Of a stretch of DNA of 64,000 bases, positions 1-64,000 are shown piece after piece. The stretch lies in the NCBI GenBank assembly GCA_902826815.1, contig CADEGF010000026.1:25738-89737 (forward strand), given 5' to 3'. The notes under the pieces were generated by a model. The model saw nothing but the letters and a program-made list of their open reading frames with translations. It made no database searches and was not told where the DNA came from. The stretch is from an uncultured Mycobacteriaceae bacterium (GTDB lineage Bacteria > Actinomycetota > Actinomycetes > Mycobacteriales > Mycobacteriaceae). Within the stretch, counting starts at the first letter, position 1; each line of letters begins with the position of its first letter. A program made the position numbers and the translations under genes.

Positions 1-723
1 CGGGCCACCGGTGGCGAAATATCCGTAGTAGGTGTGGATCAGCAGAATCGTGATCGCCATCAACACGGCCTGCAGGAACGACCACAGCAGGTCGATCGGG
101 TTCAGGAACGTATTGAAGTAGTGGTCATATAGGCCGCCGGACTGGCCGAACAACACGACGGTGGTGAACTGGCTGGCGACGAACGACAGGATGACCGCGA
201 TCGAGTACAGCGGGGTGATCGCGATCATGCCCGCGATGATCCTGGTGGACACCAGATATTCGATGGGGCGGATAGCCATCGACTCGAGCGCGTCGATCTC
301 CTCGTTGATCCGCATCGCGCCCAGCTGCGCGGTCACCCCCGCGCCGAAGGTGGCCGCAAGGCCGATGCCCGCAACCACGGGTGCGCTGATGCGCACGTTG
401 ATGAATGCGGCAAGGAAGCCGGTCAACGCTTCGATGCCGATGTTGCCCAGCGAGCTGTAGCCCTGCACCGCCAGCGTGCCACCGGCCGCCAGGGTGAGGA
501 AGCCGACGATCACGACGGTTCCACCGATCATCGCCAACGTGCCTGCGCCCATGGAGATCTCGGCGATCAGCCGGATGATCTCCTTGCGGAAGTGCACCGC
601 CGCGTGCGGGATGCCTCCCAGCGCCTTGCCGTAGAACAGGACCTGATCGCCGATCTTGGAAAAGAAATCAACGGGTCGTCGCGCTTCCCGGAACAGCCGC
701 GGATATACCGCTTTGACAGCCAT
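1..723 (-). CDS. yrbEB: YrbE/MlaE-type permease of an Mce transporter, second of the pair (3' end beyond the window)
   Basis: The first 241 codons of an integral-membrane permease of the YrbE/MlaE family, which with the Mce proteins imports lipids across the mycobacterial envelope. The start ATG at 723 gives MAVKAVYPRLFREARRPVD, followed by the amphipathic N-terminal region and hydrophobic segments. The visible end, GYFATGGP, matches the conserved late YGY-x-GGP motif, so only about 40 residues should be missing beyond base 1. It lies 4 nt after the stop of the first YrbE gene, the usual yrbEA-yrbEB order, and mce genes would be expected immediately to the left. Which mce locus this is (mce1, 3, 4 or another) cannot be told here. 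Confidence 0.93.
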   Translation of the reverse strand, partial: MAVKAVYPRLFREARRPVDFFSKIGDQVLFYGKALGGIPHAAVHFRKEIIRLIAEISMGAGTLAMIGGTVVIVGFLTLAAGGTLAVQGYSSLGNIGIEALTGFLAAFINVRISAPVVAGIGLAATFGAGVTAQLGAMRINEEIDALESMAIRPIEYLVSTRIIAGMIAITPLYSIAVILSFVASQFTTVVLFGQSGGLYDHYFNTFLNPIDLLWSFLQAVLMAITILLIHTYYGYFATGGP

Positions 724-727
724 CGCG

Positions 728-1525
728 TTATCCCGTCGTCATCCGGATGCCGATGGCGGTGACGATCACGTTGATCACGAACAGCGCCATGAACGCGTAC
801 ACCACCGTCTCGTTGACTGCGTTGCCGACGGCCTTGGCGCCTCCGCCGCTGATCGTCAGGCCGCGATAGCACGCCACCAGGCCGGCGATCAGACCGAACA
901 GCGCGGCCTTGATGCAGGAGATGATGACCTCGGGCACGCCGGTCAGCAGCGTGATCCCCGCGGCGAACGCGCCAGGGTTCACGTCCTGGATGAAGACCGA
1001 GAACATATAGCCGCCGAGGATCCCGATGATGACCACCAGGCTGTTCAGCAGCAGTGCGACAAGTCCCGACGCGAGGAATCGCGGGGTCACCAACCGCTGC
1101 ACCGGGTTGATGCCGAGCACTTCCATCGCGTCGATCTCCTCGCGGATCGTTCGCGAGCCCAGGTCCGCGCACATCGCCGTGGAACCCGCGCCCGCCACGA
1201 TCAGCACCGTCACCAGCGGACCGATCTGGGTGACTGCACCGAACGCAGCACCCGCACCGGACAGATCCGCGGCACCCAGCTCGCGCAGCAGGATGTTCAG
1301 CGTGAAGCTCACCAGCACCGTGAACGGGATCGCCACCAGCAGGGTGGGCGCAAGCGAAACACGCGAGATGAACCAGCACTGCTCGAGGAACTCGCGCCAT
1401 TGGAACGGCCTGGCGAAAATGAACCGCACCGCGTCCTTCGACATTGCGAACAGGCCGCCGACCGCCTGCATCGGGCCCGACAGGTTCTTGCCGAGCGAGA
1501 TACCTGGAGACCATCTATCTGCCAT
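728..1525 (-). CDS. yrbEA: YrbE/MlaE-type permease of an Mce transporter, first of the pair
   Basis: A 265-residue permease of the Mce lipid-import ABC transporter. I chose the ATG at 1525 (MADRWSPGISLGKN), because this length fits the family and it overlaps the thiolase stop by 11 bp, suggesting translational coupling; the frame is open further upstream but that part lies inside the thiolase gene. Several hydrophobic segments are visible, and the cytoplasmic EEIDAMEVLGINP loop (about residues 130-142) is the family signature that contacts the ATPase. It ends 4 nt before the second permease. Its place downstream of thiolase, CoA-transferase and aldehyde dehydrogenase genes ties this transporter to a catabolic operon. 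Confidence 0.95.
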   Translation of the reverse strand: MADRWSPGISLGKNLSGPMQAVGGLFAMSKDAVRFIFARPFQWREFLEQCWFISRVSLAPTLLVAIPFTVLVSFTLNILLRELGAADLSGAGAAFGAVTQIGPLVTVLIVAGAGSTAMCADLGSRTIREEIDAMEVLGINPVQRLVTPRFLASGLVALLLNSLVVIIGILGGYMFSVFIQDVNPGAFAAGITLLTGVPEVIISCIKAALFGLIAGLVACYRGLTISGGGAKAVGNAVNETVVYAFMALFVINVIVTAIGIRMTTG

Positions 1526-2684
1526 GGGCAACGGGTCCTTCCAGAATCGTGACCGCAGATACCGCAGTCGGGCCGCCGAGATTATGCGCCAAGCCGATTC
1601 GTGCGCCGTCCACCTGGTTGATGGCATCGCCGCGCAGCTGCGCGAAGAGCTCGACGCATTGGGCGACGCCGGTCGCCCCCGGCGGATGGCCCTTGGCCTT
1701 CAAACCGCCGGAGGTGTTCACCGGTAACCCACCGCCGACAGTCGTTTCCTCCGCCTCGAGAAGCTTGTAGGCCCCGAAACGCTCGGCGAAGCCCAGATCT
1801 TCATAGCTGATCAACTCGATGCCGGTGAAAAAATCGTGAACTTCCGCGACGTCGACATCGGCCGGTGTCATCCCCGCCATCGAGAACGCCTGCTTGGCCG
1901 CACGCGTCGTCGCGGTGAAAGTCGTCAGGTCCGGCTTGTGCTGATGCATCACGGAGTCCAACCCGATGCCGACACCGCGGATCCACACCGGCCGGTCGGT
2001 GAAGCGGTCGACGACGTCCTCGGCGGCGATCACCAGTGCCGCGGCGCCGTCGCTCGGCGGCGCGCAGTCATAACGCCGGAACGGCGTGACGACCGTCGGC
2101 GCAGCCATCGCCTGCTCCACGGTGATCTCGAAGCGCAGCCGGGCCTTCGGGTTGTTCACGCCGTGACGGTGGTTCTTCACCGCGACCATCGCCAGGTGCT
2201 CCTCGGTGGCGGGCGACTCGTGAAGGTATCGCGCGACATGCAGTGCGAAACCGGCAGGAGACACCACGCCGAGCGGGTAGTCCCACGCCATATCGCGGGC
2301 CATCGCCTCCCACTCCCACAGCATGTCCGCCGATGTGGTGTCGCGAAGCTTGTCCGCACCCATCACGAGGGCGACGTCGAAGGCGCCAGAGGCGACGGCG
2401 AACAACGCGTTGCGGACGGCGTCGTTGCCCGTGGCGCAGGAGTTTTCCACCCGGGTCACGGGTAGGTCGGGCAACCCGAGCGAGTCGGCAAGGATGCCCG
2501 ACGGGAACCCGTCGGCGGTACCCATCGCGCCGAACCACGCGGCCTGAAGGTCCGACTTCTGCAAACCCTTGTCGACGCTGGCCGCGCAGTCGGCGAACGC
2601 CATCGGTAAGAGGTCCTTGATGCCGAGCGCGAAGTGCTCACCGAACGGCGTCATGCCCGCACCCACGATCGCGACTTGCCTCAC
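1515..2684 (-). CDS. Thiolase-family protein (SCP-x/acetyl-CoA acetyltransferase type)
   Basis: A 389-residue thiolase of the SCP2/SCP-x (lipid-transfer-protein) branch, expected to catalyse CoA-dependent carbon-carbon cleavage of a 3-ketoacyl-CoA. The catalytic residues are all visible: Cys83 in VENSCATG, His283 in EVHDFFTG, His333 in KGHPPGATG, and Cys343 just after. It therefore looks active, unlike its partner. The ATG at 2684 overlaps the stop of the upstream thiolase-like/OB-fold gene by 4 bp (ATGA), so the two are probably co-translated and may form a complex, as thiolases and DUF35 proteins often do in actinobacterial steroid and fatty-acid catabolism. The substrate is unknown. Confidence 0.93.
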   Translation of the reverse strand: MRQVAIVGAGMTPFGEHFALGIKDLLPMAFADCAASVDKGLQKSDLQAAWFGAMGTADGFPSGILADSLGLPDLPVTRVENSCATGNDAVRNALFAVASGAFDVALVMGADKLRDTTSADMLWEWEAMARDMAWDYPLGVVSPAGFALHVARYLHESPATEEHLAMVAVKNHRHGVNNPKARLRFEITVEQAMAAPTVVTPFRRYDCAPPSDGAAALVIAAEDVVDRFTDRPVWIRGVGIGLDSVMHQHKPDLTTFTATTRAAKQAFSMAGMTPADVDVAEVHDFFTGIELISYEDLGFAERFGAYKLLEAEETTVGGGLPVNTSGGLKAKGHPPGATGVAQCVELFAQLRGDAINQVDGARIGLAHNLGGPTAVSAVTILEGPVAHGR

Positions 2685-3856
2685 GCGGCGACCGCCTCGG
2701 GCTCGAACGCATACCCGTAGTCGGGCACCCCCGACCGCACCGCGACGCGACGCAGCGCCATCCGGCCGCGATCGCCGATGCCGACCGTGCCGGGTTGTGC
2801 CCCGGTCACTTTCACGAGCGCGCGAACCCCCACACCGTCCAACTCGACGATCACCAACGAGTACGGCGTCCGCAGCCCAGGAACCGGAATGTGCACCGTC
2901 GTCTCGGTGTAGACGGTGCCGGTGCGCGGCAGCGGCACCAATTCGTACCGGGTGGAAAGGCTACCGTCGTCCCCCACCCGGTAGCGCGGCGGGAAGTCCA
3001 GCTGCTCGGAGTCCGCGAAATATCCTGCCTCCCAACGAACTTTGGCCTCGAAGGCCCGTTCGTAGGCGGCAAGCGAGATCGGGATGTCGGCTTCAGCGAC
3101 GAAGCGGCTGTCAGGCAGCGGTCGTGGCTGCGGCTCGCGGCGGTCGATCGGTGCGGCGCCGCCCGCGACCGTGATCCCGGAAAGAATCGCCTGTTCGACG
3201 GCGACGAGTGGCCCCGTCGAACCGCGCTCGCTCATCGCCGCCAGAGCGAACAGGCTCGAGCTGGCACCGGTCGTCGGAAGAGCCGGCGGATTTCCGCGGC
3301 ACAGGTCGGCGCCGCGCTGGTGATCCACGCCAGCCACCGCAGCAGGAGTGTCCAACCACGCCGCTTCGAGCGACGCGATCAGACCGCGCTCATGCAGCAG
3401 TCGCGGGTCGCCGTAGTCGTGCACATCGCCTGTGGTGTTTCGGGTCCTGACGGGCAGGCTGCGCGCAACGCGCGCGGCGGTGCGAATCTGCAGTCCGTGG
3501 TCGGCGGTGACGATCGCGGCCGCACCAGCGGGGTCAAGGTCCGCGCCGATGATCATGGTTCGCGGCCGCGCCGAACTGACCGCGTCGACGGTCGCAGGCG
3601 CTCCGCCGAGCCGCTCCACCACCTCGAGTTCTGGGTCGAGCCCGAGCCCCGCCAACAGCACGGCGGCGTTACTGCTCTCCAGCAGCGGAAGGTCGCGGCT
3701 GACCAACACGACGCGCTCCACCGGGTCGCCCGAACTCATCGCCGCGCGACCGGCTTCCACCGCAAGGGTGATCGCGTCTTCGTCGTCGCCGGCCACCCGG
3801 TGTTGGGACGTTCCCCAACACGGCAGGTAGGTACCGATCGAAGCGACGTGGGGCAT
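2681..3856 (-). CDS. Thiolase-fold/OB-fold (DUF35-like) protein without a catalytic cysteine
   Basis: A 391-residue protein. The N-terminal two thirds resembles an HMG-CoA-synthase/thiolase-like fold (start MPHVASIGTYLPCWG, typical of that family), while the last ~120 residues look like the OB-fold of DUF35 proteins (PLPRTGTVYTETTVHIPVPG onward). No active-site Cys-x-x-G stands where the nucleophile should be, so it is probably a structural or acyl-CoA-binding partner of the adjacent thiolase rather than an enzyme on its own. The start at 3856 is favoured by AAGGA five bases upstream; an open frame extends further but overlaps the CoA-transferase stop. Family placement is by eye and moderately sure. 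Confidence 0.78.
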   Translation of the reverse strand: MPHVASIGTYLPCWGTSQHRVAGDDEDAITLAVEAGRAAMSSGDPVERVVLVSRDLPLLESSNAAVLLAGLGLDPELEVVERLGGAPATVDAVSSARPRTMIIGADLDPAGAAAIVTADHGLQIRTAARVARSLPVRTRNTTGDVHDYGDPRLLHERGLIASLEAAWLDTPAAVAGVDHQRGADLCRGNPPALPTTGASSSLFALAAMSERGSTGPLVAVEQAILSGITVAGGAAPIDRREPQPRPLPDSRFVAEADIPISLAAYERAFEAKVRWEAGYFADSEQLDFPPRYRVGDDGSLSTRYELVPLPRTGTVYTETTVHIPVPGLRTPYSLVIVELDGVGVRALVKVTGAQPGTVGIGDRGRMALRRVAVRSGVPDYGYAFEPEAVAA

Positions 3857-3870
3857 GTAATCCTTCGTGG

Positions 3871-5082
3871 CTAGGTGACGGCGCCGGCGGTCTTGAGCTC
3901 GATGATGCGATCCCAATCAAGGCCGAGTTCCAGCAAGATCTCGTCAGTTTGCTCTGCGAACGCCGGCGCGGGGCCGGATTGGGGTGCGGTGACATCAAAC
4001 TGCACCGGATTCGCCACCAATTCGAGCTCGCCTGCCTGCACGAGATATTCGTTGGCCCGGATCTGCGAGTCCTCGGCTGCCTGCAGGGTGTCCTGCACCG
4101 GCGCCCACGGGCCGAGCAGCGACGAGAACCGCTCGCTCCACTCCGCGAGCGGCCGTTTGGACATCGCCTCGGTGAGGATCTCCGTCGCCGCCGCGGTGTT
4201 CTCCGCGATCGACTCCACGGTGGCGAAGCGCGGGTCGTCGGCGAGCTCGTCGAGGTCCATGTGCTTGCAGACGTCGGCCCAGAACTTGGTCGGCTGCATC
4301 ATCACGAACGAGATGTAGCGGTCGTCGGCGGTCGGGTACAGCCCCACCAGCGGGTTGATCGGTGACCCGTGCACACCCGGCGGGAAGGCCTCCATGCGCT
4401 CACCGAGGTGCTTGGTCAGCGCCACGGTGTGCCCCATCGACCAGAAGCCGCTGCCGAGCAGCGAGACGTCGACGATCGACGGCTCGCCGGTGCGCTCCCG
4501 CTTCAGCAGCGCGGCCGCGATGCCGCCCGCCAGGTTCGTGCCGCTGATCGTGTCGCCGTAGGCGGGGCCCGGCGGCCCGATCATCCCCGGCATCCCCGGA
4601 GGGGTGATGGTGGCCGCGGTGCCCGCACGGCACCAGAACGCGGTCATGTCGTAGCCGCCCTTGACCGACTCCTCGCCGCGGGGCCCCAGTGCGCTGCCCC
4701 GTGCGTAGACGATCTTCGGGTTGACGGCGCGGATGTCGTCGACGTCGATACCGAACTTCTGGCGGTGTCCCGGCAGGAAGCTGGTCAGGAAGACGTCGGC
4801 GCGCTTGGCGAGCTCGTAGAGCACTTCCTTACCTTCTGGCACCGACATGTCCAGCCCGATGCTTCGCTTGTTGCGGTTGGCGTGCTCGATGTTGGGGTTC
4901 GGGTCGCCCTCGACACGAAGCAGCCCGGTCTGGCGCAGCCCGCGCTGCGGGTCACCGGTGATCGCGTGCTCGACCTTGATGACGTCGGCGCCCCATTCGG
5001 TCAGCACCGCCCCCGCCGAAGGGACGAAGCCATACATGGCGACCTCGAGGACGCGAATGCCTTCCAGCGGTCGAGAACTCAT
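3871..5082 (-). CDS. CaiB/BaiF family (class III) CoA-transferase
   Basis: A 403-residue class III CoA-transferase, which moves CoA between carboxylic acids through an aspartyl-CoA thioester. The N-terminus LEGIRVLEVAMYGFVPSAG and the GADVIKVE motif are characteristic, and the catalytic aspartate is Asp205 in SIVDVSLLGS. It would activate or deactivate an acid intermediate as a CoA ester without ATP. The ATG at 5082 overlaps the aldehyde dehydrogenase stop by 4 bp, so an acid made by that enzyme could be passed straight on to CoA thioester formation. The downstream gene begins 14 nt after its stop. Confidence 0.95.
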   Translation of the reverse strand: MSSRPLEGIRVLEVAMYGFVPSAGAVLTEWGADVIKVEHAITGDPQRGLRQTGLLRVEGDPNPNIEHANRNKRSIGLDMSVPEGKEVLYELAKRADVFLTSFLPGHRQKFGIDVDDIRAVNPKIVYARGSALGPRGEESVKGGYDMTAFWCRAGTAATITPPGMPGMIGPPGPAYGDTISGTNLAGGIAAALLKRERTGEPSIVDVSLLGSGFWSMGHTVALTKHLGERMEAFPPGVHGSPINPLVGLYPTADDRYISFVMMQPTKFWADVCKHMDLDELADDPRFATVESIAENTAAATEILTEAMSKRPLAEWSERFSSLLGPWAPVQDTLQAAEDSQIRANEYLVQAGELELVANPVQFDVTAPQSGPAPAFAEQTDEILLELGLDWDRIIELKTAGAVT

Positions 5083-6560
5083 GAGACCACCGTCGCGATC
5101 GTCTTGCGCTCCAGGAACTCCTCGAGTCCTGCGACGCCCATCTCCCTGCCGATCCCCGACTGCTTGTAGCCGCCGAACGGACTGTCGGGACCGAAGAACA
5201 TGCCGCCGTTGATCGAGAGCGTGCCGGTGCGGATGCGGCGTGCCACCGCGAGCGCACGGTCCTCGCTGCCGAACACGGCACCGGACAGACCGTAGATCGA
5301 GTTGTTGGCGATCCGCACGGCGTCGTCGTCATCGTCATAGCGAATGACGACAAGCACCGGTCCGAACACCTCGTGCTGGGCGATCTCGCTGTCCGGTTCG
5401 ACGTCGGTGAGAAGCGTCGGCTTGTAGAAGAAGCCCGGACTCACCTTTTCGCCGCCGGTGACCAGCGTGGCGCCGGCCTCGACGGCGCGCTGCACCATGG
5501 CGTCGACCTTGTCGCGCTGCTTCTCGCTGATCAGCGGACCCGTGTAAGTGCCTTCTTCGGTGGGGTTTCCGTAGTTCACACCGGAGAAGTTGTTCTTGAG
5601 TTTCTCGACGATCTCGTCGTGGTGCGTGCTCGGTACGAGGATCCGCGTGGTGATCGCACAGCCCTGACCGGAGTGGCTGGCCGTTGCGAACGCGGTGAAA
5701 AGCGCGGCCATATCGAAGTCGCCGTCGTCGAGAACGATCGCAGCCGACTTGCCACCGAGTTCGAGGAAGACGCGTTTGCATGTCTCGCTTGCGGCGGCCA
5801 TGATCGCCCGACCGGTCGGGGTCGAGCCGGTGAAGGTGATCATGTCGACGTCGGGACTCGTCGTCAGTGCGACCCCCACTTCGGGATCGGTGCCGGAGAG
5901 CACGTTCACGACACCGGCAGGGATATCGGTGTGTTCGGCGATCAACTCACCGAGCGCGAGGGTGATCAGCGGGGTGTCCGGTGCGCCCTTGAGGACGACC
6001 GTGCAACCGGCGGCCAGCGCGGGCGCGATCTTGGCCAGCGCGAGTTGCGTCGGATAGTTGTAGGCGATGATCGCCGCCACCACCCCTGCGGCTTCTTTCT
6101 CCACCCAGCGGTGGTGCTGCATGCCGTGGCTCTCGCTGTTGCCCAGATCCTCGGTCAGCGGATAGGTCTTCAGCAGATCCGCGTAGTAACGAACGATCGC
6201 GATCGGCGCGTCGAGTTGGGCGCCCGCGCACATCGCAGGCGTCGCACCGACTTCGGCGATGGTGAGTTCGGCGAGTTCGTCACGGTGATCCACCAGGGCG
6301 CGGTGCAACTGGTCCAGGCAGCGGATCCGCAGGTCGGTGTTGGTCGACCAGTCCGTGGTGTCGAACGCTCGCCGCGCCGCTGCAGCCGCCGACTCGGCGT
6401 CGGCCACCGTCGCGTCGGGAGCGTGGCCGACCACCTCTTCGGTGGCCGGGTTGACAGAGGGAAACGTCCGTGGCGTCTCGACCAAGGCGCCGTCGATCAG
6501 CATCCGCCGGTCGGCGTCCCCCTCAGATGTGTTTCTCGAGATCGTCGACGCTTCCGTCAT
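5079..6560 (-). CDS. NAD(P)-dependent aldehyde dehydrogenase
   Basis: A 493-residue member of the aldehyde dehydrogenase superfamily, oxidising an aldehyde to its carboxylic acid. Key residues are present: Asn168 (AYNYP), Lys191, Glu267 (LELGGKS) and the nucleophile Cys301 (GQGCAITTR); the GSTPTGR cofactor turn is at about 245-251. The lysine sits in LKGAP rather than the commoner LKPAE, a small departure near the cofactor site. It is the first gene of the minus-strand operon that ends in the YrbE permeases, and it faces the SDR/P450 operon across a shared 245-bp promoter region. Confidence 0.96.
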   Translation of the reverse strand: MTEASTISRNTSEGDADRRMLIDGALVETPRTFPSVNPATEEVVGHAPDATVADAESAAAAARRAFDTTDWSTNTDLRIRCLDQLHRALVDHRDELAELTIAEVGATPAMCAGAQLDAPIAIVRYYADLLKTYPLTEDLGNSESHGMQHHRWVEKEAAGVVAAIIAYNYPTQLALAKIAPALAAGCTVVLKGAPDTPLITLALGELIAEHTDIPAGVVNVLSGTDPEVGVALTTSPDVDMITFTGSTPTGRAIMAAASETCKRVFLELGGKSAAIVLDDGDFDMAALFTAFATASHSGQGCAITTRILVPSTHHDEIVEKLKNNFSGVNYGNPTEEGTYTGPLISEKQRDKVDAMVQRAVEAGATLVTGGEKVSPGFFYKPTLLTDVEPDSEIAQHEVFGPVLVVIRYDDDDDAVRIANNSIYGLSGAVFGSEDRALAVARRIRTGTLSINGGMFFGPDSPFGGYKQSGIGREMGVAGLEEFLERKTIATVVS

Positions 6561-6601
6561 TCACCCCTCCTCAGCAAAGTTCCAGTGTGATGGAAACTTC
6601 A

Positions 6602-6640
6602 TTCTCATCCTCGGCGAATCATACATTCGCACGATGAGAA
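6602..6640. promoter_or_regulatory. Imperfect hairpin in the divergent promoter region, with GAGAA half-sites
   Basis: Two nested inverted repeats: outer arms TTCTCATC (6602-6609) and GATGAGAA (6633-6640), inner arms GCGAAT (6614-6619) and ATTCGC (6625-6630) around a 5-nt loop. The outer arms contain the GAGAA half-site that recurs in this window; further half-sites are at 6601-6606 (ATTCTC) and 6646-6651 (GAGAAT). It lies 42 bp upstream of the aldehyde dehydrogenase start. It may be an operator or an mRNA structure; function is inferred only from position and symmetry. Confidence 0.4.
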
Positions 6641-6745
6641 CTCAAGAGAATGAAGATGGCCTAGTCATGTGGCCTGATAACGGCGTCGACGCCGAAAAGG
6701 GATGCGACAATTGGTCCCGATTTGTCTTGCGATGCTGCACAATGC

Positions 6746-6760
6746 GAGAGTACGGTTCTC
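6746..6760. promoter_or_regulatory. Candidate operator, GAGAGT-ACG-GTTCTC
   Basis: A 15-bp near-palindrome 46 bp before the first SDR start. It matches the half-site pattern of the perfect repeats GAGAAT-N3-ATTCTC at 42741 and 56527. A regulator binding here could control both divergent operons (aldehyde dehydrogenase to Mce permeases, and SDR-ferredoxin-P450). The regulator is not identified. Confidence 0.45.
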
Positions 6761-6782
6761 ATATTCGGAAGGAAGATTCTTG

Positions 6783-6809
6783 ATGGCTGAGACGGGCGTG
6801 GCCCGGTGA
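6783..6809 (+). other. Eight-codon leader ORF overlapping the SDR start
   Basis: ATG at 6783 encodes MAETGVAR and stops at 6807-6809, overlapping the GTG start of the SDR as GTGA. The only good Shine-Dalgarno stretch in the region, GGAAGGAAG (6767-6775), stands 7 nt before this ATG rather than before the SDR. Either ribosomes translate the leader and re-initiate, or a one-base change has split an original longer SDR N-terminus. Confidence 0.5.
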
Positions 6810-7510
6810 AGACCGCCGTCGTCACCGGGGGCGGTTCTGGCATCGGTCTTGCCGTCGCGAATCGGCTGCGTTCCGACGGGTACCACGTCGCCACCCTCGA
6901 CCTCGTGGCATCCGACGAGAAGTTCGCGTACACCGCCGACGTGACCGACCGCGCGGCGGTCGACGCCGCGCTGGACGCCGTCCGCGAGCAGCTCGGCCCG
7001 GTCAGCATCCTGGTGAACGCGGCGGGGATGGAGCGCTTCAAGCGCTTCACCGACCTGACGTTCGCCGACTTCAGTCGCGTCGTCGACGTCAACCTCAACG
7101 GCGTCTTCCACTGCGTACAGGCGGTGCTGCCGGACATGGTCGACGCGGGCTGGGGACGGATCGTCAACATCTCGTCATCCAGCGCGCAGTCCGGCCAGCC
7201 CTTCATGTCGGCCTACGTAGCGGCCAAGGCCGCGGTGAACGGCCTGACCAAATCGCTTGCCCTGGAGTACGGGCCGATGGGTATCACGGTCAACGCGGTG
7301 CCGCCCGGCTTCATCGACACCCCGATGCTCCGGAAATCCGAGGAGCGTGGGCTGCTCGGCGGAACTGTCGAGGAGCACATCGACCGCACGCCGGTGCGCC
7401 GGGTCGGCAGGCCGGAGGACATCGCCGCGGCGTGCGCATTCCTGATCTCCGATGAGGCCGGCTACATCACCGGTCAGATCCTCGGGGTCAACGGCGGCCG
7501 GAACACATAG
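6806..7510 (+). CDS. Short-chain dehydrogenase/reductase (classical SDR)
   Basis: A 234-residue classical SDR. The cofactor motif GGGSGIG is at residues 8-14, NAAG at 71-74, the catalytic serine in NISSSSAQ at about 124-126, and Tyr137/Lys141 in YVAAK. It should oxidise or reduce a secondary alcohol/ketone with NAD(P). The GTG start at 6806 overlaps the stop of an eight-codon leader that carries the strong ribosome-binding site, so translation may depend on coupling. It opens the operon SDR - mycofactocin SDR - ferredoxin - P450, which points to oxidation of a hydroxylated product. Confidence 0.92.
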   Translation: MKTAVVTGGGSGIGLAVANRLRSDGYHVATLDLVASDEKFAYTADVTDRAAVDAALDAVREQLGPVSILVNAAGMERFKRFTDLTFADFSRVVDVNLNGVFHCVQAVLPDMVDAGWGRIVNISSSSAQSGQPFMSAYVAAKAAVNGLTKSLALEYGPMGITVNAVPPGFIDTPMLRKSEERGLLGGTVEEHIDRTPVRRVGRPEDIAAACAFLISDEAGYITGQILGVNGGRNT

Positions 7511-7533
7511 CGAAGCAACCGAGAGGGAATTTA

Positions 7534-8394
7534 GTGGGACGCGTTCAAGGGAAAGTCGCCTTCGTCACCGGGGCCGGCCGTGGTCAGGGCCGTAGCCACG
7601 CCGTTCGGCTGGCCGAGGAGGGCGCCGACATCATCGCCGTCGACCGGTGCGAGGACTTCGCGACAATCGGCTATCCCATGGCGACACCGGAAGACCTCGA
7701 GGAGACCGCGAAGTTCGTCGAGAAGACCGGGCAGCGCTGCGTCACGGCGAAGGTCGACGTCAGCGACGTCGTCTCGCTGAAGTCGGTGCTCGACGGCGGC
7801 GTCGCCCAACTGGGCAAGCTCGACATCGTCGTCACGGCGGCGGGTATCGCAGGCATGAAGGGGTCGGCGGACCTACTGGCCTGGATCGACGTGATCAACA
7901 CCAACCTGATCGGCACCATCAACGCCATCCAGGTCGCGCTGCCACATCTCGGCGACGGCGCCTCGATCGTCGCGACCGGTTCCACCGCGGCGCTGATGGA
8001 CGTCGGCAAGAACGACAATCCCGGCACCGACCCCGGCGGCTCGGCGTACCTGCATTCGAAGCGGCTGCTGTCGCAGTACGTGCACAACCTCGCGGCCGAA
8101 CTCGCACCGCGGGGCATCCGCGCCAACGTCGTGCACCCGACGAACACCAACACGCCGATGCTGCAGAGCGCGCCGATGTACAAATCCTTCCGGCCCGATT
8201 TGGAGAACCCGACGCAGGCCGACGCCGAGCCGGTGTTCTACGTGCAGCAGGCCATGAAGGTGCCGTGGGTGGAGCCGGAGGACATCAGCAACATGGTCCT
8301 CTTCCTCGCCTCTGACGAAGCCCGCTACGTCACCGGCACACAGCAGCGCGTCGACGCGGGCGGCTATCTGAAGTGGTACGACTACCACGTCTAA
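7534..8394 (+). CDS. Mycofactocin-coupled SDR family oxidoreductase
   Basis: A 286-residue SDR of the mycofactocin-dependent subfamily, in which NAD is thought to stay bound and electrons pass to the peptide-derived cofactor mycofactocin. The subfamily marks are visible: GAGRGQGRSHAVRLAEEGAD from residue 13, an insertion after the second strand containing YPMATPEDL (about 47-55), Ser150, and Tyr172/Lys176 in AYLHSK. The GTG start is preceded by GAGAGGGAA. It lies 23 nt after the first SDR and 12 nt before a ferredoxin. Mycofactocin biosynthesis genes are not in this window. Confidence 0.9.
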   Translation: MGRVQGKVAFVTGAGRGQGRSHAVRLAEEGADIIAVDRCEDFATIGYPMATPEDLEETAKFVEKTGQRCVTAKVDVSDVVSLKSVLDGGVAQLGKLDIVVTAAGIAGMKGSADLLAWIDVINTNLIGTINAIQVALPHLGDGASIVATGSTAALMDVGKNDNPGTDPGGSAYLHSKRLLSQYVHNLAAELAPRGIRANVVHPTNTNTPMLQSAPMYKSFRPDLENPTQADAEPVFYVQQAMKVPWVEPEDISNMVLFLASDEARYVTGTQQRVDAGGYLKWYDYHV

Positions 8395-8406
8395 CGGAGG
8401 TCAGAA

Positions 8407-8601
8407 GTGAAGGTTTCTGTCGACTCGGAGCGGTGCCAGGGGCACACGCTGTGCGCGATGATCGCACCGGATTCGTTTCTGCTCAGCGACATTGACGGCA
8501 CGTCGTCGCCGGTGAACGAGATCGTTCCCGCCGACCAGGAGGACGTCGTGCGCGAGGCCGTGCTCTCGTGCCCCGAACAGGCCATCTCGATCGAGGAATG
8601 A
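8407..8601 (+). CDS. Small ferredoxin, 3Fe-4S type, for the following P450
   Basis: A 64-residue ferredoxin of the kind that feeds electrons to actinobacterial P450s. The cluster ligands fit the 3Fe-4S pattern: Cys10 and Cys16 (RCQGHTLC) and a later Cys in SCPEQAI, with the remaining position occupied by a non-cysteine. It begins 12 nt after the mycofactocin SDR; a GGAGG-like stretch (8397-8401) lies 5 nt upstream. Its stop overlaps the possible ATG of the P450, so the electron donor and its oxygenase are translationally linked. Confidence 0.93.
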   Translation: MKVSVDSERCQGHTLCAMIAPDSFLLSDIDGTSSPVNEIVPADQEDVVREAVLSCPEQAISIEE

Positions 8602-9977
8602 GGGAGACAGTGAGCGTCGACGACATACGCGCCGCCGACAACGCCCGCAAGAAGAACTCGTACCACTTCGACCGGCACACACCCGAGTACCGGATGCAGT
8701 TCGACGAGATCACCGAGGAGATGCAGGCCAAGTGCCCGATGGCGTGGACCGACGTCTACGACGGACACTGGGTCGCCGCGGACAGCAAGCATGTCTTCGA
8801 GCTGGCGCGCTGTCCCGTGGTGTCCAACGACCACGACATCAACGGTGAGCGAAAGGGCTACCAGGGCATCACCATCCCGAAGGCGCAGCGGGCCACCGTG
8901 GTGCGCGGCGGCATCCTGGAGATGGACGAGCCAGAGCACAGCGTGTACCGCGGGGCATTGAACCCGTACCTCTCCCCCGCCGCCATCAAACGGTGGCAGC
9001 CGTTCGTCGACGAGATCGTGCGCGCGTCACTGGACGAGAAGATCGAGTCCGGCCACATCGACTTCGTCGACGACCTCGCCAACATCGCGCCCGCGGTGCT
9101 GACGCTCGCGATGATGGGTATCGAGCTGGCCAAGTGGCCGGTCTACAGCGAGCCCGCGCACCTCTCGGTGTCCACACCGGAGCACTCGCCCGACGCCGCC
9201 CGCGTCGCCGAGATGAACCGGCAGATGGGCATCGACATGATCACCACGATGATGGAGATCCGGGAGAAGCCGCGGCCCGGTCTGGTCAACGCGCTGCTGC
9301 AGCTGCGCATCGACGGTGAGCCTGCCCCCGATATGGAGATCCTCGGCAACCTCGGCCTGATCATCGGCGGCGGATTCGACACCACCACCGCGCTGACCGC
9401 GCACTCGTTGGAGTGGCTGTCGGAGAATCCGGACAAGCGCGAGCTGCTCAGCCGCGAACGGGACACCCTGCTCAACCCGGCCACCGAGGAGTTCCTGCGC
9501 TACTTCACGCCAGCGCCGGGTGACGGTCGCACGTTCGCCGAGGACGTCGAGGTCGAGGGCACCAGGTTCAAAGAAGGCGAGCGACTCTGGATCTCGTGGG
9601 CGATGGCCAACCGGGATCCCGCGGTGTTCGAGAAGCCCAACGAGCTGATCATGGACCGAAAAGGCAATCGGCACTTCAGCTTCGGCATCGGCGTGCACCG
9701 CTGCGTCGGGTCGAACGTCGCCAGGACGGTGTTCAAGTCGATGCTGACCGCGGTGCTCGACCGGATGCCCGACTACATGTGCGACCCCGAGGGCACCGTG
9801 CACTACGAGACCATCGGCGTCATCCAGGGCATGAAGCACCTGCCCGCCACCTTCACCCCCGGCAAGCGACTGGGTGCCGGGTTGGACGAGACGCTCGAGA
9901 AGCTGCAGCGCATCTGCAACGAGCAGGAACTCGCCCGCCCGATCACCGAACGCAAGGAAGCCGCGGTTATCGACTGA
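8598..9977 (+). CDS. Cytochrome P450
   Basis: A P450 monooxygenase of about 459 residues. The haem-binding loop FSFGIGVHRCVG carries the axial Cys369; the ExxR pair is in EEFLRYF, and the I-helix reads GGGFDTTTA, with glycine where most P450s have alanine. The start is uncertain: ATG at 8598 overlaps the ferredoxin stop (ATGA), while GTG at 8610 follows AGGGAG. The tail after the haem domain (about 60 residues, ending RKEAAVID) is longer than usual. With its ferredoxin it probably hydroxylates the operon's hydrophobic substrate. Confidence 0.95.
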   Translation: MRETVSVDDIRAADNARKKNSYHFDRHTPEYRMQFDEITEEMQAKCPMAWTDVYDGHWVAADSKHVFELARCPVVSNDHDINGERKGYQGITIPKAQRATVVRGGILEMDEPEHSVYRGALNPYLSPAAIKRWQPFVDEIVRASLDEKIESGHIDFVDDLANIAPAVLTLAMMGIELAKWPVYSEPAHLSVSTPEHSPDAARVAEMNRQMGIDMITTMMEIREKPRPGLVNALLQLRIDGEPAPDMEILGNLGLIIGGGFDTTTALTAHSLEWLSENPDKRELLSRERDTLLNPATEEFLRYFTPAPGDGRTFAEDVEVEGTRFKEGERLWISWAMANRDPAVFEKPNELIMDRKGNRHFSFGIGVHRCVGSNVARTVFKSMLTAVLDRMPDYMCDPEGTVHYETIGVIQGMKHLPATFTPGKRLGAGLDETLEKLQRICNEQELARPITERKEAAVID

Positions 9978-10048
9978 ATGCCGACCCAGCCTTCGGGCCG
10001 GGTGGTTTGATAAGCAGCCAGCACGCGACAGGAAACGGAGGGACGCAC

Positions 10049-10489
10049 GTGAATCCCTTGAAGGGTGTGATCGCAGCGGTCGCGATCACCGCGGCAGGCA
10101 CGGTGGTCGCACCGCCTGCCAACGCCATGATGATGCTGGGCAACTACGACGTGCTCACCAACCGGTACAACATGGCGTCGTGGGTGTGGGGCGTCGCGGC
10201 CTGCATCCCGGAGAAGTCGGTGGACTGCGTCGACATCAACGGGATATCGCGGCTGAAGTACTACTTCGAGTACAGCGGCAAGGCTCACCTCGACGGCGAC
10301 ACCTACACCCTTGTTGTCGATGTGCCGGACGGCCTGCGCTGCCCCTTCGGTCAGGTGCTGCCGTCCCGTGACACCTACACCTGGAACCAGGTCAGCCTCG
10401 CCGGCGAGATCAACTCGACTTACGACGTCGGCTGCTTCGGCGGCCCGCCGGGGACGCAGTTCTGGACCTTCGCCCTGCAGCGGCTGTAA
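10049..10489 (+). CDS. Secreted mycobacterial protein of unknown function
   Basis: A 146-residue protein with a signal peptide (short basic start, hydrophobic core GVIAAVAITAAGTVV, cleavage expected after PPANA at about residue 27). The mature part has four cysteines (ACIPEKSVDC, LRC, VGC), suggesting two disulfides, and many aromatic residues. I place it with small secreted proteins common in mycobacteria but know no function. The GTG start at 10049 follows GGAGGGA. It sits 71 nt after the P450 and in the same direction, so it may be the last gene of that operon. Confidence 0.8.
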   Translation: MNPLKGVIAAVAITAAGTVVAPPANAMMMLGNYDVLTNRYNMASWVWGVAACIPEKSVDCVDINGISRLKYYFEYSGKAHLDGDTYTLVVDVPDGLRCPFGQVLPSRDTYTWNQVSLAGEINSTYDVGCFGGPPGTQFWTFALQRL

Positions 10490-10509
10490 CCCACACCGAT
10501 TCACACCGC

Positions 10510-10565
10510 GAGCGTGCGCGTTTGCGCGCGACACGCCACGGAATTCTGCGCAACTGCGCACGCTC
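10510..10565. repeat. Palindromic intergenic element with 10-bp perfect arms
   Basis: Arms GAGCGTGCGC (10510-10519) and GCGCACGCTC (10556-10565) are perfect inverted copies separated by 36 nt that are themselves rich in GCGC. The right arm overlaps the last codons of the convergent amidase. The position between converging genes would suit a bidirectional terminator, but the architecture also resembles short palindromic repeats dispersed in mycobacterial genomes. Confidence 0.55.
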
Positions 10566-12015
10566 ACGCCCCTGGCGGCGGGACGAAACCGCCGAGCAAC
10601 TCCTCGACGAGGCGTCCGACGGCGAGTGTGGTGCGGTCCTCGAGATAGGGCCCGACGATCTGGATGCCGACCGGCAGGCCCGACGCCGTGCGGCCGACGG
10701 GAACGACGGTCGCGGGCAGATGCGCCAACGTCGCCAACGAAACCCAGGCCATCAGGTCGGTGTAGGACCTTTCGGCGCCGTTCACCTGGATCACCCTCTC
10801 CGGGAACGGGTCGCTGTGGTCGTGCGGAATGGCAGGCACCATCGCCACCGGCATCAGCAGGGCGTCCACACCGACGAAGTACTCCGCCATCAGGGCGCGC
10901 AACTTCTCGCGTTTCTCGCCCGCGAACACCGAATCGCGGTAGCGCTGGGTGGCGAACCGAGCCGTGCGGGCGAGCGGCCGGTCGTCGTCGTCGGCTAGCG
11001 AGTCGGCCAGCTTGGCCATGCTGTCGAAGGAGCGTTTTCCCATGGTGGACAACAGGATCGGGTACAGGAACTGCTGGTACAGCCGAACCACGTCCGGCAG
11101 CACGACCTCGGGCCGCGCGTCGATCACCTGTGCACCGGCACCCCGCAGCGCAGTGGCGGCCGCATCGAGCACCGCTGCCACCTCGGTGTCGACCGGATAT
11201 GTCGGATCGTCGAGCCAGAACGCCAGCCTCAGATCGCGCAGCATCGTCGCGCGGGGAGCCGGCAGCTCCAGCCGCCACCCGACGGCGGCGTGGCCTGCCG
11301 CGCCCGCGAGCACCTCGAGTGCGATTTCGAGGTCGGCGACGTCACGCGCCAGCGGCCCGACGACGGACAGGTCGGTGGCCGACAGAGTGCCGGGCGCGGG
11401 CGGCAGGTGGCCCGCCTGCGACACGATGCCCCAGGTGGGCTTGTGGCCGCATACGCCGCACCAGCTCGACGGGAAGCGGATCGAGCCACCGATATCGCTG
11501 CCCAGCTCGAGGCCGGTCATGCCGGTGGCGACCGCCGCGGCGGCGCCGCCCGACGAACCACCGGTGCTGCGGGTGGCGTCCCAGGGGTTGTTGCTGGTGC
11601 CGAAGATCGCGTTGTAGGTCTGCCAGTCCCCGGCCATCGTCGGGGTGTTGGTCTTGCCGAAGATCACCGCGCCCGCGCGGCGCAGCCTGCCGACCGCGTC
11701 GGCGTCGTGGTCGGGCACGTGGTCCCAGGCGGGCAGCCCGCAGGTGGTCCGCATACCCTCGGTCTGGTAGGTGTCCTTGACCGTCATCGGCACACCGTGC
11801 AGCGGGCCGACGTCATCGCCGCGAGCCAGTGATGCGTCGGCGGCGTCGGCGGCTGTGCGCGCGCTGTCAGGACCGAGGGTGACGACGGCGTTCAGCGGCG
11901 GGTTCAGCGCTTCGACGCGCGCGAGGTAGTGCTCCAGCAACTCGCGACTCGACACGTCACGGCGCCGGATGGCCTCGGCCAGCGCATGTGCGGGCTGTAA
12001 TGCGATGTCAGACAT
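10564..12015 (-). CDS. Amidase signature family hydrolase
   Basis: A 483-residue amidase-signature enzyme, hydrolysing a carboxamide to acid and ammonia or amine. The Ser-cisSer-Lys triad is visible as Lys80 (TVKDTY), Ser154 in the STGGSSGG stretch and nucleophile Ser178 in GSDIGGSIRFP. The ATG at 12015 is preceded by AGGGAG and begins MSDIALQPAHALAEAIRRRD, as in typical family members; upstream codons look non-coding. It is transcribed away from the enoyl-CoA hydratase-like gene. The natural amide is unknown, and no permease or nitrilase accompanies it. Confidence 0.94.
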   Translation of the reverse strand: MSDIALQPAHALAEAIRRRDVSSRELLEHYLARVEALNPPLNAVVTLGPDSARTAADAADASLARGDDVGPLHGVPMTVKDTYQTEGMRTTCGLPAWDHVPDHDADAVGRLRRAGAVIFGKTNTPTMAGDWQTYNAIFGTSNNPWDATRSTGGSSGGAAAAVATGMTGLELGSDIGGSIRFPSSWCGVCGHKPTWGIVSQAGHLPPAPGTLSATDLSVVGPLARDVADLEIALEVLAGAAGHAAVGWRLELPAPRATMLRDLRLAFWLDDPTYPVDTEVAAVLDAAATALRGAGAQVIDARPEVVLPDVVRLYQQFLYPILLSTMGKRSFDSMAKLADSLADDDDRPLARTARFATQRYRDSVFAGEKREKLRALMAEYFVGVDALLMPVAMVPAIPHDHSDPFPERVIQVNGAERSYTDLMAWVSLATLAHLPATVVPVGRTASGLPVGIQIVGPYLEDRTTLAVGRLVEELLGGFVPPPGA

Positions 12016-12141
12016 GCGAAACTCCCTTTCTTTAAGCAAAGAGTACAAACAGCCCCAACACGTTCCGGCGCTGAAAGACTGGCCGCAGGGTCGATTGCGG
12101 CGCACTGTGCATCAATGGGGACGAAAAACGAGGAGACGAGC

Positions 12142-13113
12142 ATGCCGGACTACGACTACGAAGAGATGAAGAAGGAAGCCGAGCAGTACATCAAGTTCGA
12201 GAAGGACAAGAAGAACCGCATCGCCTACATCACGTTCGACCGGCCCGATGCGCAGAACTCCACCACGCTGGGCATGCGGCAGAACTACGCCGACCTGATC
12301 CACAAGTGCAACGTCGACGACGACGTGAAGGTGGTGGTGATCCGCGGCGAGGGTGAGGATTTCGGCAGCGGCGGCGATCTTCCCGAGCAGCGCGGCATGC
12401 TCGAGAATCCGGGCATGCCGCTGCTGCACGAGCTGGCGATCAACGACGATGAGGTGAAATACCCGCCGGGCGGCTCATACCGCTATCTGTCGACGGTCAC
12501 CGACTTCTACGCCAAGGCCAAGGCAGGCAACCGCCCGCTGCAGGAGCTGCGCAAGATCAGCATCATCGAGGCCAAGGGCTACTGCTACGGCTGGCATTTC
12601 TATCAGGCCGGCGACGCAGACCTTGTCGTCTCGTCCGACGACGCCCTGTTCGGCCATCCCGCGTTCCGCTACGTCGGGTGGGGACCGAGGCTGTGGTGGT
12701 GGGCCGAGACCATGGGCCTTCGCAAGTTCTCCGAAATGCTCTTCACCGGAAGGCCGTTCAGCGCCAAGGAGATGTACGACTGCGGCTTCATCAACAGCGT
12801 GGTACCGCGCGATCAGCTCGAGAAGGAGACCGAGAAATACGCGCTGGCATGCTCCAAGTCGCGTCCCACCGACACCGTCGCAGTGCAGAAGACCTTCCTC
12901 GAGCTCTACAAACAGCACAAGGGCGAGTACTTCGGCAGCCTGCTCACCGGCATGGTCGAGGGCATGCTGCCGTTGATCCAGAACGATCAGCAGAACGACG
13001 TCGACCTCACCGACGGCACATTCGAGAAGGGCCTCAACAACGTCGTCAAGGACAACGACATGAACTTCCCGCCCGAATGGCGATTGAGCCGCTCCGGCCG
13101 CAACAAGCCCTGA
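12142..13113 (+). CDS. Enoyl-CoA hydratase/isomerase-like protein
   Basis: A 323-residue crotonase-fold protein. The oxyanion-hole motifs are FGSGGDLPEQ (about residues 74-83) and a second one in KGYCYGWHFYQAGDADL. It is longer than ordinary enoyl-CoA hydratases because of an insert between these motifs, and the second glutamate typical of hydratases is not obvious, so isomerase, hydrolase or lyase chemistry is possible. The start at 12142 is chosen for GAGGAG six bases upstream; an ATG-like start 27 nt earlier lacks this. It leads a set of genes with tight overlaps: CoA-transferase, SDR and kinase-like protein. Confidence 0.88.
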   Translation: MPDYDYEEMKKEAEQYIKFEKDKKNRIAYITFDRPDAQNSTTLGMRQNYADLIHKCNVDDDVKVVVIRGEGEDFGSGGDLPEQRGMLENPGMPLLHELAINDDEVKYPPGGSYRYLSTVTDFYAKAKAGNRPLQELRKISIIEAKGYCYGWHFYQAGDADLVVSSDDALFGHPAFRYVGWGPRLWWWAETMGLRKFSEMLFTGRPFSAKEMYDCGFINSVVPRDQLEKETEKYALACSKSRPTDTVAVQKTFLELYKQHKGEYFGSLLTGMVEGMLPLIQNDQQNDVDLTDGTFEKGLNNVVKDNDMNFPPEWRLSRSGRNKP

Positions 13114-13125
13114 GGCAATGCCGTC

Positions 13126-15342
13126 ATGTCGGCGTTGAACGGCATCCGGATCGTCGAGCTGTCGGAGTCGGTGGCCGGCGAGTACTGCGGAAAGCTGCTC
13201 GCCGACTTCGGCGCCGACGTCGTCAAGGTCGAACGGCCTGGACAAGGCAGCCTGACGAGAGAGATGACGCCGGGCAGCGTGTTCGCGTACCTGAACACGA
13301 ACAAGCGCTCGATCGAACTCGACCGGGCGGCCGTCGACGAACTCGTCGCGTCCGCGCATGCCGTCATTGACGAGCATGAGTCGTCGTCTGAGCTCGCGAG
13401 CAGGTACCCCGACGTGGTCTGGTGCTCGATCACGCCGTTCGGTCACGACACACCTTCAGAGTGGCGGAACGCTAAGAGTATCAACGTGTTCCACGCAAGC
13501 GGCTGGGGCTACCACACCCCAAGCCACGGCGACCCCGAGTTGCCTCCGCTCAAGGGGCCGGGCCGGTTTCTCGCCGACTACGAAGCCGGTCTCGATGCGG
13601 CACTGTGTGTGGCTTCGTGCCTGTTCGCGCAACTGCACCACGGCCGCGGCGAGTTCATCGACGTCTCGGCGCACGCGGTGCTGGTATCGCGCACAGACTG
13701 CATACTCGGCCGCTTCATCACCGGCGAGATCGCGCCGGAGGGCTCCCGCGACGATTTCGACCAGCATGGCCCTGCGTCGTTCTTCGCCTGCGCCGACGGG
13801 CACGTCTACCTCTACATGACCAACGGGCATCACTGGGTCGCGCTCAAGGAGCTGATGGGCCGTCCGCCGTGGCTGGATGAGTTCCACGACGATTGGCTTG
13901 AGTTCTCGGTCACCGCCGAGAAAGTCGAAACGTTTCACCGCGGCTTCGCAATGTGGATAAAAGACCAGGAGAAGAACGATGTCGCCGAGAATGCTCAGCG
14001 TCTCGGTGTTCCGCTGGTGCCGGTCAATGCCGTCCACGAGCTGTCGTCGTTGTCGCAGTATCGTCATCGCGGGTTCTTCCGCGACGTCGCGCATCCCTCG
14101 CTCGGCTCGGGGCTCTACCCCACCGTCCCGTATCTGCTGAGCGGGTCTCCTGCCGAGATACGAAGCTGTGCACCGGCTCTCGGGCAGCACACGGCCGATG
14201 TGCTCGCCAACCTGTCGCCGCGCAAGCCGTTGAGCGTTGCGAAACTCAAGCTGCCTGCAAGAGCCAGGGGCGGGCCGCTTGAAGGTGTGCGGGTCGTCGA
14301 ACTCACAAAGGTGTGGGCTGGGCCGTATGCGGGCAAGCTGCTGGCATTCCTCGGCGCCGAGGTGATCAAGGTCGAGAGTTCGAACCGGCCTGAGGAGATG
14401 CGCGCCTACGGCGGCACCGACATCAACCGCGCTCCGTTCTTCTTGAGCGTCAACCCCGAAATCCTCTCCGTCGATGTGGATATCAAGACGCCTGAGGGGA
14501 TGGACCGGTTACGCGACCTGATCGGTCGCACCGACATTGTGATCAACAACCTGCGGCCAGGCGCGATGGAGCGTCAGGGATTGGGCTACGAGGACCTGCG
14601 GGCGATTAAGTCCGACATCGTCTCGGTGTCGATCAAGATGTGGGGCAACGACGGACCGATGGGATATCAAACCGGCTATGCGCCGTGTTTCGCCGCGCTG
14701 GCTGGTCTGGCGTCGCTCGTCGGATACGACGGCGGCCCGCCACTCGGCGCGAGCATGCGCTACGGGGATTCCACCGTCGGCGCCGCCGCGGCCTACGCTG
14801 CCGTCGCGGCGCTGATGCATCGAGAGCTCACCGGAGCGGGACAGTTCGTCGATGTCTCTGCCGTCGAGGTGCTGACGTCGATGATCGGCGACAGCGTGGT
14901 GGAGCAGGCGCTGACCGGAGCACCGCTTGGACCCGACGGCAACCACCATCGCGACCTGTCGCCGCACGGCTGTTATCCCTGCGCCGACGGCTGGATCAGT
15001 ATCGCCGTCGCAGACGATGCCGAACGCCGCGCCTTGCAGTCGGTGGTGGGTTCGGGCGCTCTGCACGACCTCACCCCGATGCACGACGCGGCCGAACTCG
15101 CCCAACGGTTGCGCGCTGCAGGTGTGGCCGCGGCCAAGAGCGCAACGGCGCTCGACGTCATCGCCGACGAATCGCTCTGGGAGCGCGGCGCATACCGTTT
15201 CGTATCCGATCATGTCGAGGGTCAGCGCCCTGTCCTCGGGCCGTCATGGCGGATGCTCCGCAACCCGGCGCGAATCGAGCGCGGAGCGCCTGATCTCGGC
15301 GAGCACAATGACTATGTATTCGCGAAACTGGAGACCCGATGA
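13126..15342 (+). CDS. Two-domain CaiB/BaiF family CoA-transferase (tandem fusion)
   Basis: A 738-residue protein made of two complete class III CoA-transferase domains, about residues 1-375 and 385-738, where family members normally have one domain of ~400 and act as interlocked dimers. Each half has its own aspartate in the catalytic position: Asp179 (EFIDVSAHAV) and Asp576 (QFVDVSAVEV). Each also has a GA-(D/E)-V-(V/I)-KVE nucleotide-binding stretch. The fusion may lock an asymmetric heterodimer in which one site is specialised. Its stop overlaps the SDR start by 4 bp. Confidence 0.93.
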   Translation: MSALNGIRIVELSESVAGEYCGKLLADFGADVVKVERPGQGSLTREMTPGSVFAYLNTNKRSIELDRAAVDELVASAHAVIDEHESSSELASRYPDVVWCSITPFGHDTPSEWRNAKSINVFHASGWGYHTPSHGDPELPPLKGPGRFLADYEAGLDAALCVASCLFAQLHHGRGEFIDVSAHAVLVSRTDCILGRFITGEIAPEGSRDDFDQHGPASFFACADGHVYLYMTNGHHWVALKELMGRPPWLDEFHDDWLEFSVTAEKVETFHRGFAMWIKDQEKNDVAENAQRLGVPLVPVNAVHELSSLSQYRHRGFFRDVAHPSLGSGLYPTVPYLLSGSPAEIRSCAPALGQHTADVLANLSPRKPLSVAKLKLPARARGGPLEGVRVVELTKVWAGPYAGKLLAFLGAEVIKVESSNRPEEMRAYGGTDINRAPFFLSVNPEILSVDVDIKTPEGMDRLRDLIGRTDIVINNLRPGAMERQGLGYEDLRAIKSDIVSVSIKMWGNDGPMGYQTGYAPCFAALAGLASLVGYDGGPPLGASMRYGDSTVGAAAAYAAVAALMHRELTGAGQFVDVSAVEVLTSMIGDSVVEQALTGAPLGPDGNHHRDLSPHGCYPCADGWISIAVADDAERRALQSVVGSGALHDLTPMHDAAELAQRLRAAGVAAAKSATALDVIADESLWERGAYRFVSDHVEGQRPVLGPSWRMLRNPARIERGAPDLGEHNDYVFAKLETR

Positions 15343-16103
15343 CGACAACATTGGCGGGCACCGTGGCGCTGGTCACCGGCGCCAGCAGCGGCATCGGCGC
15401 CGCGACGGCACGCGCGCTGGCGGCGGAGGGGGCGGCCGTCGCGCTGCTCGCGCGTCGTGCCGACCGGCTCGAGGAGTTGAAGGCCGATATCGAGGCGGCC
15501 GGTGGCATAGCGTTGGCGACGCCTGCCGACGTGACCGACGCCGAACAGGTGGCGGCCGCGGTCGCGGACGCGGTCGACGGGCTTGGCCGCCTCGACACGC
15601 TGGTGAACAACGCGGGACTGTTGCGGATTGGCGCCGCCGCCGAAGCGCCGCTTGCGGATTGGGACGATCTCGTCTCGGTGAACGTCAACGGCGTCCTCTA
15701 CGCCACGCGCACCGCACTCCCCCATCTCATCGCCGCCGCTGCCGACTCACCGCGAGGGGTCGCCGATGTGGTCACGATCAGCTCGACGGGCGGACGGGTC
15801 GCCAGGCCCGGCACGGCCGTCTACTCGCTGACCAAGTTCGGGGTCAACGCGTTCAGCGAAGGCATCCGGCAGGAGTTGATCGGCAAGCGGGTGCGCGTCG
15901 GGCTCGTCGAGCCGGGCACCGTGCAGACCGAGATCACCGAGCACCTGTCACCTGAGGCACTGGCGGCCCAGCAGAAAACCACCGGGGGCATGGTCAAGCT
16001 GCAGCCCGAAGACATCGCGGACGCCGTCGTCTACATGGTGACGCGTGACCGCAGGGTGGCGGTCAACGAGATGTTGGTGCGCGCCGCCGAGCAGACCTGG
16101 TGA
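15339..16103 (+). CDS. Short-chain dehydrogenase/reductase
   Basis: A 254-residue classical SDR. It has GASSGIG near residues 14-20, NNAG at about 90, SSTGG as the catalytic-serine loop and YSLTK as the Tyr-Lys pair. It resembles NADP-dependent ketoreductases of broad specificity. It overlaps the CoA-transferase stop (ATGA) and its own stop overlaps the next gene's GTG, so it is translated within the same operon. Confidence 0.93.
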   Translation: MTTTLAGTVALVTGASSGIGAATARALAAEGAAVALLARRADRLEELKADIEAAGGIALATPADVTDAEQVAAAVADAVDGLGRLDTLVNNAGLLRIGAAAEAPLADWDDLVSVNVNGVLYATRTALPHLIAAAADSPRGVADVVTISSTGGRVARPGTAVYSLTKFGVNAFSEGIRQELIGKRVRVGLVEPGTVQTEITEHLSPEALAAQQKTTGGMVKLQPEDIADAVVYMVTRDRRVAVNEMLVRAAEQTW

Positions 16104-17350
16104 GCGACCGCTGGGTCATCGGCGACCAGACGCGGCTGCCGTTTCCCGCCGATCCGGCCGCCTTTCGTGACGGCGGAGTCCCGTTTCTCAGCAAGGCATT
16201 TCAGGCGCCAGTCAGCGAGATCACCCGGTGTCAGGAAGTGTCCGGCGGCAGCACGGGTCGCAAGATGCTGCTGGACGTCTCCTATCTCGAGCCGCAGCCG
16301 GGCCTACACACCGAACTGTTCGTGAAGTTCTCCCGCGACTTCGACGACCCGGTGCGTGACCGCGGCAGGACACAGATGGAGTCCGAGGTGACGTTCGCGT
16401 CGCTGTCCCTGACACCCGGCTTTCCGATCGCAGTGCCACGTCCGCAGTTCGCCGATTATCACCGCGGGACCGGCACCGGCATTCTGATCAGCAAGCGAAT
16501 CGCGTTCGGCATCAACGGAATCGAGCCCCAGTATCAAAAGTGCCTCGACTATGAGATGCCGAGGCAGGCCGATCACTACCGGGCGCTGCTGACTGCCGTC
16601 GCGCGACTCGCAGGCACGCACAGATCGGGCCGGTTACCCGCCCACCTCACCGACCAGTTCCCGCTCGACCTGAGGGCCGCCGCCGTCGGCGAGGCCCCGC
16701 CGATGACGGCCGACAAGCTTTCCCGCCGCGTCGCGCGGTTAGCGGAATTCGCCGACGCACATCCGCACCTGCTGCCCGACCTGCGATCGGATGATTTTCT
16801 CGACCGCCTGGCGGTCGAGGCGCCTGACGTGCTGCGACAGGAGTCGTCGATCTGGGATCTGCTCACCGCATCGAACGACTACATCGCACTGTCGCACTGG
16901 AACGCCAACGTCGACAACGCGTGGTTCTGGACCGATGGCGACGGCGTGCTTCGCTGTGGCCTGATGGACTGGGGCTGTGTCAGTCGGCTGAACGTGGCGA
17001 TGGCGATCTGGGGCGCGATGTCGGCCGCCGAAACCGACATGTGGGAAAGCCATTTCGACGAGTTCGTCCGGCTGTTCTGCGACGAGGTCTATGCCTCGGG
17101 TGGCCCGAAGCTGGATCCCGATGTGCTGCAACGGCAGGTGATCCTCTACGCCGTGCTGATGGGCGTCACGTGGTTGATGGACGTGCCCGCCTTGATCCGA
17201 ACGCGGATTCGCGGCAGCGGTGCGGCGACGCGGAGGACCGATCCGGCGATCAGGGGCGACGAGAGCGTGCGTGCGCCACTGCAGATGCTGACCAACGTGC
17301 TGAACCTCTGGGCGTCAAGCGACGTCGGTGCAGCTTTGCGCGGGCTCTGA
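16100..17350 (+). CDS. Phosphotransferase-like (APH/kinase fold) protein with a changed catalytic loop
   Basis: A 416-residue protein with the aminoglycoside-phosphotransferase fold: a nucleotide-lobe start (SGGSTGRKMLLDVSY), a catalytic-loop region HWNANVDNAWF and the metal-binding LMDWG (DFG equivalent). In the usual H-G-D-x4-N loop the third residue is the catalytic aspartate; here it appears to be asparagine (H-W-N-x4-N), so phosphotransfer may be lost or altered. Similar proteins occur in actinobacterial lipid and steroid clusters. The GTG start at 16100 overlaps the SDR stop. Whether it is a kinase or a pseudokinase cannot be decided here. Confidence 0.72.
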   Translation: MSDRWVIGDQTRLPFPADPAAFRDGGVPFLSKAFQAPVSEITRCQEVSGGSTGRKMLLDVSYLEPQPGLHTELFVKFSRDFDDPVRDRGRTQMESEVTFASLSLTPGFPIAVPRPQFADYHRGTGTGILISKRIAFGINGIEPQYQKCLDYEMPRQADHYRALLTAVARLAGTHRSGRLPAHLTDQFPLDLRAAAVGEAPPMTADKLSRRVARLAEFADAHPHLLPDLRSDDFLDRLAVEAPDVLRQESSIWDLLTASNDYIALSHWNANVDNAWFWTDGDGVLRCGLMDWGCVSRLNVAMAIWGAMSAAETDMWESHFDEFVRLFCDEVYASGGPKLDPDVLQRQVILYAVLMGVTWLMDVPALIRTRIRGSGAATRRTDPAIRGDESVRAPLQMLTNVLNLWASSDVGAALRGL

Positions 17351-17406
17351 TCCCCGCGGTGGCACTATTGCCTTTCGTCGGATCTGCCGCTGTGCTGGTA
17401 TACCGG

Positions 17407-17418
17407 TTGCAAGTGCAA
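17407..17418. promoter_or_regulatory. Candidate MarR operator TTGCAAGTGCAA
   Basis: Inverted arms TTGCA and TGCAA separated by two bases, 13 nt before the start of the MarR gene and overlapping its likely 5' untranslated region. This symmetry is typical of MarR-family operators, so autoregulation is likely. Confidence 0.55.
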
Positions 17419-17431
17419 TCGAGAGGGTGCA

Positions 17432-17911
17432 GTGGTGGCGGTGCGGGGTAAGGCCTCCGTCGATGATTCGGTCGACGTGATCACCGATGCGTTGGTGACC
17501 GCGTCACGCCTGTTGGTGGCGATTTCGGCCCGTTCGATCGCTGAAGTGGACGAATCGATCACTACCCCGCAGTTTCGGGCATTGGTGATCCTGTCGTCGC
17601 GAGGACCCTCGAACTTGGCGACGCTGGCGGGGCTGCTCGACGTGCAGCCCTCGACGATTGGCCGAATGGTTGAGCGCCTGGTATCTGCGGGTTTGATCGA
17701 CCGCCGCCAGCATCCCAATTCACGCCGGGAACTGATGGTGGAACTGAGTGCGCGCGGTCATGACGTCGTCGATACAGTCACGGCTCGGCGCCGAGGGGAG
17801 ATCACTCGCGTAGTGCACGCGATGCCGGAACGCGAACGTCGCGGTCTGGTAACCGCTTTGACCGCGTTTACCGCGGCCGGCGGCGAGCCGCCTGCCCACA
17901 ACAGCATGTGA
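17432..17911 (+). CDS. MarR family transcriptional regulator
   Basis: A 159-residue winged-helix regulator. The recognition helix lies in LAGLLDVQPSTIGRMVERLVSAGLI (about residues 66-90), followed by the wing RRQHPNSRRELMVELSARG. GTG at 17432 follows GAGAGGG with a 4-nt gap. It begins 81 nt after the kinase-like gene. The TTGCA-N2-TGCAA dyad just upstream suggests it represses itself and perhaps neighbours. The ligand is unknown. Confidence 0.92.
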   Translation: MVAVRGKASVDDSVDVITDALVTASRLLVAISARSIAEVDESITTPQFRALVILSSRGPSNLATLAGLLDVQPSTIGRMVERLVSAGLIDRRQHPNSRRELMVELSARGHDVVDTVTARRRGEITRVVHAMPERERRGLVTALTAFTAAGGEPPAHNSM

Positions 17912-17924
17912 GCTTCGACAGCGC

Positions 17925-18353
17925 TTATGTGATGGCACGTGTGACGACGTCCTCGTAGGCGCGGGTGCGGTCGGCTTCGACGGTGGGTCCGAACACCATC
18001 ACGACGTTGAGGAGTTGAAAGCTGTGATCCGTTGACCCTGAGTAGAGTTCAGCTGCTCCGCTGCTGGGGAAGGTCATGAGAGAGACTGTGTCGGACTCGA
18101 TTTTCTCAGTACATCGTATGGCCGGGCAGTCTCGTTGACTGACATCGTGCGAATGCGGTAGGGGCAGCCCCGCGTCACTAATCATGACCGCGAGATCACC
18201 CGCGCTATAACGATTCATCGCCAGAACCGGATTCGGTGGCGATGTCGCGCTCACCGGGGCGGTTCCAGAGGCGCCGGAGCCGCATCCGGCGGCTGCCAGT
18301 ACTACGGCCGCGGCAGCAACACCGACGCAGGTGTGGCGGATGCCTGCAGTCAC
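17925..18353 (-). CDS. Putative lipoprotein of unknown function
   Basis: A 142-residue protein with a lipoprotein signal peptide: basic start, hydrophobic core and lipobox LAAAGC (modified cysteine at about residue 24), then a low-complexity linker SGASGTAPVSATSPPNP. The remaining ~100 residues contain a single CPAIRC pair and resemble the short sensor-like mycobacterial lipoproteins, but I do not recognise the domain. The start is GTG at 18353. It lies 31 nt after the next upstream gene on the same strand and probably shares its transcript. Confidence 0.72.
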   Translation of the reverse strand: MTAGIRHTCVGVAAAAVVLAAAGCGSGASGTAPVSATSPPNPVLAMNRYSAGDLAVMISDAGLPLPHSHDVSQRDCPAIRCTEKIESDTVSLMTFPSSGAAELYSGSTDHSFQLLNVVMVFGPTVEADRTRAYEDVVTRAIT

Positions 18354-18384
18354 CTCACCTAACCCCGTACGTCTCCAGTGCTGG

Positions 18385-18723
18385 TCATCGGTTGATGGCC
18401 GCGATCTGCACCGCGATCGCCAAGGTCTGATAGACCGCTTGCGGGTCTTCCCACGTGGCGCCAGTCCCTCCGGTCAGCAGTGTGCGCAAACGCCGTTGCA
18501 ATGCTTCGGCGGGCTCGTCATGGTCGAGTAGGTCTGCGGCGATTGCGGCCGTCACGGAGTGGGCGTCTGACTGGGTCAACCTCGCGAACGCCGATTGCTT
18601 GTCCAGTGCGATTGCAAAGTCGCGTTGCGGCACAGTCAGCCCCTCGCGGCCCGCCACGCGCAGCATCCACTCGACTGCGGACAACCGATAGCGATGTCCG
18701 CGGTCGACACCAGAGTTGATCAT
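18385..18723 (-). CDS. Hypothetical protein, 112 residues
   Basis: A small, largely helical, soluble protein (MINSGVDRGHRYRLSAVEWMLRVAG...). I selected the ATG at 18723 because AGGTGAG lies upstream; a longer frame exists but its N-terminal part is arginine/serine rich and looks non-coding. Residues 35-60 (FAIALDKQSAFARLTQSDAH) and LLDHDEPAEALQRRLRTLL suggest a helical bundle. No family recognised. It is followed by the putative lipoprotein. The 291 bp upstream, up to the ClC stop, hold nothing else I can support. Confidence 0.6.
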   Translation of the reverse strand: MINSGVDRGHRYRLSAVEWMLRVAGREGLTVPQRDFAIALDKQSAFARLTQSDAHSVTAAIAADLLDHDEPAEALQRRLRTLLTGGTGATWEDPQAVYQTLAIAVQIAAINR

Positions 18724-19014
18724 GACAATCTCACCTGTCCCGTGTGGTTTTCGGCGGTCGGCGCTGGTGTTCGGGTGGCCGGGTAGTCGTTTGTGATAGC
18801 CGAATCGTGCCCATGAACGGGAGACTCCCCCAGCGACGCGGACGGTTCGCTGAGAAGGCGAGGCGACGCCGGCAACGGCGTATTGAAGAGGCCGAGCCCA
18901 CGAGCGCGATCGTAGCATCATGCAATAGTAGTAGCGGCTGTTGATGTTCGAAGGTGATGGTCGCGTTCATGTGCCACTTGGGCGGCGGCCGCCGGCAGCC
19001 GAGAGCCACTGTGG

Positions 19015-20772
19015 TCATGGTTCGGTGCCAATGCGGGCCAGAACGTTTTCGTAGGTGATCCAGCCGATCAGCGTCGATCCGTCAGACGACGTGACGGGTA
19101 GCCCGGTGGCCTCGTACCCGGACAGTGCCGCCAAGATACGGGTGAGTTTGTCCTCGGCTCCGATGATGGGCGGCTGGCGAATTAGCCCGGCGAGCTGAGC
19201 CGACGGATTCGGTCGTGCCAATGCCTCCTTGAGGTCCGTGGCCGAAACGCAGCCGCGGTAACGGCCGTCGGTGTCGACGATGGGCAGAATTTCTCCCGTC
19301 GTGTTGGCAGTGGCCTTCAGTGCCCGGCTCAAGGGTGTGTCCTCGGGCAATGGGTCAGGAGGTGGTTGGGCGATCTGCTCAGCAGTCAAGGGGGGCCGGC
19401 TCGGGGCATCCAGATCGACACCGCGACGCCACAATTTGGCGGTGTAGATGGTGTCCCGAGACAAGAGCCGCCCGGTTCCGGCGGCGATTGCCACCGCTGT
19501 CATGAGTGGCAGGATGATCGAGTACTGGCCGGTCAGCTCGAACAAAATGATGACCGCAGTGATCGGGGCGCGTGTCGCGCCGCCGAGCGCCGCCCCCATG
19601 CCGATCAGCCCGTAGGCGCCCGGAGCCTCAGTCAGTCGGGGAAATATGTCATGCGCGACGGTGCCGAATGCGGTGCCGGCCATCGCGCCGACGAACAAGG
19701 TGGGCGCGAACACCCCGCCAGATCCGCCGATCCCGATCGTCAGGCTCGTGGCGAACATCTTGCCGGCCATCAGCACCAGCAGCATCCCGATCAGGTAGTG
19801 GCCGTGAACGGCATTCTGTAGCACCGGGTAGCCCACGCCATACATCTGCGGCAGCGCGACGAGTAGCCCACCCAGCAGTAGACCGCCCACTGCGGGCCGG
19901 GCCCATTCTGGGCCGCGCCACACCCAGTCGCAGGCGTCTTCGACGAGGTAGAGCAATTTGGAGAACGCGACGCCGATGATGCCGACGACGACCCCGAGTA
20001 CGAGGTAGAGCAAATACTCGGCCGGGCTGCGCACACCGAACGCCGGTAACGAGAGGAAGGGTTCATCACCGAGCATTGCGCGGCCAACCACTGCAGCAGT
20101 GACGCTGGAAAGAACGACGGCGCCGAATGATTCGGCGGCGAAATCTCGCAGAATCAGCTCCATGGCGAAGAACGGCCCCGCCAAAGGCGTGTTGAAGGTG
20201 GCCGAAATCCCGCCTGCCGCACCACATGCCACCAGCAATCGGATCCGCGAGACGTCCAGACGAAGGATCTGGGCAATCGTCGACCCGGCAGCCGAGCCGA
20301 TCTGCACGATCGGCCCCTCGCGTCCGACAGATCCGCCACCGCCGATACACAGCGCCGATGCCAGCGCCTTCACCAGGGTTACTCGTGGGGCGATTCGGCC
20401 GCCGCGGTGACTCACCGCGTACATGACCTCCGGGACGCCATGCCCACGCGCCTCCGGAGCGAACCGGTACACGATGGGCCCGTAAATCGCACCGGCGATG
20501 ACAGGCGCGAGCAGCAGGAACCAGAATCCCAGCCACGGCCAGTGAGTGCTGGCGACCCGACCCATGCCCGAATAGTCGTCGTAGCCGGTGAACATCCGAG
20601 TGAACGTCGTGATCAACCAGCGGAATCCGACCGCTCCCAATCCGGTGACCGCGCCGACGGTCACCGCGAGCGGAACCAACGCAGACGGACCCGACCGCAG
20701 CCAATTCCCGATCGACCAGCGACCCGCCCAGGCCCACGCGCTCACAGCAGCGGTGGAAGATCGTCCAACCAT
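19015..20772 (-). CDS. ClC family chloride channel/transporter with C-terminal CBS domains
   Basis: A 585-residue ClC protein. Selectivity motifs are GHGVPE (110-115), GREGPIVQ with gating Glu152, and GIGGSGGVFAP. Glu205 in FFAMELIL is at the internal proton-glutamate position, which favours a proton/chloride antiporter. The residue equivalent to the usual anion-coordinating serine in GSGIPE is His111. About 130 C-terminal residues contain two CBS motifs (GRYRGCVSATDLKEAL and ITYENVLARIG) that may bind nucleotides. ATG at 20772 lacks a clear ribosome site; an open extension upstream is proline/glycine rich with repeats and is not favoured. Confidence 0.94.
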   Translation of the reverse strand: MVGRSSTAAVSAWAWAGRWSIGNWLRSGPSALVPLAVTVGAVTGLGAVGFRWLITTFTRMFTGYDDYSGMGRVASTHWPWLGFWFLLLAPVIAGAIYGPIVYRFAPEARGHGVPEVMYAVSHRGGRIAPRVTLVKALASALCIGGGGSVGREGPIVQIGSAAGSTIAQILRLDVSRIRLLVACGAAGGISATFNTPLAGPFFAMELILRDFAAESFGAVVLSSVTAAVVGRAMLGDEPFLSLPAFGVRSPAEYLLYLVLGVVVGIIGVAFSKLLYLVEDACDWVWRGPEWARPAVGGLLLGGLLVALPQMYGVGYPVLQNAVHGHYLIGMLLVLMAGKMFATSLTIGIGGSGGVFAPTLFVGAMAGTAFGTVAHDIFPRLTEAPGAYGLIGMGAALGGATRAPITAVIILFELTGQYSIILPLMTAVAIAAGTGRLLSRDTIYTAKLWRRGVDLDAPSRPPLTAEQIAQPPPDPLPEDTPLSRALKATANTTGEILPIVDTDGRYRGCVSATDLKEALARPNPSAQLAGLIRQPPIIGAEDKLTRILAALSGYEATGLPVTSSDGSTLIGWITYENVLARIGTEP

Positions 20773-21072
20773 GGCACTATGCAACCATTGCGTTTGGCCG
20801 TGAATCCAACCGCCCGCGGATCCTGGCCGATCCGCCGACACAAGAATCTCCGGAATCTCCGGAATCTCGGGAAGGACGCCCCGTGGCGCGCTCCCACCGA
20901 CCCCGGTGCCGCAGCCGCGCTGGGACGGCGGCACCTGCCTGCGTGGGCTACCAGCTCCTGTGCTCTACACCAGCAGCGACCAAATCCAGTGGCACTTCAC
21001 CGACGACGGAGCACTGGGCCCATCGCCATCACGGTCGGCGGTTGCACCGACCGCGACTACCTCGGCTATCGT
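20773..21072. other. 300-bp stretch without a supported gene
   Basis: It lies upstream of the ClC gene and downstream of the STAS gene, both on the minus strand, so it should hold the ClC promoter. It contains a threefold 9-bp tandem repeat GGAATCTCC near 20850-20870. A plus-strand phrase around 20950-21020 (VLYTSSDQIQWHFTDDGAL) looks protein-like and could be a decayed gene fragment, but it has no start or supporting context. Confidence 0.4.
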
Positions 21073-21438
21073 TCATGCGCGCAGCCACGTCCAAGCATCG
21101 CTGATTTGATCACGGCGATACGTCCGGAGTTCCCCACACATCAGCAAAGCCGCAGGCTTCCTGACACACCATTGCTCCCACTTCGGGGCGCCGACCATCG
21201 CGATCTTGTCGAAGTCGCGCCGATGCCGAAAGTCGAAGACGGTATTCGCCCATGCCGCCGACAGCATCCACCCGGCAAAGGTCTTATCCATGAGGATCAG
21301 GACTCTCAGCGTTGGAAAGCGGCCCAACAACGACTCGACGTGTGGGGTGAGGACATCGCGATAGTCGGACGCCCTGAGCTTCCGAACGAACCGGATACCA
21401 AGGATGTTGTCGCTGCTTTCGGGCATGATCTCAATCAC
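21073..21438 (-). CDS. SpoIIAA-like (STAS-fold) protein
   Basis: A 121-residue protein of the SpoIIAA-like family (MIEIMPESSDNILGIRF as typical start, later DFRHRRDFDKIAMVGAPKWEQW), a STAS-like fold found near stress and metal-resistance genes. GTG at 21438 fits the family N-terminus and overlaps the MerR stop by 8 bp; ATG at 21426 is possible. It is the last gene of a three-gene operon with the 113-residue Cys-Cys protein and MerR. Its role is unknown; a lipid- or anion-binding adaptor is plausible by family. Confidence 0.85.
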   Translation of the reverse strand: MIEIMPESSDNILGIRFVRKLRASDYRDVLTPHVESLLGRFPTLRVLILMDKTFAGWMLSAAWANTVFDFRHRRDFDKIAMVGAPKWEQWCVRKPAALLMCGELRTYRRDQISDAWTWLRA

Positions 21439-21928
21439 CGAGGCGCTGCCGATCGATATTTGCCTGCGGGGGCTGGCAGCAGTCCTCGGCGGTGCCGCCG
21501 TCGGAAATCTCGCTCGTGTCAGCGCTGATGGGCAATGGGCAGCTGTGGCTTTCGGCGCACGCGAAGAGATCGTCACAGCCGGCGTACAGGGCGGCGCGCA
21601 GGGTGTCGCGCACGGCAGTCAGTTCGACGAGTTTCTGGTCGACTTCGATGAGTTTGGCTGCCGCCCGCGCGTGCAATCCGGCATCGGACCGGCGCCCCAT
21701 CCGGGTGGAGGCCAGCAGGTCTGCGACCTCATCAAGGGTGAAACCGAGCCGTTGTGCCGCTTTGATGACCCTCATTATGGTGACGGCCTCCGGCGGATAC
21801 AGCCGATGCCTACCCAAGCTGCGCTGGGGTTCTCGCAACAAACCGCGCCGCTCGTAATAGCGCAACGTCTCGATGTTCACTCCGACGGCGGCAGCGAGTT
21901 GGCCGCTTCGCAGTCGCGTCGCATTCAT
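21431..21928 (-). CDS. MerR family heavy-metal-type transcriptional regulator
   Basis: A 165-residue MerR regulator: helix-turn-helix SGQLAAAVGVNIETLRYYE, wing GLLREPQRSLGRHRLYP, a dimerisation helix, then a cysteine-rich tail with Cys118, Cys124, Cys130 and a Cys150-Cys151 pair. The tail resembles the metal loop of mercury- and related soft-metal sensors, but no cysteine stands at the classical first position near residue 80. The ligand may therefore differ from mercury. It overlaps the upstream gene by 4 bp, and the operon promoter carries a MerR-type dyad at 22281-22298. Confidence 0.9.
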   Translation of the reverse strand: MNATRLRSGQLAAAVGVNIETLRYYERRGLLREPQRSLGRHRLYPPEAVTIMRVIKAAQRLGFTLDEVADLLASTRMGRRSDAGLHARAAAKLIEVDQKLVELTAVRDTLRAALYAGCDDLFACAESHSCPLPISADTSEISDGGTAEDCCQPPQANIDRQRLGD

Positions 21929-22266
21929 TGGGCTGCCCCCGCGGCGCTAGCGGCGCTGACCCACACAGTCAGGCCGTCGAGCACCTTCGCATGCGACGGT
22001 GGCACCACGATGCTCATCACCACATCCAAACCGGCAGAGTCGAAATCGAAGGTAAAAGATGAGCAGCAGTCGGCCTCCCGAGCAGCCAGACCGCGTGCGG
22101 CGGACTCGGCGGCCGAGGTAAGCACCAGATCGAGCCGGGTGGTGGCCACCCGTGTGCACCGCAGTACCGAGCCGGCGAACAGCCGATCGAATTCGGCCAC
22201 CCGCCGCGGCTGCTCGACCGCCGGCAGCGTGCAATGCTGCCACACGCACTCTGTTGCATCAGCCAT
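21925..22266 (-). CDS. Small Cys-Cys protein encoded with MerR
   Basis: A 113-residue protein with the sequence AREADCCSSFTFDF at about residues 68-81, a pattern I associate with actinobacterial proteins encoded beside MerR regulators; a pair of further cysteines lies near the N-terminus (ECVWQHC). The vicinal cysteines suggest thiophilic metal or metalloid binding, feeding or buffering the sensor. ATG at 22266 sits right at the expected transcription start, so the mRNA may be leaderless. Function is inferred from cysteines and context. Confidence 0.78.
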   Translation of the reverse strand: MADATECVWQHCTLPAVEQPRRVAEFDRLFAGSVLRCTRVATTRLDLVLTSAAESAARGLAAREADCCSSFTFDFDSAGLDVVMSIVVPPSHAKVLDGLTVWVSAASAAGAAQ

Positions 22267-22272
22267 ACTTTG

Positions 22273-22304
22273 ACGATAAACCCGTACCCAGGTACAGGAT
22301 GCAA
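22273..22304 (-). promoter_or_regulatory. MerR-type promoter with long spacer
   Basis: The dyad CCCGTACCCAGGTACAGG (22281-22298) lies between a -35-like TTGCAT (22304-22299) and a -10-like TATCGT (22278-22273) on the minus strand, a 20-bp spacer as in MerR-activated promoters. The ATG at 22266 is only 6-7 nt past the -10, which suggests a leaderless transcript. Confidence 0.6.
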
Positions 22305-22396
22305 CCCTGATCGCAGGCCGCAGGCGCTGAGACTTCGCATAACACCATGGTCGGTGTCTCGTCAGGCTTCGTCGTTGGAGCCACCAGAATGCAGAG

Positions 22397-23293
22397 TCAC
22401 GGGACTCGTTCCGCGTAGACGGCGCGCTCGATCTCAGAGACCCGCTGATCGCGCCCAGCCGGCGCCAAGTAGCGGGCGCGGTACTCGACGGGTCCGAGTT
22501 GTTCGGTTTCCCGCCAACCGTATTCGGCCAATAGGTCCGACACGTCATCAGGATTGAGGCCGAAGGTCCACAGCTTCTGTTTGACCACGAACCTCTCGTA
22601 GGCCGCGTCGGCACCATACAGCGCGACGCCATCGACGAAATCGCGGCGGAAGTAGGTGAACGCCAGGCGACTGCCCGGCGCGCAATCGGCCATCTGACGC
22701 AACGTCTCGCGCACCACTCTGTCCGCCAAATACATCGTCACCGATGCCCACACGAAAAACGTGCGCATGGCGGTGTCGAATCCGTTGGCGATCAGTTGCT
22801 CGGTGAGGTTGTCGGTTTCGAGGTCGACCGGGACCAGGGTGACGCGGGGTGGGATGGCACCGAAACAGCGCCGCAACGCCTGTGCCTTCGCGGCGATGTT
22901 GTGGGCAAGGTCAACTTCCCAGATCGGTAGGCCGGCCAATTCGGGTACTCGGTAGGCCCGGGTGTCATAGCCGGCGCCGACGATGACGAGCCCATCCAGG
23001 CCCTCCCGTGCGGCGGTGCGCGCAAGATCATCGATGTAGCGCTTGCGACATAACAGGCTGGCCCACGCACCTGGCGCTGATTTGTCGCTGACCGCGATCA
23101 TGGCGCGCCGTGCCATGCCCCACCGGCTCAGGGCGATCGGCACCCGCCACCCGCGGGGAAGAATTCGGGCCGCCCACCGGTCGTCGAGAATCGGTCGATG
23201 CTCATGCTGGTCGATCGCCACCAGCATCGTCGGACCGATCGCGGTCCGCTCGACACCAACACCCACGTGTGCACCTCGCCGTCGCAGAATCAC
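22397..23293 (-). CDS. SAM-dependent methyltransferase (mycobacterial leucine-carboxyl-methyltransferase-like family)
   Basis: A 298-residue putative methyltransferase of the family expanded in mycobacteria. It shows RPILDDRWAARIL near the start, the SAM-binding VIVGAGYDTRAYR (about residue 102), the acidic EVDL, and the later VWASVTMYL. Targets of this family are mostly unknown, probably carboxyl or hydroxyl groups of secondary metabolites or lipids. The exact start is unsure, since valine codons at about residues 10-14 could serve. It is 118 nt downstream of the TetR gene and 130 nt upstream of the MerR operon promoter, same strand. Confidence 0.88.
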   Translation of the reverse strand: MILRRRGAHVGVGVERTAIGPTMLVAIDQHEHRPILDDRWAARILPRGWRVPIALSRWGMARRAMIAVSDKSAPGAWASLLCRKRYIDDLARTAAREGLDGLVIVGAGYDTRAYRVPELAGLPIWEVDLAHNIAAKAQALRRCFGAIPPRVTLVPVDLETDNLTEQLIANGFDTAMRTFFVWASVTMYLADRVVRETLRQMADCAPGSRLAFTYFRRDFVDGVALYGADAAYERFVVKQKLWTFGLNPDDVSDLLAEYGWRETEQLGPVEYRARYLAPAGRDQRVSEIERAVYAERVP

Positions 23294-23411
23294 AATCTGC
23301 CGACCAGGCTTCCCGGCGCGCCAATCTCGACGCTAGCAGCAGCCGCCGTTGCATGACACCCCACACCGGCGCCTGCTTCGGGCATCGGAGTTTGATTGGC
23401 GAGGCGGCCGG

Positions 23412-24017
23412 TCAGCTCGGCAGCAGGCCGATCTGCCGGTACACCTCGGCCAGATAGTGGCGCATCTGTTCGGTGTCGGGCGGATCGGGTTGCAACACAC
23501 GGTAGGTCACCGCGCCTACCATCATGTCGATGGCCACATCGACATCGGCATCAGCGGCCACCGTGCCCCGCTCGCGGGCCCGATCGAGTAACCGGGCCGC
23601 CAGCTGACGGCGCGGCTTGATGTAGCGCTCCCAATACACGGCCATCAGCTGCGGATGGCTGACTGCAGAGCCGAACACTCTGGCAACCAGGGCCCGGTAC
23701 TGCGGGGTGGTGACCGCGGCGGCGGCACTGTCGATGGCAGCCTCCACCAGGGCATAGGGGGATTGCGTGTCGATGGCATCCTGGTCTGCCCACGTGGCGT
23801 CCTCGGCGACCAGGGTCTCCATCGCCGCGGCGATCAGTTCCTCTTTGTTCGACCACCGCCGGTAGATGGTCGGCTTGCCGACACCGGCTCTCTTGGCGAT
23901 CTGCTCCATGCTGGTGCCCTCGACACCGCGCTCGATGAACAACTCCAGACCGGCCCGCAGGATCGCACTGTCGGTGCCCGCATCCCGCGGTCGCCCCCGA
24001 CTCCCAGGCTGTGTCAT
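23412..24017 (-). CDS. TetR family transcriptional regulator
   Basis: A 201-residue TetR regulator with helix-turn-helix TSMEQIAKRAGVGKPTIYRRW at about residues 35-55 and a C-terminal ligand domain. Its ATG overlaps the stop of the upstream flavin monooxygenase (ATGA), so it is co-expressed with that enzyme and probably senses its substrate. Transcription runs on toward the methyltransferase. Confidence 0.94.
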   Translation of the reverse strand: MTQPGSRGRPRDAGTDSAILRAGLELFIERGVEGTSMEQIAKRAGVGKPTIYRRWSNKEELIAAAMETLVAEDATWADQDAIDTQSPYALVEAAIDSAAAAVTTPQYRALVARVFGSAVSHPQLMAVYWERYIKPRRQLAARLLDRARERGTVAADADVDVAIDMMVGAVTYRVLQPDPPDTEQMRHYLAEVYRQIGLLPS

Positions 24018-25522
24018 CGAGTGTTACCAGCGTCCAAAGCCGCAGTAAGCCAATGGGTTAACCCTACGACGTCCCAGCGCTGACCACGCCAGGCCAGATG
24101 GCCATCCGGACGGACCAGCATCACCTGCTGCCCGTCGAAGGACAGCGCGCCGACGTACTCACCCAGCCGCCGCGCCGCACCGGTGATATCCGGGGAAACC
24201 TCGGCGGGAACCAGCAGCGCCCACCGTCCGCCCAGGTCGCGGTACAACCGCGTGTGTGTGCCGTCCGGCCGACTGCAGGCGACGTCGGCGATCCGGTCGC
24301 CCGGCCGGGGTTTGCGCCCACGTCCGCCGAGCGGGCCTTTGTGGTAACTCACCCATAGTTGTGATGCGGTGTAGGTCGCCCACCGCTGCACCGCGCCCAG
24401 GCCGAAGATGCGCGACGCGACACGGTCGCGCAAAAACCGGCCGAGCGGGTTACTGGCAATATTGATCCGAGTCACCGCACTGGTGCCGCGTAACACCTCG
24501 GTGGCCAACGGCCGCCGTTCGGCCTCGTAGGTGTCGATGAGCGCGTCGGTGGCGCCATTGCGCACGACCAGGGCGAGTTTGAAGGCTAGGTTCTCGGCAT
24601 CCCCGATGCCGGTCAGCATGCCTTGCCCACCGAACGGTGAGTGCGCATGGGCGGCGTCACCGGCGATCAAGACCCGGTCACGCCGATAGGTGTCGGCGAG
24701 CCGGCGGTGCACGGTGAACAGCGACAGCCATTCAGCCTCACCGACACCGACGTCGCGGCCGGTGCGCTGCGGGATGATCTGGCGAAGCCTGTCCAAAATT
24801 GCATCATCGCTTAGTGTTTGGCGAAAATCTGGGTCATACGCCAGCAGTCGCCACAGATCGTTTCGTCCGTCGGTATCAGGCATCGGCATCGCACCCACCA
24901 CGCCGGCCGGATGAACCCAACCCGCGGTTCCGCTGCGATCAAGATCCCAATCCAGATGCAGATCGGCCAACAGGAAACGCTCGGTGAGTTTGACTCCGGG
25001 GAAACCGATCCCCACCAGGGTGCGGGTGGTGCTGGAGGTGCCGTCACACCCCACCAGCCACCGGCTGCGAATCTGGGTTCCGTCCTCGAGTTCGGCAACA
25101 ACAGCCTCGGAGTCCTGCTCCAAACCCGCCAGCCCCCGGCCCCATTCCGGGACGGTGCCCAGCTCGGCCAGCCGGGCCCGCAGCGCGGCCTCCACCTTGG
25201 CTTGCGACACCACCATCGGCGGTGCGGCGGTGCGCAACCCCGGATCACCGAACTCCAGGGTCATCACCGGGCGGCCGCCCAGATGGTTGGTGATCCGCAT
25301 GGCGCGCAGCGACTCCTGCGGCAAGGATCCCAACGCGCCGAGTCGGTCCAACACCTCCGAGCCGCGGGCATGCAGAAAATTCGCCCGCGACGTCGAGGCC
25401 GGACCATGCGCACGGTCAACCACCCGCACCGACAGCCCGTGCAACCGCAGACTGCACGCCAGCGCCAACCCCGTCGGTCCCGCACCTACCACGGTCACAT
25501 CGGTATCCACCACACCGATCAT
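24014..25522 (-). CDS. FAD-dependent aromatic-type monooxygenase
   Basis: A 502-residue class A flavoprotein monooxygenase of the PheA/TfdB/rifampicin-monooxygenase group. The three flavin motifs are present: VVGAGPTGLALA (about 11-22), WLVGCDGTSSTTR (about 155-167) and VLIAGDAAHAHSPFGGQG (about 282). It should hydroxylate phenolic or quinoid compounds, antibiotics included, using NAD(P)H and oxygen. It is followed by a co-translated TetR gene and is divergent from a second TetR-methyltransferase pair, giving a compact detoxification or tailoring island. Confidence 0.94.
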   Translation of the reverse strand: MIGVVDTDVTVVGAGPTGLALACSLRLHGLSVRVVDRAHGPASTSRANFLHARGSEVLDRLGALGSLPQESLRAMRITNHLGGRPVMTLEFGDPGLRTAAPPMVVSQAKVEAALRARLAELGTVPEWGRGLAGLEQDSEAVVAELEDGTQIRSRWLVGCDGTSSTTRTLVGIGFPGVKLTERFLLADLHLDWDLDRSGTAGWVHPAGVVGAMPMPDTDGRNDLWRLLAYDPDFRQTLSDDAILDRLRQIIPQRTGRDVGVGEAEWLSLFTVHRRLADTYRRDRVLIAGDAAHAHSPFGGQGMLTGIGDAENLAFKLALVVRNGATDALIDTYEAERRPLATEVLRGTSAVTRINIASNPLGRFLRDRVASRIFGLGAVQRWATYTASQLWVSYHKGPLGGRGRKPRPGDRIADVACSRPDGTHTRLYRDLGGRWALLVPAEVSPDITGAARRLGEYVGALSFDGQQVMLVRPDGHLAWRGQRWDVVGLTHWLTAALDAGNTR

Positions 25523-25640
25523 AACGGCACCGTTCCGTAACGTAAACCGGTGTTTTGCTCGATCGCCTCAGGCCCGCGCCCGTGTCTGAATGCGGCAGAC
25601 GCGGACGCTGCGCCGCCGCGAAAATATGTCTATATCGGGA

Positions 25641-25658
25641 ACAATATAATGATATTGT
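25641..25658. promoter_or_regulatory. Candidate TetR operator ACAATAT-AATG-ATATTGT
   Basis: A perfect 7-bp inverted repeat with a 4-bp centre, AT-rich against the GC-rich background, 6 bp before the GTG start of the plus-strand TetR gene. It overlaps the likely core promoter and may also affect the divergent monooxygenase. Binding by the adjacent regulator is inferred. Confidence 0.6.
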
Positions 25659-25663
25659 GCGGT

Positions 25664-26338
25664 GTGGGATCACCGTATGGCCCAGGCGAGCGGCCTCCTG
25701 ATGATTTGACGGCGCGGGCACGCATCCGCGACGCGGCGCTGGTCCAATTCGCCGAGCATGGCGTCAAGGGGGCGACGATCAAAGGTATTGCCGAGCACGC
25801 CGGTGTATCGGTTGGGCTGGTGCAGCATCACTTCGGAACCAAGGACAACCTGCGCCAGGCCTGCGATGACGCGGTCGTCGAGGTGTTTCGGCGCCGCACC
25901 ACGCAGGGGGTGAAAAGCGGCGATATCGCCAAACCGGACTTCATGGCCGGCCTCTATGACGCGACCCCACCGTTGATTCGCTATCTGGCCCGGGCAGCTG
26001 TCGAGGGCGGACCGGCCGCGGCGGCAGTGCTCGATGAGTTCACCGCCGGCGCCGAGGAGTTCCTGAATGCCACGTGGCCGCAGCGATTTCCGCGCGACTC
26101 GCAGCGGGCACGTGATGCCGCGGCAGTCATGTGCGCGATGCACACCGGGGTGATCATGCTCAACGATCACCTGGCCCGGCAGATGGGGACCGATCTCACC
26201 GGTGCCGATGCCACCCGGACTGGGCTGGCGATGGCCGACTTGTACACGGCAATAGGCGAATTCATGACCTCGCCCACTGGACGCCAGATCACCGACGCGG
26301 TCACCGACTACCGCGACCACCAGAAAGACGATCGATGA
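25664..26338 (+). CDS. TetR family transcriptional regulator
   Basis: A TetR regulator of about 224 residues; helix-turn-helix at ATIKGIAEHAGVSVGLVQHHF. The start is uncertain: GTG at 25664 (VGSPYGPGERPPDDLT) is chosen because the perfect inverted repeat at 25641-25658 should be promoter rather than coding sequence; ATG at 25649 lies inside that repeat. Its stop overlaps the methyltransferase start (ATGA). It probably represses itself and that gene. Confidence 0.9.
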   Translation: MGSPYGPGERPPDDLTARARIRDAALVQFAEHGVKGATIKGIAEHAGVSVGLVQHHFGTKDNLRQACDDAVVEVFRRRTTQGVKSGDIAKPDFMAGLYDATPPLIRYLARAAVEGGPAAAAVLDEFTAGAEEFLNATWPQRFPRDSQRARDAAAVMCAMHTGVIMLNDHLARQMGTDLTGADATRTGLAMADLYTAIGEFMTSPTGRQITDAVTDYRDHQKDDR

Positions 26339-27159
26339 CGGTGACCCTTGACCACCTCACCCCGGTCGAAAAGACGCTGCTGGTCACGCTCAGGGGTCGC
26401 GCGGCCGATGCCCGCACAAGCCGGCCGTTGCTCGGAGATCATCTGGCGCACACCGTCACCGGCCGACTCTCTCATGACAAGGTCAAGCTGTCGGGCACCG
26501 TCACGATCGCGGTCGCCGTGCGCAGCGCCATGCTCGACCGGCTCGTCAGCCAATTCATCACCAACCATCCCGACGCCGTCGTCGTGGAACTCGGTAGCGG
26601 ACTGGAAACCCGCATGCACCGTGTCTCACCGCCGGCAGGCGTCGACTGGTATGACATCGACCTCCCTGACGTCATCGCCTTGCGCCGGCAGGTGATCCCC
26701 GAACTGGATCGCTCCCGCCTGATCGCGGCATCACTCACCGATCCGGGATGGCTGCACGACGTGCCGCGTGGCCGCCCAGCCATCGTCGTCGCCGACGGAG
26801 TGCTCGGCTTTCTCACCGAGGCCGACAACCGCCAGATCCTCGGGGCCATCACCGACCACTTCACCTCCAGCGGTGAACTCGTCTTCAACGCCTACACCCG
26901 CATCGCTGCCCGGCTCATGGGATCGATGGGCGTGTTGCGGTCGGTAGGGATTCCGAAGGGCTACCGCGGCTACGGCTTTGACGACCCCCACGCGGTCGAA
27001 GAGCTCAATCCGCAGCTCACATACATCGAAGAACAACTCGGCGCGCAAGCGCCCGAGGCCGCCCAATTCGCCTGGCCCACGCGCATGATCGCGAAACTGT
27101 TCGCCCGCTGGCGCGCCCAGGCGCGGCGTGGAGTCTGGGTCGTGCGCTACCGCTTCTAA
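26335..27159 (+). CDS. SAM-dependent O-methyltransferase, leucine carboxyl methyltransferase family
   Basis: A 274-residue methyltransferase of the LCM/polyketide O-methyltransferase type. The SAM site is VVVELGSGLETRMHR (about 82-96), the acidic residue follows in WYDIDLPDVI, and VVADGVLGFLTE marks the post-motif. It overlaps the TetR gene by 4 bp and may detoxify or tailor a small acid or phenol. It is only distantly similar by eye to the other methyltransferase in this window. Confidence 0.92.
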   Translation: MTVTLDHLTPVEKTLLVTLRGRAADARTSRPLLGDHLAHTVTGRLSHDKVKLSGTVTIAVAVRSAMLDRLVSQFITNHPDAVVVELGSGLETRMHRVSPPAGVDWYDIDLPDVIALRRQVIPELDRSRLIAASLTDPGWLHDVPRGRPAIVVADGVLGFLTEADNRQILGAITDHFTSSGELVFNAYTRIAARLMGSMGVLRSVGIPKGYRGYGFDDPHAVEELNPQLTYIEEQLGAQAPEAAQFAWPTRMIAKLFARWRAQARRGVWVVRYRF

Positions 27160-27215
27160 ACGCGAACGGCACACAGCGCGGGGCGCCCTGCGGGGGGTCT
27201 GTGGGGGCCGCCGTG

Positions 27216-27782
27216 TTACGGCGAAACCACGTCGGCGCCGCGCTGAACGAGCCCGCGCACCTGCTCGCGTGCGAAGAACTCTTGATCCTCGCCGAAGCCC
27301 ACGATATCGCCCCATCGCCATTCGGTGAGCGTCCAAAACGTCAGCCTGCCCGGCCATCTGAGCCAGCGCAGCGCGGTGCGCACCTTACCCTCGGCATGCA
27401 GCGTGCGCCCGCGGTCGTCTTCGGCATCGACAACTACCCGCACCGGCGCGCCCGATCGCCGTTCGATCACTCGACGCTCCCCGGAGACCACCGGTGCCGT
27501 AACGAGTTCGGAAGCGAGAAATCGCCGAAATCCAAACCGCCGGTGGGTGGTTGGCACCAACGCCGGTCGTAGAACAGGCAGTCGTAGACCTCTTCGCCGC
27601 TGGGGTCCCACAGTGCAGGCCCGCCACCGGATACCCCGGTGCGCACGTCGTGGAAGTAGTAGACGAAGCCGTTGATGTTTCGGTCGGCGACGTTGAAACC
27701 GAACCAGCCGGCTCTCGCACCAATCGGCGTCATCACCTGCCGGGTGGAACACCTCGTCGTGCTCGCCGAGGATGTCAGCCAT
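27216..27782 (-). pseudogene. Decayed DUF7064/7065-like gene (frameshifted, shortened)
   Basis: Protein-like sequence jumps between reading frames: MADILGEHDEVFHPAGDDAD in one frame from 27782, then GWFGFNVADRNINGFVYY and EEVYDCLFYD in the next frame from about 27710, then VVSGERRVIERRSG to the end in the first frame from about 27495. The pieces resemble the start and C-terminus (WRWGDIVGFGEDQEFF) of ~330-residue actinobacterial proteins often found in steroid/terpenoid clusters. The total is only about 190 codons, so an internal deletion is also likely. Its start overlaps the TetR stop by 8 bp. Confidence 0.65.
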
Positions 27783-28425
27783 GACGGACGGGCGCCTGCC
27801 ACAGGCCGACGATCGCGTCGATCAGACCTTCCGCCGCAACGGGCCAGCTGGATCTGGCTCCGGTTCCGTACTCGGCCATTTCGCCCTCGTGCTCGGCGCA
27901 GGTGTGCATCAGCAGGTTGCGCGCCATCGCGATCCGTTCGCCGCGAACGCGGTTCGGAAGGTCAGGCAGGCAGTCGTTGATCCCGTTCATCGCGGCGACG
28001 AGTTCTGGCGACGTCAGCGCGTCCTTGGTGACGACATCGCGATAGTTCGGATCGGCCATCGCCTGCGCGGCGAACCGCGCGTACCAGCTCGGGTTGCCGA
28101 GTGCGCACAGGTGATCGGTCAGCGGCAGGACCAGCGCGCCCACCCAGTCGCGCAGTTCGGTTGACCCCTTGATCTGCGCGAGCATCGTGGCGCGCAGGTC
28201 TTCGATCGGTGCCCGGTGCTTGCTTTCGACTGCCCGCAGGAGATCCGTGCGGGTGCCGAAGTGGTAGCACGCCGCGGCGTTGTTGCCCTGGTTCGCGGCC
28301 TCGCTGATCTGGCGGTTCGAGACGGCGTACATCCCCCGCTCGGCGAACAACCGCTCCGCCGCGAGCAGCAGTGCCTCCCTTGTCGCGGTCGAACGATCGC
28401 TGCTCAGGACTCGGGCTGCGGTCAC
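27775..28425 (-). CDS. TetR family transcriptional regulator
   Basis: A regulator of about 216 residues. The DNA-binding region is AVSNRQISEAANQGNNAAACYHF (a TetR helix-turn-helix with an unusual NQGN turn), followed by GTRTDLLRAVESKH. The GTG start at 28425 is approximate; another GTG lies 15 nt upstream. It probably controlled the now-decayed gene that follows with an 8-bp overlap. The 55 bp upstream are AT-rich for this genome and should hold its promoter. Confidence 0.88.
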   Translation of the reverse strand: MTAARVLSSDRSTATREALLLAAERLFAERGMYAVSNRQISEAANQGNNAAACYHFGTRTDLLRAVESKHRAPIEDLRATMLAQIKGSTELRDWVGALVLPLTDHLCALGNPSWYARFAAQAMADPNYRDVVTKDALTSPELVAAMNGINDCLPDLPNRVRGERIAMARNLLMHTCAEHEGEMAEYGTGARSSWPVAAEGLIDAIVGLWQAPVRHG

Positions 28426-28480
28426 GCCTGTAGTAGACACCGCACGCGAAGTTAAATCAAGCAGTTTATTTGGGTCAGTT

Positions 28481-29107
28481 TCACCCCGGCGGGGCGTCCT
28501 CCGGCGCAGGCAGGGACAGCCCGGGCGGGATGTTGGCGCCCGGTGGCGGTGCCGTCCCCGGCAGCGGTTCGCCGAGTTGGTCCTGCGGCACCTGCCCCAA
28601 CAAGCCGCCCCGCAGCATCCCTGCGCGATACATGTCGATGTAGCGCCCCATCCACGTTCTGGCGTTGACGTCCGCGTTCTTCTCGCCCGGTGCCACGTCG
28701 AACTGCTCGCCCTCACCCGGCGCCGACGGCACCACGTTCTGCTGCGGGCCGTACGCGTTGTTGAAGGCGTGCAGGTTCGGCACGATTCCGGGACCGGCGC
28801 CCGGCGCCGACGGTGCCGCGTTCTGCCCAAGTACTGTCGTTTCATCCAAACCCGGGATGTTCGGTGCGCCAAGGGGACCCGGGGCCGGATCGCCCGACTG
28901 CCCCAACACCGACAAGCCGTTGGGCCCAAGGTCGGAGCCGAGAACCGGCACCGTCACCGGCGGCGCCGGATCCACGGGCGGCGGCGGCGGCGCCGGGTCC
29001 GCGGGCGGTGGCGGGGCCGGGTCCGCGTCGGCCGGAGCCGAACCGAGAACCGCGGCCCCGACCGTCAGCACCCCGACCGCCGCGATCACAGCGGAGTTAG
29101 TACCCAT
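28481..29107 (-). CDS. Secreted proline-rich protein
   Basis: A 208-residue protein with a signal peptide (hydrophobic VIAAVGVLTVGAAVLG, cleavage near ADA at about 26-28) and a mature part dominated by Pro, Ala and Gly: PADPAPPPPPVDPAPP early, PGTAPPPGANIPPGLSLPAP late. A short non-repetitive block TWMGRYIDMYRAGMLRGGLLG is at about 151-171. GTG at 29116 (GTGA overlap with the porin stop) is an alternative start. It is co-transcribed behind two MspA porins, so a cell-wall or outer-membrane accessory role is likely. Confidence 0.8.
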   Translation of the reverse strand: MGTNSAVIAAVGVLTVGAAVLGSAPADADPAPPPPADPAPPPPPVDPAPPVTVPVLGSDLGPNGLSVLGQSGDPAPGPLGAPNIPGLDETTVLGQNAAPSAPGAGPGIVPNLHAFNNAYGPQQNVVPSAPGEGEQFDVAPGEKNADVNARTWMGRYIDMYRAGMLRGGLLGQVPQDQLGEPLPGTAPPPGANIPPGLSLPAPEDAPPG

Positions 29108-29112
29108 GGGTG

Positions 29113-29799
29113 TCACACGGACTTCGTCACGCCGTAGTAGGCGACCACGTCGTCGGTATCCGTCGTCGAACTCGTCATCGTCGCGTACGACCGCAGGAAC
29201 GACTGGCCGACACAGCCGTCGACCTTGATGTGGGTGTCCTTGAGCGTGACGCGAACCGGCGCGGCCTTGTACGACTTCTTGTCGACCGTGACGTTGGATA
29301 CCGTGCCGGGTTTGGCATGGATCTCGATGGTGCCCGATATCGGGAAGCTGACGCCCGTCGGCACGATGCCGCCGGTCAGGGAGGAACCAGACGTGCTGAC
29401 GCCGACGGAGCCGATCAGCCGGACCTGTCCGAGTTCGATGCCGCAGCCGATCTGATAGCCGGCCTCCAATGTCCCACCATTGAGGGTGGTGCTTCCGTGG
29501 CCGGAGACCGCCCCGACGAAGGTCCCGCCGACGAGGTACTCCCGCGACGAGACCGCGGTCGTCAGTGGCGCCACCGGCAGCTGTGTCTCGTTGGTGGCCG
29601 CCACCGTCAGGATCCACCCGTCCGGTGTCGTCACCACTCCAGGTTCCGCCGAAGCCACGACTCCGTTATCCGGCGGCGGTCCGGGATCTTCCGCAGGCGG
29701 ATCGGCCAGCGCCAGCGGGGCCGTGCCGACCGCAATCAGCAGCCAAGAGGCAAGTGTGACAATACGATTGAGCACGAGCTTCTTCCGTTCCAGGTTCAT
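29113..29799 (-). CDS. MspA family outer-membrane porin
   Basis: A 228-residue exported protein of the MspA porin family, which forms octameric channels in the mycobacterial outer membrane. A signal peptide (LASWLLIAVGTAPLALA, cut near residue 32) is followed by an extra proline-rich N-terminal linker, then the family pattern SREYLVGGTFVG and LEAGYQIGCGI, and a C-terminal beta region. Two cysteines (CGI and GCVGQS) are conserved with its neighbour; classical MspA has none, so this is a divergent subgroup. It begins 2 nt after the upstream porin gene. Confidence 0.9.
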   Translation of the reverse strand: MNLERKKLVLNRIVTLASWLLIAVGTAPLALADPPAEDPGPPPDNGVVASAEPGVVTTPDGWILTVAATNETQLPVAPLTTAVSSREYLVGGTFVGAVSGHGSTTLNGGTLEAGYQIGCGIELGQVRLIGSVGVSTSGSSLTGGIVPTGVSFPISGTIEIHAKPGTVSNVTVDKKSYKAAPVRVTLKDTHIKVDGCVGQSFLRSYATMTSSTTDTDDVVAYYGVTKSV

Positions 29800-29801
29800 G
29801 G

Positions 29802-30491
29802 TCAGACCGCCTTGGTGACGCCGAGGTAGGTGATGACGTCGTCGGTGTTGTCGGTCGAGCTGGTCAGCGTCGCGTACGAGCGGATGAAGGACTGGCCTGC
29901 GCACTGATCCGTCTTGATCCGCACCCCGGTAATCGTGATGCGGGTCTCGTCGCCCTTGAACGACTTCTTGTCGATCGCGACCGATGTCACCGTGCCGGGT
30001 TTGAGATAGACCTTGCCCTGCAGGCTCACGCCGAAGCCGCCGGTTGCATTGCCCGTGAACGGAATCGAGATGCCCGGGGTGAAGCTGGCGCCGGGGTTGA
30101 TCTCGGTCTCGTCCGAGATGATGCCGCAGCCGATCTGTTCGCCCGCCTCCATCGTCCCGCCGGTCAACTTGGTCTTGCCGCCGCCGGTGATCTTGCCGGT
30201 GAACGTCCCGGCGACCAGATACTCGCGAGACGAGATCGCGGTGGTCAGCGGCGCGACCGGCAACTGGGTCTCGTTGCTGCCGACCACTTCCAGGTGCCAC
30301 CCGTCCGGTGTGTCCAGAATCCCGGGCGGCGCGGACGGCACGGCACCCTCTGGCGGCAGCGGATTGGTCGGGTCACTTACCGGCTGTGCCGCCGGATCGG
30401 GTGGTGGCGGATCGGCCGTTGCAAGGGGCGCCGTCCCAACTGGGACTGCTAGGCAAAGGACTGCCGCCATTGTGGCGTAGCGGGTGGACAT
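29802..30491 (-). CDS. MspA family outer-membrane porin (paralogue)
   Basis: A 229-residue paralogue of the next gene: same signal-peptide layout, proline-rich linker (PPPPDPAAQPVSDPTNPLPP), SREYLVAGTFTG, MEAGEQIGCGI, and the C-terminal TDDVITYLGVTKAV nearly identical to the partner's. The tandem pair probably arose by duplication and could form mixed channels. GAGAGAAAAC precedes the ATG. It is the first gene of the porin-porin-proline-rich operon, divergent from a secreted protein gene across about 290 bp that hold no other gene I can support. Confidence 0.91.
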   Translation of the reverse strand: MSTRYATMAAVLCLAVPVGTAPLATADPPPPDPAAQPVSDPTNPLPPEGAVPSAPPGILDTPDGWHLEVVGSNETQLPVAPLTTAISSREYLVAGTFTGKITGGGKTKLTGGTMEAGEQIGCGIISDETEINPGASFTPGISIPFTGNATGGFGVSLQGKVYLKPGTVTSVAIDKKSFKGDETRITITGVRIKTDQCAGQSFIRSYATLTSSTDNTDDVITYLGVTKAV

Positions 30492-30783
30492 GTTTTCTCT
30501 CGACGCCTCTCGTGGGTTCTTCAAGCGGATCCGACGGATCTGCCGTCGGGAGCATCCAATGGCTGGATTTCCACTCGGTGAACGCACGGACAACAAAGCC
30601 GACTCCGTTGTCGACAGGTTGAGCAAGCTGGCATTTTGTGCTGTATCACAGTGATTCCCAACCGATTTCACAGTTTCAAGCCACGGAATCGATCTCGACT
30701 GTGAGGCCACCGTTGGACGTTCGTTCAAGGTCCGGAAACCTCGCCGATCGACCGTTGGTCCACACACTCAGCCAGGAGGCATT

Positions 30784-31314
30784 TTGCGCCAAACACACGC
30801 CCGCTTCGGCAGGGTGATCGTCTCGCTCACCACGCTCGGTATGGGAATAGCGTCGCCTGCAACATCTTTCGCCGACGACGTGACAGTCGACCCGTCCGCG
30901 CCCGGACCGGTACAGGTCGCCACGGCAACCACCGCCGATGACGCCGATCCCGCCGCCGTCACGGCGTGCGCATCGTTCGCCGAAGCGCTCGACGGGACGT
31001 CCGTGTACTACGGTGACTTCGCCGACGCAATCGAGGGGTCTGACTACGCGGACCCGGCGGTGAGCGACAGTAACGTCGTTGGCCGCACCGCACTGCGCCA
31101 GGCAGCAGCGGTGGCGATGTCGGCCGCGGTAACACCCGGACTGCAACCCGAGGTCGCCGAACCGATGCGAACTTGGTCGGTCGACGCGACCAAACTCCTC
31201 GTCAAGATGGGTCTGCGGATTCCCGGCGACAGCCTCAACACAACGGCCACCGAAATGAACGACGACGCCACCAAGGCACAAGAGGCATGCGCAGCCGCCG
31301 GCACCCACGCCTGA
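30784..31314 (+). CDS. Secreted protein of unknown function
   Basis: A 176-residue exported protein. TTG at 30784 is chosen because AGGAGG (30774-30779) is just upstream. The signal peptide has the core VIVSLTTLGMGIASPATSFA and cleavage near SFADD (about residue 31). The mature part is acidic and alanine-rich, with two cysteines (TACASF near the start, EACAAAG at the end). It resembles small secreted mycobacterial proteins of unknown role. It overlaps the following lipoprotein gene by 28 bp. Confidence 0.75.
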   Translation: MRQTHARFGRVIVSLTTLGMGIASPATSFADDVTVDPSAPGPVQVATATTADDADPAAVTACASFAEALDGTSVYYGDFADAIEGSDYADPAVSDSNVVGRTALRQAAAVAMSAAVTPGLQPEVAEPMRTWSVDATKLLVKMGLRIPGDSLNTTATEMNDDATKAQEACAAAGTHA

Positions 31315-31988
31315 AGGCACTGACATGCGCTGTCGGGATGGCCTTTTCGCTGCTGACCGGATGTGCGACAGCACCCGCCGCCGACGCACCGCCCAAGTGG
31401 GTGCCGCAATCGGCGCTACCCGCAGCACTGCTCAGTGACGGTGACGTCGACGCGGTGATGGCGACGACGGGGATGACCGCTCATCCGGCCGTCGCGCAGA
31501 TGGCCGATCACCGGAATCTGTTGCCGAACCTCAACTGCCTTGGCGTCTGGCAGGTCAACGAAGCACCGGTCTACGACCCGAGCGACTGGCAATCGGTGCG
31601 CCAACAGATGCTTCGCACTCCCGACAGCGACAGTTGGGACACGCTCGTCGTGCAATCGGTCGTCTTGTATCGCAGCGCCGAGGCCGCGCAACGCTTCTTC
31701 AGCGAATCGGCGGGCAGGTGGGCCCACTGCACCAACCACCGCGTCAACATCCGACTCAATGATCAGCCGTTGCCCGCTTGGCGCAGCGGCGACCTGACCG
31801 CAACCGACAGCAAGCTCACGATGCCCTATGTCCGCGGCAGCGGAAGCCAGATTCGGTTCTGTGAACGCGCGCTCGCGGTCGTGGCCAACACGGTCCTCGA
31901 TATCCAGGCGTGCAAACCACAGCAACCGAACGCCGCGACGCGGGCAGGCGAGATCGCCGACAGGATCGAGGCTAAGCTGCTGAGGTGA
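31287..31988 (+). CDS. Lipoprotein with PknH-sensor-like extracellular domain
   Basis: A 233-residue lipoprotein: basic start, hydrophobic GMAFSLLTGC with the lipobox cysteine at about residue 25, then a domain like the extracellular sensor of the mycobacterial kinase PknH: SDGDVDAVMATTGM, NCLGVWQVNEAPVY, FFSESAGRWAHC, and paired cysteines. Such stand-alone PknH_C lipoproteins are common in mycobacteria, with no known ligand. ATG at 31287 has a poor ribosome-binding gap and overlaps the previous gene, so coupling or a later start is possible. Confidence 0.85.
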   Translation: MRSRRHPRLKALTCAVGMAFSLLTGCATAPAADAPPKWVPQSALPAALLSDGDVDAVMATTGMTAHPAVAQMADHRNLLPNLNCLGVWQVNEAPVYDPSDWQSVRQQMLRTPDSDSWDTLVVQSVVLYRSAEAAQRFFSESAGRWAHCTNHRVNIRLNDQPLPAWRSGDLTATDSKLTMPYVRGSGSQIRFCERALAVVANTVLDIQACKPQQPNAATRAGEIADRIEAKLLR

Positions 31989-32054
31989 AACCGCTTGCCG
32001 CGGTGAACAATCAGGCCATCCAGCCTGCTTCACGGAGTGCAGACGTCCAACGAC

Positions 32055-32771
32055 CTAGATCTCGCCTCCCTCTGCAATGGCGTCTATCACGGTGTCCACA
32101 GTCGCAACGACGCGGCAGTGGTTGAATGCCAACGCGCGTAGCGACGCATTGTGCGCGTATTCGTCGTAGTCGGCGGTGGCTTCGCTGATTACGACGCAGC
32201 CATAACCCTTTTCGGCCGCGTCGCGGACGGTGCCCTCCACGCAACAATTCGTCGAGATACCGGCGACGATGAGGCTGTCGACGCCGTGCTCGGTGAGCAC
32301 AGCATCGATGTTGCTGCCGTTGAAGGCGCCGAACGTCGTCTTGCGCACAACTGACTCGCCGTCGATCGGGGTGAGTTCGTCGCGAATTCGGAAGTCGGGG
32401 TTGTCGCTGCAGAAGATTCCAGTGATACCGGACCGCGCCTCGAGTGTCTTGATCCACTGCTGTTGCCTGGCATCCAGATCCCGGTAATCGGGATCGTCCG
32501 ATCCCAATTCCAGATGTACCACGGTGAGCCCGTGTTGTCGCGCAGCCGTCAGGAGTTTCTGGATTGCCGGCACGGTGGTGTTTTCGGTTCTCTCGTTGAA
32601 GTACGCCATCGAACCTGGCTGCAGCTTTTCCATGGCGACGTTGAATGCGCCGTCCGGATGGGCGTCGTGGTACTGCATGTCCACGATGACCAGCGCCGTT
32701 CGCGAGGGAGCCACAGACACCGGCGGTATCAGCGTGTCCTGTATGTCAAAAAAGAGGTCAGACTCTGTCAT
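32055..32771 (-). CDS. Isochorismatase-family cysteine hydrolase
   Basis: A 238-residue member of the isochorismatase/nicotinamidase superfamily. The triad is Asp31 (VIVDMQ), Lys144 (VVRKTTFGAF) and Cys177 in GISTNCCVEGT, so it should be an active cysteine hydrolase, probably an amidase or N-carbamoyl hydrolase. It lies 44 nt downstream of an amino-acid-type permease, in a module that also has an amidohydrolase and an acyl-CoA ligase under a TetR regulator. This suggests use of an imported amide or amine. Confidence 0.93.
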   Translation of the reverse strand: MTESDLFFDIQDTLIPPVSVAPSRTALVIVDMQYHDAHPDGAFNVAMEKLQPGSMAYFNERTENTTVPAIQKLLTAARQHGLTVVHLELGSDDPDYRDLDARQQQWIKTLEARSGITGIFCSDNPDFRIRDELTPIDGESVVRKTTFGAFNGSNIDAVLTEHGVDSLIVAGISTNCCVEGTVRDAAEKGYGCVVISEATADYDEYAHNASLRALAFNHCRVVATVDTVIDAIAEGGEI

Positions 32772-32815
32772 TCCAATTCTTTCCCAAGGTTGTACACCGT
32801 TGATTCATTACGCCC

Positions 32816-34279
32816 TCAGCCGCGCTCCTCTTGGAAGAATTTGTCCATCTCTTGCAGGGCGACGGGCCGCCTCCTACGCATGACCAGCAGAAATGCTGCG
32901 CCCAGTCCAATCCACGAGAGGTAGATGTAAGGCAGGGCCGAATACACTCCCGGCTGAGGTGGCCACACGGTTTTGTATAGCGGGTAGAGAAACACTATGG
33001 AGCCGAGGACGCCCAAGACTCCATGGCGGACGAAACGGAATTCTCCAATGCGACGCGTATACAAGATGAGCCCGATATTCGTCAGAATATACGAGACCAT
33101 GAATGCAATAGAGATGAGAAATCCGTAGTAACCCCAAACAGCGAATGGTCCCGCGATCAATGCCAGCGGAATCCCGAGGATCAGGGTCGCGAGGAGCATG
33201 ACCACAATGCCGTTTCTCGGAGTGCTGCGCGACGATACGGCGCCCACCCACCGCGGAAAGACGCCCGTTCGGCCGAGGGTGTACAACACCCGCGAACCCG
33301 AGATGAAGACAGTTTGACTGAACGCCAAAATGCTCGTACCCGTCGCCAGCACGACCAACGCCAGGCCGAGCGTGCCCCAGTACCGAATCGCAATGGTCTG
33401 CAGCGGTGCGGCGTCGCCGCCGAACGCTGACATTGCGTCGATTCCGTATCCGTAGACGATGAAGTACGCAATCACGATGTAGAACGTCGGTAGAACGACC
33501 GCGGCGATGAACAGCCCTCGCGGGATGGCGCTCTTGGCGTCTTCGGTCTCAGCGCCGAGCGTGGCCCCCTCCTCGATTCCGACATGAGCCAGTATCGCGT
33601 ACACCATGGCCAGCGCGAGGCCGGACGCTTGTACGCCGTCTAACTGGAACGGCGCCACGCCGAAGCTGATGTTCCCGGCGGGCCCCTTCACCGCGATGGT
33701 GATGGCAAGCGCTACAAGGATCAGAATTTCAAGGCCGAGCAGCGCCAAGGCGGCATGCATCGACTGCGCGAGGCCGCGCAGCGCAAAGAAAGTTACATAG
33801 GCAAGCGCGACGATCGTGAAACCCCACCAAGGCACCGGAATCTGTAGGTCGTCCGTGAACCACTGTTCCATCCAGCCGCCGAAGACAACGAAGCCGGCGG
33901 CTGAGAGAACCATGTAGGAGCCGATGAACGTCCAGCCGTAAATGAACCCGACATTGGTGCCCCACGCATGCGAGTTCCATGTGTAAAGTCCGCCCGACGT
34001 TTGAATGCGGCGGGAGAACTCCGCAAAAGTGTTGACGAGCAGGAGGATTCCGGGCCACACAAGGACGAACGCGAGAACGAGTGCAGTGCCGGCGAATTGG
34101 CCCATGAATTGCAGGTTCAGCGCGATCACTGAGGCCGGCCCGCACCCCGCAACAGACAGCACCGCCACCTGGGGCCACCGAATGGTGTTCCGACGTAATC
34201 CGGCGGTCTGCCCGGTGGTCGCGCGCCGCCCCGTCGGGGCAACCCCCGGTACGGCCTCGTCGCTTCTTGGACCGGTCAT
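32816..34279 (-). CDS. APC-family amino acid/amine permease
   Basis: A transporter of about 487 residues with roughly 12 hydrophobic segments, from RWPQVAVLSVAGCGPASVIAL to the C-terminal SWIGLGAAFLLVM. The first unwound segment (GCGPAS) and following motifs fit the amino acid-polyamine-organocation superfamily. The start is uncertain: ATG at 34279 overlaps the stop of a 19-codon leader ORF whose ATG (34335) carries the ribosome-binding site; a TTG at 34378 would give a longer protein but lies inside the operator palindrome. It likely imports the substrate of the adjacent hydrolases. Confidence 0.9.
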   Translation of the reverse strand: MTGPRSDEAVPGVAPTGRRATTGQTAGLRRNTIRWPQVAVLSVAGCGPASVIALNLQFMGQFAGTALVLAFVLVWPGILLLVNTFAEFSRRIQTSGGLYTWNSHAWGTNVGFIYGWTFIGSYMVLSAAGFVVFGGWMEQWFTDDLQIPVPWWGFTIVALAYVTFFALRGLAQSMHAALALLGLEILILVALAITIAVKGPAGNISFGVAPFQLDGVQASGLALAMVYAILAHVGIEEGATLGAETEDAKSAIPRGLFIAAVVLPTFYIVIAYFIVYGYGIDAMSAFGGDAAPLQTIAIRYWGTLGLALVVLATGTSILAFSQTVFISGSRVLYTLGRTGVFPRWVGAVSSRSTPRNGIVVMLLATLILGIPLALIAGPFAVWGYYGFLISIAFMVSYILTNIGLILYTRRIGEFRFVRHGVLGVLGSIVFLYPLYKTVWPPQPGVYSALPYIYLSWIGLGAAFLLVMRRRRPVALQEMDKFFQEERG

Positions 34280-34335
34280 GCCGACACCAGCGATCCGAGT
34301 GGTGCGTTCAGCGATTCGGGGGCGGCGATGGTCAT
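34277..34335 (-). other. Nineteen-codon leader ORF before the permease
   Basis: ATG at 34335 follows GAGAGGGA and encodes MTIAAPESLNAPLGSLVSA; its stop overlaps the permease ATG (ATGA). As before the SDR at 6806, the good ribosome-binding site belongs to the short ORF, so the permease may be translated by coupling, or the junction hides a small frameshift. Confidence 0.45.
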
Positions 34336-34378
34336 AGGGTCCCTCTCTGCCGTACTTCCGTAGCTGTGGGATACTCAA

Positions 34379-34394
34379 TCAATCGATCGATTGA
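34379..34394. promoter_or_regulatory. Perfect 16-bp palindrome TCAATCGATCGATTGA, candidate TetR operator
   Basis: It lies in the divergent region between the permease and the TetR gene. A weaker copy, CCTACCGATCGATTGA, is at 34500-34515, just before the TetR start. Two sites flanking both promoters fit control of the whole module by this regulator. Confidence 0.7.
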
Positions 34395-34526
34395 CTTGTC
34401 AGACCATAAATGTTGAGGATTCGATCGTCAATAGCGATGAAGCATTGCATTGTTCGGCACCTCGAGTAGACCGTGGCGCACTGGTATGGTCAGCAGTAAC
34501 CTACCGATCGATTGATGGAGCATCTG

Positions 34527-35204
34527 ATGCGTAAGCAGAAGATCGACGTACAGCGGGCCGCGGTGGCACTGTTCGCCGAGAAGGGGTTCGCGGCAACCGG
34601 TATCCGAGAGTTGGGAAGCGCGGCCGGCCTCAATTCGGCGACGCTGTACCACCACGTCGGCGGGGGCAAAGAGCAGCTGCTGGCGACGATCATGAGCACC
34701 TGCCTCGACGAACTTCTGCGGGCCGGCCGCGAAGCCATGGCGACCTCGTCGGATCCGACCGACCAACTGATCGCGCTGATCGGTGCACACGTTGGGTTCT
34801 CCGCCCTCAACCCGCTGACCGCCTGGGTGACCGACCAGGAGATGCGGTCGCTGTCGGGGCACAATCTCTCGACATTGGTAGCGGTGCGCGATGATTACGA
34901 GTCGATGTTCTCGGCCGTGCTCGAACGCGGAGCGCGCACCGGCGCGTTTCACCTCACCGACGCGGCCCTGGCCCGACTCGCTCTCCTCGAGATGTGCAAC
35001 GGAGTCGCGCACTGGTTCCGGCCTGACGGACGCCTGACCGTCGCCGAGGTGCAGGCGCGATTCGTCGAGTTCGGTTGTCGCTTGGTCGGCGCGAACGCCG
35101 CTGCGGCCACACTTAGCGGGCTGGAACCTCCGATCCGACTGGACATTGAACCTGCCGAGGCTCAAAACTTCAGCGCCGCAAGCCAGACGGAGGCAAGCGC
35201 ATGA
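34527..35204 (+). CDS. TetR family transcriptional regulator of the amide/CoA-ligase module
   Basis: A 225-residue TetR regulator: GIRELGSAAGLNSATLYHHVGG is the helix-turn-helix (about residues 30-51). ATG at 34527 is chosen for GGAG six nt upstream; upstream codons run into the operator. Its stop overlaps the amidohydrolase start (ATGA). The palindromes at 34379 and 34500 are its probable targets, which would control permease and hydrolase on one side and amidohydrolase and ligase on the other. Confidence 0.93.
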   Translation: MRKQKIDVQRAAVALFAEKGFAATGIRELGSAAGLNSATLYHHVGGGKEQLLATIMSTCLDELLRAGREAMATSSDPTDQLIALIGAHVGFSALNPLTAWVTDQEMRSLSGHNLSTLVAVRDDYESMFSAVLERGARTGAFHLTDAALARLALLEMCNGVAHWFRPDGRLTVAEVQARFVEFGCRLVGANAAAATLSGLEPPIRLDIEPAEAQNFSAASQTEASA

Positions 35205-36073
35205 ACATCATCGATTCCCGCGTTCGGCTGCCCCAGGACCGGCGTCCCAGCGCACAGTACAGCGCACCGAGCCGTCAAACCGAGCAGTACGACAAGGTAC
35301 TCAACCTCCGCGAGAAGATGGACGGGGGCACGCTTGACGGACTATTGGCGTGCATGTCCGCCGAATCCATCACCCGCGCTGTCATGCACGCAGAATCAGA
35401 GGGTGGCGAGGACGGCGACGCGCTCAACGAGGCTTTAGCCAAAGTGCTTGCAGAACACCCCGATACATTCAAGGGGATCGGCTGCCTAGACATTTGCGAT
35501 CGGCGCCCCGGGGAAATCAGCGCCCAGACCGCCCGCGTCGGCGAGATGCGAATGCTCGGGGTGACACTCCAGCCCGCGTTCTTCGGCCTGGACATCGATG
35601 ACCGATCCCTGTACCCGATGTATGCCCGCGCCGAAGAACTTGGTCTCATCGTTGCGGTGCACACCGGCATTACATACTCGCGGATGCATCCTATGCGTCA
35701 CGAAAGGCCGGAGATGCTGGACCAGGTGGCGTGCGATTTCCCCGACCTCAAACTAGTAGCCAGCCACGCGGGCTGGCCATGGGCCACCGAGTACGCCGCC
35801 GTGGCACGTCGACACCCCACCGTCTACCTCGAATTCGGCGGGCTCGCACCGAAATATGTAGCCAAGCCCGGCTCCGGCTGGGATGCACTCTTTTCCATGA
35901 TGCCCAATATTCTTCGCGGGCAGATTCTTTACGGAAGCGACTGGCCCGTGATTGCGCCCACCCGGGCGCTCGAGGAGTGGCGTCAGTCCGGTCTGAACGA
36001 CGCCGCGCTCAGCGCACTGTTCCACGATAACGCAGCCACTCTGTTCGGTTTCGGATACTCGATTCCGCAATGA
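35201..36073 (+). CDS. Amidohydrolase-family (TIM-barrel) metal hydrolase/decarboxylase
   Basis: A 290-residue protein of the amidohydrolase 2 family (ACMSD/lactonase-like). It begins MNIIDSRVRLP, where the metal-binding D-x-H-x-H is replaced by D-S-R-V-R. Other family features remain: GLIVAVHTGITYSR, LKLVASHAGWPW and LYGSDWPV. Without the first histidine pair the metal site must be unusual. It overlaps both neighbours by 4 bp (TetR upstream, acyl-CoA ligase downstream), so its product probably goes to the ligase. Confidence 0.85.
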   Translation: MNIIDSRVRLPQDRRPSAQYSAPSRQTEQYDKVLNLREKMDGGTLDGLLACMSAESITRAVMHAESEGGEDGDALNEALAKVLAEHPDTFKGIGCLDICDRRPGEISAQTARVGEMRMLGVTLQPAFFGLDIDDRSLYPMYARAEELGLIVAVHTGITYSRMHPMRHERPEMLDQVACDFPDLKLVASHAGWPWATEYAAVARRHPTVYLEFGGLAPKYVAKPGSGWDALFSMMPNILRGQILYGSDWPVIAPTRALEEWRQSGLNDAALSALFHDNAATLFGFGYSIPQ

Positions 36074-37671
36074 GTCAAGCTCCCGGCTCCGTCACCGCGA
36101 TGCTTTCCGAACGTGTCGCGACTGACCCCGATGCGGTGTTTCTCCGCTTGGTCCAGGGCGAGCTCACCTACAGCGAGTTGCACGATAAAGCAGCAACACT
36201 CGCGGGATCACTACTCCGGATCGGTGTGCGCCCCGGCGATAGAGTCGTGCTGTTCATGCAGAATAGTCTCGACCAGCTGGTTGCGTGGTTCGCCGTGGCC
36301 CGGCTTGGCGCCGTGCACATCCCGATCAACACCGCACTTGTGGGCCAACACCTCGAACACGTACTGCGCATCGCCGATGCCCACATAATCATCGCGGACG
36401 AAACTCTTCGGCACGTCCTGGGCGAAGACGCCCTCGCTGCATCATCGTCGCTGCAGACGTTGATCGTGGCCGGTGCCGACGAAAGCCTCGCTCCGGAGCG
36501 CTCTGGCCCACAGCCCCACACGCTGTCACTCGCTCAACTGGTCAACGGCGATCGACAGGCTCCGGTCCACCGCGGCGGTGACCTCGAACCCGCGACGATG
36601 CTGTTCACATCGGGCACAACCGGCATGTCCAAGGCCTGCGTACTCTCTCACCGCTACCTGGCCCGGCAAGGACAGATTCACGCTGCACAATTCGGGTTCC
36701 ATCCCGATGACGTTCTGTACTGCCCGTTTCCGCTGTTTCACATCGATGCCGTGACGCTGACCGTCGTTTCAGCACTAGCCGTCGGCGCGACTGCGGCCAT
36801 CGGTGAACGCTTCAGCGCATCGGGGTTCTGGCGACAAGTGCGCGACTTCGACGCCTCCGTGTTCAACTTCATGGGAGCCACCCTGAGCATCCTGTGGAAA
36901 CGCTCACCCGCACCCGAGGACCGGACTCACCGGATCCGGTTGGCATGGGGGGTGCCGATGCCGCAATGGCAGGACGATTGGCATCAGCGCTTCGGGTTCC
37001 CGCTATACCAGGTCTACGGGCTCACCGACGCTGGCATACCGGTCTACGACCCGATCGACGGCACCCAGCGTCGCGGCACATGCGGCCGCGTCATCGATCA
37101 ATTCGAGGTGGCGATCGCCACAGCTGCCGTGAGTCCGCATGACGCGGAACTCGAAGACGCCCACGCCGGCGAAATACTGGTCCGCGGAAAAGAACCCGGT
37201 CTCACGATGTCCTGCTACCACGCCATGCCGGAAGCGACCGCAAGAACCATCGACAGCGACGGCTGGGTGCACACCGGCGACCTCGGCAGTATCGACGGTG
37301 ACGGATATCTGACCTTTCACGGCCGTCTGACCGACTCCATCCGGAGGCGCGGTGAGAACATCTCTGGATACGAAGTCGAACAGCTCATCGACTCGCACCC
37401 GGCTGTCCTCGAATCCGCAGCCATCGGCGTGCCAAGCGAACTGACCGAGGAGGACGTCAAAGTCTGTGTAGTACTCAAACCAACAGCCACGCTCACCGCT
37501 CAGCAACTCCACGAATACTGCCGCGATAACGCCCCGTCATTCATGGCCCCCCGCTACATCGAGTTCATGGGCTCACTGCCGAAGACCCCAACGGAGAAGG
37601 TGGAGAAGTTCCGGCTCAAGCAGGCCGGCATCACACCGGCCACGTGGGACGCCGACGCAGAAGTTGTTTGA
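36070..37671 (+). CDS. AMP-forming acyl-CoA synthetase/ligase
   Basis: A 533-residue ANL-superfamily ligase converting a carboxylic acid, ATP and CoA to acyl-CoA. Visible motifs: P-loop MLFTSGTTGMSKA (about 177-189), YGLTDAG, the hinge region GWVHTGDLGSIDGDGYLTFHG, and the C-terminal lysine in PKTPTEKVEKFRLK. It resembles carnitine/crotonobetaine-type and medium-chain ligases. It ends the TetR-amidohydrolase-ligase operon; its stop is only 1 nt from the convergent SDR stop. Confidence 0.95.
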   Translation: MSQAPGSVTAMLSERVATDPDAVFLRLVQGELTYSELHDKAATLAGSLLRIGVRPGDRVVLFMQNSLDQLVAWFAVARLGAVHIPINTALVGQHLEHVLRIADAHIIIADETLRHVLGEDALAASSSLQTLIVAGADESLAPERSGPQPHTLSLAQLVNGDRQAPVHRGGDLEPATMLFTSGTTGMSKACVLSHRYLARQGQIHAAQFGFHPDDVLYCPFPLFHIDAVTLTVVSALAVGATAAIGERFSASGFWRQVRDFDASVFNFMGATLSILWKRSPAPEDRTHRIRLAWGVPMPQWQDDWHQRFGFPLYQVYGLTDAGIPVYDPIDGTQRRGTCGRVIDQFEVAIATAAVSPHDAELEDAHAGEILVRGKEPGLTMSCYHAMPEATARTIDSDGWVHTGDLGSIDGDGYLTFHGRLTDSIRRRGENISGYEVEQLIDSHPAVLESAAIGVPSELTEEDVKVCVVLKPTATLTAQQLHEYCRDNAPSFMAPRYIEFMGSLPKTPTEKVEKFRLKQAGITPATWDADAEVV

Positions 37672-37672
37672 G

Positions 37673-38455
37673 TCAGGTCAGCCAGCCGATTTCACGCAGG
37701 AACTCCTGGGTGTGCGCGATGCGGCCGGTAAGCGCCTTCGGATCGCCGGTGCACAGCAGGTACGCGGTCTGGGTGATGAGCTCGATGCCCTCGGTGTCGG
37801 TCTTGGCCAGGTCCAGCGTGCCCGCGCCCTCGGTGGCGACCGGGTTCGTCGGCGCAGCGGCGTTGACGGCGATACCGTCGTCATACAGCTCGGCGGCAAG
37901 GCTTTTCGTCAGCCGGTTCAGCGCCGCCTTGACCGTGCCGTAGACACCGAAACCCGCTGTGCGATCGAACTCCGAGAACGGCGGGCCGCCGGGCAGGTCA
38001 CCGCCGATCGATGTCACGTTCAGCACCCAGCCACGGCCGCGCTCACGCATGGCGGGGATCGCCAACTGCGTCAGGTGCAACGGCGCCAACACGTGCATCT
38101 CCATCATCAGCCGCACCCTGCGGTCGGGAAACTCGTCGAGCGGCCGCAGGAAGGTGACGGCGGCGTTGTTGACCAGGATGTCGGGCGCACCGACGCGTTC
38201 GATGACCTCGCCGAACAGCCGCGCGCGCTCATCGGCGTTGGACAGATCGGCCTGGATCGCGATCGCCGACCCGCCTGCGCTCTCAATCTCGTCAAGTGTC
38301 TGACGAAGGGAGCCTTGATATTTCGGGTCGGGCTCCATGGTGCGCGCGGTCAGCGCGACGGTTGCACCCTCACCGGCAAGCCGCTTCGCGATCGCCTTGC
38401 CAAGCCCCCGGCTGGTCCCGGTGACGAGGGCCACCCTGCCGTCACACCCTGTCAT
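37673..38455 (-). CDS. Short-chain dehydrogenase/reductase
   Basis: A 260-residue SDR with GTSRGLG (cofactor), NNAAV, and a catalytic region NVTSIGGDLPGG...FGVYGTVKAAL, where Tyr and Lys are in YGTVK. The insert between Ser and Tyr (PPFSEFDRTAG) is longer than usual. It is the last gene of the minus-strand acyl-CoA dehydrogenase operon and its start overlaps the upstream stop (ATGA), so it probably acts on a hydroxyacyl intermediate. Confidence 0.91.
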   Translation of the reverse strand: MTGCDGRVALVTGTSRGLGKAIAKRLAGEGATVALTARTMEPDPKYQGSLRQTLDEIESAGGSAIAIQADLSNADERARLFGEVIERVGAPDILVNNAAVTFLRPLDEFPDRRVRLMMEMHVLAPLHLTQLAIPAMRERGRGWVLNVTSIGGDLPGGPPFSEFDRTAGFGVYGTVKAALNRLTKSLAAELYDDGIAVNAAAPTNPVATEGAGTLDLAKTDTEGIELITQTAYLLCTGDPKALTGRIAHTQEFLREIGWLT

Positions 38456-39750
38456 GAGCGCTCGATCCCGGCTAGCTTGTCGGCGAACTTCGCCTCGGCG
38501 GCCGCCCGCAGCCGCAACAGGTGTTCAGACGGGAAGACGTCGGGCGCCGGCTTGTAGTCGCGAAGGAGCAGCCGGGCCAGCGTGACCTTGTGCACCTCCG
38601 TCGGTCCGTCGGCCAGCCCGAGCACGAACGACTCGACCAGGTACTGCACGAACGGCATTTCATGCGTGGTGCCCAACGAGCCGTGCAACTGCAGCGCCCG
38701 CGCCGACACGTCGTGCAGCACCTTCTGCATCATCGCCTTGACCGCCGAGATGTCGGCCCGCACCGCCTTGTAGTCGTTGTGCTGATCGATCTTCCACGCG
38801 GTCTGCAGTGTGAGCAGCCGGAACGCCTCGATCTCCATCCACGAGTCCGCGACCATCTCCTGGACTAGCTGCTTGTTGGACAGCATGTCGCCCTGGGTGT
38901 ACCGCGATACAGCGCGTTCGCAGATCATGTCGAAGATGCGGCGCACCAGACCAACGGTTCGCATCGCATGATGGATGCGCCCGCCGCCCAGCCGCGTCTG
39001 CGCAACGACGAACGCCCCGCCGCGAGGTCCGAGCATGTGATCGTCTGGGACGCGGACATTCTCGTATCGGACGTAGCCCTCGCGACCGCCGCCGCCGAAC
39101 GGCTGGTATCCGAGTCCGACGTCGCGCAACACGTTGATGCCGGACGTGTCACCGGGGACGACGAACATCGAATAGCGTTCGTACGGCGGCGCGTCAGGGT
39201 CCGTCACCGCCATCACGATGATGAATGACGCCATCGAGGCGAACGACGAGAACCACTTCTCGCCGTTGATCACCCAATGATCGCCGTCCTGCACGGCGGC
39301 GGTGGTGAACACCTTGGGATCGGCACCGCCCTGGGGTTCGGTCATCGAGAAGCAGGACACGATGCGGTTGTCCAGCAGCGGCTCCAGGTAGCGCGCCTTG
39401 AGCTCAGGCGTTCCGTAGTGCGCGAGGATCTCGCTGTTGCCGGAATCTGGCGCCTGCGAGCCGAATACGATCGGCGCGCATTCGGACCGGCCGAGAATCT
39501 CGTTGAGTAGGGCGAGCTTGACCTGGCCGTAGCCGGGGCCGCCGAGATGGGGACCCAGGTGGGTGGCCCACAGCCCGCGCTCCTTCACGATCTGTTGCAG
39601 CGGGGGAATGAGCGCCTGGCGCACCGGATCGTTGAGGTCGTGGGACTCCTTGACGATCAGGTCGATCGGCTCGCATTCCGAGCGCACGAACGCCTCGACC
39701 CAGGCCAGCTGCTCGGCCCATTCCGGGTCGGTCGAGAAGTCCCACGCCAT
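38452..39750 (-). CDS. Acyl-CoA dehydrogenase
   Basis: A 432-residue flavin acyl-CoA dehydrogenase. Motifs: CFSMTEPQGGADP (FAD/substrate loop), HWVINGEKWFSSFA, RLGGGRIHHAMRTVGL and the C-terminal LQLHGSLGTTHEMPF. It is slightly longer than the classical ~380 residues and resembles the ACAD10/11-like branch. ATG at 39750 (MAWDFSTDPEWAEQLA) follows GGAAGGA; a longer open frame runs into the enoyl-CoA hydratase gene. It should introduce an alpha-beta double bond into an acyl-CoA. Confidence 0.94.
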   Translation of the reverse strand: MAWDFSTDPEWAEQLAWVEAFVRSECEPIDLIVKESHDLNDPVRQALIPPLQQIVKERGLWATHLGPHLGGPGYGQVKLALLNEILGRSECAPIVFGSQAPDSGNSEILAHYGTPELKARYLEPLLDNRIVSCFSMTEPQGGADPKVFTTAAVQDGDHWVINGEKWFSSFASMASFIIVMAVTDPDAPPYERYSMFVVPGDTSGINVLRDVGLGYQPFGGGGREGYVRYENVRVPDDHMLGPRGGAFVVAQTRLGGGRIHHAMRTVGLVRRIFDMICERAVSRYTQGDMLSNKQLVQEMVADSWMEIEAFRLLTLQTAWKIDQHNDYKAVRADISAVKAMMQKVLHDVSARALQLHGSLGTTHEMPFVQYLVESFVLGLADGPTEVHKVTLARLLLRDYKPAPDVFPSEHLLRLRAAAEAKFADKLAGIERS

Positions 39751-39772
39751 CGGTCGTCCTTCCGTCGAAAGT

Positions 39773-40543
39773 TCAGTCCCGCGACCATTTCTGGCGCCTG
39801 GCTGCCGCGTCGTCGGTGGCGTGGCTGAGCACCTGGTTGCGGTTCTCCAGCTCCACCGCCGCGTCGATTCCCGCATCGGTGTTGACCTGAAGCGCACGCT
39901 TGGTCAGCTGCACTCCGAGCGGCGACAACTCGGCGATCGCCGACGCCATCTCCACGGCGCGGACGATCAACCGGTCCGGCTCGACGAGCTCGCTGACGAG
40001 CCCGCGACGGTCGGCCTCGTCGGCTGCGACGGTGCGCCCGGTCAGCATCCAGTCGGCGGCGACGCTGGTTCCGACGATTCTCGGCAGGTGATAGCTCATG
40101 CCCATCTCGGCGCCGGACAGTCCGAGCAGGATTGCGGCGTTGCCGAATGTGGCTGCACTGGCGCAAATCCGGATGTCGGCGGCCAGGCACAGCGCGAATC
40201 CGCCGCCGACGCACGGCCCGTTGACCGCGGCGATGACCGGCTGGCGCAGATCTCGGATCGCCTGCGGCAGTGCGGCCATCGACTCCTGAAACCGCAGCCG
40301 CTCGATCGCGGGAGCATCGGCCGCGGGCACATCCGGGCCGAAGTCGCGCATGTCGATGCCGGAGCAGAATCCGCGTCCGGCGCCGGTGAGCACGACGGCC
40401 TTCACGTCGTCGTCCACCGATGCCAGCGTTTCGGTGAGTTCGCGCCGCAGCACGTCGTTGATCGCGTTGAGCCGCTCGGGCCGGTTGAGCGTCACGAGAA
40501 GGACGCCGGCGTGCGGCCTTTCGATGAGCAGCGTCTGGGTCAC
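39773..40543 (-). CDS. Enoyl-CoA hydratase/isomerase
   Basis: A 256-residue crotonase-family protein: GAGRGFCSGIDMRDFGPD (first oxyanion loop), AVNGPCVGGGFALCLAAD (second), then LGLSGAEMGMSYHLPR. The residue pattern at the second glutamate position is SGAEMG, so hydratase activity is plausible. It lies between acyl-CoA dehydrogenase genes (22-nt and 5-nt spacers), consistent with beta-oxidation of the same chain. Confidence 0.94.
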   Translation of the reverse strand: MTQTLLIERPHAGVLLVTLNRPERLNAINDVLRRELTETLASVDDDVKAVVLTGAGRGFCSGIDMRDFGPDVPAADAPAIERLRFQESMAALPQAIRDLRQPVIAAVNGPCVGGGFALCLAADIRICASAATFGNAAILLGLSGAEMGMSYHLPRIVGTSVAADWMLTGRTVAADEADRRGLVSELVEPDRLIVRAVEMASAIAELSPLGVQLTKRALQVNTDAGIDAAVELENRNQVLSHATDDAAARRQKWSRD

Positions 40544-40548
40544 CGGAC

Positions 40549-41724
40549 TCAGCGCCGCGGCAGGCCGAGTACCTGCTGGGCGATGATGTTGCGCTGGATC
40601 TCGGAGGTGCCGCCCGCGATGGTGCCCGAGAAGCTGCGCGCGAAGCGTTCGAACCAGCTTGCAAAATAGTGGTCGAGGTTCATGTGCGAGTACGGACCCG
40701 ACGTCGAGGGATGAATCAGACCGTCCGCACCTGCCGACGTCAGCGCCGTGTCGGCCGTCCGCAGTTCGGCTTCGGAACCGAACAGTTTGAGCACCGAAAC
40801 CGATGCGGTGTCCGCCTCGCCGCGTGCCGCCTTGCTCAGCGCCGCAGAACCCATGGCGCGCAACGCGATGTAGTCCATCACCGATGATGCGTACTGGTCA
40901 CGCTGCAGCTCGCCGCGCGGCCGGAAGTCGGTGATCATGTTGTTGATCCGGTCGGCGAAGCCAAGCCACATCATGGTGCGTTCGTGCCCCAGCGAGCCGT
41001 TGGCCACCCCCCACCCGCCGCCCCGCGGACCGACGAGGTTCTCCGCGGGAACCCGCGCGTCGGTGAAGAACACCTCGTTGAAGTCCAGGTTGTCCTCACC
41101 GCACAGGTCGGCGAAGGGACGGCACACCACGCCGGGGGTGTCGGTGGGGATGATCAGCACGCTGATTCCCTTGTGCTTCGGCGCATCCGGGTCGGTGCGC
41201 ACGAACGTCAGAAGGAAGTCGGCGTCGTGGGCACCGGAGGTCCACACCTTCTGGCCGTTGACGACGAAGTGGTCGCCGTCCAGTACCGCACGCGTGCGCA
41301 GCGACGCGAGGTCGGATCCGGCGCTCGGCTCACTCATCCCCAGTGACGCCGTCAACTCGCCCTTGAGCACGGGCACCGCCCAGCGGTGCTTCTGCTCGTC
41401 GGATCCGAACGAGATCAGCGATGCGGCAACGATGTTGACACCCTGCGGGTTGAAGCTGTGGTAGATCCGGCGCCTGCAGAGCTCATCGAGGTGCACGAAC
41501 TGTTGGAGCACGGTGGCGTTGCGGCCACCGAATTCGGGCGGCTGGGCGGGCAACAGCCAGCCGTTGTCGAACAGCAGCCGCTGCCAATCGCGCGCCCACT
41601 GCGGCATATGCGACACCGAGCGGGGCCGCTCCAGCGTGTCCGCCTCCGACGGATGGTGCTCGTCGAGGAACGCCGAGAACTCCGCGCGGAACTCCTCGAC
41701 GTCGGAATCAAAAGTCAGCTGCAT
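40549..41724 (-). CDS. Acyl-CoA dehydrogenase, large subunit type
   Basis: A 391-residue acyl-CoA dehydrogenase with LGMSEPSAGSDLASLRT, HFVVNGQKVWTSGAHDAD and C-terminal SGTIAGGTSEIQRNIIAQQVLGLPR, the standard GGTSEI-QR-N-I motif. In actinobacterial steroid catabolism such proteins pair with a smaller, degenerate partner to form heterotetramers; here the adjacent 332-residue protein fits that role, with its stop overlapping this start by 17 bp. Confidence 0.95.
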   Translation of the reverse strand: MQLTFDSDVEEFRAEFSAFLDEHHPSEADTLERPRSVSHMPQWARDWQRLLFDNGWLLPAQPPEFGGRNATVLQQFVHLDELCRRRIYHSFNPQGVNIVAASLISFGSDEQKHRWAVPVLKGELTASLGMSEPSAGSDLASLRTRAVLDGDHFVVNGQKVWTSGAHDADFLLTFVRTDPDAPKHKGISVLIIPTDTPGVVCRPFADLCGEDNLDFNEVFFTDARVPAENLVGPRGGGWGVANGSLGHERTMMWLGFADRINNMITDFRPRGELQRDQYASSVMDYIALRAMGSAALSKAARGEADTASVSVLKLFGSEAELRTADTALTSAGADGLIHPSTSGPYSHMNLDHYFASWFERFARSFSGTIAGGTSEIQRNIIAQQVLGLPRR

Positions 41725-42706
41725 CGAATTCCTCCGCGATCAACGCGCGATGCTCGGCCGCACCGCCGAGCAAAAGCTCGCCGGCCTTGGCCCGCTTCAA
41801 CGCGAATTGAAGATCGTTCTCCCAGGTGAATCCCATGGCGCCGAACAGCTGCAGCCCGTGCCGGAACACCACGGCCTGGCACTCCCCCGCCGCCGCCTTC
41901 GCCATCGCCGCCGCCAGCCGCCTGCGCGGATCGTCGGCCGAGATGGTCAGGGCCGCGAAATAGGACAGCGCGCGGGCGCGCTCGGTGGCGATGTGCATGT
42001 CGACGGCCTTGTGCTGGACGGCTTGGAACGAGCCGATGGCGACGCCGAACTGCTGTCTCTGCTTGACGTGCTCGAGAGCGAGGTCGAGGACACGCTGGCA
42101 CGCACCGACGGTGGTGATCGCGATCCCGGTGAGCGCCAGATGACGCGCTTTCTCGGCATCGGTGTGCAGCCGTACGGTGTCGGGCAGCCGCACTCCGGCG
42201 ACGGTCACATCGGCGATGTGCAGTACCGGGTCGAAGACCTTGCTGCGCCTCACATTCACATCGTCGGCATCGACGAGGAACACGCCGCCGTCGGTGACAA
42301 CGGCGAATCGTTGGGCTCGGTCTGCATCGAGCACATGCCGCGCGGTCCCGTCGAGCACCCAGCCGTCGGCGTCGCGATACGCGCTGATGCCGTCGTAGAT
42401 CGCCGCGCCTGCCTGCTGCGGGTCGTACCGGTCGCCGGCCAGGGGCGCGAACTGCGTCAGCGTCGCCAGGAACGGTGTCGGGTCGGTGGCGCGCCCCAGC
42501 TCTTCGAGCACGATCGCGAGCTCGACGGCGTTCTCCGGGTCGGTCAGCTCCGTCCAGCCCGCGTCGATGTAGGCCTGCCACAGCGGCGCGGGATCGACGC
42601 CGTTCTCCGCGACTTCACGGACGAGCGAGGGCGGGCACTGCTTTCCCACGGCGTCGCGGACCGTGTCCTGCCACAGCCGTTGATCCGCATCGAACTCGAG
42701 TAGCAT
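41708..42706 (-). CDS. Acyl-CoA dehydrogenase, short partner subunit type
   Basis: A 332-residue acyl-CoA dehydrogenase-like protein, shorter than usual. It has AIVLEELGRATDPTPFLA, GSFQAVQHKAVDMHI and the C-terminal GAMGFTWENDLQFALKRA, where the usual GG-x-GY-x-EY segment is reduced. ATG at 42706 has AGGAGG seven bases upstream. The pairing with the following full-length dehydrogenase resembles the ChsE-type two-gene heterotetramers of steroid side-chain oxidation. It opens the minus-strand operon, facing the amidohydrolase operon across a promoter with a GAGAAT-N3-ATTCTC site. Confidence 0.92.
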   Translation of the reverse strand: MLLEFDADQRLWQDTVRDAVGKQCPPSLVREVAENGVDPAPLWQAYIDAGWTELTDPENAVELAIVLEELGRATDPTPFLATLTQFAPLAGDRYDPQQAGAAIYDGISAYRDADGWVLDGTARHVLDADRAQRFAVVTDGGVFLVDADDVNVRRSKVFDPVLHIADVTVAGVRLPDTVRLHTDAEKARHLALTGIAITTVGACQRVLDLALEHVKQRQQFGVAIGSFQAVQHKAVDMHIATERARALSYFAALTISADDPRRRLAAAMAKAAAGECQAVVFRHGLQLFGAMGFTWENDLQFALKRAKAGELLLGGAAEHRALIAEEFDAADF

Positions 42707-42740
42707 CCGGCGCCTCCTGGTGCGATTGCCCGTCAAGGAC

Positions 42741-42755
42741 GAGAATAACATTCTC
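42741..42755. promoter_or_regulatory. Perfect inverted repeat GAGAAT-AAC-ATTCTC, candidate operator
   Basis: It lies 35 bp before the acyl-CoA dehydrogenase start and about 190 bp before the divergent amidohydrolase. The half-sites are identical to those of the repeat at 56527 upstream of a P450, with a related copy at 6746. A shared, unidentified regulator is likely. Confidence 0.65.
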
Positions 42756-42948
42756 CTTAGATGTCGTAACTGTTCTCGTAAAGCGACTACCACGTTTCGT
42801 TCGATGGTTGCCGTGCATGTGACCAGCGCACACTCTGACCTGCGAAGAAGTAAGCATTGCGCTTGAGAACCCAATTCTTGCCATTGAAGAACTTGGCTTT
42901 ACACTGGGTGAATGCCCGGTGCAGACCGGCAGACATCGGAGGCCACCA

Positions 42949-44040
42949 GTGATCCAACATCCTGACGGAGCGACGACACCCGTCATCGATGCGAGCGTGC
43001 ACATCTTCGTGCAGTCGAACAAGGACCTCCGCAAGAACTTCATGGCCGAGCCGTACCGCAGCCGCGGGTTCCCGGATTACGAGATGGACTGGTACGGCGC
43101 ACCCGGTGGCGAGTACACGAAGGGCAGCGAGGGGCCGGACCGCCAATACCCCGGTTCGGACCCGGAAATCGTCGGCCGCCACCTGTTCGACGAACGCGGC
43201 GTCGACGTCGCGATCCTGCATCCCATGACGCGCGGCGTCATGCCGGATCGCCACCTCGGTACCGCTATTGCGGCAGGCCACAACGAGATGATGGTGACGC
43301 GCTGGCTCGACGAGGGTGCCTACCGGGATCGGTTCCGCGGCACCATCAGGATCAATCCCGACGACGTCACCGGCTCGCTGCGCGAGATCGAGAAGTACTC
43401 CGATCACCCGAAGGTGGTGCAGATCGGTGTGCCCCTTCAGTCGCGCGAGGTGTACGGAAAGCCGCAGTACTGGCCGCTGTGGGAGGCGGCCGCCGCCGCG
43501 AATCTGCCGGTCGCCGTGCACATCGAGGTCGGGGCGGGCCTCTCGTTCGCGCCGACGCCGTCGGGTGTCACGAGGACCTATGAGCAGTACGTCAGCTTCA
43601 TGGCGCTGAACTACCTGTATCACCTGATGAACATGATCGCCGAGGGGGTATTCGAGAGGATGCCCGAGCTGAAGTTCGTCTGGGCCGACGGCGCCGCCGA
43701 CCTGCTGACGCCGTTCATCTGGCGGATGGACTGCTTCGGAAGGCCGCACCTCGAACAGACGCCGTGGGCGCCGAAGATGCCAAGCGACTATCTGCCCGGC
43801 CACGTCTTCTTCGTCCAGGGCGCGATGGACGGCCCCGGCGATGTCGACTTCGCGGGCGAGTGGTTCGGCTTCACCGGCAAAGAGGACATGGTGATGTTCG
43901 GCTCGAGCTACCCGCACTGGCAGGACAACGAGCTGAAAGTCCCCGCTGCCTTCACCCCCGAACAGCGCGACAAGCTGTGCTGGCGCAACGCCGCGCAGCT
44001 CTACGGGATAGACGTCGCGGCCGGTGTCAGCGCACAGTAG
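42949..44040 (+). CDS. Amidohydrolase-family TIM-barrel hydrolase/decarboxylase
   Basis: A 363-residue protein of the amidohydrolase 2 family common in actinobacterial Rieske/P450 clusters. The N-terminal metal motif is abbreviated to PVIDASVHIF. Later features are AAAANLPVAVHIEVG, KFVWADGAADLLTP and MFGSSYPHWQ. GTG at 42949 is preferred for GGAGG six nt upstream; a GTG 30 nt earlier lacks one. It is 30 nt before a second amidohydrolase of similar build, suggesting duplication or a heteromer. Decarboxylase or C-C hydrolase chemistry is possible. Confidence 0.87.
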   Translation: MIQHPDGATTPVIDASVHIFVQSNKDLRKNFMAEPYRSRGFPDYEMDWYGAPGGEYTKGSEGPDRQYPGSDPEIVGRHLFDERGVDVAILHPMTRGVMPDRHLGTAIAAGHNEMMVTRWLDEGAYRDRFRGTIRINPDDVTGSLREIEKYSDHPKVVQIGVPLQSREVYGKPQYWPLWEAAAAANLPVAVHIEVGAGLSFAPTPSGVTRTYEQYVSFMALNYLYHLMNMIAEGVFERMPELKFVWADGAADLLTPFIWRMDCFGRPHLEQTPWAPKMPSDYLPGHVFFVQGAMDGPGDVDFAGEWFGFTGKEDMVMFGSSYPHWQDNELKVPAAFTPEQRDKLCWRNAAQLYGIDVAAGVSAQ

Positions 44041-44070
44041 TAGCAGAGGTTTCGATCAAGGGAGACCACG

Positions 44071-45213
44071 ATGACGGTCACAACCGCGGAGCGCAAGCCC
44101 GCCGCCGAGCGAATCGCTGTGCGGTGCGTTGACTCCGACGTCCACCCGACGCCGCGCGGCGGTGAGCTGACGCAGTACATCCCGGAGCCGTGGCGAAGCA
44201 AGTACTTCCTTGCCCGCAAGATCGGCGACCAGATCTATTACGACGCCCCCGACTACGCCCACGCCTACGCGATGCGGGCCGACACCTTCCCCGCCGACGG
44301 TCAGTTCCCCGGCAGCGATCCGGACCTGGCGTTCAGGCAGCTGATCATGGAGGCAGGCGCGGACATCGCGATCCTGGAGCCCGCCGCCTACCCGGCGCGT
44401 TTCCGGGAGGCCAACCACGCGATCAGCTGTGGCCTGAACGACTGGCAGGCCAATCACTGGCTGGACGGTCACAACAACTGGCACGAGCGGTGGCGCGGCT
44501 CGATCTGCGCAGCCATCGAGGATCCTGACGGTGCGGCCCGCGAGATCGAGCGCTGGGCCGGGCATCCCTATATGGGCCAGATCCTGATCAAGGCCGAGCC
44601 GCGCCCGTCGTGGGGCGACCCCAAATACGACCCGATCTGGGCCGCCGCGACCAAGCACGACATCACGGTCAGCTGCCACCTGTCCCGCGGCCACCATGAG
44701 GAACTGCCGATCCCGCCGGTCGGATTCCCCAGCTACAACCACGATTTCATGGTCACCTACTCGCTGCTGGCAGCCAATCAGGTGATGAGCCTCATCTTCG
44801 ACGGGGTCTTCGACCGATTCCCCACCCTGCGAATCGTGTTGGTGGAGCACGCATTCACCTGGATCCTGCCGCTGATGTGGCGGATGGACGCCATCTACGA
44901 GGCCCGCAAATCCTGGATGGACATCAAGCGCAAGCCGTCGGAATACGTCAAGGACCACATCAAGTTCACCACCCAGCCGCTGGACTACCCCGAGGACAAG
45001 ACCGAACTCAGCCGGGCCTTCGAGTGGATGGAGTGCGAGAAGATCCTGCTGTTCTCCTCGGACTACCCGCACTGGACGTTCGACGACCCGCGCTGGCTCG
45101 TCAAGCACCTGCCCGAGCACGCCCGTGAGGCCGTGATGTTCCGCAACGGCATCGCGACCTACCACCTTCCCGATACGGTTCCGGCCCTCGAGGGCCAAGT
45201 CCGGGTGTTCTGA
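44071..45213 (+). CDS. Amidohydrolase-family TIM-barrel hydrolase/decarboxylase (second of tandem pair)
   Basis: A 380-residue relative of the previous gene. Its metal-binding start is RCVDSDVHPTPRGG; ITVSCHLSRGHHEE, RIVLVEHAFTWI and LFSSDYPHWTFDDP supply the other expected ligands (histidines and the late Asp). The lower similarity in substrate-facing loops suggests a different substrate or an obligate partner. It ends 3 nt before the GTG of the Rieske ferredoxin. Confidence 0.9.
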   Translation: MTVTTAERKPAAERIAVRCVDSDVHPTPRGGELTQYIPEPWRSKYFLARKIGDQIYYDAPDYAHAYAMRADTFPADGQFPGSDPDLAFRQLIMEAGADIAILEPAAYPARFREANHAISCGLNDWQANHWLDGHNNWHERWRGSICAAIEDPDGAAREIERWAGHPYMGQILIKAEPRPSWGDPKYDPIWAAATKHDITVSCHLSRGHHEELPIPPVGFPSYNHDFMVTYSLLAANQVMSLIFDGVFDRFPTLRIVLVEHAFTWILPLMWRMDAIYEARKSWMDIKRKPSEYVKDHIKFTTQPLDYPEDKTELSRAFEWMECEKILLFSSDYPHWTFDDPRWLVKHLPEHAREAVMFRNGIATYHLPDTVPALEGQVRVF

Positions 45214-45216
45214 CAG

Positions 45217-45609
45217 GTGGCAGAGGAATCGAAACCGCCTCGGCTGGCACAGGGGCGTGAGCACGTCGTAGCCACCGTCGACGAAATCCCGCCTGGGAAG
45301 CACAAATTGGTGCCGATCGGGCGTCACGGCGTCGGCGTCTACAACGTCAACGGCACGTTCTACGCGATCGCGAACTACTGCCCCCACGAAGGCGGTCCGC
45401 TGTGCTCCGGTCGAGCGCGGGGCCGCACCGTCGTCGACGAGAAAGTGCCCGGTGATGCCGTCATGGTTCGCGACCTCGAGTTCATCTACTGCCCCTGGCA
45501 TCAATGGGGATTCGAGCTCGCAACGGGCACGACGGCCGTCAAGCCGGAGTGGAGCATCCGGACCTATCCGGTGCGGGTCGTCGGCAACGATGTGTTGGTG
45601 ACGGCGTGA
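45217..45609 (+). CDS. Rieske [2Fe-2S] ferredoxin
   Basis: A 130-residue single-domain Rieske protein. Ligands: Cys55/His57 (NYCPHEGGPL) and Cys92/His95 (YCPWHQWGFELATG). The spacing of 35 residues between the two ligand pairs is longer than in simple ferredoxins because of an insert (SGRARGRTVVDEKVPGDA). It may deliver electrons to one of the Rieske oxygenases in this window or act with the amidohydrolases. Its stop overlaps the next gene's GTG. Confidence 0.93.
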   Translation: MAEESKPPRLAQGREHVVATVDEIPPGKHKLVPIGRHGVGVYNVNGTFYAIANYCPHEGGPLCSGRARGRTVVDEKVPGDAVMVRDLEFIYCPWHQWGFELATGTTAVKPEWSIRTYPVRVVGNDVLVTA

Positions 45610-46514
45610 CCACAGTCCAGTCAGGGCCCAAGCTGAAGCGCGGCGAGAAGGTCTTCGAAGTCAACGGCGGCAACGTCGTCTACGAGATCCTTGGCAAGGA
45701 AGGCGAATTCATCGCCCTGACCCCCGGCGGCCGGTTCAGCAAGGACATCCCCGGCCTGCGGCCGTTGGCGCAGGCGTTGGTCAAGGGCGGCTATCGCGTG
45801 CTGCTGTGGGATCGGCCGAACTGCGGCAAGTCCGATGTTCAGTTCTACGGCAAGAGCGAATCGCACATGCGCGCCGAGACGCTGCACGCGCTGATCACCG
45901 GTCTCGACATCGGGCCGTGCATCATCGCGGGCGGGTCCGGCGGAGCCCGCGACTCCATGCTGACCACGATGCTCTACCCGGAGATCGTCCGAAAGCTGGT
46001 GGTGTGGAACATCGTCGGCGGGGTTTACGGTTCGTTCGTGCTCGGCGGCCACTACATAGTGCCGAGCATCCTCGCGACCCGCGGTGCGGGCATCAACGGT
46101 CTGCTGCACGTCGGCGAGTGGAGGGAGCGCATCGCCGAGAATCCGGCCAACGAGGCGCGGTTCCGCGCACTCGACGTCGACGAGTTTCTCAAGGTCATGC
46201 TGCGCTGGCTCAATGCGTTCGTCTCCAAGCCGGGCCAGACCATTCCCGGCGTCGAGGACGAGATGTTCGACAACATCAAGGTGCCGACGTTGATCATCCG
46301 CGGCGGCGAAAACGACTGGGACCACCCCAAGCGGACGTCGCTGGAGGTGAGCTGTCTGATCAAGGGCTCGAAGCTGATCGACCCGCCGTGGCCGGAGGAC
46401 GCATGGGAACGTGCGGGCGAAAAATTCGCCGCCAGCGGAGGCAAGAAATTCTGCATGTTCGACACGTGGGTGCAGGCGGCGCCCGAGATCCTGAAGTTCC
46501 TGGACAAGAAATGA
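45606..46514 (+). CDS. Alpha/beta hydrolase, possibly a carbon-carbon bond hydrolase
   Basis: A 302-residue alpha/beta-hydrolase: GGRFSKDIPGLRPLAQALVKGGYRVLLWDRPNCGKSD is the core strand pattern, the nucleophile is in AGGSGGARDS, and IRGGENDWDHP holds the probable acid residue. Similar enzymes include meta-cleavage product hydrolases. GTG at 45606 overlaps the Rieske stop. It closes the plus-strand operon and converges on a small minus-strand gene 2 nt away. Confidence 0.88.
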   Translation: MTTVQSGPKLKRGEKVFEVNGGNVVYEILGKEGEFIALTPGGRFSKDIPGLRPLAQALVKGGYRVLLWDRPNCGKSDVQFYGKSESHMRAETLHALITGLDIGPCIIAGGSGGARDSMLTTMLYPEIVRKLVVWNIVGGVYGSFVLGGHYIVPSILATRGAGINGLLHVGEWRERIAENPANEARFRALDVDEFLKVMLRWLNAFVSKPGQTIPGVEDEMFDNIKVPTLIIRGGENDWDHPKRTSLEVSCLIKGSKLIDPPWPEDAWERAGEKFAASGGKKFCMFDTWVQAAPEILKFLDKK

Positions 46515-46516
46515 CA

Positions 46517-46990
46517 TTAAGCAGTTCGGATCTGCACCTCGCAATTGAGGGAGGCCTCCAGCGCGGTGTGAATTCTGCTCTCCGGGATGCGATCCAAGTC
46601 GGACTTGCGCAGCGTGACGGTGACGACGTCGATGCCGTCGTCCCCTGCGGTTCGGGTGATCTCACCAACCAGGCCGAAACCGGCGAGCACGCCGTGGGCG
46701 TCATCGTCGGTGCCTCTGCTTACATACGTCACCACCCCGGGAGCCGGCGCGGTACCGAATGCCTTCGCGCACAAGGCAACCGCGTCGCGCGTCAACTCAT
46801 CGGCGTCGCCGCCCGCCATCAACAGTTGCACCTCCCGGCGACTCGCGGGCATTGCGGCCAGGTTGTTCTCCAGCACCTCGACATCGGTTGCATCGACGAG
46901 AGCACGGAGGGCCGTCATGCCGTCCGTTAACTGGTCCGGCGCGAGCAGGTCCGCGGGGTCTACCAGGACACGCACCACCGCGGTTCTCAT
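46517..46990 (-). CDS. Hypothetical protein, 157 residues
   Basis: A small acidic protein with mixed alpha/beta character (MRTAVVRVLVDPADLLAPDQ...VVTVTLRKSDLDRIPESRI). One motif, PGVVTYVSRGTDDDAHGVLAGFG, lies near residues 84-106. No family recognised. It is encoded between an alpha/beta hydrolase and a NuoF-like flavoprotein, divergent from the latter by 33 bp, so the two probably share a promoter region. A start 12 nt upstream (MVAD...) is equally possible. Confidence 0.7.
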   Translation of the reverse strand: MRTAVVRVLVDPADLLAPDQLTDGMTALRALVDATDVEVLENNLAAMPASRREVQLLMAGGDADELTRDAVALCAKAFGTAPAPGVVTYVSRGTDDDAHGVLAGFGLVGEITRTAGDDGIDVVTVTLRKSDLDRIPESRIHTALEASLNCEVQIRTA

Positions 46991-47023
46991 GTCCGCAACC
47001 ATATCCGCGGGCAGGAGCGCCCC

Positions 47024-48313
47024 GTGAGGGCCACAACCGATCTCGCTGTCACGGTGTGGCCGGGCCTTCAGGCGCGTCTGCTCCGCAAGGGCACCGAGGA
47101 TTACGCCGATTATCGCGCCTCGGGCGGATACCAGCGGATGGACGATGTCGACGGACTGCTCAGCCAGATCGACCTGTCGGGACTGCTCGGTCGTGGCGGC
47201 GCGGCGTTCCCGCTGGCGGTCAAGCTGAAGACCGTTCGGGACAACGGCCGACAAGCCGGCGGCGCGGTGGTGGTCGCCAACGGGGAAGAGGGCGAGCCCG
47301 CGTCGGTCAAGGACCGCTGGCTGCTGCGGCACCGTCCGCACCTTGTGCTCGACGGCCTGCGTCTCGCGGCGCAGATGGTGTCGGCCGAGCGCGCGCACGT
47401 GTACGTCTCCGACCGAAGTGCGGCGGAATCCGTGCAGGCCGCGCTCGCCGAGCTCGACAAGGCGGTGATCGCCGGGCTGTCGATCGACGTGTTGACGGTC
47501 GAGGCAGGCTATGTCGCGGGTGAGGAGACGGCTGCGGTGCGCGCGCTCAACGGCGGGCCTGCCAAGCCGACGGACAAGCCGCCGCGTCCGTTCGAGGAGG
47601 GCGTCGGTCGGCTTCCGACGATGGTCAGCAATGTCGAGACGCTCGCGCTGATCCCGTTCATCGCGCGCCACGGTGCCGAGGCGTTTCGTGAGCACGGCAC
47701 GTCGGCGTCACCGGGAACGTTCCTGGCCACGATCACGGGCGGCGGCAGGCCTGCGGCCCTGTATGAGCTTCCGCACGGCCTTGCGTTCACCGAATTGCTG
47801 GAATTCCACGGCGTGCCAGCCGATCAGGTACGCGGCGTGCTGATGGGCGGCTACTTCGCAGGCCTGCTGAACCGCGACGTCCTCGACATCACGCTCGACC
47901 ACGAGTCGTTGCGTCGCCTCGGCAGCGGGCTCGGCTGCGGGGCCGTCACGATCCTCACCGACGACTGCCCGCTGGCCGTGGCGGCATCGGTGATGGCCTA
48001 CTTCGACAGGGAGAACGCGGGCCAATGCGGATCGTGCTTCAACGGCACCGCCGCGATGTCGGCGGTGACAGAGGCGCTTCGCGACGGGGTGGCCACCAAC
48101 GAGGATCTTGCGCGACTGGAGCGATGGTCGGTGGTGCTGCGCGGCCGTGGCGCCTGCGCGACGCTGGACGCCGCGACGAACATCGCCGCCAGCCTGCTAT
48201 CGGCGTTCCCGCAAGTCGTCGAGCAGCACCTGAAGAGCGACTGCGCTGGGTGCCGAGCAGGCGCCTATAAAGCGCTGCGGCCCTACGAGATCGAGGCGGT
48301 GGCTGCGGTATGA
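47024..48313 (+). CDS. NuoF-like (complex I 51-kDa subunit) NADH-dependent flavoprotein
   Basis: A 429-residue protein of the NADH dehydrogenase 51-kDa/NuoF family: FMN site LLGRGGAAFPLAVKL, NADH site NGEEGEP and PTMVSNVETLALI, an SLBB-like stretch, and the C-terminal cluster region with CGSC, RGACATLD and SDCAGCR. The cluster ligands are not in the canonical ESCG-x-CTPCR order, so a changed Fe-S site is likely. No NuoE or NuoG accompanies it; instead a 3Fe-4S-type ferredoxin overlaps its stop. It may act as an NAD(P)H:ferredoxin reductase for the P450s and Rieske enzymes here. Confidence 0.88.
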   Translation: MRATTDLAVTVWPGLQARLLRKGTEDYADYRASGGYQRMDDVDGLLSQIDLSGLLGRGGAAFPLAVKLKTVRDNGRQAGGAVVVANGEEGEPASVKDRWLLRHRPHLVLDGLRLAAQMVSAERAHVYVSDRSAAESVQAALAELDKAVIAGLSIDVLTVEAGYVAGEETAAVRALNGGPAKPTDKPPRPFEEGVGRLPTMVSNVETLALIPFIARHGAEAFREHGTSASPGTFLATITGGGRPAALYELPHGLAFTELLEFHGVPADQVRGVLMGGYFAGLLNRDVLDITLDHESLRRLGSGLGCGAVTILTDDCPLAVAASVMAYFDRENAGQCGSCFNGTAAMSAVTEALRDGVATNEDLARLERWSVVLRGRGACATLDAATNIAASLLSAFPQVVEQHLKSDCAGCRAGAYKALRPYEIEAVAAV

Positions 48314-48609
48314 GAATTCGTCTCGACCGGACGATGTGTGACGGCTTCGGCCAGTGCGCCAAGCACGCACCGGAGTACTTCTCGCTCGACGACTGGGGAT
48401 ATGCATCGCTGGAGGGCAATGGCGCCATCCCCGAGCAGGACCGGGCCGCGGTGACGCGGGCACTGCTGGACTGCCCCGTACACGCCATCATCGAGATGGG
48501 CACCCATCAACCGTCACGCGACGGGGCTGCACATCCGGATGCGCGGGAAGTGCCAGAACCCGACCCGAAGACAGATGACAGCGAAGCGATATCGGAGTTC
48601 GTCCGGTGA
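48310..48609 (+). CDS. Ferredoxin with long C-terminal tail
   Basis: A 99-residue ferredoxin. The cluster domain covers residues 1-64 (Cys10, Cys16 and a later Cys in LDCPVHAI); a ~35-residue polar tail (SRDGAAHPDAREVPEPDPKT) follows and is absent from the other ferredoxins in this window. The tail may dock to the NuoF-like protein. Both ends overlap neighbours by 4 bp, placing it between the flavoprotein and the DUF35-thiolase fusion. Confidence 0.9.
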   Translation: MRIRLDRTMCDGFGQCAKHAPEYFSLDDWGYASLEGNGAIPEQDRAAVTRALLDCPVHAIIEMGTHQPSRDGAAHPDAREVPEPDPKTDDSEAISEFVR

Positions 48610-50261
48610 CAAGACCACTGCCGGAAGTCAACGCGCAGAACGAATTCTTCTGGACCGCGGGCGCCGACGGCGTGCTGCGGATCCAGGAGTGCACGGACTG
48701 CGACGCGCTGATCCATCCGCCCACCCCGGTTTGCCGGTATTGCCGTAGTCGCAATATGGGTGTGCGCGACGTATCGGGCGAGGCCACCCTGTCGGCCTTC
48801 ACGGTCAACCATCGCTTCGGCTTTCCCGACCTCCCCCCGCCGTATGTCATCGCACAGGTAGCGATCGTCGAGGATCCGCGAGTCCGGTTGACCACCAACA
48901 TCGTTGACTGCGAGCCCGACGATCTCGAGCTGGGTCAGACCGTGGCCGTTCAGTTCGACAAAGCCGAGGACAAGGTCGGTACCGTCTGGCTTCCGGTGTT
49001 CACCCCGACCGCCGAGAAGAAGACCGGGCCGCAGGCAGTCGACGAGATCGCCCCGCAGGACTTCGGCAAGCACGTCTCGCCGATGCTCACGGAGAAAAAG
49101 TTCGAGGACGCGGCGGCGATCACCGGGATCGGCATGTCGACGATCGGCAGGCGACAGATGGTGGCGCCGCTGTCCCTGACGATCGACGCCTGCCAACAGG
49201 CCGTTGCCGACGCGGGTTTGACGTTCGACGACATCGACGGGCTCTCAACGTATCCGGGCCTCGACATCGCGGGGATGGGCGAGGGCGGCGTCACCGCGTT
49301 GGAAGGTGCATTGGGTCTGCGCCCCGTGTGGATCAACGGCGGAATGGACACCTTCGGTCCCGGCGGTTCGCTGATCGCCGCGGTGATGGCCGTCGCGACG
49401 GGGATGGCCCGGCACGTGCTGTGCTTCCGCACGCTGTGGGAGGCGACCTTCCAACAGTTGACGAAGGAAGGCAAGATGTCGCCGCCGGGAGGTGCCCGCA
49501 CCTCGAGCTGGCAGATGCCTTTCGGCGCGACGTCGGCGGCGCACACGCTCGCGATGAATGCGCAGCGCCACTTCGACCGGTACGGCACCACGAAGGAGAC
49601 GCTCGGCTGGATCGCGTTGAACCAGAGGGCCAATGCGGCGCTGAACCCGACCGCGATCTACCGCGATCCGATGACCATGGACGACTACCTGAACGCAAGG
49701 CCGATCACCACCCCGTTCGGGCTTTACGACTGCGACGTGCCGTGCGACGGCGCGATCGCGGTGGTCGTATCGGCCGTCGATGCCGCAAAGGACATGCCGC
49801 AAAAGCCCGTGCTGTTCGAGGCGGTCGGCACTCAGATCGTCGAGCGAACCGACTGGGATCAGACCACGCTGACGCACGAGCCGCAGGTGCTTGGCCAGTC
49901 CGCTCACATGTGGACGCGGACGTCGTTGCGGCCCAAGGATGTCGACGTCGCCGAGCTGTACGACGGTTTCACGTTCAACTGTCTTTCGTGGCTGGAGGGT
50001 CTCGGCTTCTGCGGGATCGGCGAGGCAAGGGACTTCATCGACGGGGGTAAGGCCATCGCGCGCGACGGCGTCATTCCGCTGAACACCCACGGCGGCCAAC
50101 TGTCGCACGGTCGGACGCACGGCATGGGCCTGATCCACGAAGCCGTCGTGCAGCTGCGCGGCGACGCGGGCGAGCGCCAGGTCAAAGACGCCCGCGTCGG
50201 CGTCGTCAGCAGCGGTGGGCTGACACCCAGCGGGGCGATTCTTCTGCGGACCGAGGGTTGA
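48606..50261 (+). CDS. DUF35-thiolase-like fusion protein, candidate Ltp2-type aldolase
   Basis: A 551-residue fusion. Residues 1-135 are a DUF35 domain: zinc ribbon Cys29, Cys32, Cys43, Cys46 followed by an OB-fold. Residues 160-551 are a thiolase-like domain, but the nucleophile position (GGMDTFGPGGSL) has no cysteine, the usual catalytic His is in the context ELYDGFTF (Tyr452), and GHP is replaced by SHGRTHG (His501, His505). This is the pattern of Ltp2-type retro-aldolases, which normally need a separate DUF35 partner in steroid side-chain degradation. Here partner and aldolase are one chain. Aldolase activity is inference. Confidence 0.85.
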   Translation: MTRPLPEVNAQNEFFWTAGADGVLRIQECTDCDALIHPPTPVCRYCRSRNMGVRDVSGEATLSAFTVNHRFGFPDLPPPYVIAQVAIVEDPRVRLTTNIVDCEPDDLELGQTVAVQFDKAEDKVGTVWLPVFTPTAEKKTGPQAVDEIAPQDFGKHVSPMLTEKKFEDAAAITGIGMSTIGRRQMVAPLSLTIDACQQAVADAGLTFDDIDGLSTYPGLDIAGMGEGGVTALEGALGLRPVWINGGMDTFGPGGSLIAAVMAVATGMARHVLCFRTLWEATFQQLTKEGKMSPPGGARTSSWQMPFGATSAAHTLAMNAQRHFDRYGTTKETLGWIALNQRANAALNPTAIYRDPMTMDDYLNARPITTPFGLYDCDVPCDGAIAVVVSAVDAAKDMPQKPVLFEAVGTQIVERTDWDQTTLTHEPQVLGQSAHMWTRTSLRPKDVDVAELYDGFTFNCLSWLEGLGFCGIGEARDFIDGGKAIARDGVIPLNTHGGQLSHGRTHGMGLIHEAVVQLRGDAGERQVKDARVGVVSSGGLTPSGAILLRTEG

Positions 50262-51130
50262 GCATCGCTCCTCGCCCACGCGTCGTCCTTGTGGACGGCG
50301 TGCCGATGTCGGCGTTGGTGGCGGCGGTAGAAGACCCGAAGGCCGTGATCGTCGCGGTCCACGGCGGCGCCACCTCGGCGGCGTACTTCGACTGCCCGGG
50401 CCACCCGGAGCTCTCGCTGTTGCGTGCGGCCGCCGCCGCCGGATACACGGCTATCGCACTCGACCGGCCCGGCTACGGCGCGTCGGCGTTCTACCACGAC
50501 GACATGACCGACGCGGACAGGCGGGTCGGCTTCGCGCTCGGCGCCGTGGACAAGATCATCGGCGAGAGTTCCCGCGGCGCAGGACGTTTCCTGCTTGCGC
50601 ACTCGGCAGGCTGTGAGATCGGGCTGCGGATCGCGGTCGACGAACGGGCGGCCGACATCTTGGGTGTCGAACTGTCCGGGACCGGGTTGCGATACGGCGA
50701 CCAGGCGAAGGCCGTCATCAGCAAGGCCACCGTGACGTCGCGCCCGGCGGGTCTACGGGATCTGCTGTGGCAGCCGACCGAGCTCTATCCGCAGGAGGTG
50801 TTGACCGGCGGCCTGTCGGCGCCGGGCGCACCCTATGAAGCCGACGTGACGGCCAACTGGCCGCGCCGCGACTTTGCGGATGTCGCGGGCCGGGTCACGG
50901 TGCCGGTCGAGTTCAGCGTCGCCGACCACGAACGCGTCTGGGAGTCGACACGGGAGGCGGCCGACGCCGTCGCCGCGCTGTTCACCTCGTCGCCGCGGGT
51001 CGTGGTCAACGAAATGCCGGACAGCGGACACAATCTCAGCGTCGGCTGGAGCGCGGGCGAGTATCACCGCCGGGTGTTGGCGTTCGTCGACGAATGCGCG
51101 GCCGCGCGCAAAGAGCGGGAGGCGGGATGA
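50258..51130 (+). CDS. Alpha/beta hydrolase
   Basis: A 290-residue alpha/beta-hydrolase: VHGGATSAAYFD (oxyanion), ALDRPGYGASAF, nucleophile loop LLAHSAGCEIG, and the late histidine in PDSGHNLSVGW. TTG at 50258 overlaps the upstream stop (TTGA), and its own stop overlaps the next ATG. It is probably an esterase, thioesterase or C-C hydrolase of the same pathway; it is not closely similar to the hydrolase at 45606. Confidence 0.9.
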   Translation: MSIAPRPRVVLVDGVPMSALVAAVEDPKAVIVAVHGGATSAAYFDCPGHPELSLLRAAAAAGYTAIALDRPGYGASAFYHDDMTDADRRVGFALGAVDKIIGESSRGAGRFLLAHSAGCEIGLRIAVDERAADILGVELSGTGLRYGDQAKAVISKATVTSRPAGLRDLLWQPTELYPQEVLTGGLSAPGAPYEADVTANWPRRDFADVAGRVTVPVEFSVADHERVWESTREAADAVAALFTSSPRVVVNEMPDSGHNLSVGWSAGEYHRRVLAFVDECAAARKEREAG

Positions 51131-51948
51131 TGCGCGTCGGCTTCATCGGGCTGGGCAGCCAAGGCGCCCCGATGGCCCGGCGGATCGCCGAGGGCGGGTA
51201 TGACCTGACGCTGTGGGCGCGCAGACCCGCCAGCCTCGAACCGTTCGCCGACACCTCCGCGAAGACCGCGCAGTCCCCCGCCGAGTTGGCGGCTGTCAGC
51301 GATCTGGTCTGCATCTGTGTCGTCGGCGACGATGACGTCAGGGAAGTACTTGGCGGCGAAAGCGGCGTGCTGGCCGGACTGGCGGCGGGCGGGATCGTGG
51401 CGATCCACAGCACCGTGCACCCCGACACATGTCGACAGTTGGCGCAAACCGCTGCCGATCAAGGCGTTTCGGTCATCGACGCTCCAGTGAGTGGTGGCGG
51501 TCCCGCCGCCGAGGACGGCACGTTGCTCGTCATGGTCGGCGGCGACGACGAGATCGCCGAGCGCTGCCGCCCGGTCTTCGCCACCTACGCCGATCCGATC
51601 GTGCATCTCGGGCCGGTCGGCAGCGGCCAGGTCACCAAGATCCTCAACAACGTGCTGTTCACCGCCAACCTGGGTAGCGCGATCAACACCCTGGAACTCG
51701 GCGAATCCCTCGGCATCGACCGCGAACAATTGGGCGCGGTGCTCAACAACGGCTCAGCCACGAGCAAGGCTCTCGGCAGCATCTCCGCGTTCGGCGGCAC
51801 ACTCGACCGGCTCGCGCCGATCGCCGGTGCACTGCTGCAGAAAGACGTCAGGCACGCCGCCAGCCTTACCGACGCCGCACAGGCACCGCAGGGAGCGGTA
51901 TTCGATGCGGCGGACGCGGCGCTGAACGCGATGGAACACCCGCGATGA
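51127..51948 (+). CDS. 3-Hydroxyisobutyrate dehydrogenase-like NAD(P)-dependent oxidoreductase
   Basis: A 273-residue beta-hydroxyacid dehydrogenase: nucleotide site GFIGLGSQGAPM (5-16), substrate loop DAPVSGGGPAAEDG (about 118-131) and catalytic Lys171 in GSGQVTKILNN. It should oxidise a 3-hydroxy acid or reduce a semialdehyde. ATG 51127 or 51130 may be used, both near GGGAGGCGGG. It is followed by a paralogue with a 4-bp overlap. Confidence 0.93.
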   Translation: MMRVGFIGLGSQGAPMARRIAEGGYDLTLWARRPASLEPFADTSAKTAQSPAELAAVSDLVCICVVGDDDVREVLGGESGVLAGLAAGGIVAIHSTVHPDTCRQLAQTAADQGVSVIDAPVSGGGPAAEDGTLLVMVGGDDEIAERCRPVFATYADPIVHLGPVGSGQVTKILNNVLFTANLGSAINTLELGESLGIDREQLGAVLNNGSATSKALGSISAFGGTLDRLAPIAGALLQKDVRHAASLTDAAQAPQGAVFDAADAALNAMEHPR

Positions 51949-52745
51949 CCCGTGTCGGCTTCGTCGGCGCCGGGCGGATGGGCGCACCGATGGTGCGGCG
52001 GCTCGTCGAGGCGGGCCACGAAGTAAGCGCGCTCGGCCGCACACCCGAAAAGTGCGGCGCGGTGCAGGATTTGGGTGCACGCGCCGTCACCAATCTGCCA
52101 GCAGTCGCCGAGGGGGCCGAGGTCGTCGTTGTCTGTGTGTTCACCGACGAACAGGTGCGGCAGGCCTGTCTTGACGACGGCCTGGTCGCCGCCATACCGA
52201 CCGATGCCGTGCTTGTCCTGCACACCACCGGAAGCCCGCGCACGGCCGAGACGATCGCCGCCCGCGGGGTCCAGGTGATCGACGCGCCGGTCAGCGGAGG
52301 TCCGCACGACATCGCCGCCGGTCGGGTGACACTGTTCGTCGGTGGCGACGACGACGCGGTGGCGCGCACGCGGCCGCTTCTGGGCGCCTACGGTGACCCG
52401 GTCCTGCACGTCGGCGGTATGGGCGCAGGCCAACTGGTGAAGCTGGTCAACAACGCACTCTTCGCGGCGCAGATCGGAGTTGTCACCGAGGGCGTGCGAC
52501 TCGGCGGCCTGCTCGGTGTCTCCGAGCCCGCGCTGCTCGAGGCACTGACGCACGGCAGCGCGGACAGCCGTGCGCTGGGCAATATCGCGAGGGCGGGCTC
52601 CGCGGCGGCCTTCGTCGACGCCGTCGGCGGCTTCATCGGCAAGGACGTCGCGGTGGTCCGGCGGGCGCTCGCGGAACTGGGCGGGGATCTCGGCGCGCTG
52701 GACGGTGTCGTCGAAGCAGGCCTGACAATGAGACACATCCCTTGA
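51945..52745 (+). CDS. 3-Hydroxyisobutyrate dehydrogenase-like oxidoreductase (tandem paralogue)
   Basis: A 266-residue paralogue of the previous enzyme: GFVGAGRMGAPM, DAPVSGGPHDIAAG and Lys166 in GAGQLVKLVNN. The two are clearly distinct in the C-terminal half, so they may take different substrates or form a heteromer. The stop codon lies in the loop of the terminator-like hairpin at 52727-52762. Confidence 0.93.
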   Translation: MTRVGFVGAGRMGAPMVRRLVEAGHEVSALGRTPEKCGAVQDLGARAVTNLPAVAEGAEVVVVCVFTDEQVRQACLDDGLVAAIPTDAVLVLHTTGSPRTAETIAARGVQVIDAPVSGGPHDIAAGRVTLFVGGDDDAVARTRPLLGAYGDPVLHVGGMGAGQLVKLVNNALFAAQIGVVTEGVRLGGLLGVSEPALLEALTHGSADSRALGNIARAGSAAAFVDAVGGFIGKDVAVVRRALAELGGDLGALDGVVEAGLTMRHIP

Positions 52746-52762
52746 ATGTCTCATTCTCTTTT
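52727..52762 (+). terminator. Terminator-like hairpin
   Basis: Perfect 9-bp arms AATGAGACA (52727-52735) and TGTCTCATT (52747-52755) with an 11-nt loop, followed by CTCTTTTA. The stem is AT-rich and includes the end of the hydroxyisobutyrate-dehydrogenase gene. It probably ends the 47024-52745 operon before the P450 gene; an operator is the alternative. Confidence 0.55.
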
Positions 52763-52849
52763 ATGAAAACACCATTACCGATAGGGTTACAGGCCAACAG
52801 CCATTCGTAACGGAGACCGAACCGTTCGCACAGCTCAGGAGCCATTTTA

Positions 52850-54061
52850 ATGACCCAGGCGAAGCTCGATTTTGACCCGTTCTCTCTCGACTTCTTCAAC
52901 GGGGCCTACGAGACGTACCGCCGGATGCGCGACGAGGCGCCGGTCTACTACAACGAAGAACACGACTTCTATGCGTTGAGCAGGCACGAGGACGTCGCGC
53001 CTGGGTTCAAGGACTTCGAGACGTACTCATCGAAATACGGCATCGACCTCGCCTCGATCAGGAACGGTCTGCCGACGAACGCGGGCCCTCGAATGATCAT
53101 CTTCATGGATCCGCCCGAGCACCGGAACATGCGCAGCCTGCTGAACAAGGTGTTCACGCCGCGGGCGATCATGGCGCAGAAAGCCAACGTGGCCGACAAG
53201 ATCGACAAATATCTCGGCCGCCTCGATCCGAACGGCTTCGACGCCGTCCAGGAGTTCACCGCACCATTCCCCGTCGAGGTCATCACCACCATGCTCGGGG
53301 TGCCCGAGGACCAGGCTCAGCAGGTGCGCCATTGGATCGACGAATCGTTGACCCGCGAGGTCGGCGAGGTCGCGATCGGCGAGAAGGCGATGCAGGCGAA
53401 TGTCGAACAGGCGATGTTCTATTTCGACCTGGTGGCCAAACGGAGAGCCGATCCGAAGGACGACCTCTTCACCAAGTTGGTGCACGCCGAGCTCGAACGC
53501 GAGAGCGGCGACTTGGATAAGCTTGACGACCTCGAAATCGCCGCATTCGCAAGCCTTCTCGGCGGGGCGGGCGCCGAGACGGTGACCAAACTGGTCGGCA
53601 ACGCGGTGTATGTGTTCGCGAAGAATCCCGACCAATGGCAGGCGTTGCAGGAGGACCGCAGCAAGATCGGAGCAGCGGTCGAGGAGCTGCTTCGCTACGA
53701 AGCACCGTCCCAGTACCAGGTGCGCCGCGCAATGGTTGACGTGCACCTACACGGCACCACCATCCCCGAGGGCAGCCCGGTCTTCCTGATGGGCGGCTCG
53801 GCGAACCGCGACGAGCGCGCATGGACCGACGCCGACAAATTCGACATCGACCGCGACCGCACCCAGGCGCAGAACCTCGGTCTGGGGTACGGCATTCACA
53901 GCTGCCTCGGCGCAGCACTGGCACGTCTGGAAAGCACGATCGCGCTGGAGCGACTGCTCGATTTCATGCCGCGATACGAGGTCGATTTCGACAACTGCAC
54001 CCGCGTGCAGATGCAGAATGTGATCGGCTGGAAGAACGTACCCGTGAAGGTTTTGAAGTGA
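52850..54061 (+). CDS. Cytochrome P450
   Basis: A 403-residue soluble bacterial P450: I-helix LLGGAGAETVTKL, ExxR in EELLRYE, haem loop LGYGIHSCLGAALARLE with axial Cys352. ATG at 52850 follows AGGAG. Its GTGA stop overlaps the start of its ferredoxin. It is independent of the preceding operon, with about 100 bp upstream. The haem loop starts LGYG instead of FGxG, a substitution that still keeps the Gly and Cys. Confidence 0.95.
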   Translation: MTQAKLDFDPFSLDFFNGAYETYRRMRDEAPVYYNEEHDFYALSRHEDVAPGFKDFETYSSKYGIDLASIRNGLPTNAGPRMIIFMDPPEHRNMRSLLNKVFTPRAIMAQKANVADKIDKYLGRLDPNGFDAVQEFTAPFPVEVITTMLGVPEDQAQQVRHWIDESLTREVGEVAIGEKAMQANVEQAMFYFDLVAKRRADPKDDLFTKLVHAELERESGDLDKLDDLEIAAFASLLGGAGAETVTKLVGNAVYVFAKNPDQWQALQEDRSKIGAAVEELLRYEAPSQYQVRRAMVDVHLHGTTIPEGSPVFLMGGSANRDERAWTDADKFDIDRDRTQAQNLGLGYGIHSCLGAALARLESTIALERLLDFMPRYEVDFDNCTRVQMQNVIGWKNVPVKVLK

Positions 54062-54258
54062 CACAGAGAATCGAAGTCGACTTCGGCTTGTGTGAGAGCA
54101 ATGGGATCTGCATGGGCATCATCCCCGAGGTGTTCGATCTCGACGACCAGGACTACCTGCATGTCCTGCAGGACGAGGTGACGCCGGAGAACGAGGACCA
54201 GATCCGCGAATCGGTCCGGCAGTGCCCGCGCCAGGCCATCGCCATTCGCGACGAGTGA
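54058..54258 (+). CDS. Small 3Fe-4S-type ferredoxin
   Basis: A 66-residue ferredoxin starting at GTG 54058, overlapping the P450 stop. Ligands: Cys in FGLCESNGIC (12 and 18) and QCPRQAI. It is the probable redox partner of the preceding P450. Confidence 0.92.
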   Translation: MTQRIEVDFGLCESNGICMGIIPEVFDLDDQDYLHVLQDEVTPENEDQIRESVRQCPRQAIAIRDE

Positions 54259-54266
54259 CGCAGTAG

Positions 54267-54630
54267 ATGCGATTCGTCTTCTTGCACGGCGGATTTCATG
54301 CCGCCTGGTGTTGGGACCACACGATCACCGAACTGCGGCAACTGGGCCATGACGGCGTCGCCGTCGACCTACCGGGCCACGGCGCGCTGGTCGACCAGGA
54401 GTCGACGCTTGCCAACCGGCGGGACGCGATCGTCGCCGCCATCGCGCCGGGCGACGTCCTCGTCGGGCACTCCGGTGGCGGGTTCGACGCCACACTCGCC
54501 GCCGACGCCGTCCCCGAGCACGTCAGCCACATCACCTACCTCGCCGCCGCGCTGCCACGGGAAGGACGCACCTATCCCCAGGCCATGGCGATGCGCGACG
54601 AAGCCGACAGCCCCGCTGGTCCCTCACTAA
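54267..54630 (+). pseudogene. Truncated alpha/beta hydrolase (first ~120 codons)
   Basis: ATG at 54267 starts a good alpha/beta-hydrolase N-terminus: FVFLHGGFHAAWCW (oxyanion), AVDLPGHG, and the nucleophile loop LVGHSGGGFDATLAA. After about residue 121 (DEADSPAGPS) the homology stops at a palindromic element (54634-54697), and the convergent DUF1330 gene begins at once. The cap and the Asp/His of the triad are missing, so the enzyme must be inactive. An open frame continues to 54959 but only as antisense to the next gene. Confidence 0.75.
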
Positions 54631-54633
54631 TTT

Positions 54634-54697
54634 CCCGTGAGCAGACGCTAAAACCCCCAATTCGCACTAATTTTGGGGGCTTTCACGTCTGCTCGCC
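54634..54697. repeat. Palindromic element that truncates the hydrolase gene
   Basis: Outer arms GAGCAGACG (54639-54647) and CGTCTGCTC (54686-54694) are perfect; inner arms AAACCCCCAA (54651-54660) and TTTTGGGGG (54671-54679) continue the stem around TTCGCACTAA. I have the impression of having met near-identical sequence between genes in other mycobacteria. It could end transcription from both sides. Its junction coincides with loss of hydrolase homology. Confidence 0.7.
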
Positions 54698-54705
54698 GGA
54701 GAAAA

Positions 54706-54993
54706 TCAGCCCAGGCCGGTCAGGATGGCGCCGTTGCAGTCGGCGGCCTTCTGCCGAAGCTTGGCGGCCTCCTGATAGGCGTCGGAGTTGTACCACTCGC
54801 GGGCGGCGTCGGGCGACTCGAACTCGAGGAGAACGGTCTGGGTCCCGTGCCACTCCCCCTCGATCTGCTCGGCGCTCGGGTCGAACGCGAGGATCGTCGC
54901 GCCCGCCATCGCCTTGCTGGCGAGCTTGGCGTACTCCCCCATCCCGGCGGGATCCTTGACGTCCTCGGTGATGACTACATAGCCCTTGGGCAC
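54706..54993 (-). CDS. DUF1330 family protein
   Basis: A 95-residue dimeric alpha/beta-barrel-type protein (MPKGYVVITEDVKDPAGMGEY..., TVLLEFESPDAAREWYNSDAYQEA), the standard length and motif of DUF1330. Function is unknown for the family; members occur beside catabolic oxygenases. It lies 16 nt downstream of a ferredoxin gene on the same strand and probably ends that transcript. Confidence 0.93.
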   Translation of the reverse strand: MPKGYVVITEDVKDPAGMGEYAKLASKAMAGATILAFDPSAEQIEGEWHGTQTVLLEFESPDAAREWYNSDAYQEAAKLRQKAADCNGAILTGLG

Positions 54994-55009
54994 TCGAATC
55001 TCCTCATTC

Positions 55010-55204
55010 TCAGTCGATTTCGTGGATCGCTTTTTCGGGGCAGTTCGCTATGGCGTCGCGGGCTGCGGATTCGAGTTCGGGTGGAACCTCTTCGGGGTCC
55101 GCTACCGCCCATCCGTCCTCATTGAGATCGAAGATTTCAGGGCACATCGTCAGGCACATGCCGTGGCCTGCGCATCGATCTTCATCAACAGTCACCTTCA
55201 TCAC
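55010..55204 (-). CDS. Small 3Fe-4S-type ferredoxin
   Basis: A 64-residue ferredoxin with RCAGHGMCLTMCPEIF and NCPEKAI: Cys10 and Cys16 as ligands, an extra Cys20, and the distal Cys near residue 55. The sequence is close to P450 partner ferredoxins. Its ATG overlaps the P450 stop by 4 bp. Confidence 0.92.
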   Translation of the reverse strand: MMKVTVDEDRCAGHGMCLTMCPEIFDLNEDGWAVADPEEVPPELESAARDAIANCPEKAIHEID

Positions 55205-56496
55205 TGACCACCGTCCACCAGGTCGAATTCGAGATGCAGTTCGGTCAGCCCGCGCAGGATGTAGGTCGGAATGTATTGGTAGCGACGGCTTCCGGCGGGA
55301 CCGTGGTGTGCCTCGCTGATCCGGATATCGGTGGTCCGGTCCAACAGCCGTTCCAACCCGACCCGGGTCTCAGCGCGTGCCAGCGGCGCACCGGGGCAGC
55401 TGTGGATACCGCGGCCGAATGCGAGGTGCTGGCGCGCGTTCTTGCGTTCGGGGTCGAACGTGTCGGGATCTTCGAACCGGCGCGGATCGCGGTTGGCGGC
55501 GCCGTTCACCACCATCACCGTGCAACCCGCGGCCAGGGCTTCCTCGCCGACCGTGGTCGGTGTCCGCGACAGCCGGAAGTCGCCCTTGACCGGGCTCTCG
55601 ATGCGCAGGCACTCCTCGATGAAGTTCGGCAGCAGGCTGCGGTCGCTGCGCAGCTTCTGTTGGATATCGGGTTGGTCCCCGAGGACCTTCAACGCCGTGG
55701 ACAGCAGCCGCACCGTCGTCTCCTGGCCAGCCGAGAAGACGTTGGTGGCCACGCGCACGACATCGCCGACTTCCGGCATGGTGCCGTCGGGGAACGTCGC
55801 GGTGGCCAGCCCGGTAAGCACATCGTCACGGGGTTCACGGCGCCGGTCCTCGACATAGGTCGCGAACACGTCGTACAGGTACTCCAGGGGAGTCTTGGCC
55901 AGCGTCTTGTCCGCATTCCCCAGCCCGCTGCCGTGGGTGCCACGCGCCAATCGATCGAGGAGCTCGGGGCGGTCGTCCTCGGGCACACCAAGAAGGTCGG
56001 CGATGACGCGCAGCGTGAACGGGCCTGCGAAGCCCTTGATGAACTCGCCTTCACCTGGGGCCAGGAAGTCGTCGAGGATGTCGTCGGCAAGCTGCCACAT
56101 CGCGTCCTCGTTCTCCTTGAGGCGCTTCGGCGTGATCAGCCGCATCAGTAGTGCGCGGTGGTTGGTGTGCGTCGGCGGGTCCAGGGTCGGCAGCTGATCG
56201 CTGAACGGAATCTCGTCGCGATGCTTGACGATCAGGTCGGTGACGTCTGAGTTTTCCAGACCTTCCAGGGAAACTGGGAAGCCAGGGAACGGACCCGTCA
56301 CCGAGACACACGACGAAAACGTGTCGGCGTCGTTGTAGACGTCGACGGCCTCCTGCCAGCCCGTCACCATGGTGACGCCGTAGTGGTCTTCGCGGCTGAC
56401 CGGGCACTTGTTGCGAAGCGCCTCGTAGAACCGGTACGGGTCATCCGTCAGACGACCGTCCCGGAAAAAGTCGACCGAGGTGAGGTCCTCCGTCAT
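55201..56496 (-). CDS. Cytochrome P450
   Basis: A 431-residue P450 with I-helix FSAGQETTVRLL, ExxR in EECLRIE, and haem loop AFGRGIHSCPGAPLAR with axial Cys367. It is the third P450-ferredoxin pair of the window. A perfect GAGAAT-GTG-ATTCTC repeat stands 30 bp before the ATG, so it probably belongs to the same regulon as the acyl-CoA dehydrogenase operon at 42706. Confidence 0.95.
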   Translation of the reverse strand: MTEDLTSVDFFRDGRLTDDPYRFYEALRNKCPVSREDHYGVTMVTGWQEAVDVYNDADTFSSCVSVTGPFPGFPVSLEGLENSDVTDLIVKHRDEIPFSDQLPTLDPPTHTNHRALLMRLITPKRLKENEDAMWQLADDILDDFLAPGEGEFIKGFAGPFTLRVIADLLGVPEDDRPELLDRLARGTHGSGLGNADKTLAKTPLEYLYDVFATYVEDRRREPRDDVLTGLATATFPDGTMPEVGDVVRVATNVFSAGQETTVRLLSTALKVLGDQPDIQQKLRSDRSLLPNFIEECLRIESPVKGDFRLSRTPTTVGEEALAAGCTVMVVNGAANRDPRRFEDPDTFDPERKNARQHLAFGRGIHSCPGAPLARAETRVGLERLLDRTTDIRISEAHHGPAGSRRYQYIPTYILRGLTELHLEFDLVDGGQ

Positions 56497-56526
56497 GCGC
56501 CCTCCGTTTCGACGATCTCAGCACGC

Positions 56527-56541
56527 GAGAATGTGATTCTC
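56527..56541. promoter_or_regulatory. Perfect inverted repeat GAGAAT-GTG-ATTCTC, candidate operator
   Basis: It lies 30 bp upstream of the P450 start, in the gap behind the TauD-type gene, with the same half-sites as the repeat at 42741. Position over the likely core promoter suggests repression. Confidence 0.65.
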
Positions 56542-56621
56542 ATATGTGGCTATTAGATTTCCATAGTGGCTGCCCTGCGTCAACGAGGACGCTGAGCACT
56601 CGCCCAGCAGGATAGCCGGGC

Positions 56622-57467
56622 CTACCGGATCGGTTCGTCACCCAGCACGGTGGTTCGCAGCATTTCCCGAGGTGAGCTGGGGTCGTAAGCGGCCGCCCGA
56701 TGCAGGACGCCGCGGTTGTCCCATATGACGGTGTCCCCGACCGACCACGTGTGGCTGTACACCTTGTCTGCAACGGTGGCGCGGTCGAGCAGGTCCGCAA
56801 GCAGTGCGACGCCCTCATCGCGATCCATCCCGACGACGTAGTCGGCCGACGCGCCGAGAACCAGCGACCTGCGACCGCTGCGGTGCGTCCACACCAGCGG
56901 ATGCGTGTGGGTCCGCCGTGATCGCCACTTGGCGAGAACCTCCGGTGACGGGTTCGGCGTGACCCGGCGCTGGGAGGCCTCCAAGGAGTGCACGACGCGC
57001 ATCGACGCGAACCGCTGCTTCTCCGCGTCGGTCAATGCGTCGTATGCCGCGTAGGAGCTCGCGAACTCGGTCTCACCGCCGGAATCGGCGACCTGTTTGG
57101 CCGACAGCACCGTGGCCATCTGCGGGAACGTGTCCTCGATCGGGGTGCAGCCGTCGATGTGCCAGTCGAAGGTCGCGCGCAGATAGTCCGCCGAGGCGTT
57201 CTTCGCCTTGTCCAGCGTGACGGGATAGATGCCGGCCACGGGATGGTGACCGTCGGCGGAGTGGTCGATGTCGCCGAGCCTGCGGCAGAACTCCACCTGC
57301 GCTTCCGGTTTCAGGCCGAGCCCTGGAAAGACCAGTACGCCGTTGTCCTCGAGCGCCTCGAGCACTGCAGCGCCGAGCGCGTCGTCGCCTGCGAGCCTGT
57401 CGGAGTCGACACCGAGCACCTCGGCGCCGACCGAATCGGTGAGCTTGTTGATCGTCAACACACTCAT
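56622..57467 (-). CDS. TauD/TfdA family 2-oxoglutarate-dependent dioxygenase
   Basis: A 281-residue non-haem iron dioxygenase. The iron triad is His103/Asp105 (FDWHIDGC) and His256 (NRGVLHRAA), and Arg267 (SPREMLR) binds 2-oxoglutarate. It would hydroxylate an unactivated carbon, coupled to succinate formation. Its ATG overlaps the stop of the small helical protein (ATGA), and it is the last gene of the ferredoxin-SDR-Rieske-small protein-dioxygenase operon. Confidence 0.95.
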   Translation of the reverse strand: MSVLTINKLTDSVGAEVLGVDSDRLAGDDALGAAVLEALEDNGVLVFPGLGLKPEAQVEFCRRLGDIDHSADGHHPVAGIYPVTLDKAKNASADYLRATFDWHIDGCTPIEDTFPQMATVLSAKQVADSGGETEFASSYAAYDALTDAEKQRFASMRVVHSLEASQRRVTPNPSPEVLAKWRSRRTHTHPLVWTHRSGRRSLVLGASADYVVGMDRDEGVALLADLLDRATVADKVYSHTWSVGDTVIWDNRGVLHRAAAYDPSSPREMLRTTVLGDEPIR

Positions 57468-57805
57468 GGCACGGGCGCTCCTATTCGGTCGATCACGGCG
57501 TCAGCGGAATCGGTTGGCTTCTGCTGGCCGAACACCTCGATGGCCATCGAGACCATGATCATCGAGTAGATGAGGTGCAGAAGGTTGAGCGCGTCGTCGG
57601 GGATGCCATCGAGCGGGAACTTGTCGCAATAGTCGATCGCCTCCTCGAAACGGGGAGTGAACGTGTCGTAGAAATCCCGGAGCTCGGGCATCGGAGTGGA
57701 TAGCCGGGCCTGCCAACGCTCGGGTTCGGTCGGCAGACACCACTTTTCGGCGAACCGCTCGAGTTCGGCGAAGGCACTAGGAAGGCGTTTGTCGGACATG
57801 GTCAC
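57464..57805 (-). CDS. Small helical protein encoded with a Rieske oxygenase (copy 1)
   Basis: A 113-residue protein of unknown function. Conserved blocks shared with the copy at 61924: WCLPTE (22-27), FYD-x3-TPR-x-EEAI-x-YCDKFPLD (45-66), LNL-x-HL-x-YSMIMVS (74-86). The C-terminal part looks like an amphipathic or hydrophobic helix. It is translationally coupled at both ends (4-bp overlaps with the Rieske gene and the dioxygenase). The same arrangement occurs at the second Rieske gene, so a partner or small-subunit role is inferred. No known family recognised. Confidence 0.85.
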   Translation of the reverse strand: MTMSDKRLPSAFAELERFAEKWCLPTEPERWQARLSTPMPELRDFYDTFTPRFEEAIDYCDKFPLDGIPDDALNLLHLIYSMIMVSMAIEVFGQQKPTDSADAVIDRIGAPVP

Positions 57806-59061
57806 ACCTGCACCGGGATGCGCTCGCGCTTGTAGTCCTGGACCCAGTCGACAGCCACCTTGTGCAGGTGGCGCACCAGGATCTCCTGGTCGTTGAGTGG
57901 GTAGTCGTCGACGATGCCGTACTCCAGCGCCGCCTGCGTGCCGCCCAGCATGCCTGCGTCCTGCAGTGCGAACTCCTTGAGCACCACCGAGGCGACCTCA
58001 TGTTCGATGCGCTCGCGGACACTGCTTGCGGGATGGAATGCGTTGTACGCCTCGAACTTATGGGTGTTGTGCGATGTCGGCCAGTACCGGTACAGCAGGT
58101 ACCACCCGTGGTAGATGAGGATCTCGAGGTTCGGGAAGATCTGAAAGTTGGTGATACCCCACGGTTCGATCCCGCCCGGGTTGAGGCCCGCTGACTGGTG
58201 TGTCTCCGGCGTCCGCCAAGGTCCTACCAGCCCGCTGCGGGTGACCCGTTCAACCGGATACATGAACTCGGGATCGAGCAGCCATCGTCGGGTGCCGGCC
58301 GTCGACACCAAGCGATGCGGTCCGTCGATCTGAAAGTGCCCGCACTCGAAGGTGGCATTCGGTTGACGCACAGCCGTCGGCACCTGCTGGCTGTGCAGCG
58401 ACGGTACGTGGTAGTACTCCTGGAACGCGTCGGCGAAGATCTTCCAGTTGCTGTTGTTGTGAGCGACGAAATCGTAACGCTCGGTCATCAATTCGAAGGG
58501 ATAGTCGTCGAGCGCGGTGATCATCGGCCCGAGGAACTCGCGCAGGCTCTGCCGAGGATCCGGATCGAGGTTGATGAAGATGAAGCCGTTCCAGATGTCG
58601 CAGTTGACCGGCCGCAGTCCGTATTGCGACGTATCGAGGTCGAAGAACTCGCCGGGTTGCTGGACAAAGGTCAATGCGCCTTCGAGGTCATAGCGCCAGC
58701 CGTGGTACTTGCAGGTGAACTGCCTGCAGGCGCCTGCCACCTCCCCATTGGGAAAGTCATTCCACACCAGCTTGTTTCCGCGATGGCGGCAGACGTTGTA
58801 GAAGGCACGGATCTTCTGGTCCTTGCCCTTGACGACGATCACCGACGTCTTGGCGGCGTCGATCTCCTTGGTGAAATAGCTTCCTACGCGCGGAAGTTCC
58901 TCCACCCGGCCGACGTTCAGCCAGGCGCGTTTGAAGATGGCCTCGCGCTCGAGTTCGTAGAACTCCGGCGACGTCGAGTCTGAAAACGAGACGGGGCCAG
59001 TGCCCAGCTCCGGGTAATGCTCGGTCCAGCTGCCTTCCGCGGGCTTCGGCCACTTAGCCAT
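57802..59061 (-). CDS. Rieske non-haem iron oxygenase, alpha subunit (copy 1)
   Basis: A 419-residue ring-hydroxylating oxygenase alpha subunit. Rieske ligands: Cys91/His93 (CRHRGNKLVW) and Cys117/His120 (CKYHGWRYD). Catalytic iron is bound by Asp211, His218 and His223 in DAFQEYYHVPSLH, with a late acidic residue presumably completing the triad. No beta-subunit gene is present; instead the small helical protein overlaps its stop. Close paralogue at 62268 with the same ligand numbering. It probably hydroxylates or demethylates a polycyclic or aromatic acid. Confidence 0.95.
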   Translation of the reverse strand: MAKWPKPAEGSWTEHYPELGTGPVSFSDSTSPEFYELEREAIFKRAWLNVGRVEELPRVGSYFTKEIDAAKTSVIVVKGKDQKIRAFYNVCRHRGNKLVWNDFPNGEVAGACRQFTCKYHGWRYDLEGALTFVQQPGEFFDLDTSQYGLRPVNCDIWNGFIFINLDPDPRQSLREFLGPMITALDDYPFELMTERYDFVAHNNSNWKIFADAFQEYYHVPSLHSQQVPTAVRQPNATFECGHFQIDGPHRLVSTAGTRRWLLDPEFMYPVERVTRSGLVGPWRTPETHQSAGLNPGGIEPWGITNFQIFPNLEILIYHGWYLLYRYWPTSHNTHKFEAYNAFHPASSVRERIEHEVASVVLKEFALQDAGMLGGTQAALEYGIVDDYPLNDQEILVRHLHKVAVDWVQDYKRERIPVQV

Positions 59062-59106
59062 CCGGATCCCCTTTTGTGCTCCTCACGTGCGCGCCTCCCT
59101 GACGAT

Positions 59107-59865
59107 TCACAGCACCTGCCCTCCGTTGACGCCCAGGACCTGCCCGGTGATGAAACCGGCCTGCTCTGAGCACAGGAATCCGACGGCCGCGGCGATGTCC
59201 TCGCCGGTACCGAGGTGCCCGACCGGAATGCTCGCGGCCATCTGCTCATTCGACGGCAGGTGGCCCGCAGCCTGTCCCTGATGCTGCATCGGTGTCTCGA
59301 TACCCGAGGGCGGGACGTTGTTGACGGTGATGCCCAACGGACCATATTCGCGGGCAAGCGATTTCGTCAGGGACAGCAGCGCGCCCTTGCTGGCCGCATA
59401 GTGCGCCATCTTCGGCGAGCCACGTTGCGCACTCGACGACGAGATCATCACGATGCGACCCCAGCCCGCATCCAGCATGTCGGGCACCGCGACCTGACAG
59501 CAGTGGAAGGTTCCGGTCAGGTTCACCGCGATCAGGCGTTCCCATGCCTCGAGGGTGATCTCCGCGAACGGCGCGAAGTCCACCAGTCCTGCACTGGTGA
59601 CCAAGACGTGCACGGGGCCGAGCTCGGTACGAATCTTGGCGAACGCCTCCTCGACGGCTCCGCGGTCGCTGACGTCAGCGGTGACCGCCAGTGCCGTCAC
59701 ACCCTCGGCCCCCAGGTTTTCACAAACCCTCTGTGCGGCTTGGGCGTCGAGGTCGAGGACGGCGACCTTGTGCCCGCGCCGTCCCAGCTCGTGGCAGATC
59801 GCTTCACCCATACCCGACGCTCCGCCGGTCACCACCGCCACTCGGCTTGTGTCTTCAGAAGTCAT
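59107..59865 (-). CDS. Short-chain dehydrogenase/reductase
   Basis: A 252-residue classical SDR with GGASGMG, SAGLVD, the serine loop MISSSSAQRGSP and YAASK. The overall pattern is close to the SDR at 6806 (both have SSSAQ, PPxGI/FIDTPM-like region and VNGG at the end). It overlaps the ferredoxin stop by 11 bp and precedes the Rieske gene by 45 nt, so it may oxidise the Rieske product. Confidence 0.93.
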   Translation of the reverse strand: MTSEDTSRVAVVTGGASGMGEAICHELGRRGHKVAVLDLDAQAAQRVCENLGAEGVTALAVTADVSDRGAVEEAFAKIRTELGPVHVLVTSAGLVDFAPFAEITLEAWERLIAVNLTGTFHCCQVAVPDMLDAGWGRIVMISSSSAQRGSPKMAHYAASKGALLSLTKSLAREYGPLGITVNNVPPSGIETPMQHQGQAAGHLPSNEQMAASIPVGHLGTGEDIAAAVGFLCSEQAGFITGQVLGVNGGQVL

Positions 59866-60169
59866 AGGTCACCCGCACGATCTGACTGGTCGGCAGCGCC
59901 TGGCAGGTCAGCACGTATCCCTCCGCGACCTCGTCGTCGGAGAGCGCGTCGTTGTTCACCATCCGTGCGCTGCCCCCGAGCACCAGCCCCATACACGTTC
60001 CGCACGAGCCGGTCTCACACGAATACGGGGCCTGCAGCGCCTGCGAGCGCGCCACCTGAAGCAATGTTTCGCCCGCGCGGTACTTCGCCGTCGTGGTCTT
60101 TCCGTCGAGCTCGATGACGACCTCTTCGGTCGCGGCGACGGCAACGTCGGCCCTGGTTTGTTCACTCAT
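59855..60169 (-). CDS. Plant-type [2Fe-2S] ferredoxin
   Basis: A 104-residue ferredoxin with ligands Cys51, Cys56, Cys59 (CETGSCGTC) and Cys89, as in the ferredoxin domain of KshB-like reductases, but without the FAD/NAD reductase domains. It probably receives electrons from a reductase encoded elsewhere and feeds the Rieske oxygenases. ATG at 60169 (MSEQTRADVA) is chosen; an in-frame start 18 nt upstream would run into the operator. It leads the operon running to 56622. Confidence 0.9.
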   Translation of the reverse strand: MSEQTRADVAVAATEEVVIELDGKTTTAKYRAGETLLQVARSQALQAPYSCETGSCGTCMGLVLGGSARMVNNDALSDDEVAEGYVLTCQALPTSQIVRVTYDF

Positions 60170-60184
60170 CGACAACAACATTAT

Positions 60185-60214
60185 CAAGTACTTGTCATTC
60201 CTATCAACTACTTG
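60185..60214. promoter_or_regulatory. Two CAAGTACTTG-type operator sites
   Basis: CAAGTACTTG (60185-60194, perfect palindrome) and CAACTACTTG (60205-60214) are 20 bp apart, centre to centre, just upstream of the ferredoxin operon and touching the MarR stop. The exact reverse complement of the second site recurs at 63594, before the other Rieske operon. The sequence also resembles the published KstR2 motif (CAAG-N2-CTTG core). Confidence 0.7.
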
Positions 60215-60670
60215 TTACTCAGGTCCGATGTGGTCGGTGTGCAACTGGTGGCCCGTGCCCTGCTCGATCACGCGTCCGAGCAGCTCGCGCAGGGTTTCCT
60301 GCTCCTCGCTGCTGAGCACGTCGAACACTTTGGCGTGCGCGGCGATGGCGTCGCTGACGACGGCTTCGGCGACCTTACGGCCCTGGTCGGTCAGGAACGC
60401 CTGCAATATCCGGCCGTGCGCAGGGTTCTGTTTGCGCTCCACCAGCCCGCGTCGCTCGAGCTCCTTGAGGGCCAGCTGAACACCCTGCGGGCTGATCAGC
60501 AGCCGGCGCGCCAGATCGGCGCCGGACAAACCGGGCTCGGTGGCCAGTTGGCGGAGCATGCCGATCTGTGCGGTGCTGACGCCGTGTTCACTCACCGCAT
60601 CGTTCACCGTCGTCAACGAGAAGTACCACGCCTGCTTGAGCAGCCAGAGGATGTTGTCGGTCTGTTCCAC
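60215..60670 (-). CDS. MarR family transcriptional regulator
   Basis: A 151-residue winged-helix regulator: LSGADLARRLLISPQGVQLALKELE (recognition helix) and wing RKQNPAHGRILQAFLTD. GTG start at 60670, 15 nt after the amidohydrolase-like gene, so it is the last gene of the second Rieske operon. CAAGTACTTG-type sites lie directly downstream of its stop, before the first Rieske operon, and at 63594 before its own operon: the expected positions for its control of both. Confidence 0.92.
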   Translation of the reverse strand: MEQTDNILWLLKQAWYFSLTTVNDAVSEHGVSTAQIGMLRQLATEPGLSGADLARRLLISPQGVQLALKELERRGLVERKQNPAHGRILQAFLTDQGRKVAEAVVSDAIAAHAKVFDVLSSEEQETLRELLGRVIEQGTGHQLHTDHIGPE

Positions 60671-60685
60671 GTCGCCTCCTTCCCT

Positions 60686-61927
60686 CTACCGCTTGTAGAC
60701 CACGCCGTTTTTCATGACGAATCGCACGTCGAGTGTGGTCGCGATATCGCGCGATGGATCCCCAGGCACGGCGATGATGTCGGCGAGGTATCCGGGCGCG
60801 AGCCGGCCAAGCTCGTCGTCGGCATCGATCAGCTCGGCGCTGGTGATCGTTGCGGCCCGCAGCGCCTGCATCGGCGTCATACCCCTGTCAACCAAGGCGC
60901 GAAGCTCTTTTGCGTTCTGTCCGTGGGGAATTGCGGGTGCGTCGGTCCCGCAGGCGATTCGGACTCCGGCGGTGATCGCCTTCGGCAACATCGCCTGCGC
61001 ACGTGGGAAGACCTCCTCGGCCTTCTTGCGCAGTTCCGGTGCGATGCGGTCGATCGCCATCGCTTCGGTGAGGTAGGTCGTCGAGACGAGGAAGGTGTCG
61101 TGGTCGACCATCATCTGGATGGTCTCGTCGGTGGCGAGGAAGCCGTGCTCGATGCAGTCGATACCGGCCCTGATGCACGCCCGGATCGCACTGTCCCCCA
61201 CCGCATGCGCCGCGACCCGGACCCCGGCGCGGTGGGCCTCGTCGGCTATCGCGGCGAACTCGTCGTCGGAGTACTGCTGCGCGCCGGGTGCGGTGCTGTG
61301 CGACATCACGCCGCCCGAAGCGGATACCTTGATCAGCTTGGCGCCGTGACGAACCTGGTAGCGCACACACGCGCGAACTTCGTCGACGCCGTTGGCGATG
61401 CCCTCGGCGACCGACAGCGGCATGATGCCCGGTGCGAGACGTTGAAACACCGTCGGGTCGAGGTGTCCGCCGTACGGTGTGACGGCGTGGCCGGCGGGAT
61501 AGATGCGCGGCCCGACGTGCCAGCCTTCGTCGATGGCGCGCTGCAACGCGACGTCGAGGAGATAACCGCCGGTCTTGACCATCAGGCCGAGGTTGCGCAC
61601 GGTGGTGAAGCCGGCCTCCAACGTGCTGCGGGCGTTCACCGCGCCGCGCAGCGTGCGGTAGGCGGGATCGTCCTGCACGCCGTGCATCGGGTTCGGCAGA
61701 CCTTCCGGGCCGCCCGGTCCACCGATGAGCAGGTTGAGTTCCATGTCCATCAGGCCCGGCAGCAGTGTGACGTCGCCGAGATCGATCTCGGCCGAATCAC
61801 GCGGTATCTCAGCCGGATTGACCGACTGGATCCGATCGCCGTCGACGACCACCACCGCAGGCGAGTGGACCTCACCCGCCTCGACGTCGGCCCAGCGCGC
61901 GGCACGAAGGACGGTCGTAGAGGTCAT
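60686..61927 (-). CDS. Amidohydrolase-superfamily protein (imidazolonepropionase-like) lacking the HxH metal pair
   Basis: A 413-residue protein with the amidohydrolase 1 layout: N-terminal beta-sandwich, LLPGLMDMELNLLIGG where D-x-H-x-H is expected, LIKVSASGGVMS (lysine position), VAAHAVGDSAI, CIEHGFLAT and GTDAPAIPHG. The two N-terminal metal histidines are replaced by Glu and Asn, while the later His/His/Asp remain, so any metal site must be incomplete or different. ATG at 61927 overlaps the small-protein stop. Role unknown: prolidase-like or lactone/imide hydrolase. Confidence 0.85.
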   Translation of the reverse strand: MTSTTVLRAARWADVEAGEVHSPAVVVVDGDRIQSVNPAEIPRDSAEIDLGDVTLLPGLMDMELNLLIGGPGGPEGLPNPMHGVQDDPAYRTLRGAVNARSTLEAGFTTVRNLGLMVKTGGYLLDVALQRAIDEGWHVGPRIYPAGHAVTPYGGHLDPTVFQRLAPGIMPLSVAEGIANGVDEVRACVRYQVRHGAKLIKVSASGGVMSHSTAPGAQQYSDDEFAAIADEAHRAGVRVAAHAVGDSAIRACIRAGIDCIEHGFLATDETIQMMVDHDTFLVSTTYLTEAMAIDRIAPELRKKAEEVFPRAQAMLPKAITAGVRIACGTDAPAIPHGQNAKELRALVDRGMTPMQALRAATITSAELIDADDELGRLAPGYLADIIAVPGDPSRDIATTLDVRFVMKNGVVYKR

Positions 61928-62262
61928 GGCACGGGTTCGGACAGACAATCCAGCGCCGCCGCACCGGAATCCGGCACGCGCGGCTGCTTCCAGCACTCCA
62001 CCGGGAACGACACCATGATCATCGAGTACAGCAGGTGCATCAGGTTCAGCACGTCTTCGGGGAGATCATCGAGCGGGAACTTGTCGCAGTAGGAGATGGC
62101 CTCCTCCGCCCGAGGCGTGATGGCGTCGTAGAACGCCTGCATACCGGTCATCGACGTGGTCAGCCGCTTGGCGTACCTCTCCGCCTCGGTCGGCAGGCAC
62201 CACTCGGTGAACGGTTCCAGATCGGCGAATTCAGCTGGCAGCATGGAAGATTCGGTGGTCAC
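61924..62262 (-). CDS. Small helical protein encoded with a Rieske oxygenase (copy 2)
   Basis: A 112-residue homologue of the protein at 57464, colinear by eye with a one-residue shift: EWCLPTEAER (20-29), FYDAITPRAEEAISYCDKF (44-62), LNLMHLLYSMIMVSFPVE (72-89). GTG at 62262 is chosen (5 nt after the Rieske stop); ATG at 62244 is the alternative. It has extra cysteines (EC near 90, DC near 106). Its coupling to the second Rieske gene mirrors the first cassette, so the two genes were probably duplicated together. Confidence 0.83.
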   Translation of the reverse strand: MTTESSMLPAEFADLEPFTEWCLPTEAERYAKRLTTSMTGMQAFYDAITPRAEEAISYCDKFPLDDLPEDVLNLMHLLYSMIMVSFPVECWKQPRVPDSGAAALDCLSEPVP

Positions 62263-62267
62263 GGCAC

Positions 62268-63533
62268 CTACACCCCCGCGGTCTTGCGCTGGTAGTCCTC
62301 GACCCACGCGGCGGTCTCCTGGTGCAGATGACGGATCAGCACCTCCTGGTCGCAGAGCAGGAACCGGTCGACGACTTGCGATTCGACCATCGTCTGCGTC
62401 GCCTCAAGAGTGTTCGCGTCCTGCAGCCCGTACTCCTTGAACGACACGGCCGCCAGTTCCTGCGCGATCCGTTCCCTCGGTGTGCGCGGCGCCGGGAAGT
62501 AGAGGGTGCCTTCGAAGATGTGCGTGTTATGCGAGGTCGGCCAGTAGTGGTAGGTCAGGTACCAGCCCTGGCCCCAGACCAGGATCACGAAGTTCGGGAA
62601 CAGCTGGAACGAATCAAGGCCCCACGGATCGCATTTCGCCGGATTGAGACCCGCCGGCATCTCGCCCAGATCGGCTGCGTCCCATGGTCCGAACAATCCG
62701 CTCTGGCAGATGTCCTCGATGGGCTTGCGCATCTCGGCGTCCATCTCCCACGCGCGAATACCCGATGTGCTGACCAACCGGTGCGGTCCGTCGATTCGGT
62801 AGTGCGGTGCCTCGAAGCCTGCCTCGGCCGCAGCCTTGGAGTACTTCGCGGGCGACTGGTTCGCGTGCAACACGGGTGCGTGATAGAACTCCTGGAACGC
62901 ATCCATGTAGAGCTTCCAGTTCGCCTTGACCTCCGAGCGGTAATAGAAGCGCGACGTCATCTGCCCGAACGGATAACCCTCAAGGCCGGTGATCATCGGA
63001 CCGAGGAAGTCGCGCAGGCTCTGTTCGGGTTCCGGCGCGAAGTTGACGAAGATGAAGCCTTCCCACACCTCGCAGTGCACCGGGACCAGGCCGTAGCGGC
63101 TCTTGTCCAGATCGAAGAATTCGCCCTCCTGCTGGACGAACGTGAGGTTGCCGTCCAGGTCGTAGCGCCAGGCGTGGTACTTGCAGGTGAACTGCTTGCA
63201 GAAGCCGCTGGTCTCCTCGAGCGGCATATCGTTCCACACCAGCTTGTTGCCGCGATGCCTGCAGATGTTGTGGAACGCGTTGACCTCACCGGCGTTGTTG
63301 CGCACCAGGATGATCGACGTGTTGACGACCTTCAGTTCTTTGGTGAAGTAGCTGCCCTTGCGCGGGAGTTGTTCGACGCGACCGACATTCAGCCACGCCC
63401 GCTTGAACACCGCCTTGCGTTCGGCCTCGTAGAATTCGGGGCTGATCGAGTCCTCGTAGGAAACCGGCTCGCTTCCCAGGCCCGGATAGTGCTCGGTCCA
63501 ACTGCCTTCGGCCGGCTTCGGGAAACGCGCCAT
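62268..63533 (-). CDS. Rieske non-haem iron oxygenase, alpha subunit (copy 2)
   Basis: A 421-residue paralogue of the enzyme at 57802, with the same ligand positions: Cys91/His93, Cys117/His120 and Asp211/His218/His223. The Rieske loop reads KYHAWRYD (alanine for the common glycine), and the substrate-pocket half diverges more. It should act on a related substrate or a different position. It leads the Rieske-small protein-amidohydrolase-MarR operon, with a CAAGTAGTTG site 61 bp upstream. Confidence 0.95.
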   Translation of the reverse strand: MARFPKPAEGSWTEHYPGLGSEPVSYEDSISPEFYEAERKAVFKRAWLNVGRVEQLPRKGSYFTKELKVVNTSIILVRNNAGEVNAFHNICRHRGNKLVWNDMPLEETSGFCKQFTCKYHAWRYDLDGNLTFVQQEGEFFDLDKSRYGLVPVHCEVWEGFIFVNFAPEPEQSLRDFLGPMITGLEGYPFGQMTSRFYYRSEVKANWKLYMDAFQEFYHAPVLHANQSPAKYSKAAAEAGFEAPHYRIDGPHRLVSTSGIRAWEMDAEMRKPIEDICQSGLFGPWDAADLGEMPAGLNPAKCDPWGLDSFQLFPNFVILVWGQGWYLTYHYWPTSHNTHIFEGTLYFPAPRTPRERIAQELAAVSFKEYGLQDANTLEATQTMVESQVVDRFLLCDQEVLIRHLHQETAAWVEDYQRKTAGV

Positions 63534-63593
63534 CGCCTACTCCATTTCTGCGGGGCTGTTCTGGGTGACGGTATATGCTTCGGCACGTAATCA

Positions 63594-63603
63594 CAAGTAG
63601 TTG
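63594..63603. promoter_or_regulatory. CAAGTAGTTG operator site in the divergent promoter
   Basis: It is the exact reverse complement of the site at 60205-60214. It lies 61 bp before the Rieske start and 35 bp before the plus-strand membrane-protein ATG, so both could be controlled together. Confidence 0.65.
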
Positions 63604-63637
63604 ATATTGCCCTGCTCAGACGAGGAGCGTGACCGGG

Positions 63638-64000
63638 ATGTCGGAGCGAGAACCGAACTTCGCGCAGCCATGGGCGCCACACCGGAAACGGATCTATCTC
63701 GCGGTCGGCGCCTTCACGGCCTTGATATTCGGTGGGATGACGATCGGTGTCGGCAGGGGTCTGATCGAGCCGACGTTCGCGTCCGACGTCATCGCCAACC
63801 TGCTCTTCGGCGTGCCGGTGATCCTGGTTCCGTTGGTCCTGCTGTGGGATGCGCCGGGAGAGAATCGGACTCGGCTCGACAAGGCGGCCGAACTGACGTT
63901 GTTCTACCTGCCCTACACCGCGGGCAGCCAGATCGGCTACGAGCTGGTGTTCCTGATCGGCCATCCGCTGGGCTGGTGGGGGCCGACGTCGGATCCGGGC
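63638..64000 (+). CDS. Membrane protein, N-terminal part (runs off the window)
   Basis: The first 121 codons of a membrane protein; no stop is reached. ATG at 63638 follows GAGGAG by 10 nt (a closer GTG at 63629 has too short a gap). Hydrophobic segments are at about residues 19-38 and 48-70, and a third around LFYLPYTAGSQIGYELVFLIG. The last part loosely recalls emopamil-binding/EXPERA-type membrane enzymes, but this is weak. It shares the CAAGTAGTTG promoter with the Rieske operon, suggesting transport or modification of the same substrate. Confidence 0.75.
   Translation, partial: MSEREPNFAQPWAPHRKRIYLAVGAFTALIFGGMTIGVGRGLIEPTFASDVIANLLFGVPVILVPLVLLWDAPGENRTRLDKAAELTLFYLPYTAGSQIGYELVFLIGHPLGWWGPTSDPG

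Follow-up and report, generated by a model that had tools for sequence, protein, structure and literature searches.

Rieske oxygenases put oxygen onto stubborn organic molecules. Their alpha subunit houses the mononuclear iron as well as the Rieske cluster, and they are classed by subunit make-up as alpha3 or alpha3beta3. We analyzed a 64,000-nucleotide stretch of DNA from an uncultured Mycobacteriaceae bacterium (contig CADEGF010000026.1, positions 25,738 to 89,737; hereafter the window) in which two Rieske alpha subunits, RO1 and RO2, are each accompanied by a small protein, SP1 and SP2 (Table 1). The locus thus poses the question of what SP is to the oxygenase: a subunit, a helper in its assembly, a regulator, or simply a neighbor.

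Table 1. Genes of the oxygenase cluster, in window coordinates.
Gene	Coordinates	Strand	Remarks
TauD-family Fe/2OG oxygenase	56622..57467	(-)	PF02668; adjoins RO1-SP1 in many relatives
SP1	57464..57799	(-)	111 aa, partner of RO1; ATG start 57799, GTG at 57805 possible
RO1	57802..59061	(-)	Rieske oxygenase alpha subunit, 419 aa; PF00355 + PF00848
SDR oxidoreductase, upstream of RO1	59107..59865	(-)	PF13561
[2Fe-2S] ferredoxin	59855..60187	(-)	PF00111
MarR-family regulator	60215..60670	(-)	PF12802
Amidohydrolase	60686..61927	(-)	PF01979; ATG start chosen, overlaps SP2 stop
SP2	61924..62262	(-)	112 aa, partner of RO2; GTG start
RO2	62268..63533	(-)	Rieske oxygenase alpha subunit, 421 aa; PF00355 + PF00848

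The initial annotation had described two paralogous alphas, each directly followed by a homologous small protein, and the genes bear this out. RO1 and RO2 are 58% identical; SP1 and SP2 are likewise 58% identical (over 106 columns) and have the blocks WCLPTE, YCDKFPLD and YSMIMVS in common. SP2 starts 5 nt after RO2, and the alternative GTG start of SP1 at 57805 would overlap the RO1 stop. Both SP stops overlap the downstream start through an ATGA (TauD at 57467 and the amidohydrolase at ~61927). The minus-strand order is RO2, SP2, amidohydrolase, MarR, [2Fe-2S] ferredoxin, SDR, RO1, SP1, TauD, and the ferredoxin is the likely electron donor. Mycobacterial loci repeat the gene set RO-SP-MarR-ferredoxin-SDR-RO-SP-TauD; the amidohydrolase is visible in some of them, and the overlap filter used could mask it elsewhere. 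The nocardial arrangement is SDR-RO-SP-TauD-RO-SP, with a ferredoxin ahead in some loci. The surroundings of the RO-SP genes resemble degradation clusters in mycobacteria, nocardiae and sphingomonads alike.

Several other genes of the window, all on the plus strand, are recorded here as separate observations. At 48606-50261, a ChsH2-type zinc ribbon and OB domain are fused with a thiolase C-terminal domain in a single protein, and two neighboring 3-hydroxyisobutyrate-dehydrogenase-like genes at 51094-52745 overlap slightly. The alpha/beta hydrolase frame at 54267-54959 has a Pfam match limited to residues 3-136 and looks truncated, because its remainder runs over a DUF1330 gene on the opposite strand (54706-54993).

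RO1 and RO2 are complete alphas, with PF00355 and PF00848 both over the Pfam cut-off. In an alignment of eight alphas, residues C91, H93, C117, H120, D211, H218, H223 and D368 of RO1 are invariant, and the cluster and iron ligands are kept in both proteins; we take the Rieske Cys/His ligands and the iron-site motif NWKxxxDxxxExYHxxxLH with its downstream Asp to be hallmarks of Rieske alphas. The conventional beta subunit has an alpha+beta (NTF2-like) fold. That none is encoded here had been proposed for the window and extends to the whole genome: it contains 27 Rieske matches, and PF00866 (Ring_hydroxyl_B) gave no match over the cut-off genome-wide and one weak partial match below it. Eleven SnoaL_4 matches were found in the same genome, of which one (C15:79659-80003) sits ~1.2 kb past the SP gene of that contig and none of the others lies beside an RO-SP cassette.

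SP resembled no protein family that we searched. No significant match was obtained in Pfam (59 members), NCBIfam (two), PHROGs (two) or the PDB sequences, and the weak library matches of single SPs (for example Pfam E 0.014 to 0.23, PHROGs 0.039, PDB E 1) were taken as chance. An AlphaFold (AF2) model of SP1 built with 59 sequences (pLDDT 91.9) has four helices, at residues 8-20, 25-34, 37-58 and 68-90, and no strands; Foldseek and VIA searches of PDB folds found no significant match and no useful relative. From residue 91 on, the block-mean pLDDT falls through 81 and 73 to 65, and this low-confidence tail contains Q92, D97 and P109, which are invariant or nearly so among the 59 sequences. Across 39 diverse SPs, P7, W20, R28, R32 and L73 are invariant and L6, F10, E14, F43, L76 and E88 nearly so. 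These columns include no Cys or His, so SP has no conserved Fe-S ligands. Because it lacks conserved Cys/His and no recognized cofactor motif was found, SP presumably acts by binding. A classical beta subunit was considered and rejected, as PF00866 is absent among the Pfam families matched at E<=1 by the 59 SPs, the model is all-helical, and the genome lacks PF00866 over the cut-off. The suggestion of a membrane adaptor found nothing in its favor, SP being predicted to be a compact four-helix protein.

The pairing proved wider than first described, with five cassettes in the genome rather than two. A genome search with SP1 identified five SP genes, all five directly 3' of their own RO alpha; the cassette ROs are 39-100% identical to RO1, and the SPs of the paralogous cassettes are 38-58% identical to SP1. 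To learn whether SP homologs are mostly unlinked to Rieske genes elsewhere, we scanned a collection of species genomes, and in the best 80 of 158 relatives' loci every SP gene (129/129) adjoins an RO gene on the same strand. A wider tally that includes repeats of the own genome gave 163/163. Among 127 assigned spacings, for which the start choices are our own, 78 SP genes overlap the RO stop, 48 begin 0-10 nt after it and one lies farther away. None of six candidate RO-SP fusions proved to be a fused gene when translated. Conservation and linkage together rule out chance or artefact as the source of the pairing.

The converse was examined in a two-way search of apparently the same 396 actinobacterial genomes, scoring up to four RO and up to 11 SP candidates in each genome. 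The 70 RO matches listed fall into two groups. All 34 that score at least 597 bits have an SP directly 3'. The 36 that score at most 203 bits span only part of the alpha and were therefore recounted in a wide window; none of these, among the matches listed, has an SP within 5 kb. A sensitive SP search of 17 fetched loci of low-scoring ROs found none, and three weak SP matches (L102-L104, E ~4e-4 to 7e-4) were discarded because they disappeared with a broader profile. In the other direction, the SP search listed 36 matches in 13 genomes, of which 34 adjoin the high-scoring ROs; the remaining two adjoin an RO according to the locus survey above.

Within the genus, SP is present in 116 of 148 genomes and RO (E<=1e-80) in the identical 116. 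The matches listed total 335 SP and 337 RO, with equal counts in 110 of the 116 genomes, and we followed up the six genomes with unequal counts. In G421, G446 and G488 partial matches at contig ends suggest that the contigs are broken there (for G446 this is inferred). G413 contains an extra, more divergent RO-SP pair. In G514 (L217, G514:C47) the start of the RO frame runs directly into SP, which looks like a deletion scar. G504 (L235, G504:C1) is the one true exception to the pairing: its RO (654.9 bits) belongs to the SP clade and is intact, yet the ~1.5 kb flanks contain no SP. A different open frame, 99 codons from stop to stop, comes after this RO. The exceptions that we opened are thus mostly broken cassettes, plus one intact alpha without SP.

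Proteobacteria were sampled via plasmids only. A tblastn search of plasmids with four SP queries returned 24 records, 21 of which could be judged from regions or match coordinates; the remaining three have the same SP match as the lindane plasmids described below. SP adjoins an RO in 16 of the 21, one from Rhodococcus and the others proteobacterial. In four records (CP080769, CP101526, CP017076 and CP039697) SP lies ahead of the RO at least once, and at the loci with reversed gene order L124, L192 and L194 it still adjoins the RO; the RO of CP043640 is split in two. Of the five records in which SP lacks an adjoining RO, four are lindane plasmids; in the fifth, Cupriavidus necator C39, a cupin-like frame is next to SP. 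On the lindane plasmids (L118, L189, L190 and L191), linC and an EthD gene precede SP, which ends at IS6100. On MI1205 and a TKS plasmid a copy of IS6100 is directly adjoined by a truncated RO of the SP clade, which shares 43.6% identity with the SP-linked RO of pJE1. We therefore infer that the lindane-plasmid SPs probably come from cassettes broken by IS6100. Four ROs 28-31% identical to RO1 were also opened, and SP was present in one (L129) and absent from three (L127, L128 and L130).

Seven of the proteobacterial loci that were annotated have an intact cassette, and in five of these (L120, L123, L125, L126 and L192) an NTF2/SnoaL-like gene lies near RO-SP. Because of these genes, SP is not simply a replacement for beta everywhere, and the proteobacterial loci concerned may encode three-part enzymes.

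The alphas that carry SP also form a group of their own. A midpoint-rooted tree was built from 40 representative SP-bearing ROs, left after thinning of 157 pairs, and from 18 of 20 SP-less ROs, the other two being over-long frames. All 40 fall into one clade with support 0.918, apart from the other actinobacterial ROs sampled. RO1 and RO2 belong to separate subfamilies of 56 and 54 members. Nocardia and Actinomadura members occur in each, indicating that the RO1/RO2 duplication is old, and the separate subfamilies rule out a recent one. SP accompanies all 19 RO subfamilies sampled, whereas TauD, SDR, ferredoxin, MarR and amidohydrolase differ between loci. When the 19 subfamilies were compared with SP clusters, the adjusted Rand index was 0.9998 at an SP cut-off of 1.2, the best of four, and 0.63, 0.73 and 0.15 at the other three. 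The RO and SP distance matrices of 157 pairs correlate at 0.92 (shuffle maximum 0.23), and the true pairing beats the swapped one in all 44 two-cassette loci. Linkage, near one-to-one counts, a single alpha clade and matching subfamilies strongly support the earlier proposal of a dedicated partner kept through duplication.

After a control with SDR and TauD, we no longer took the mirror tree within subfamilies to prove that SP and alpha bind. Among 52 RO1-type orthologs the RO-SP distance correlation (0.76) is lower than that of RO-SDR (0.85) or RO-TauD (0.83), and given SDR and TauD the partial RO-SP correlation is 0.30. Because it is no higher than that of these neighbors, the within-subfamily correlation reflects shared ancestry. 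The cassettes were duplicated and moved as units, and co-variation singles out no physical contact.

CntA carnitine monooxygenase, GbcA and stachydrine demethylase are homotrimers without a beta subunit and are among the closest alphas to those of the window by PDB sequence (6y9c, E 1.4e-26), by NCBIfam (the GbcA model, though far under its cut-off) and by fold (6y9d and 4quq). Like them, the window ROs are ~420 aa long, and their genome lacks PF00866 over the cut-off. However, the window alpha is ~18% identical to the CntA type over the fold alignment, and we know of no SP-like partner for any of the three. In HcaEF and the naphthalene and biphenyl dioxygenases, which are alpha3beta3, the alpha has the same domain order (PF00355 + PF00848) and a small gene directly follows it. 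SP is unlike their beta in being all-helical in the model, with PF00866 not matched by any of 59 members. In the PdmAB phenylurea N-demethylase of Sphingobium, the Rieske alpha is paired with a small protein, PdmB. In the titles and abstract openings of the open-access literature, which takes in few subscription journals, we found no description of SP. Its place beside this one branch in many bacteria suggests that SP-bearing Rieske oxygenases have an undescribed subunit.

A single chain of an RO2-type alpha and its SP, made by reading through the one stop between them, was modeled with AF2 (pLDDT 86.6, pTM 0.75, both global scores only). The last three blocks, which are the SP tail, have pLDDT 90, 83 and 71, slightly better than in SP1 alone, a comparison between different paralogs. 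The model thus gives evidence neither for docking of SP on the alpha nor against it. The closest solved folds are again CntA and stachydrine demethylase, with beta-containing ROs close behind.

On balance, we think it somewhat probable that one monophyletic branch of Rieske oxygenases has SP as its own accessory subunit, present in stoichiometric amount. In this view the four helices and the conserved C-terminal tail of SP would rest on the alpha trimer and would either hold the oligomer together or shape access of substrate or ferredoxin. What the data show are the linkage, the clade, the matching subfamilies and the predicted fold; from these we propose that SP binds, that it does so stoichiometrically and on a trimer, and that it may affect activity. 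The main rival is a dedicated assembly or maturation factor that would bind the new alpha for cluster or iron insertion or trimer assembly and be absent from the finished enzyme. The same linkage and clade evidence fits such a factor, as do the absence of conserved Cys/His from SP and its position directly after the alpha, which it overlaps or follows at no more than 10 nt in 126 of 127 cases. However, a single cell has five paralogous ROs, and each has kept a diverged SP of its own where one could serve all; this is an argument and not a test, but it makes a specific subunit likelier than a shared factor, and we consider a maturation role possible though rather unlikely.

The other two alternatives appear weaker. 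SP could be an effector or coupling protein, reversibly bound to the finished oxygenase and gating oxygen activation or ferredoxin docking. The effector (MMOB/DmpM) and assembly (DmpK) proteins of the multicomponent (diiron) monooxygenases are likewise small, cofactor-less and present once per oxygenase operon, and SP, with its single copy per oxygenase, lack of conserved Cys/His and conserved low-confidence tail, might be cast in a similar role. Yet those proteins serve a different oxygenase class and showed no sequence match to SP, and neither MMOB/DmpM nor any other effector family was matched in Pfam at E<=1 (59 members, HMMER only). We consider an effector by this analogy improbable. It is more improbable still that SP has an enzymatic or binding function of its own in the same pathway and stays next to the RO by operon selection only. 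The other neighbor genes are conserved too, and among orthologs their correlation with RO is as good as that of SP; but SP stays with all 19 RO subfamilies while those neighbors vary, and it has no conserved catalytic Cys/His.

An accessory subunit thus remains our preferred reading, and an uncatalogued partner of this kind, if true, would add an architecture beyond alpha3 and alpha3beta3. A bolder version, which we hold as doubtful, is that a clade of actinobacterial and proteobacterial Rieske oxygenases has a new architecture of alpha plus small helical partner, with SP gating or tuning catalysis either from a bound position or in the manner of an effector; to our knowledge, this would have no counterpart in Rieske enzymes. 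What look like remnants of RO-SP cassettes are found next to linC on lindane-degradation plasmids. An SP partner could explain failures of such alphas expressed alone, and the pairing offers a rule by which this branch can be spotted from sequence and its alphas co-expressed with the adjoining small gene.
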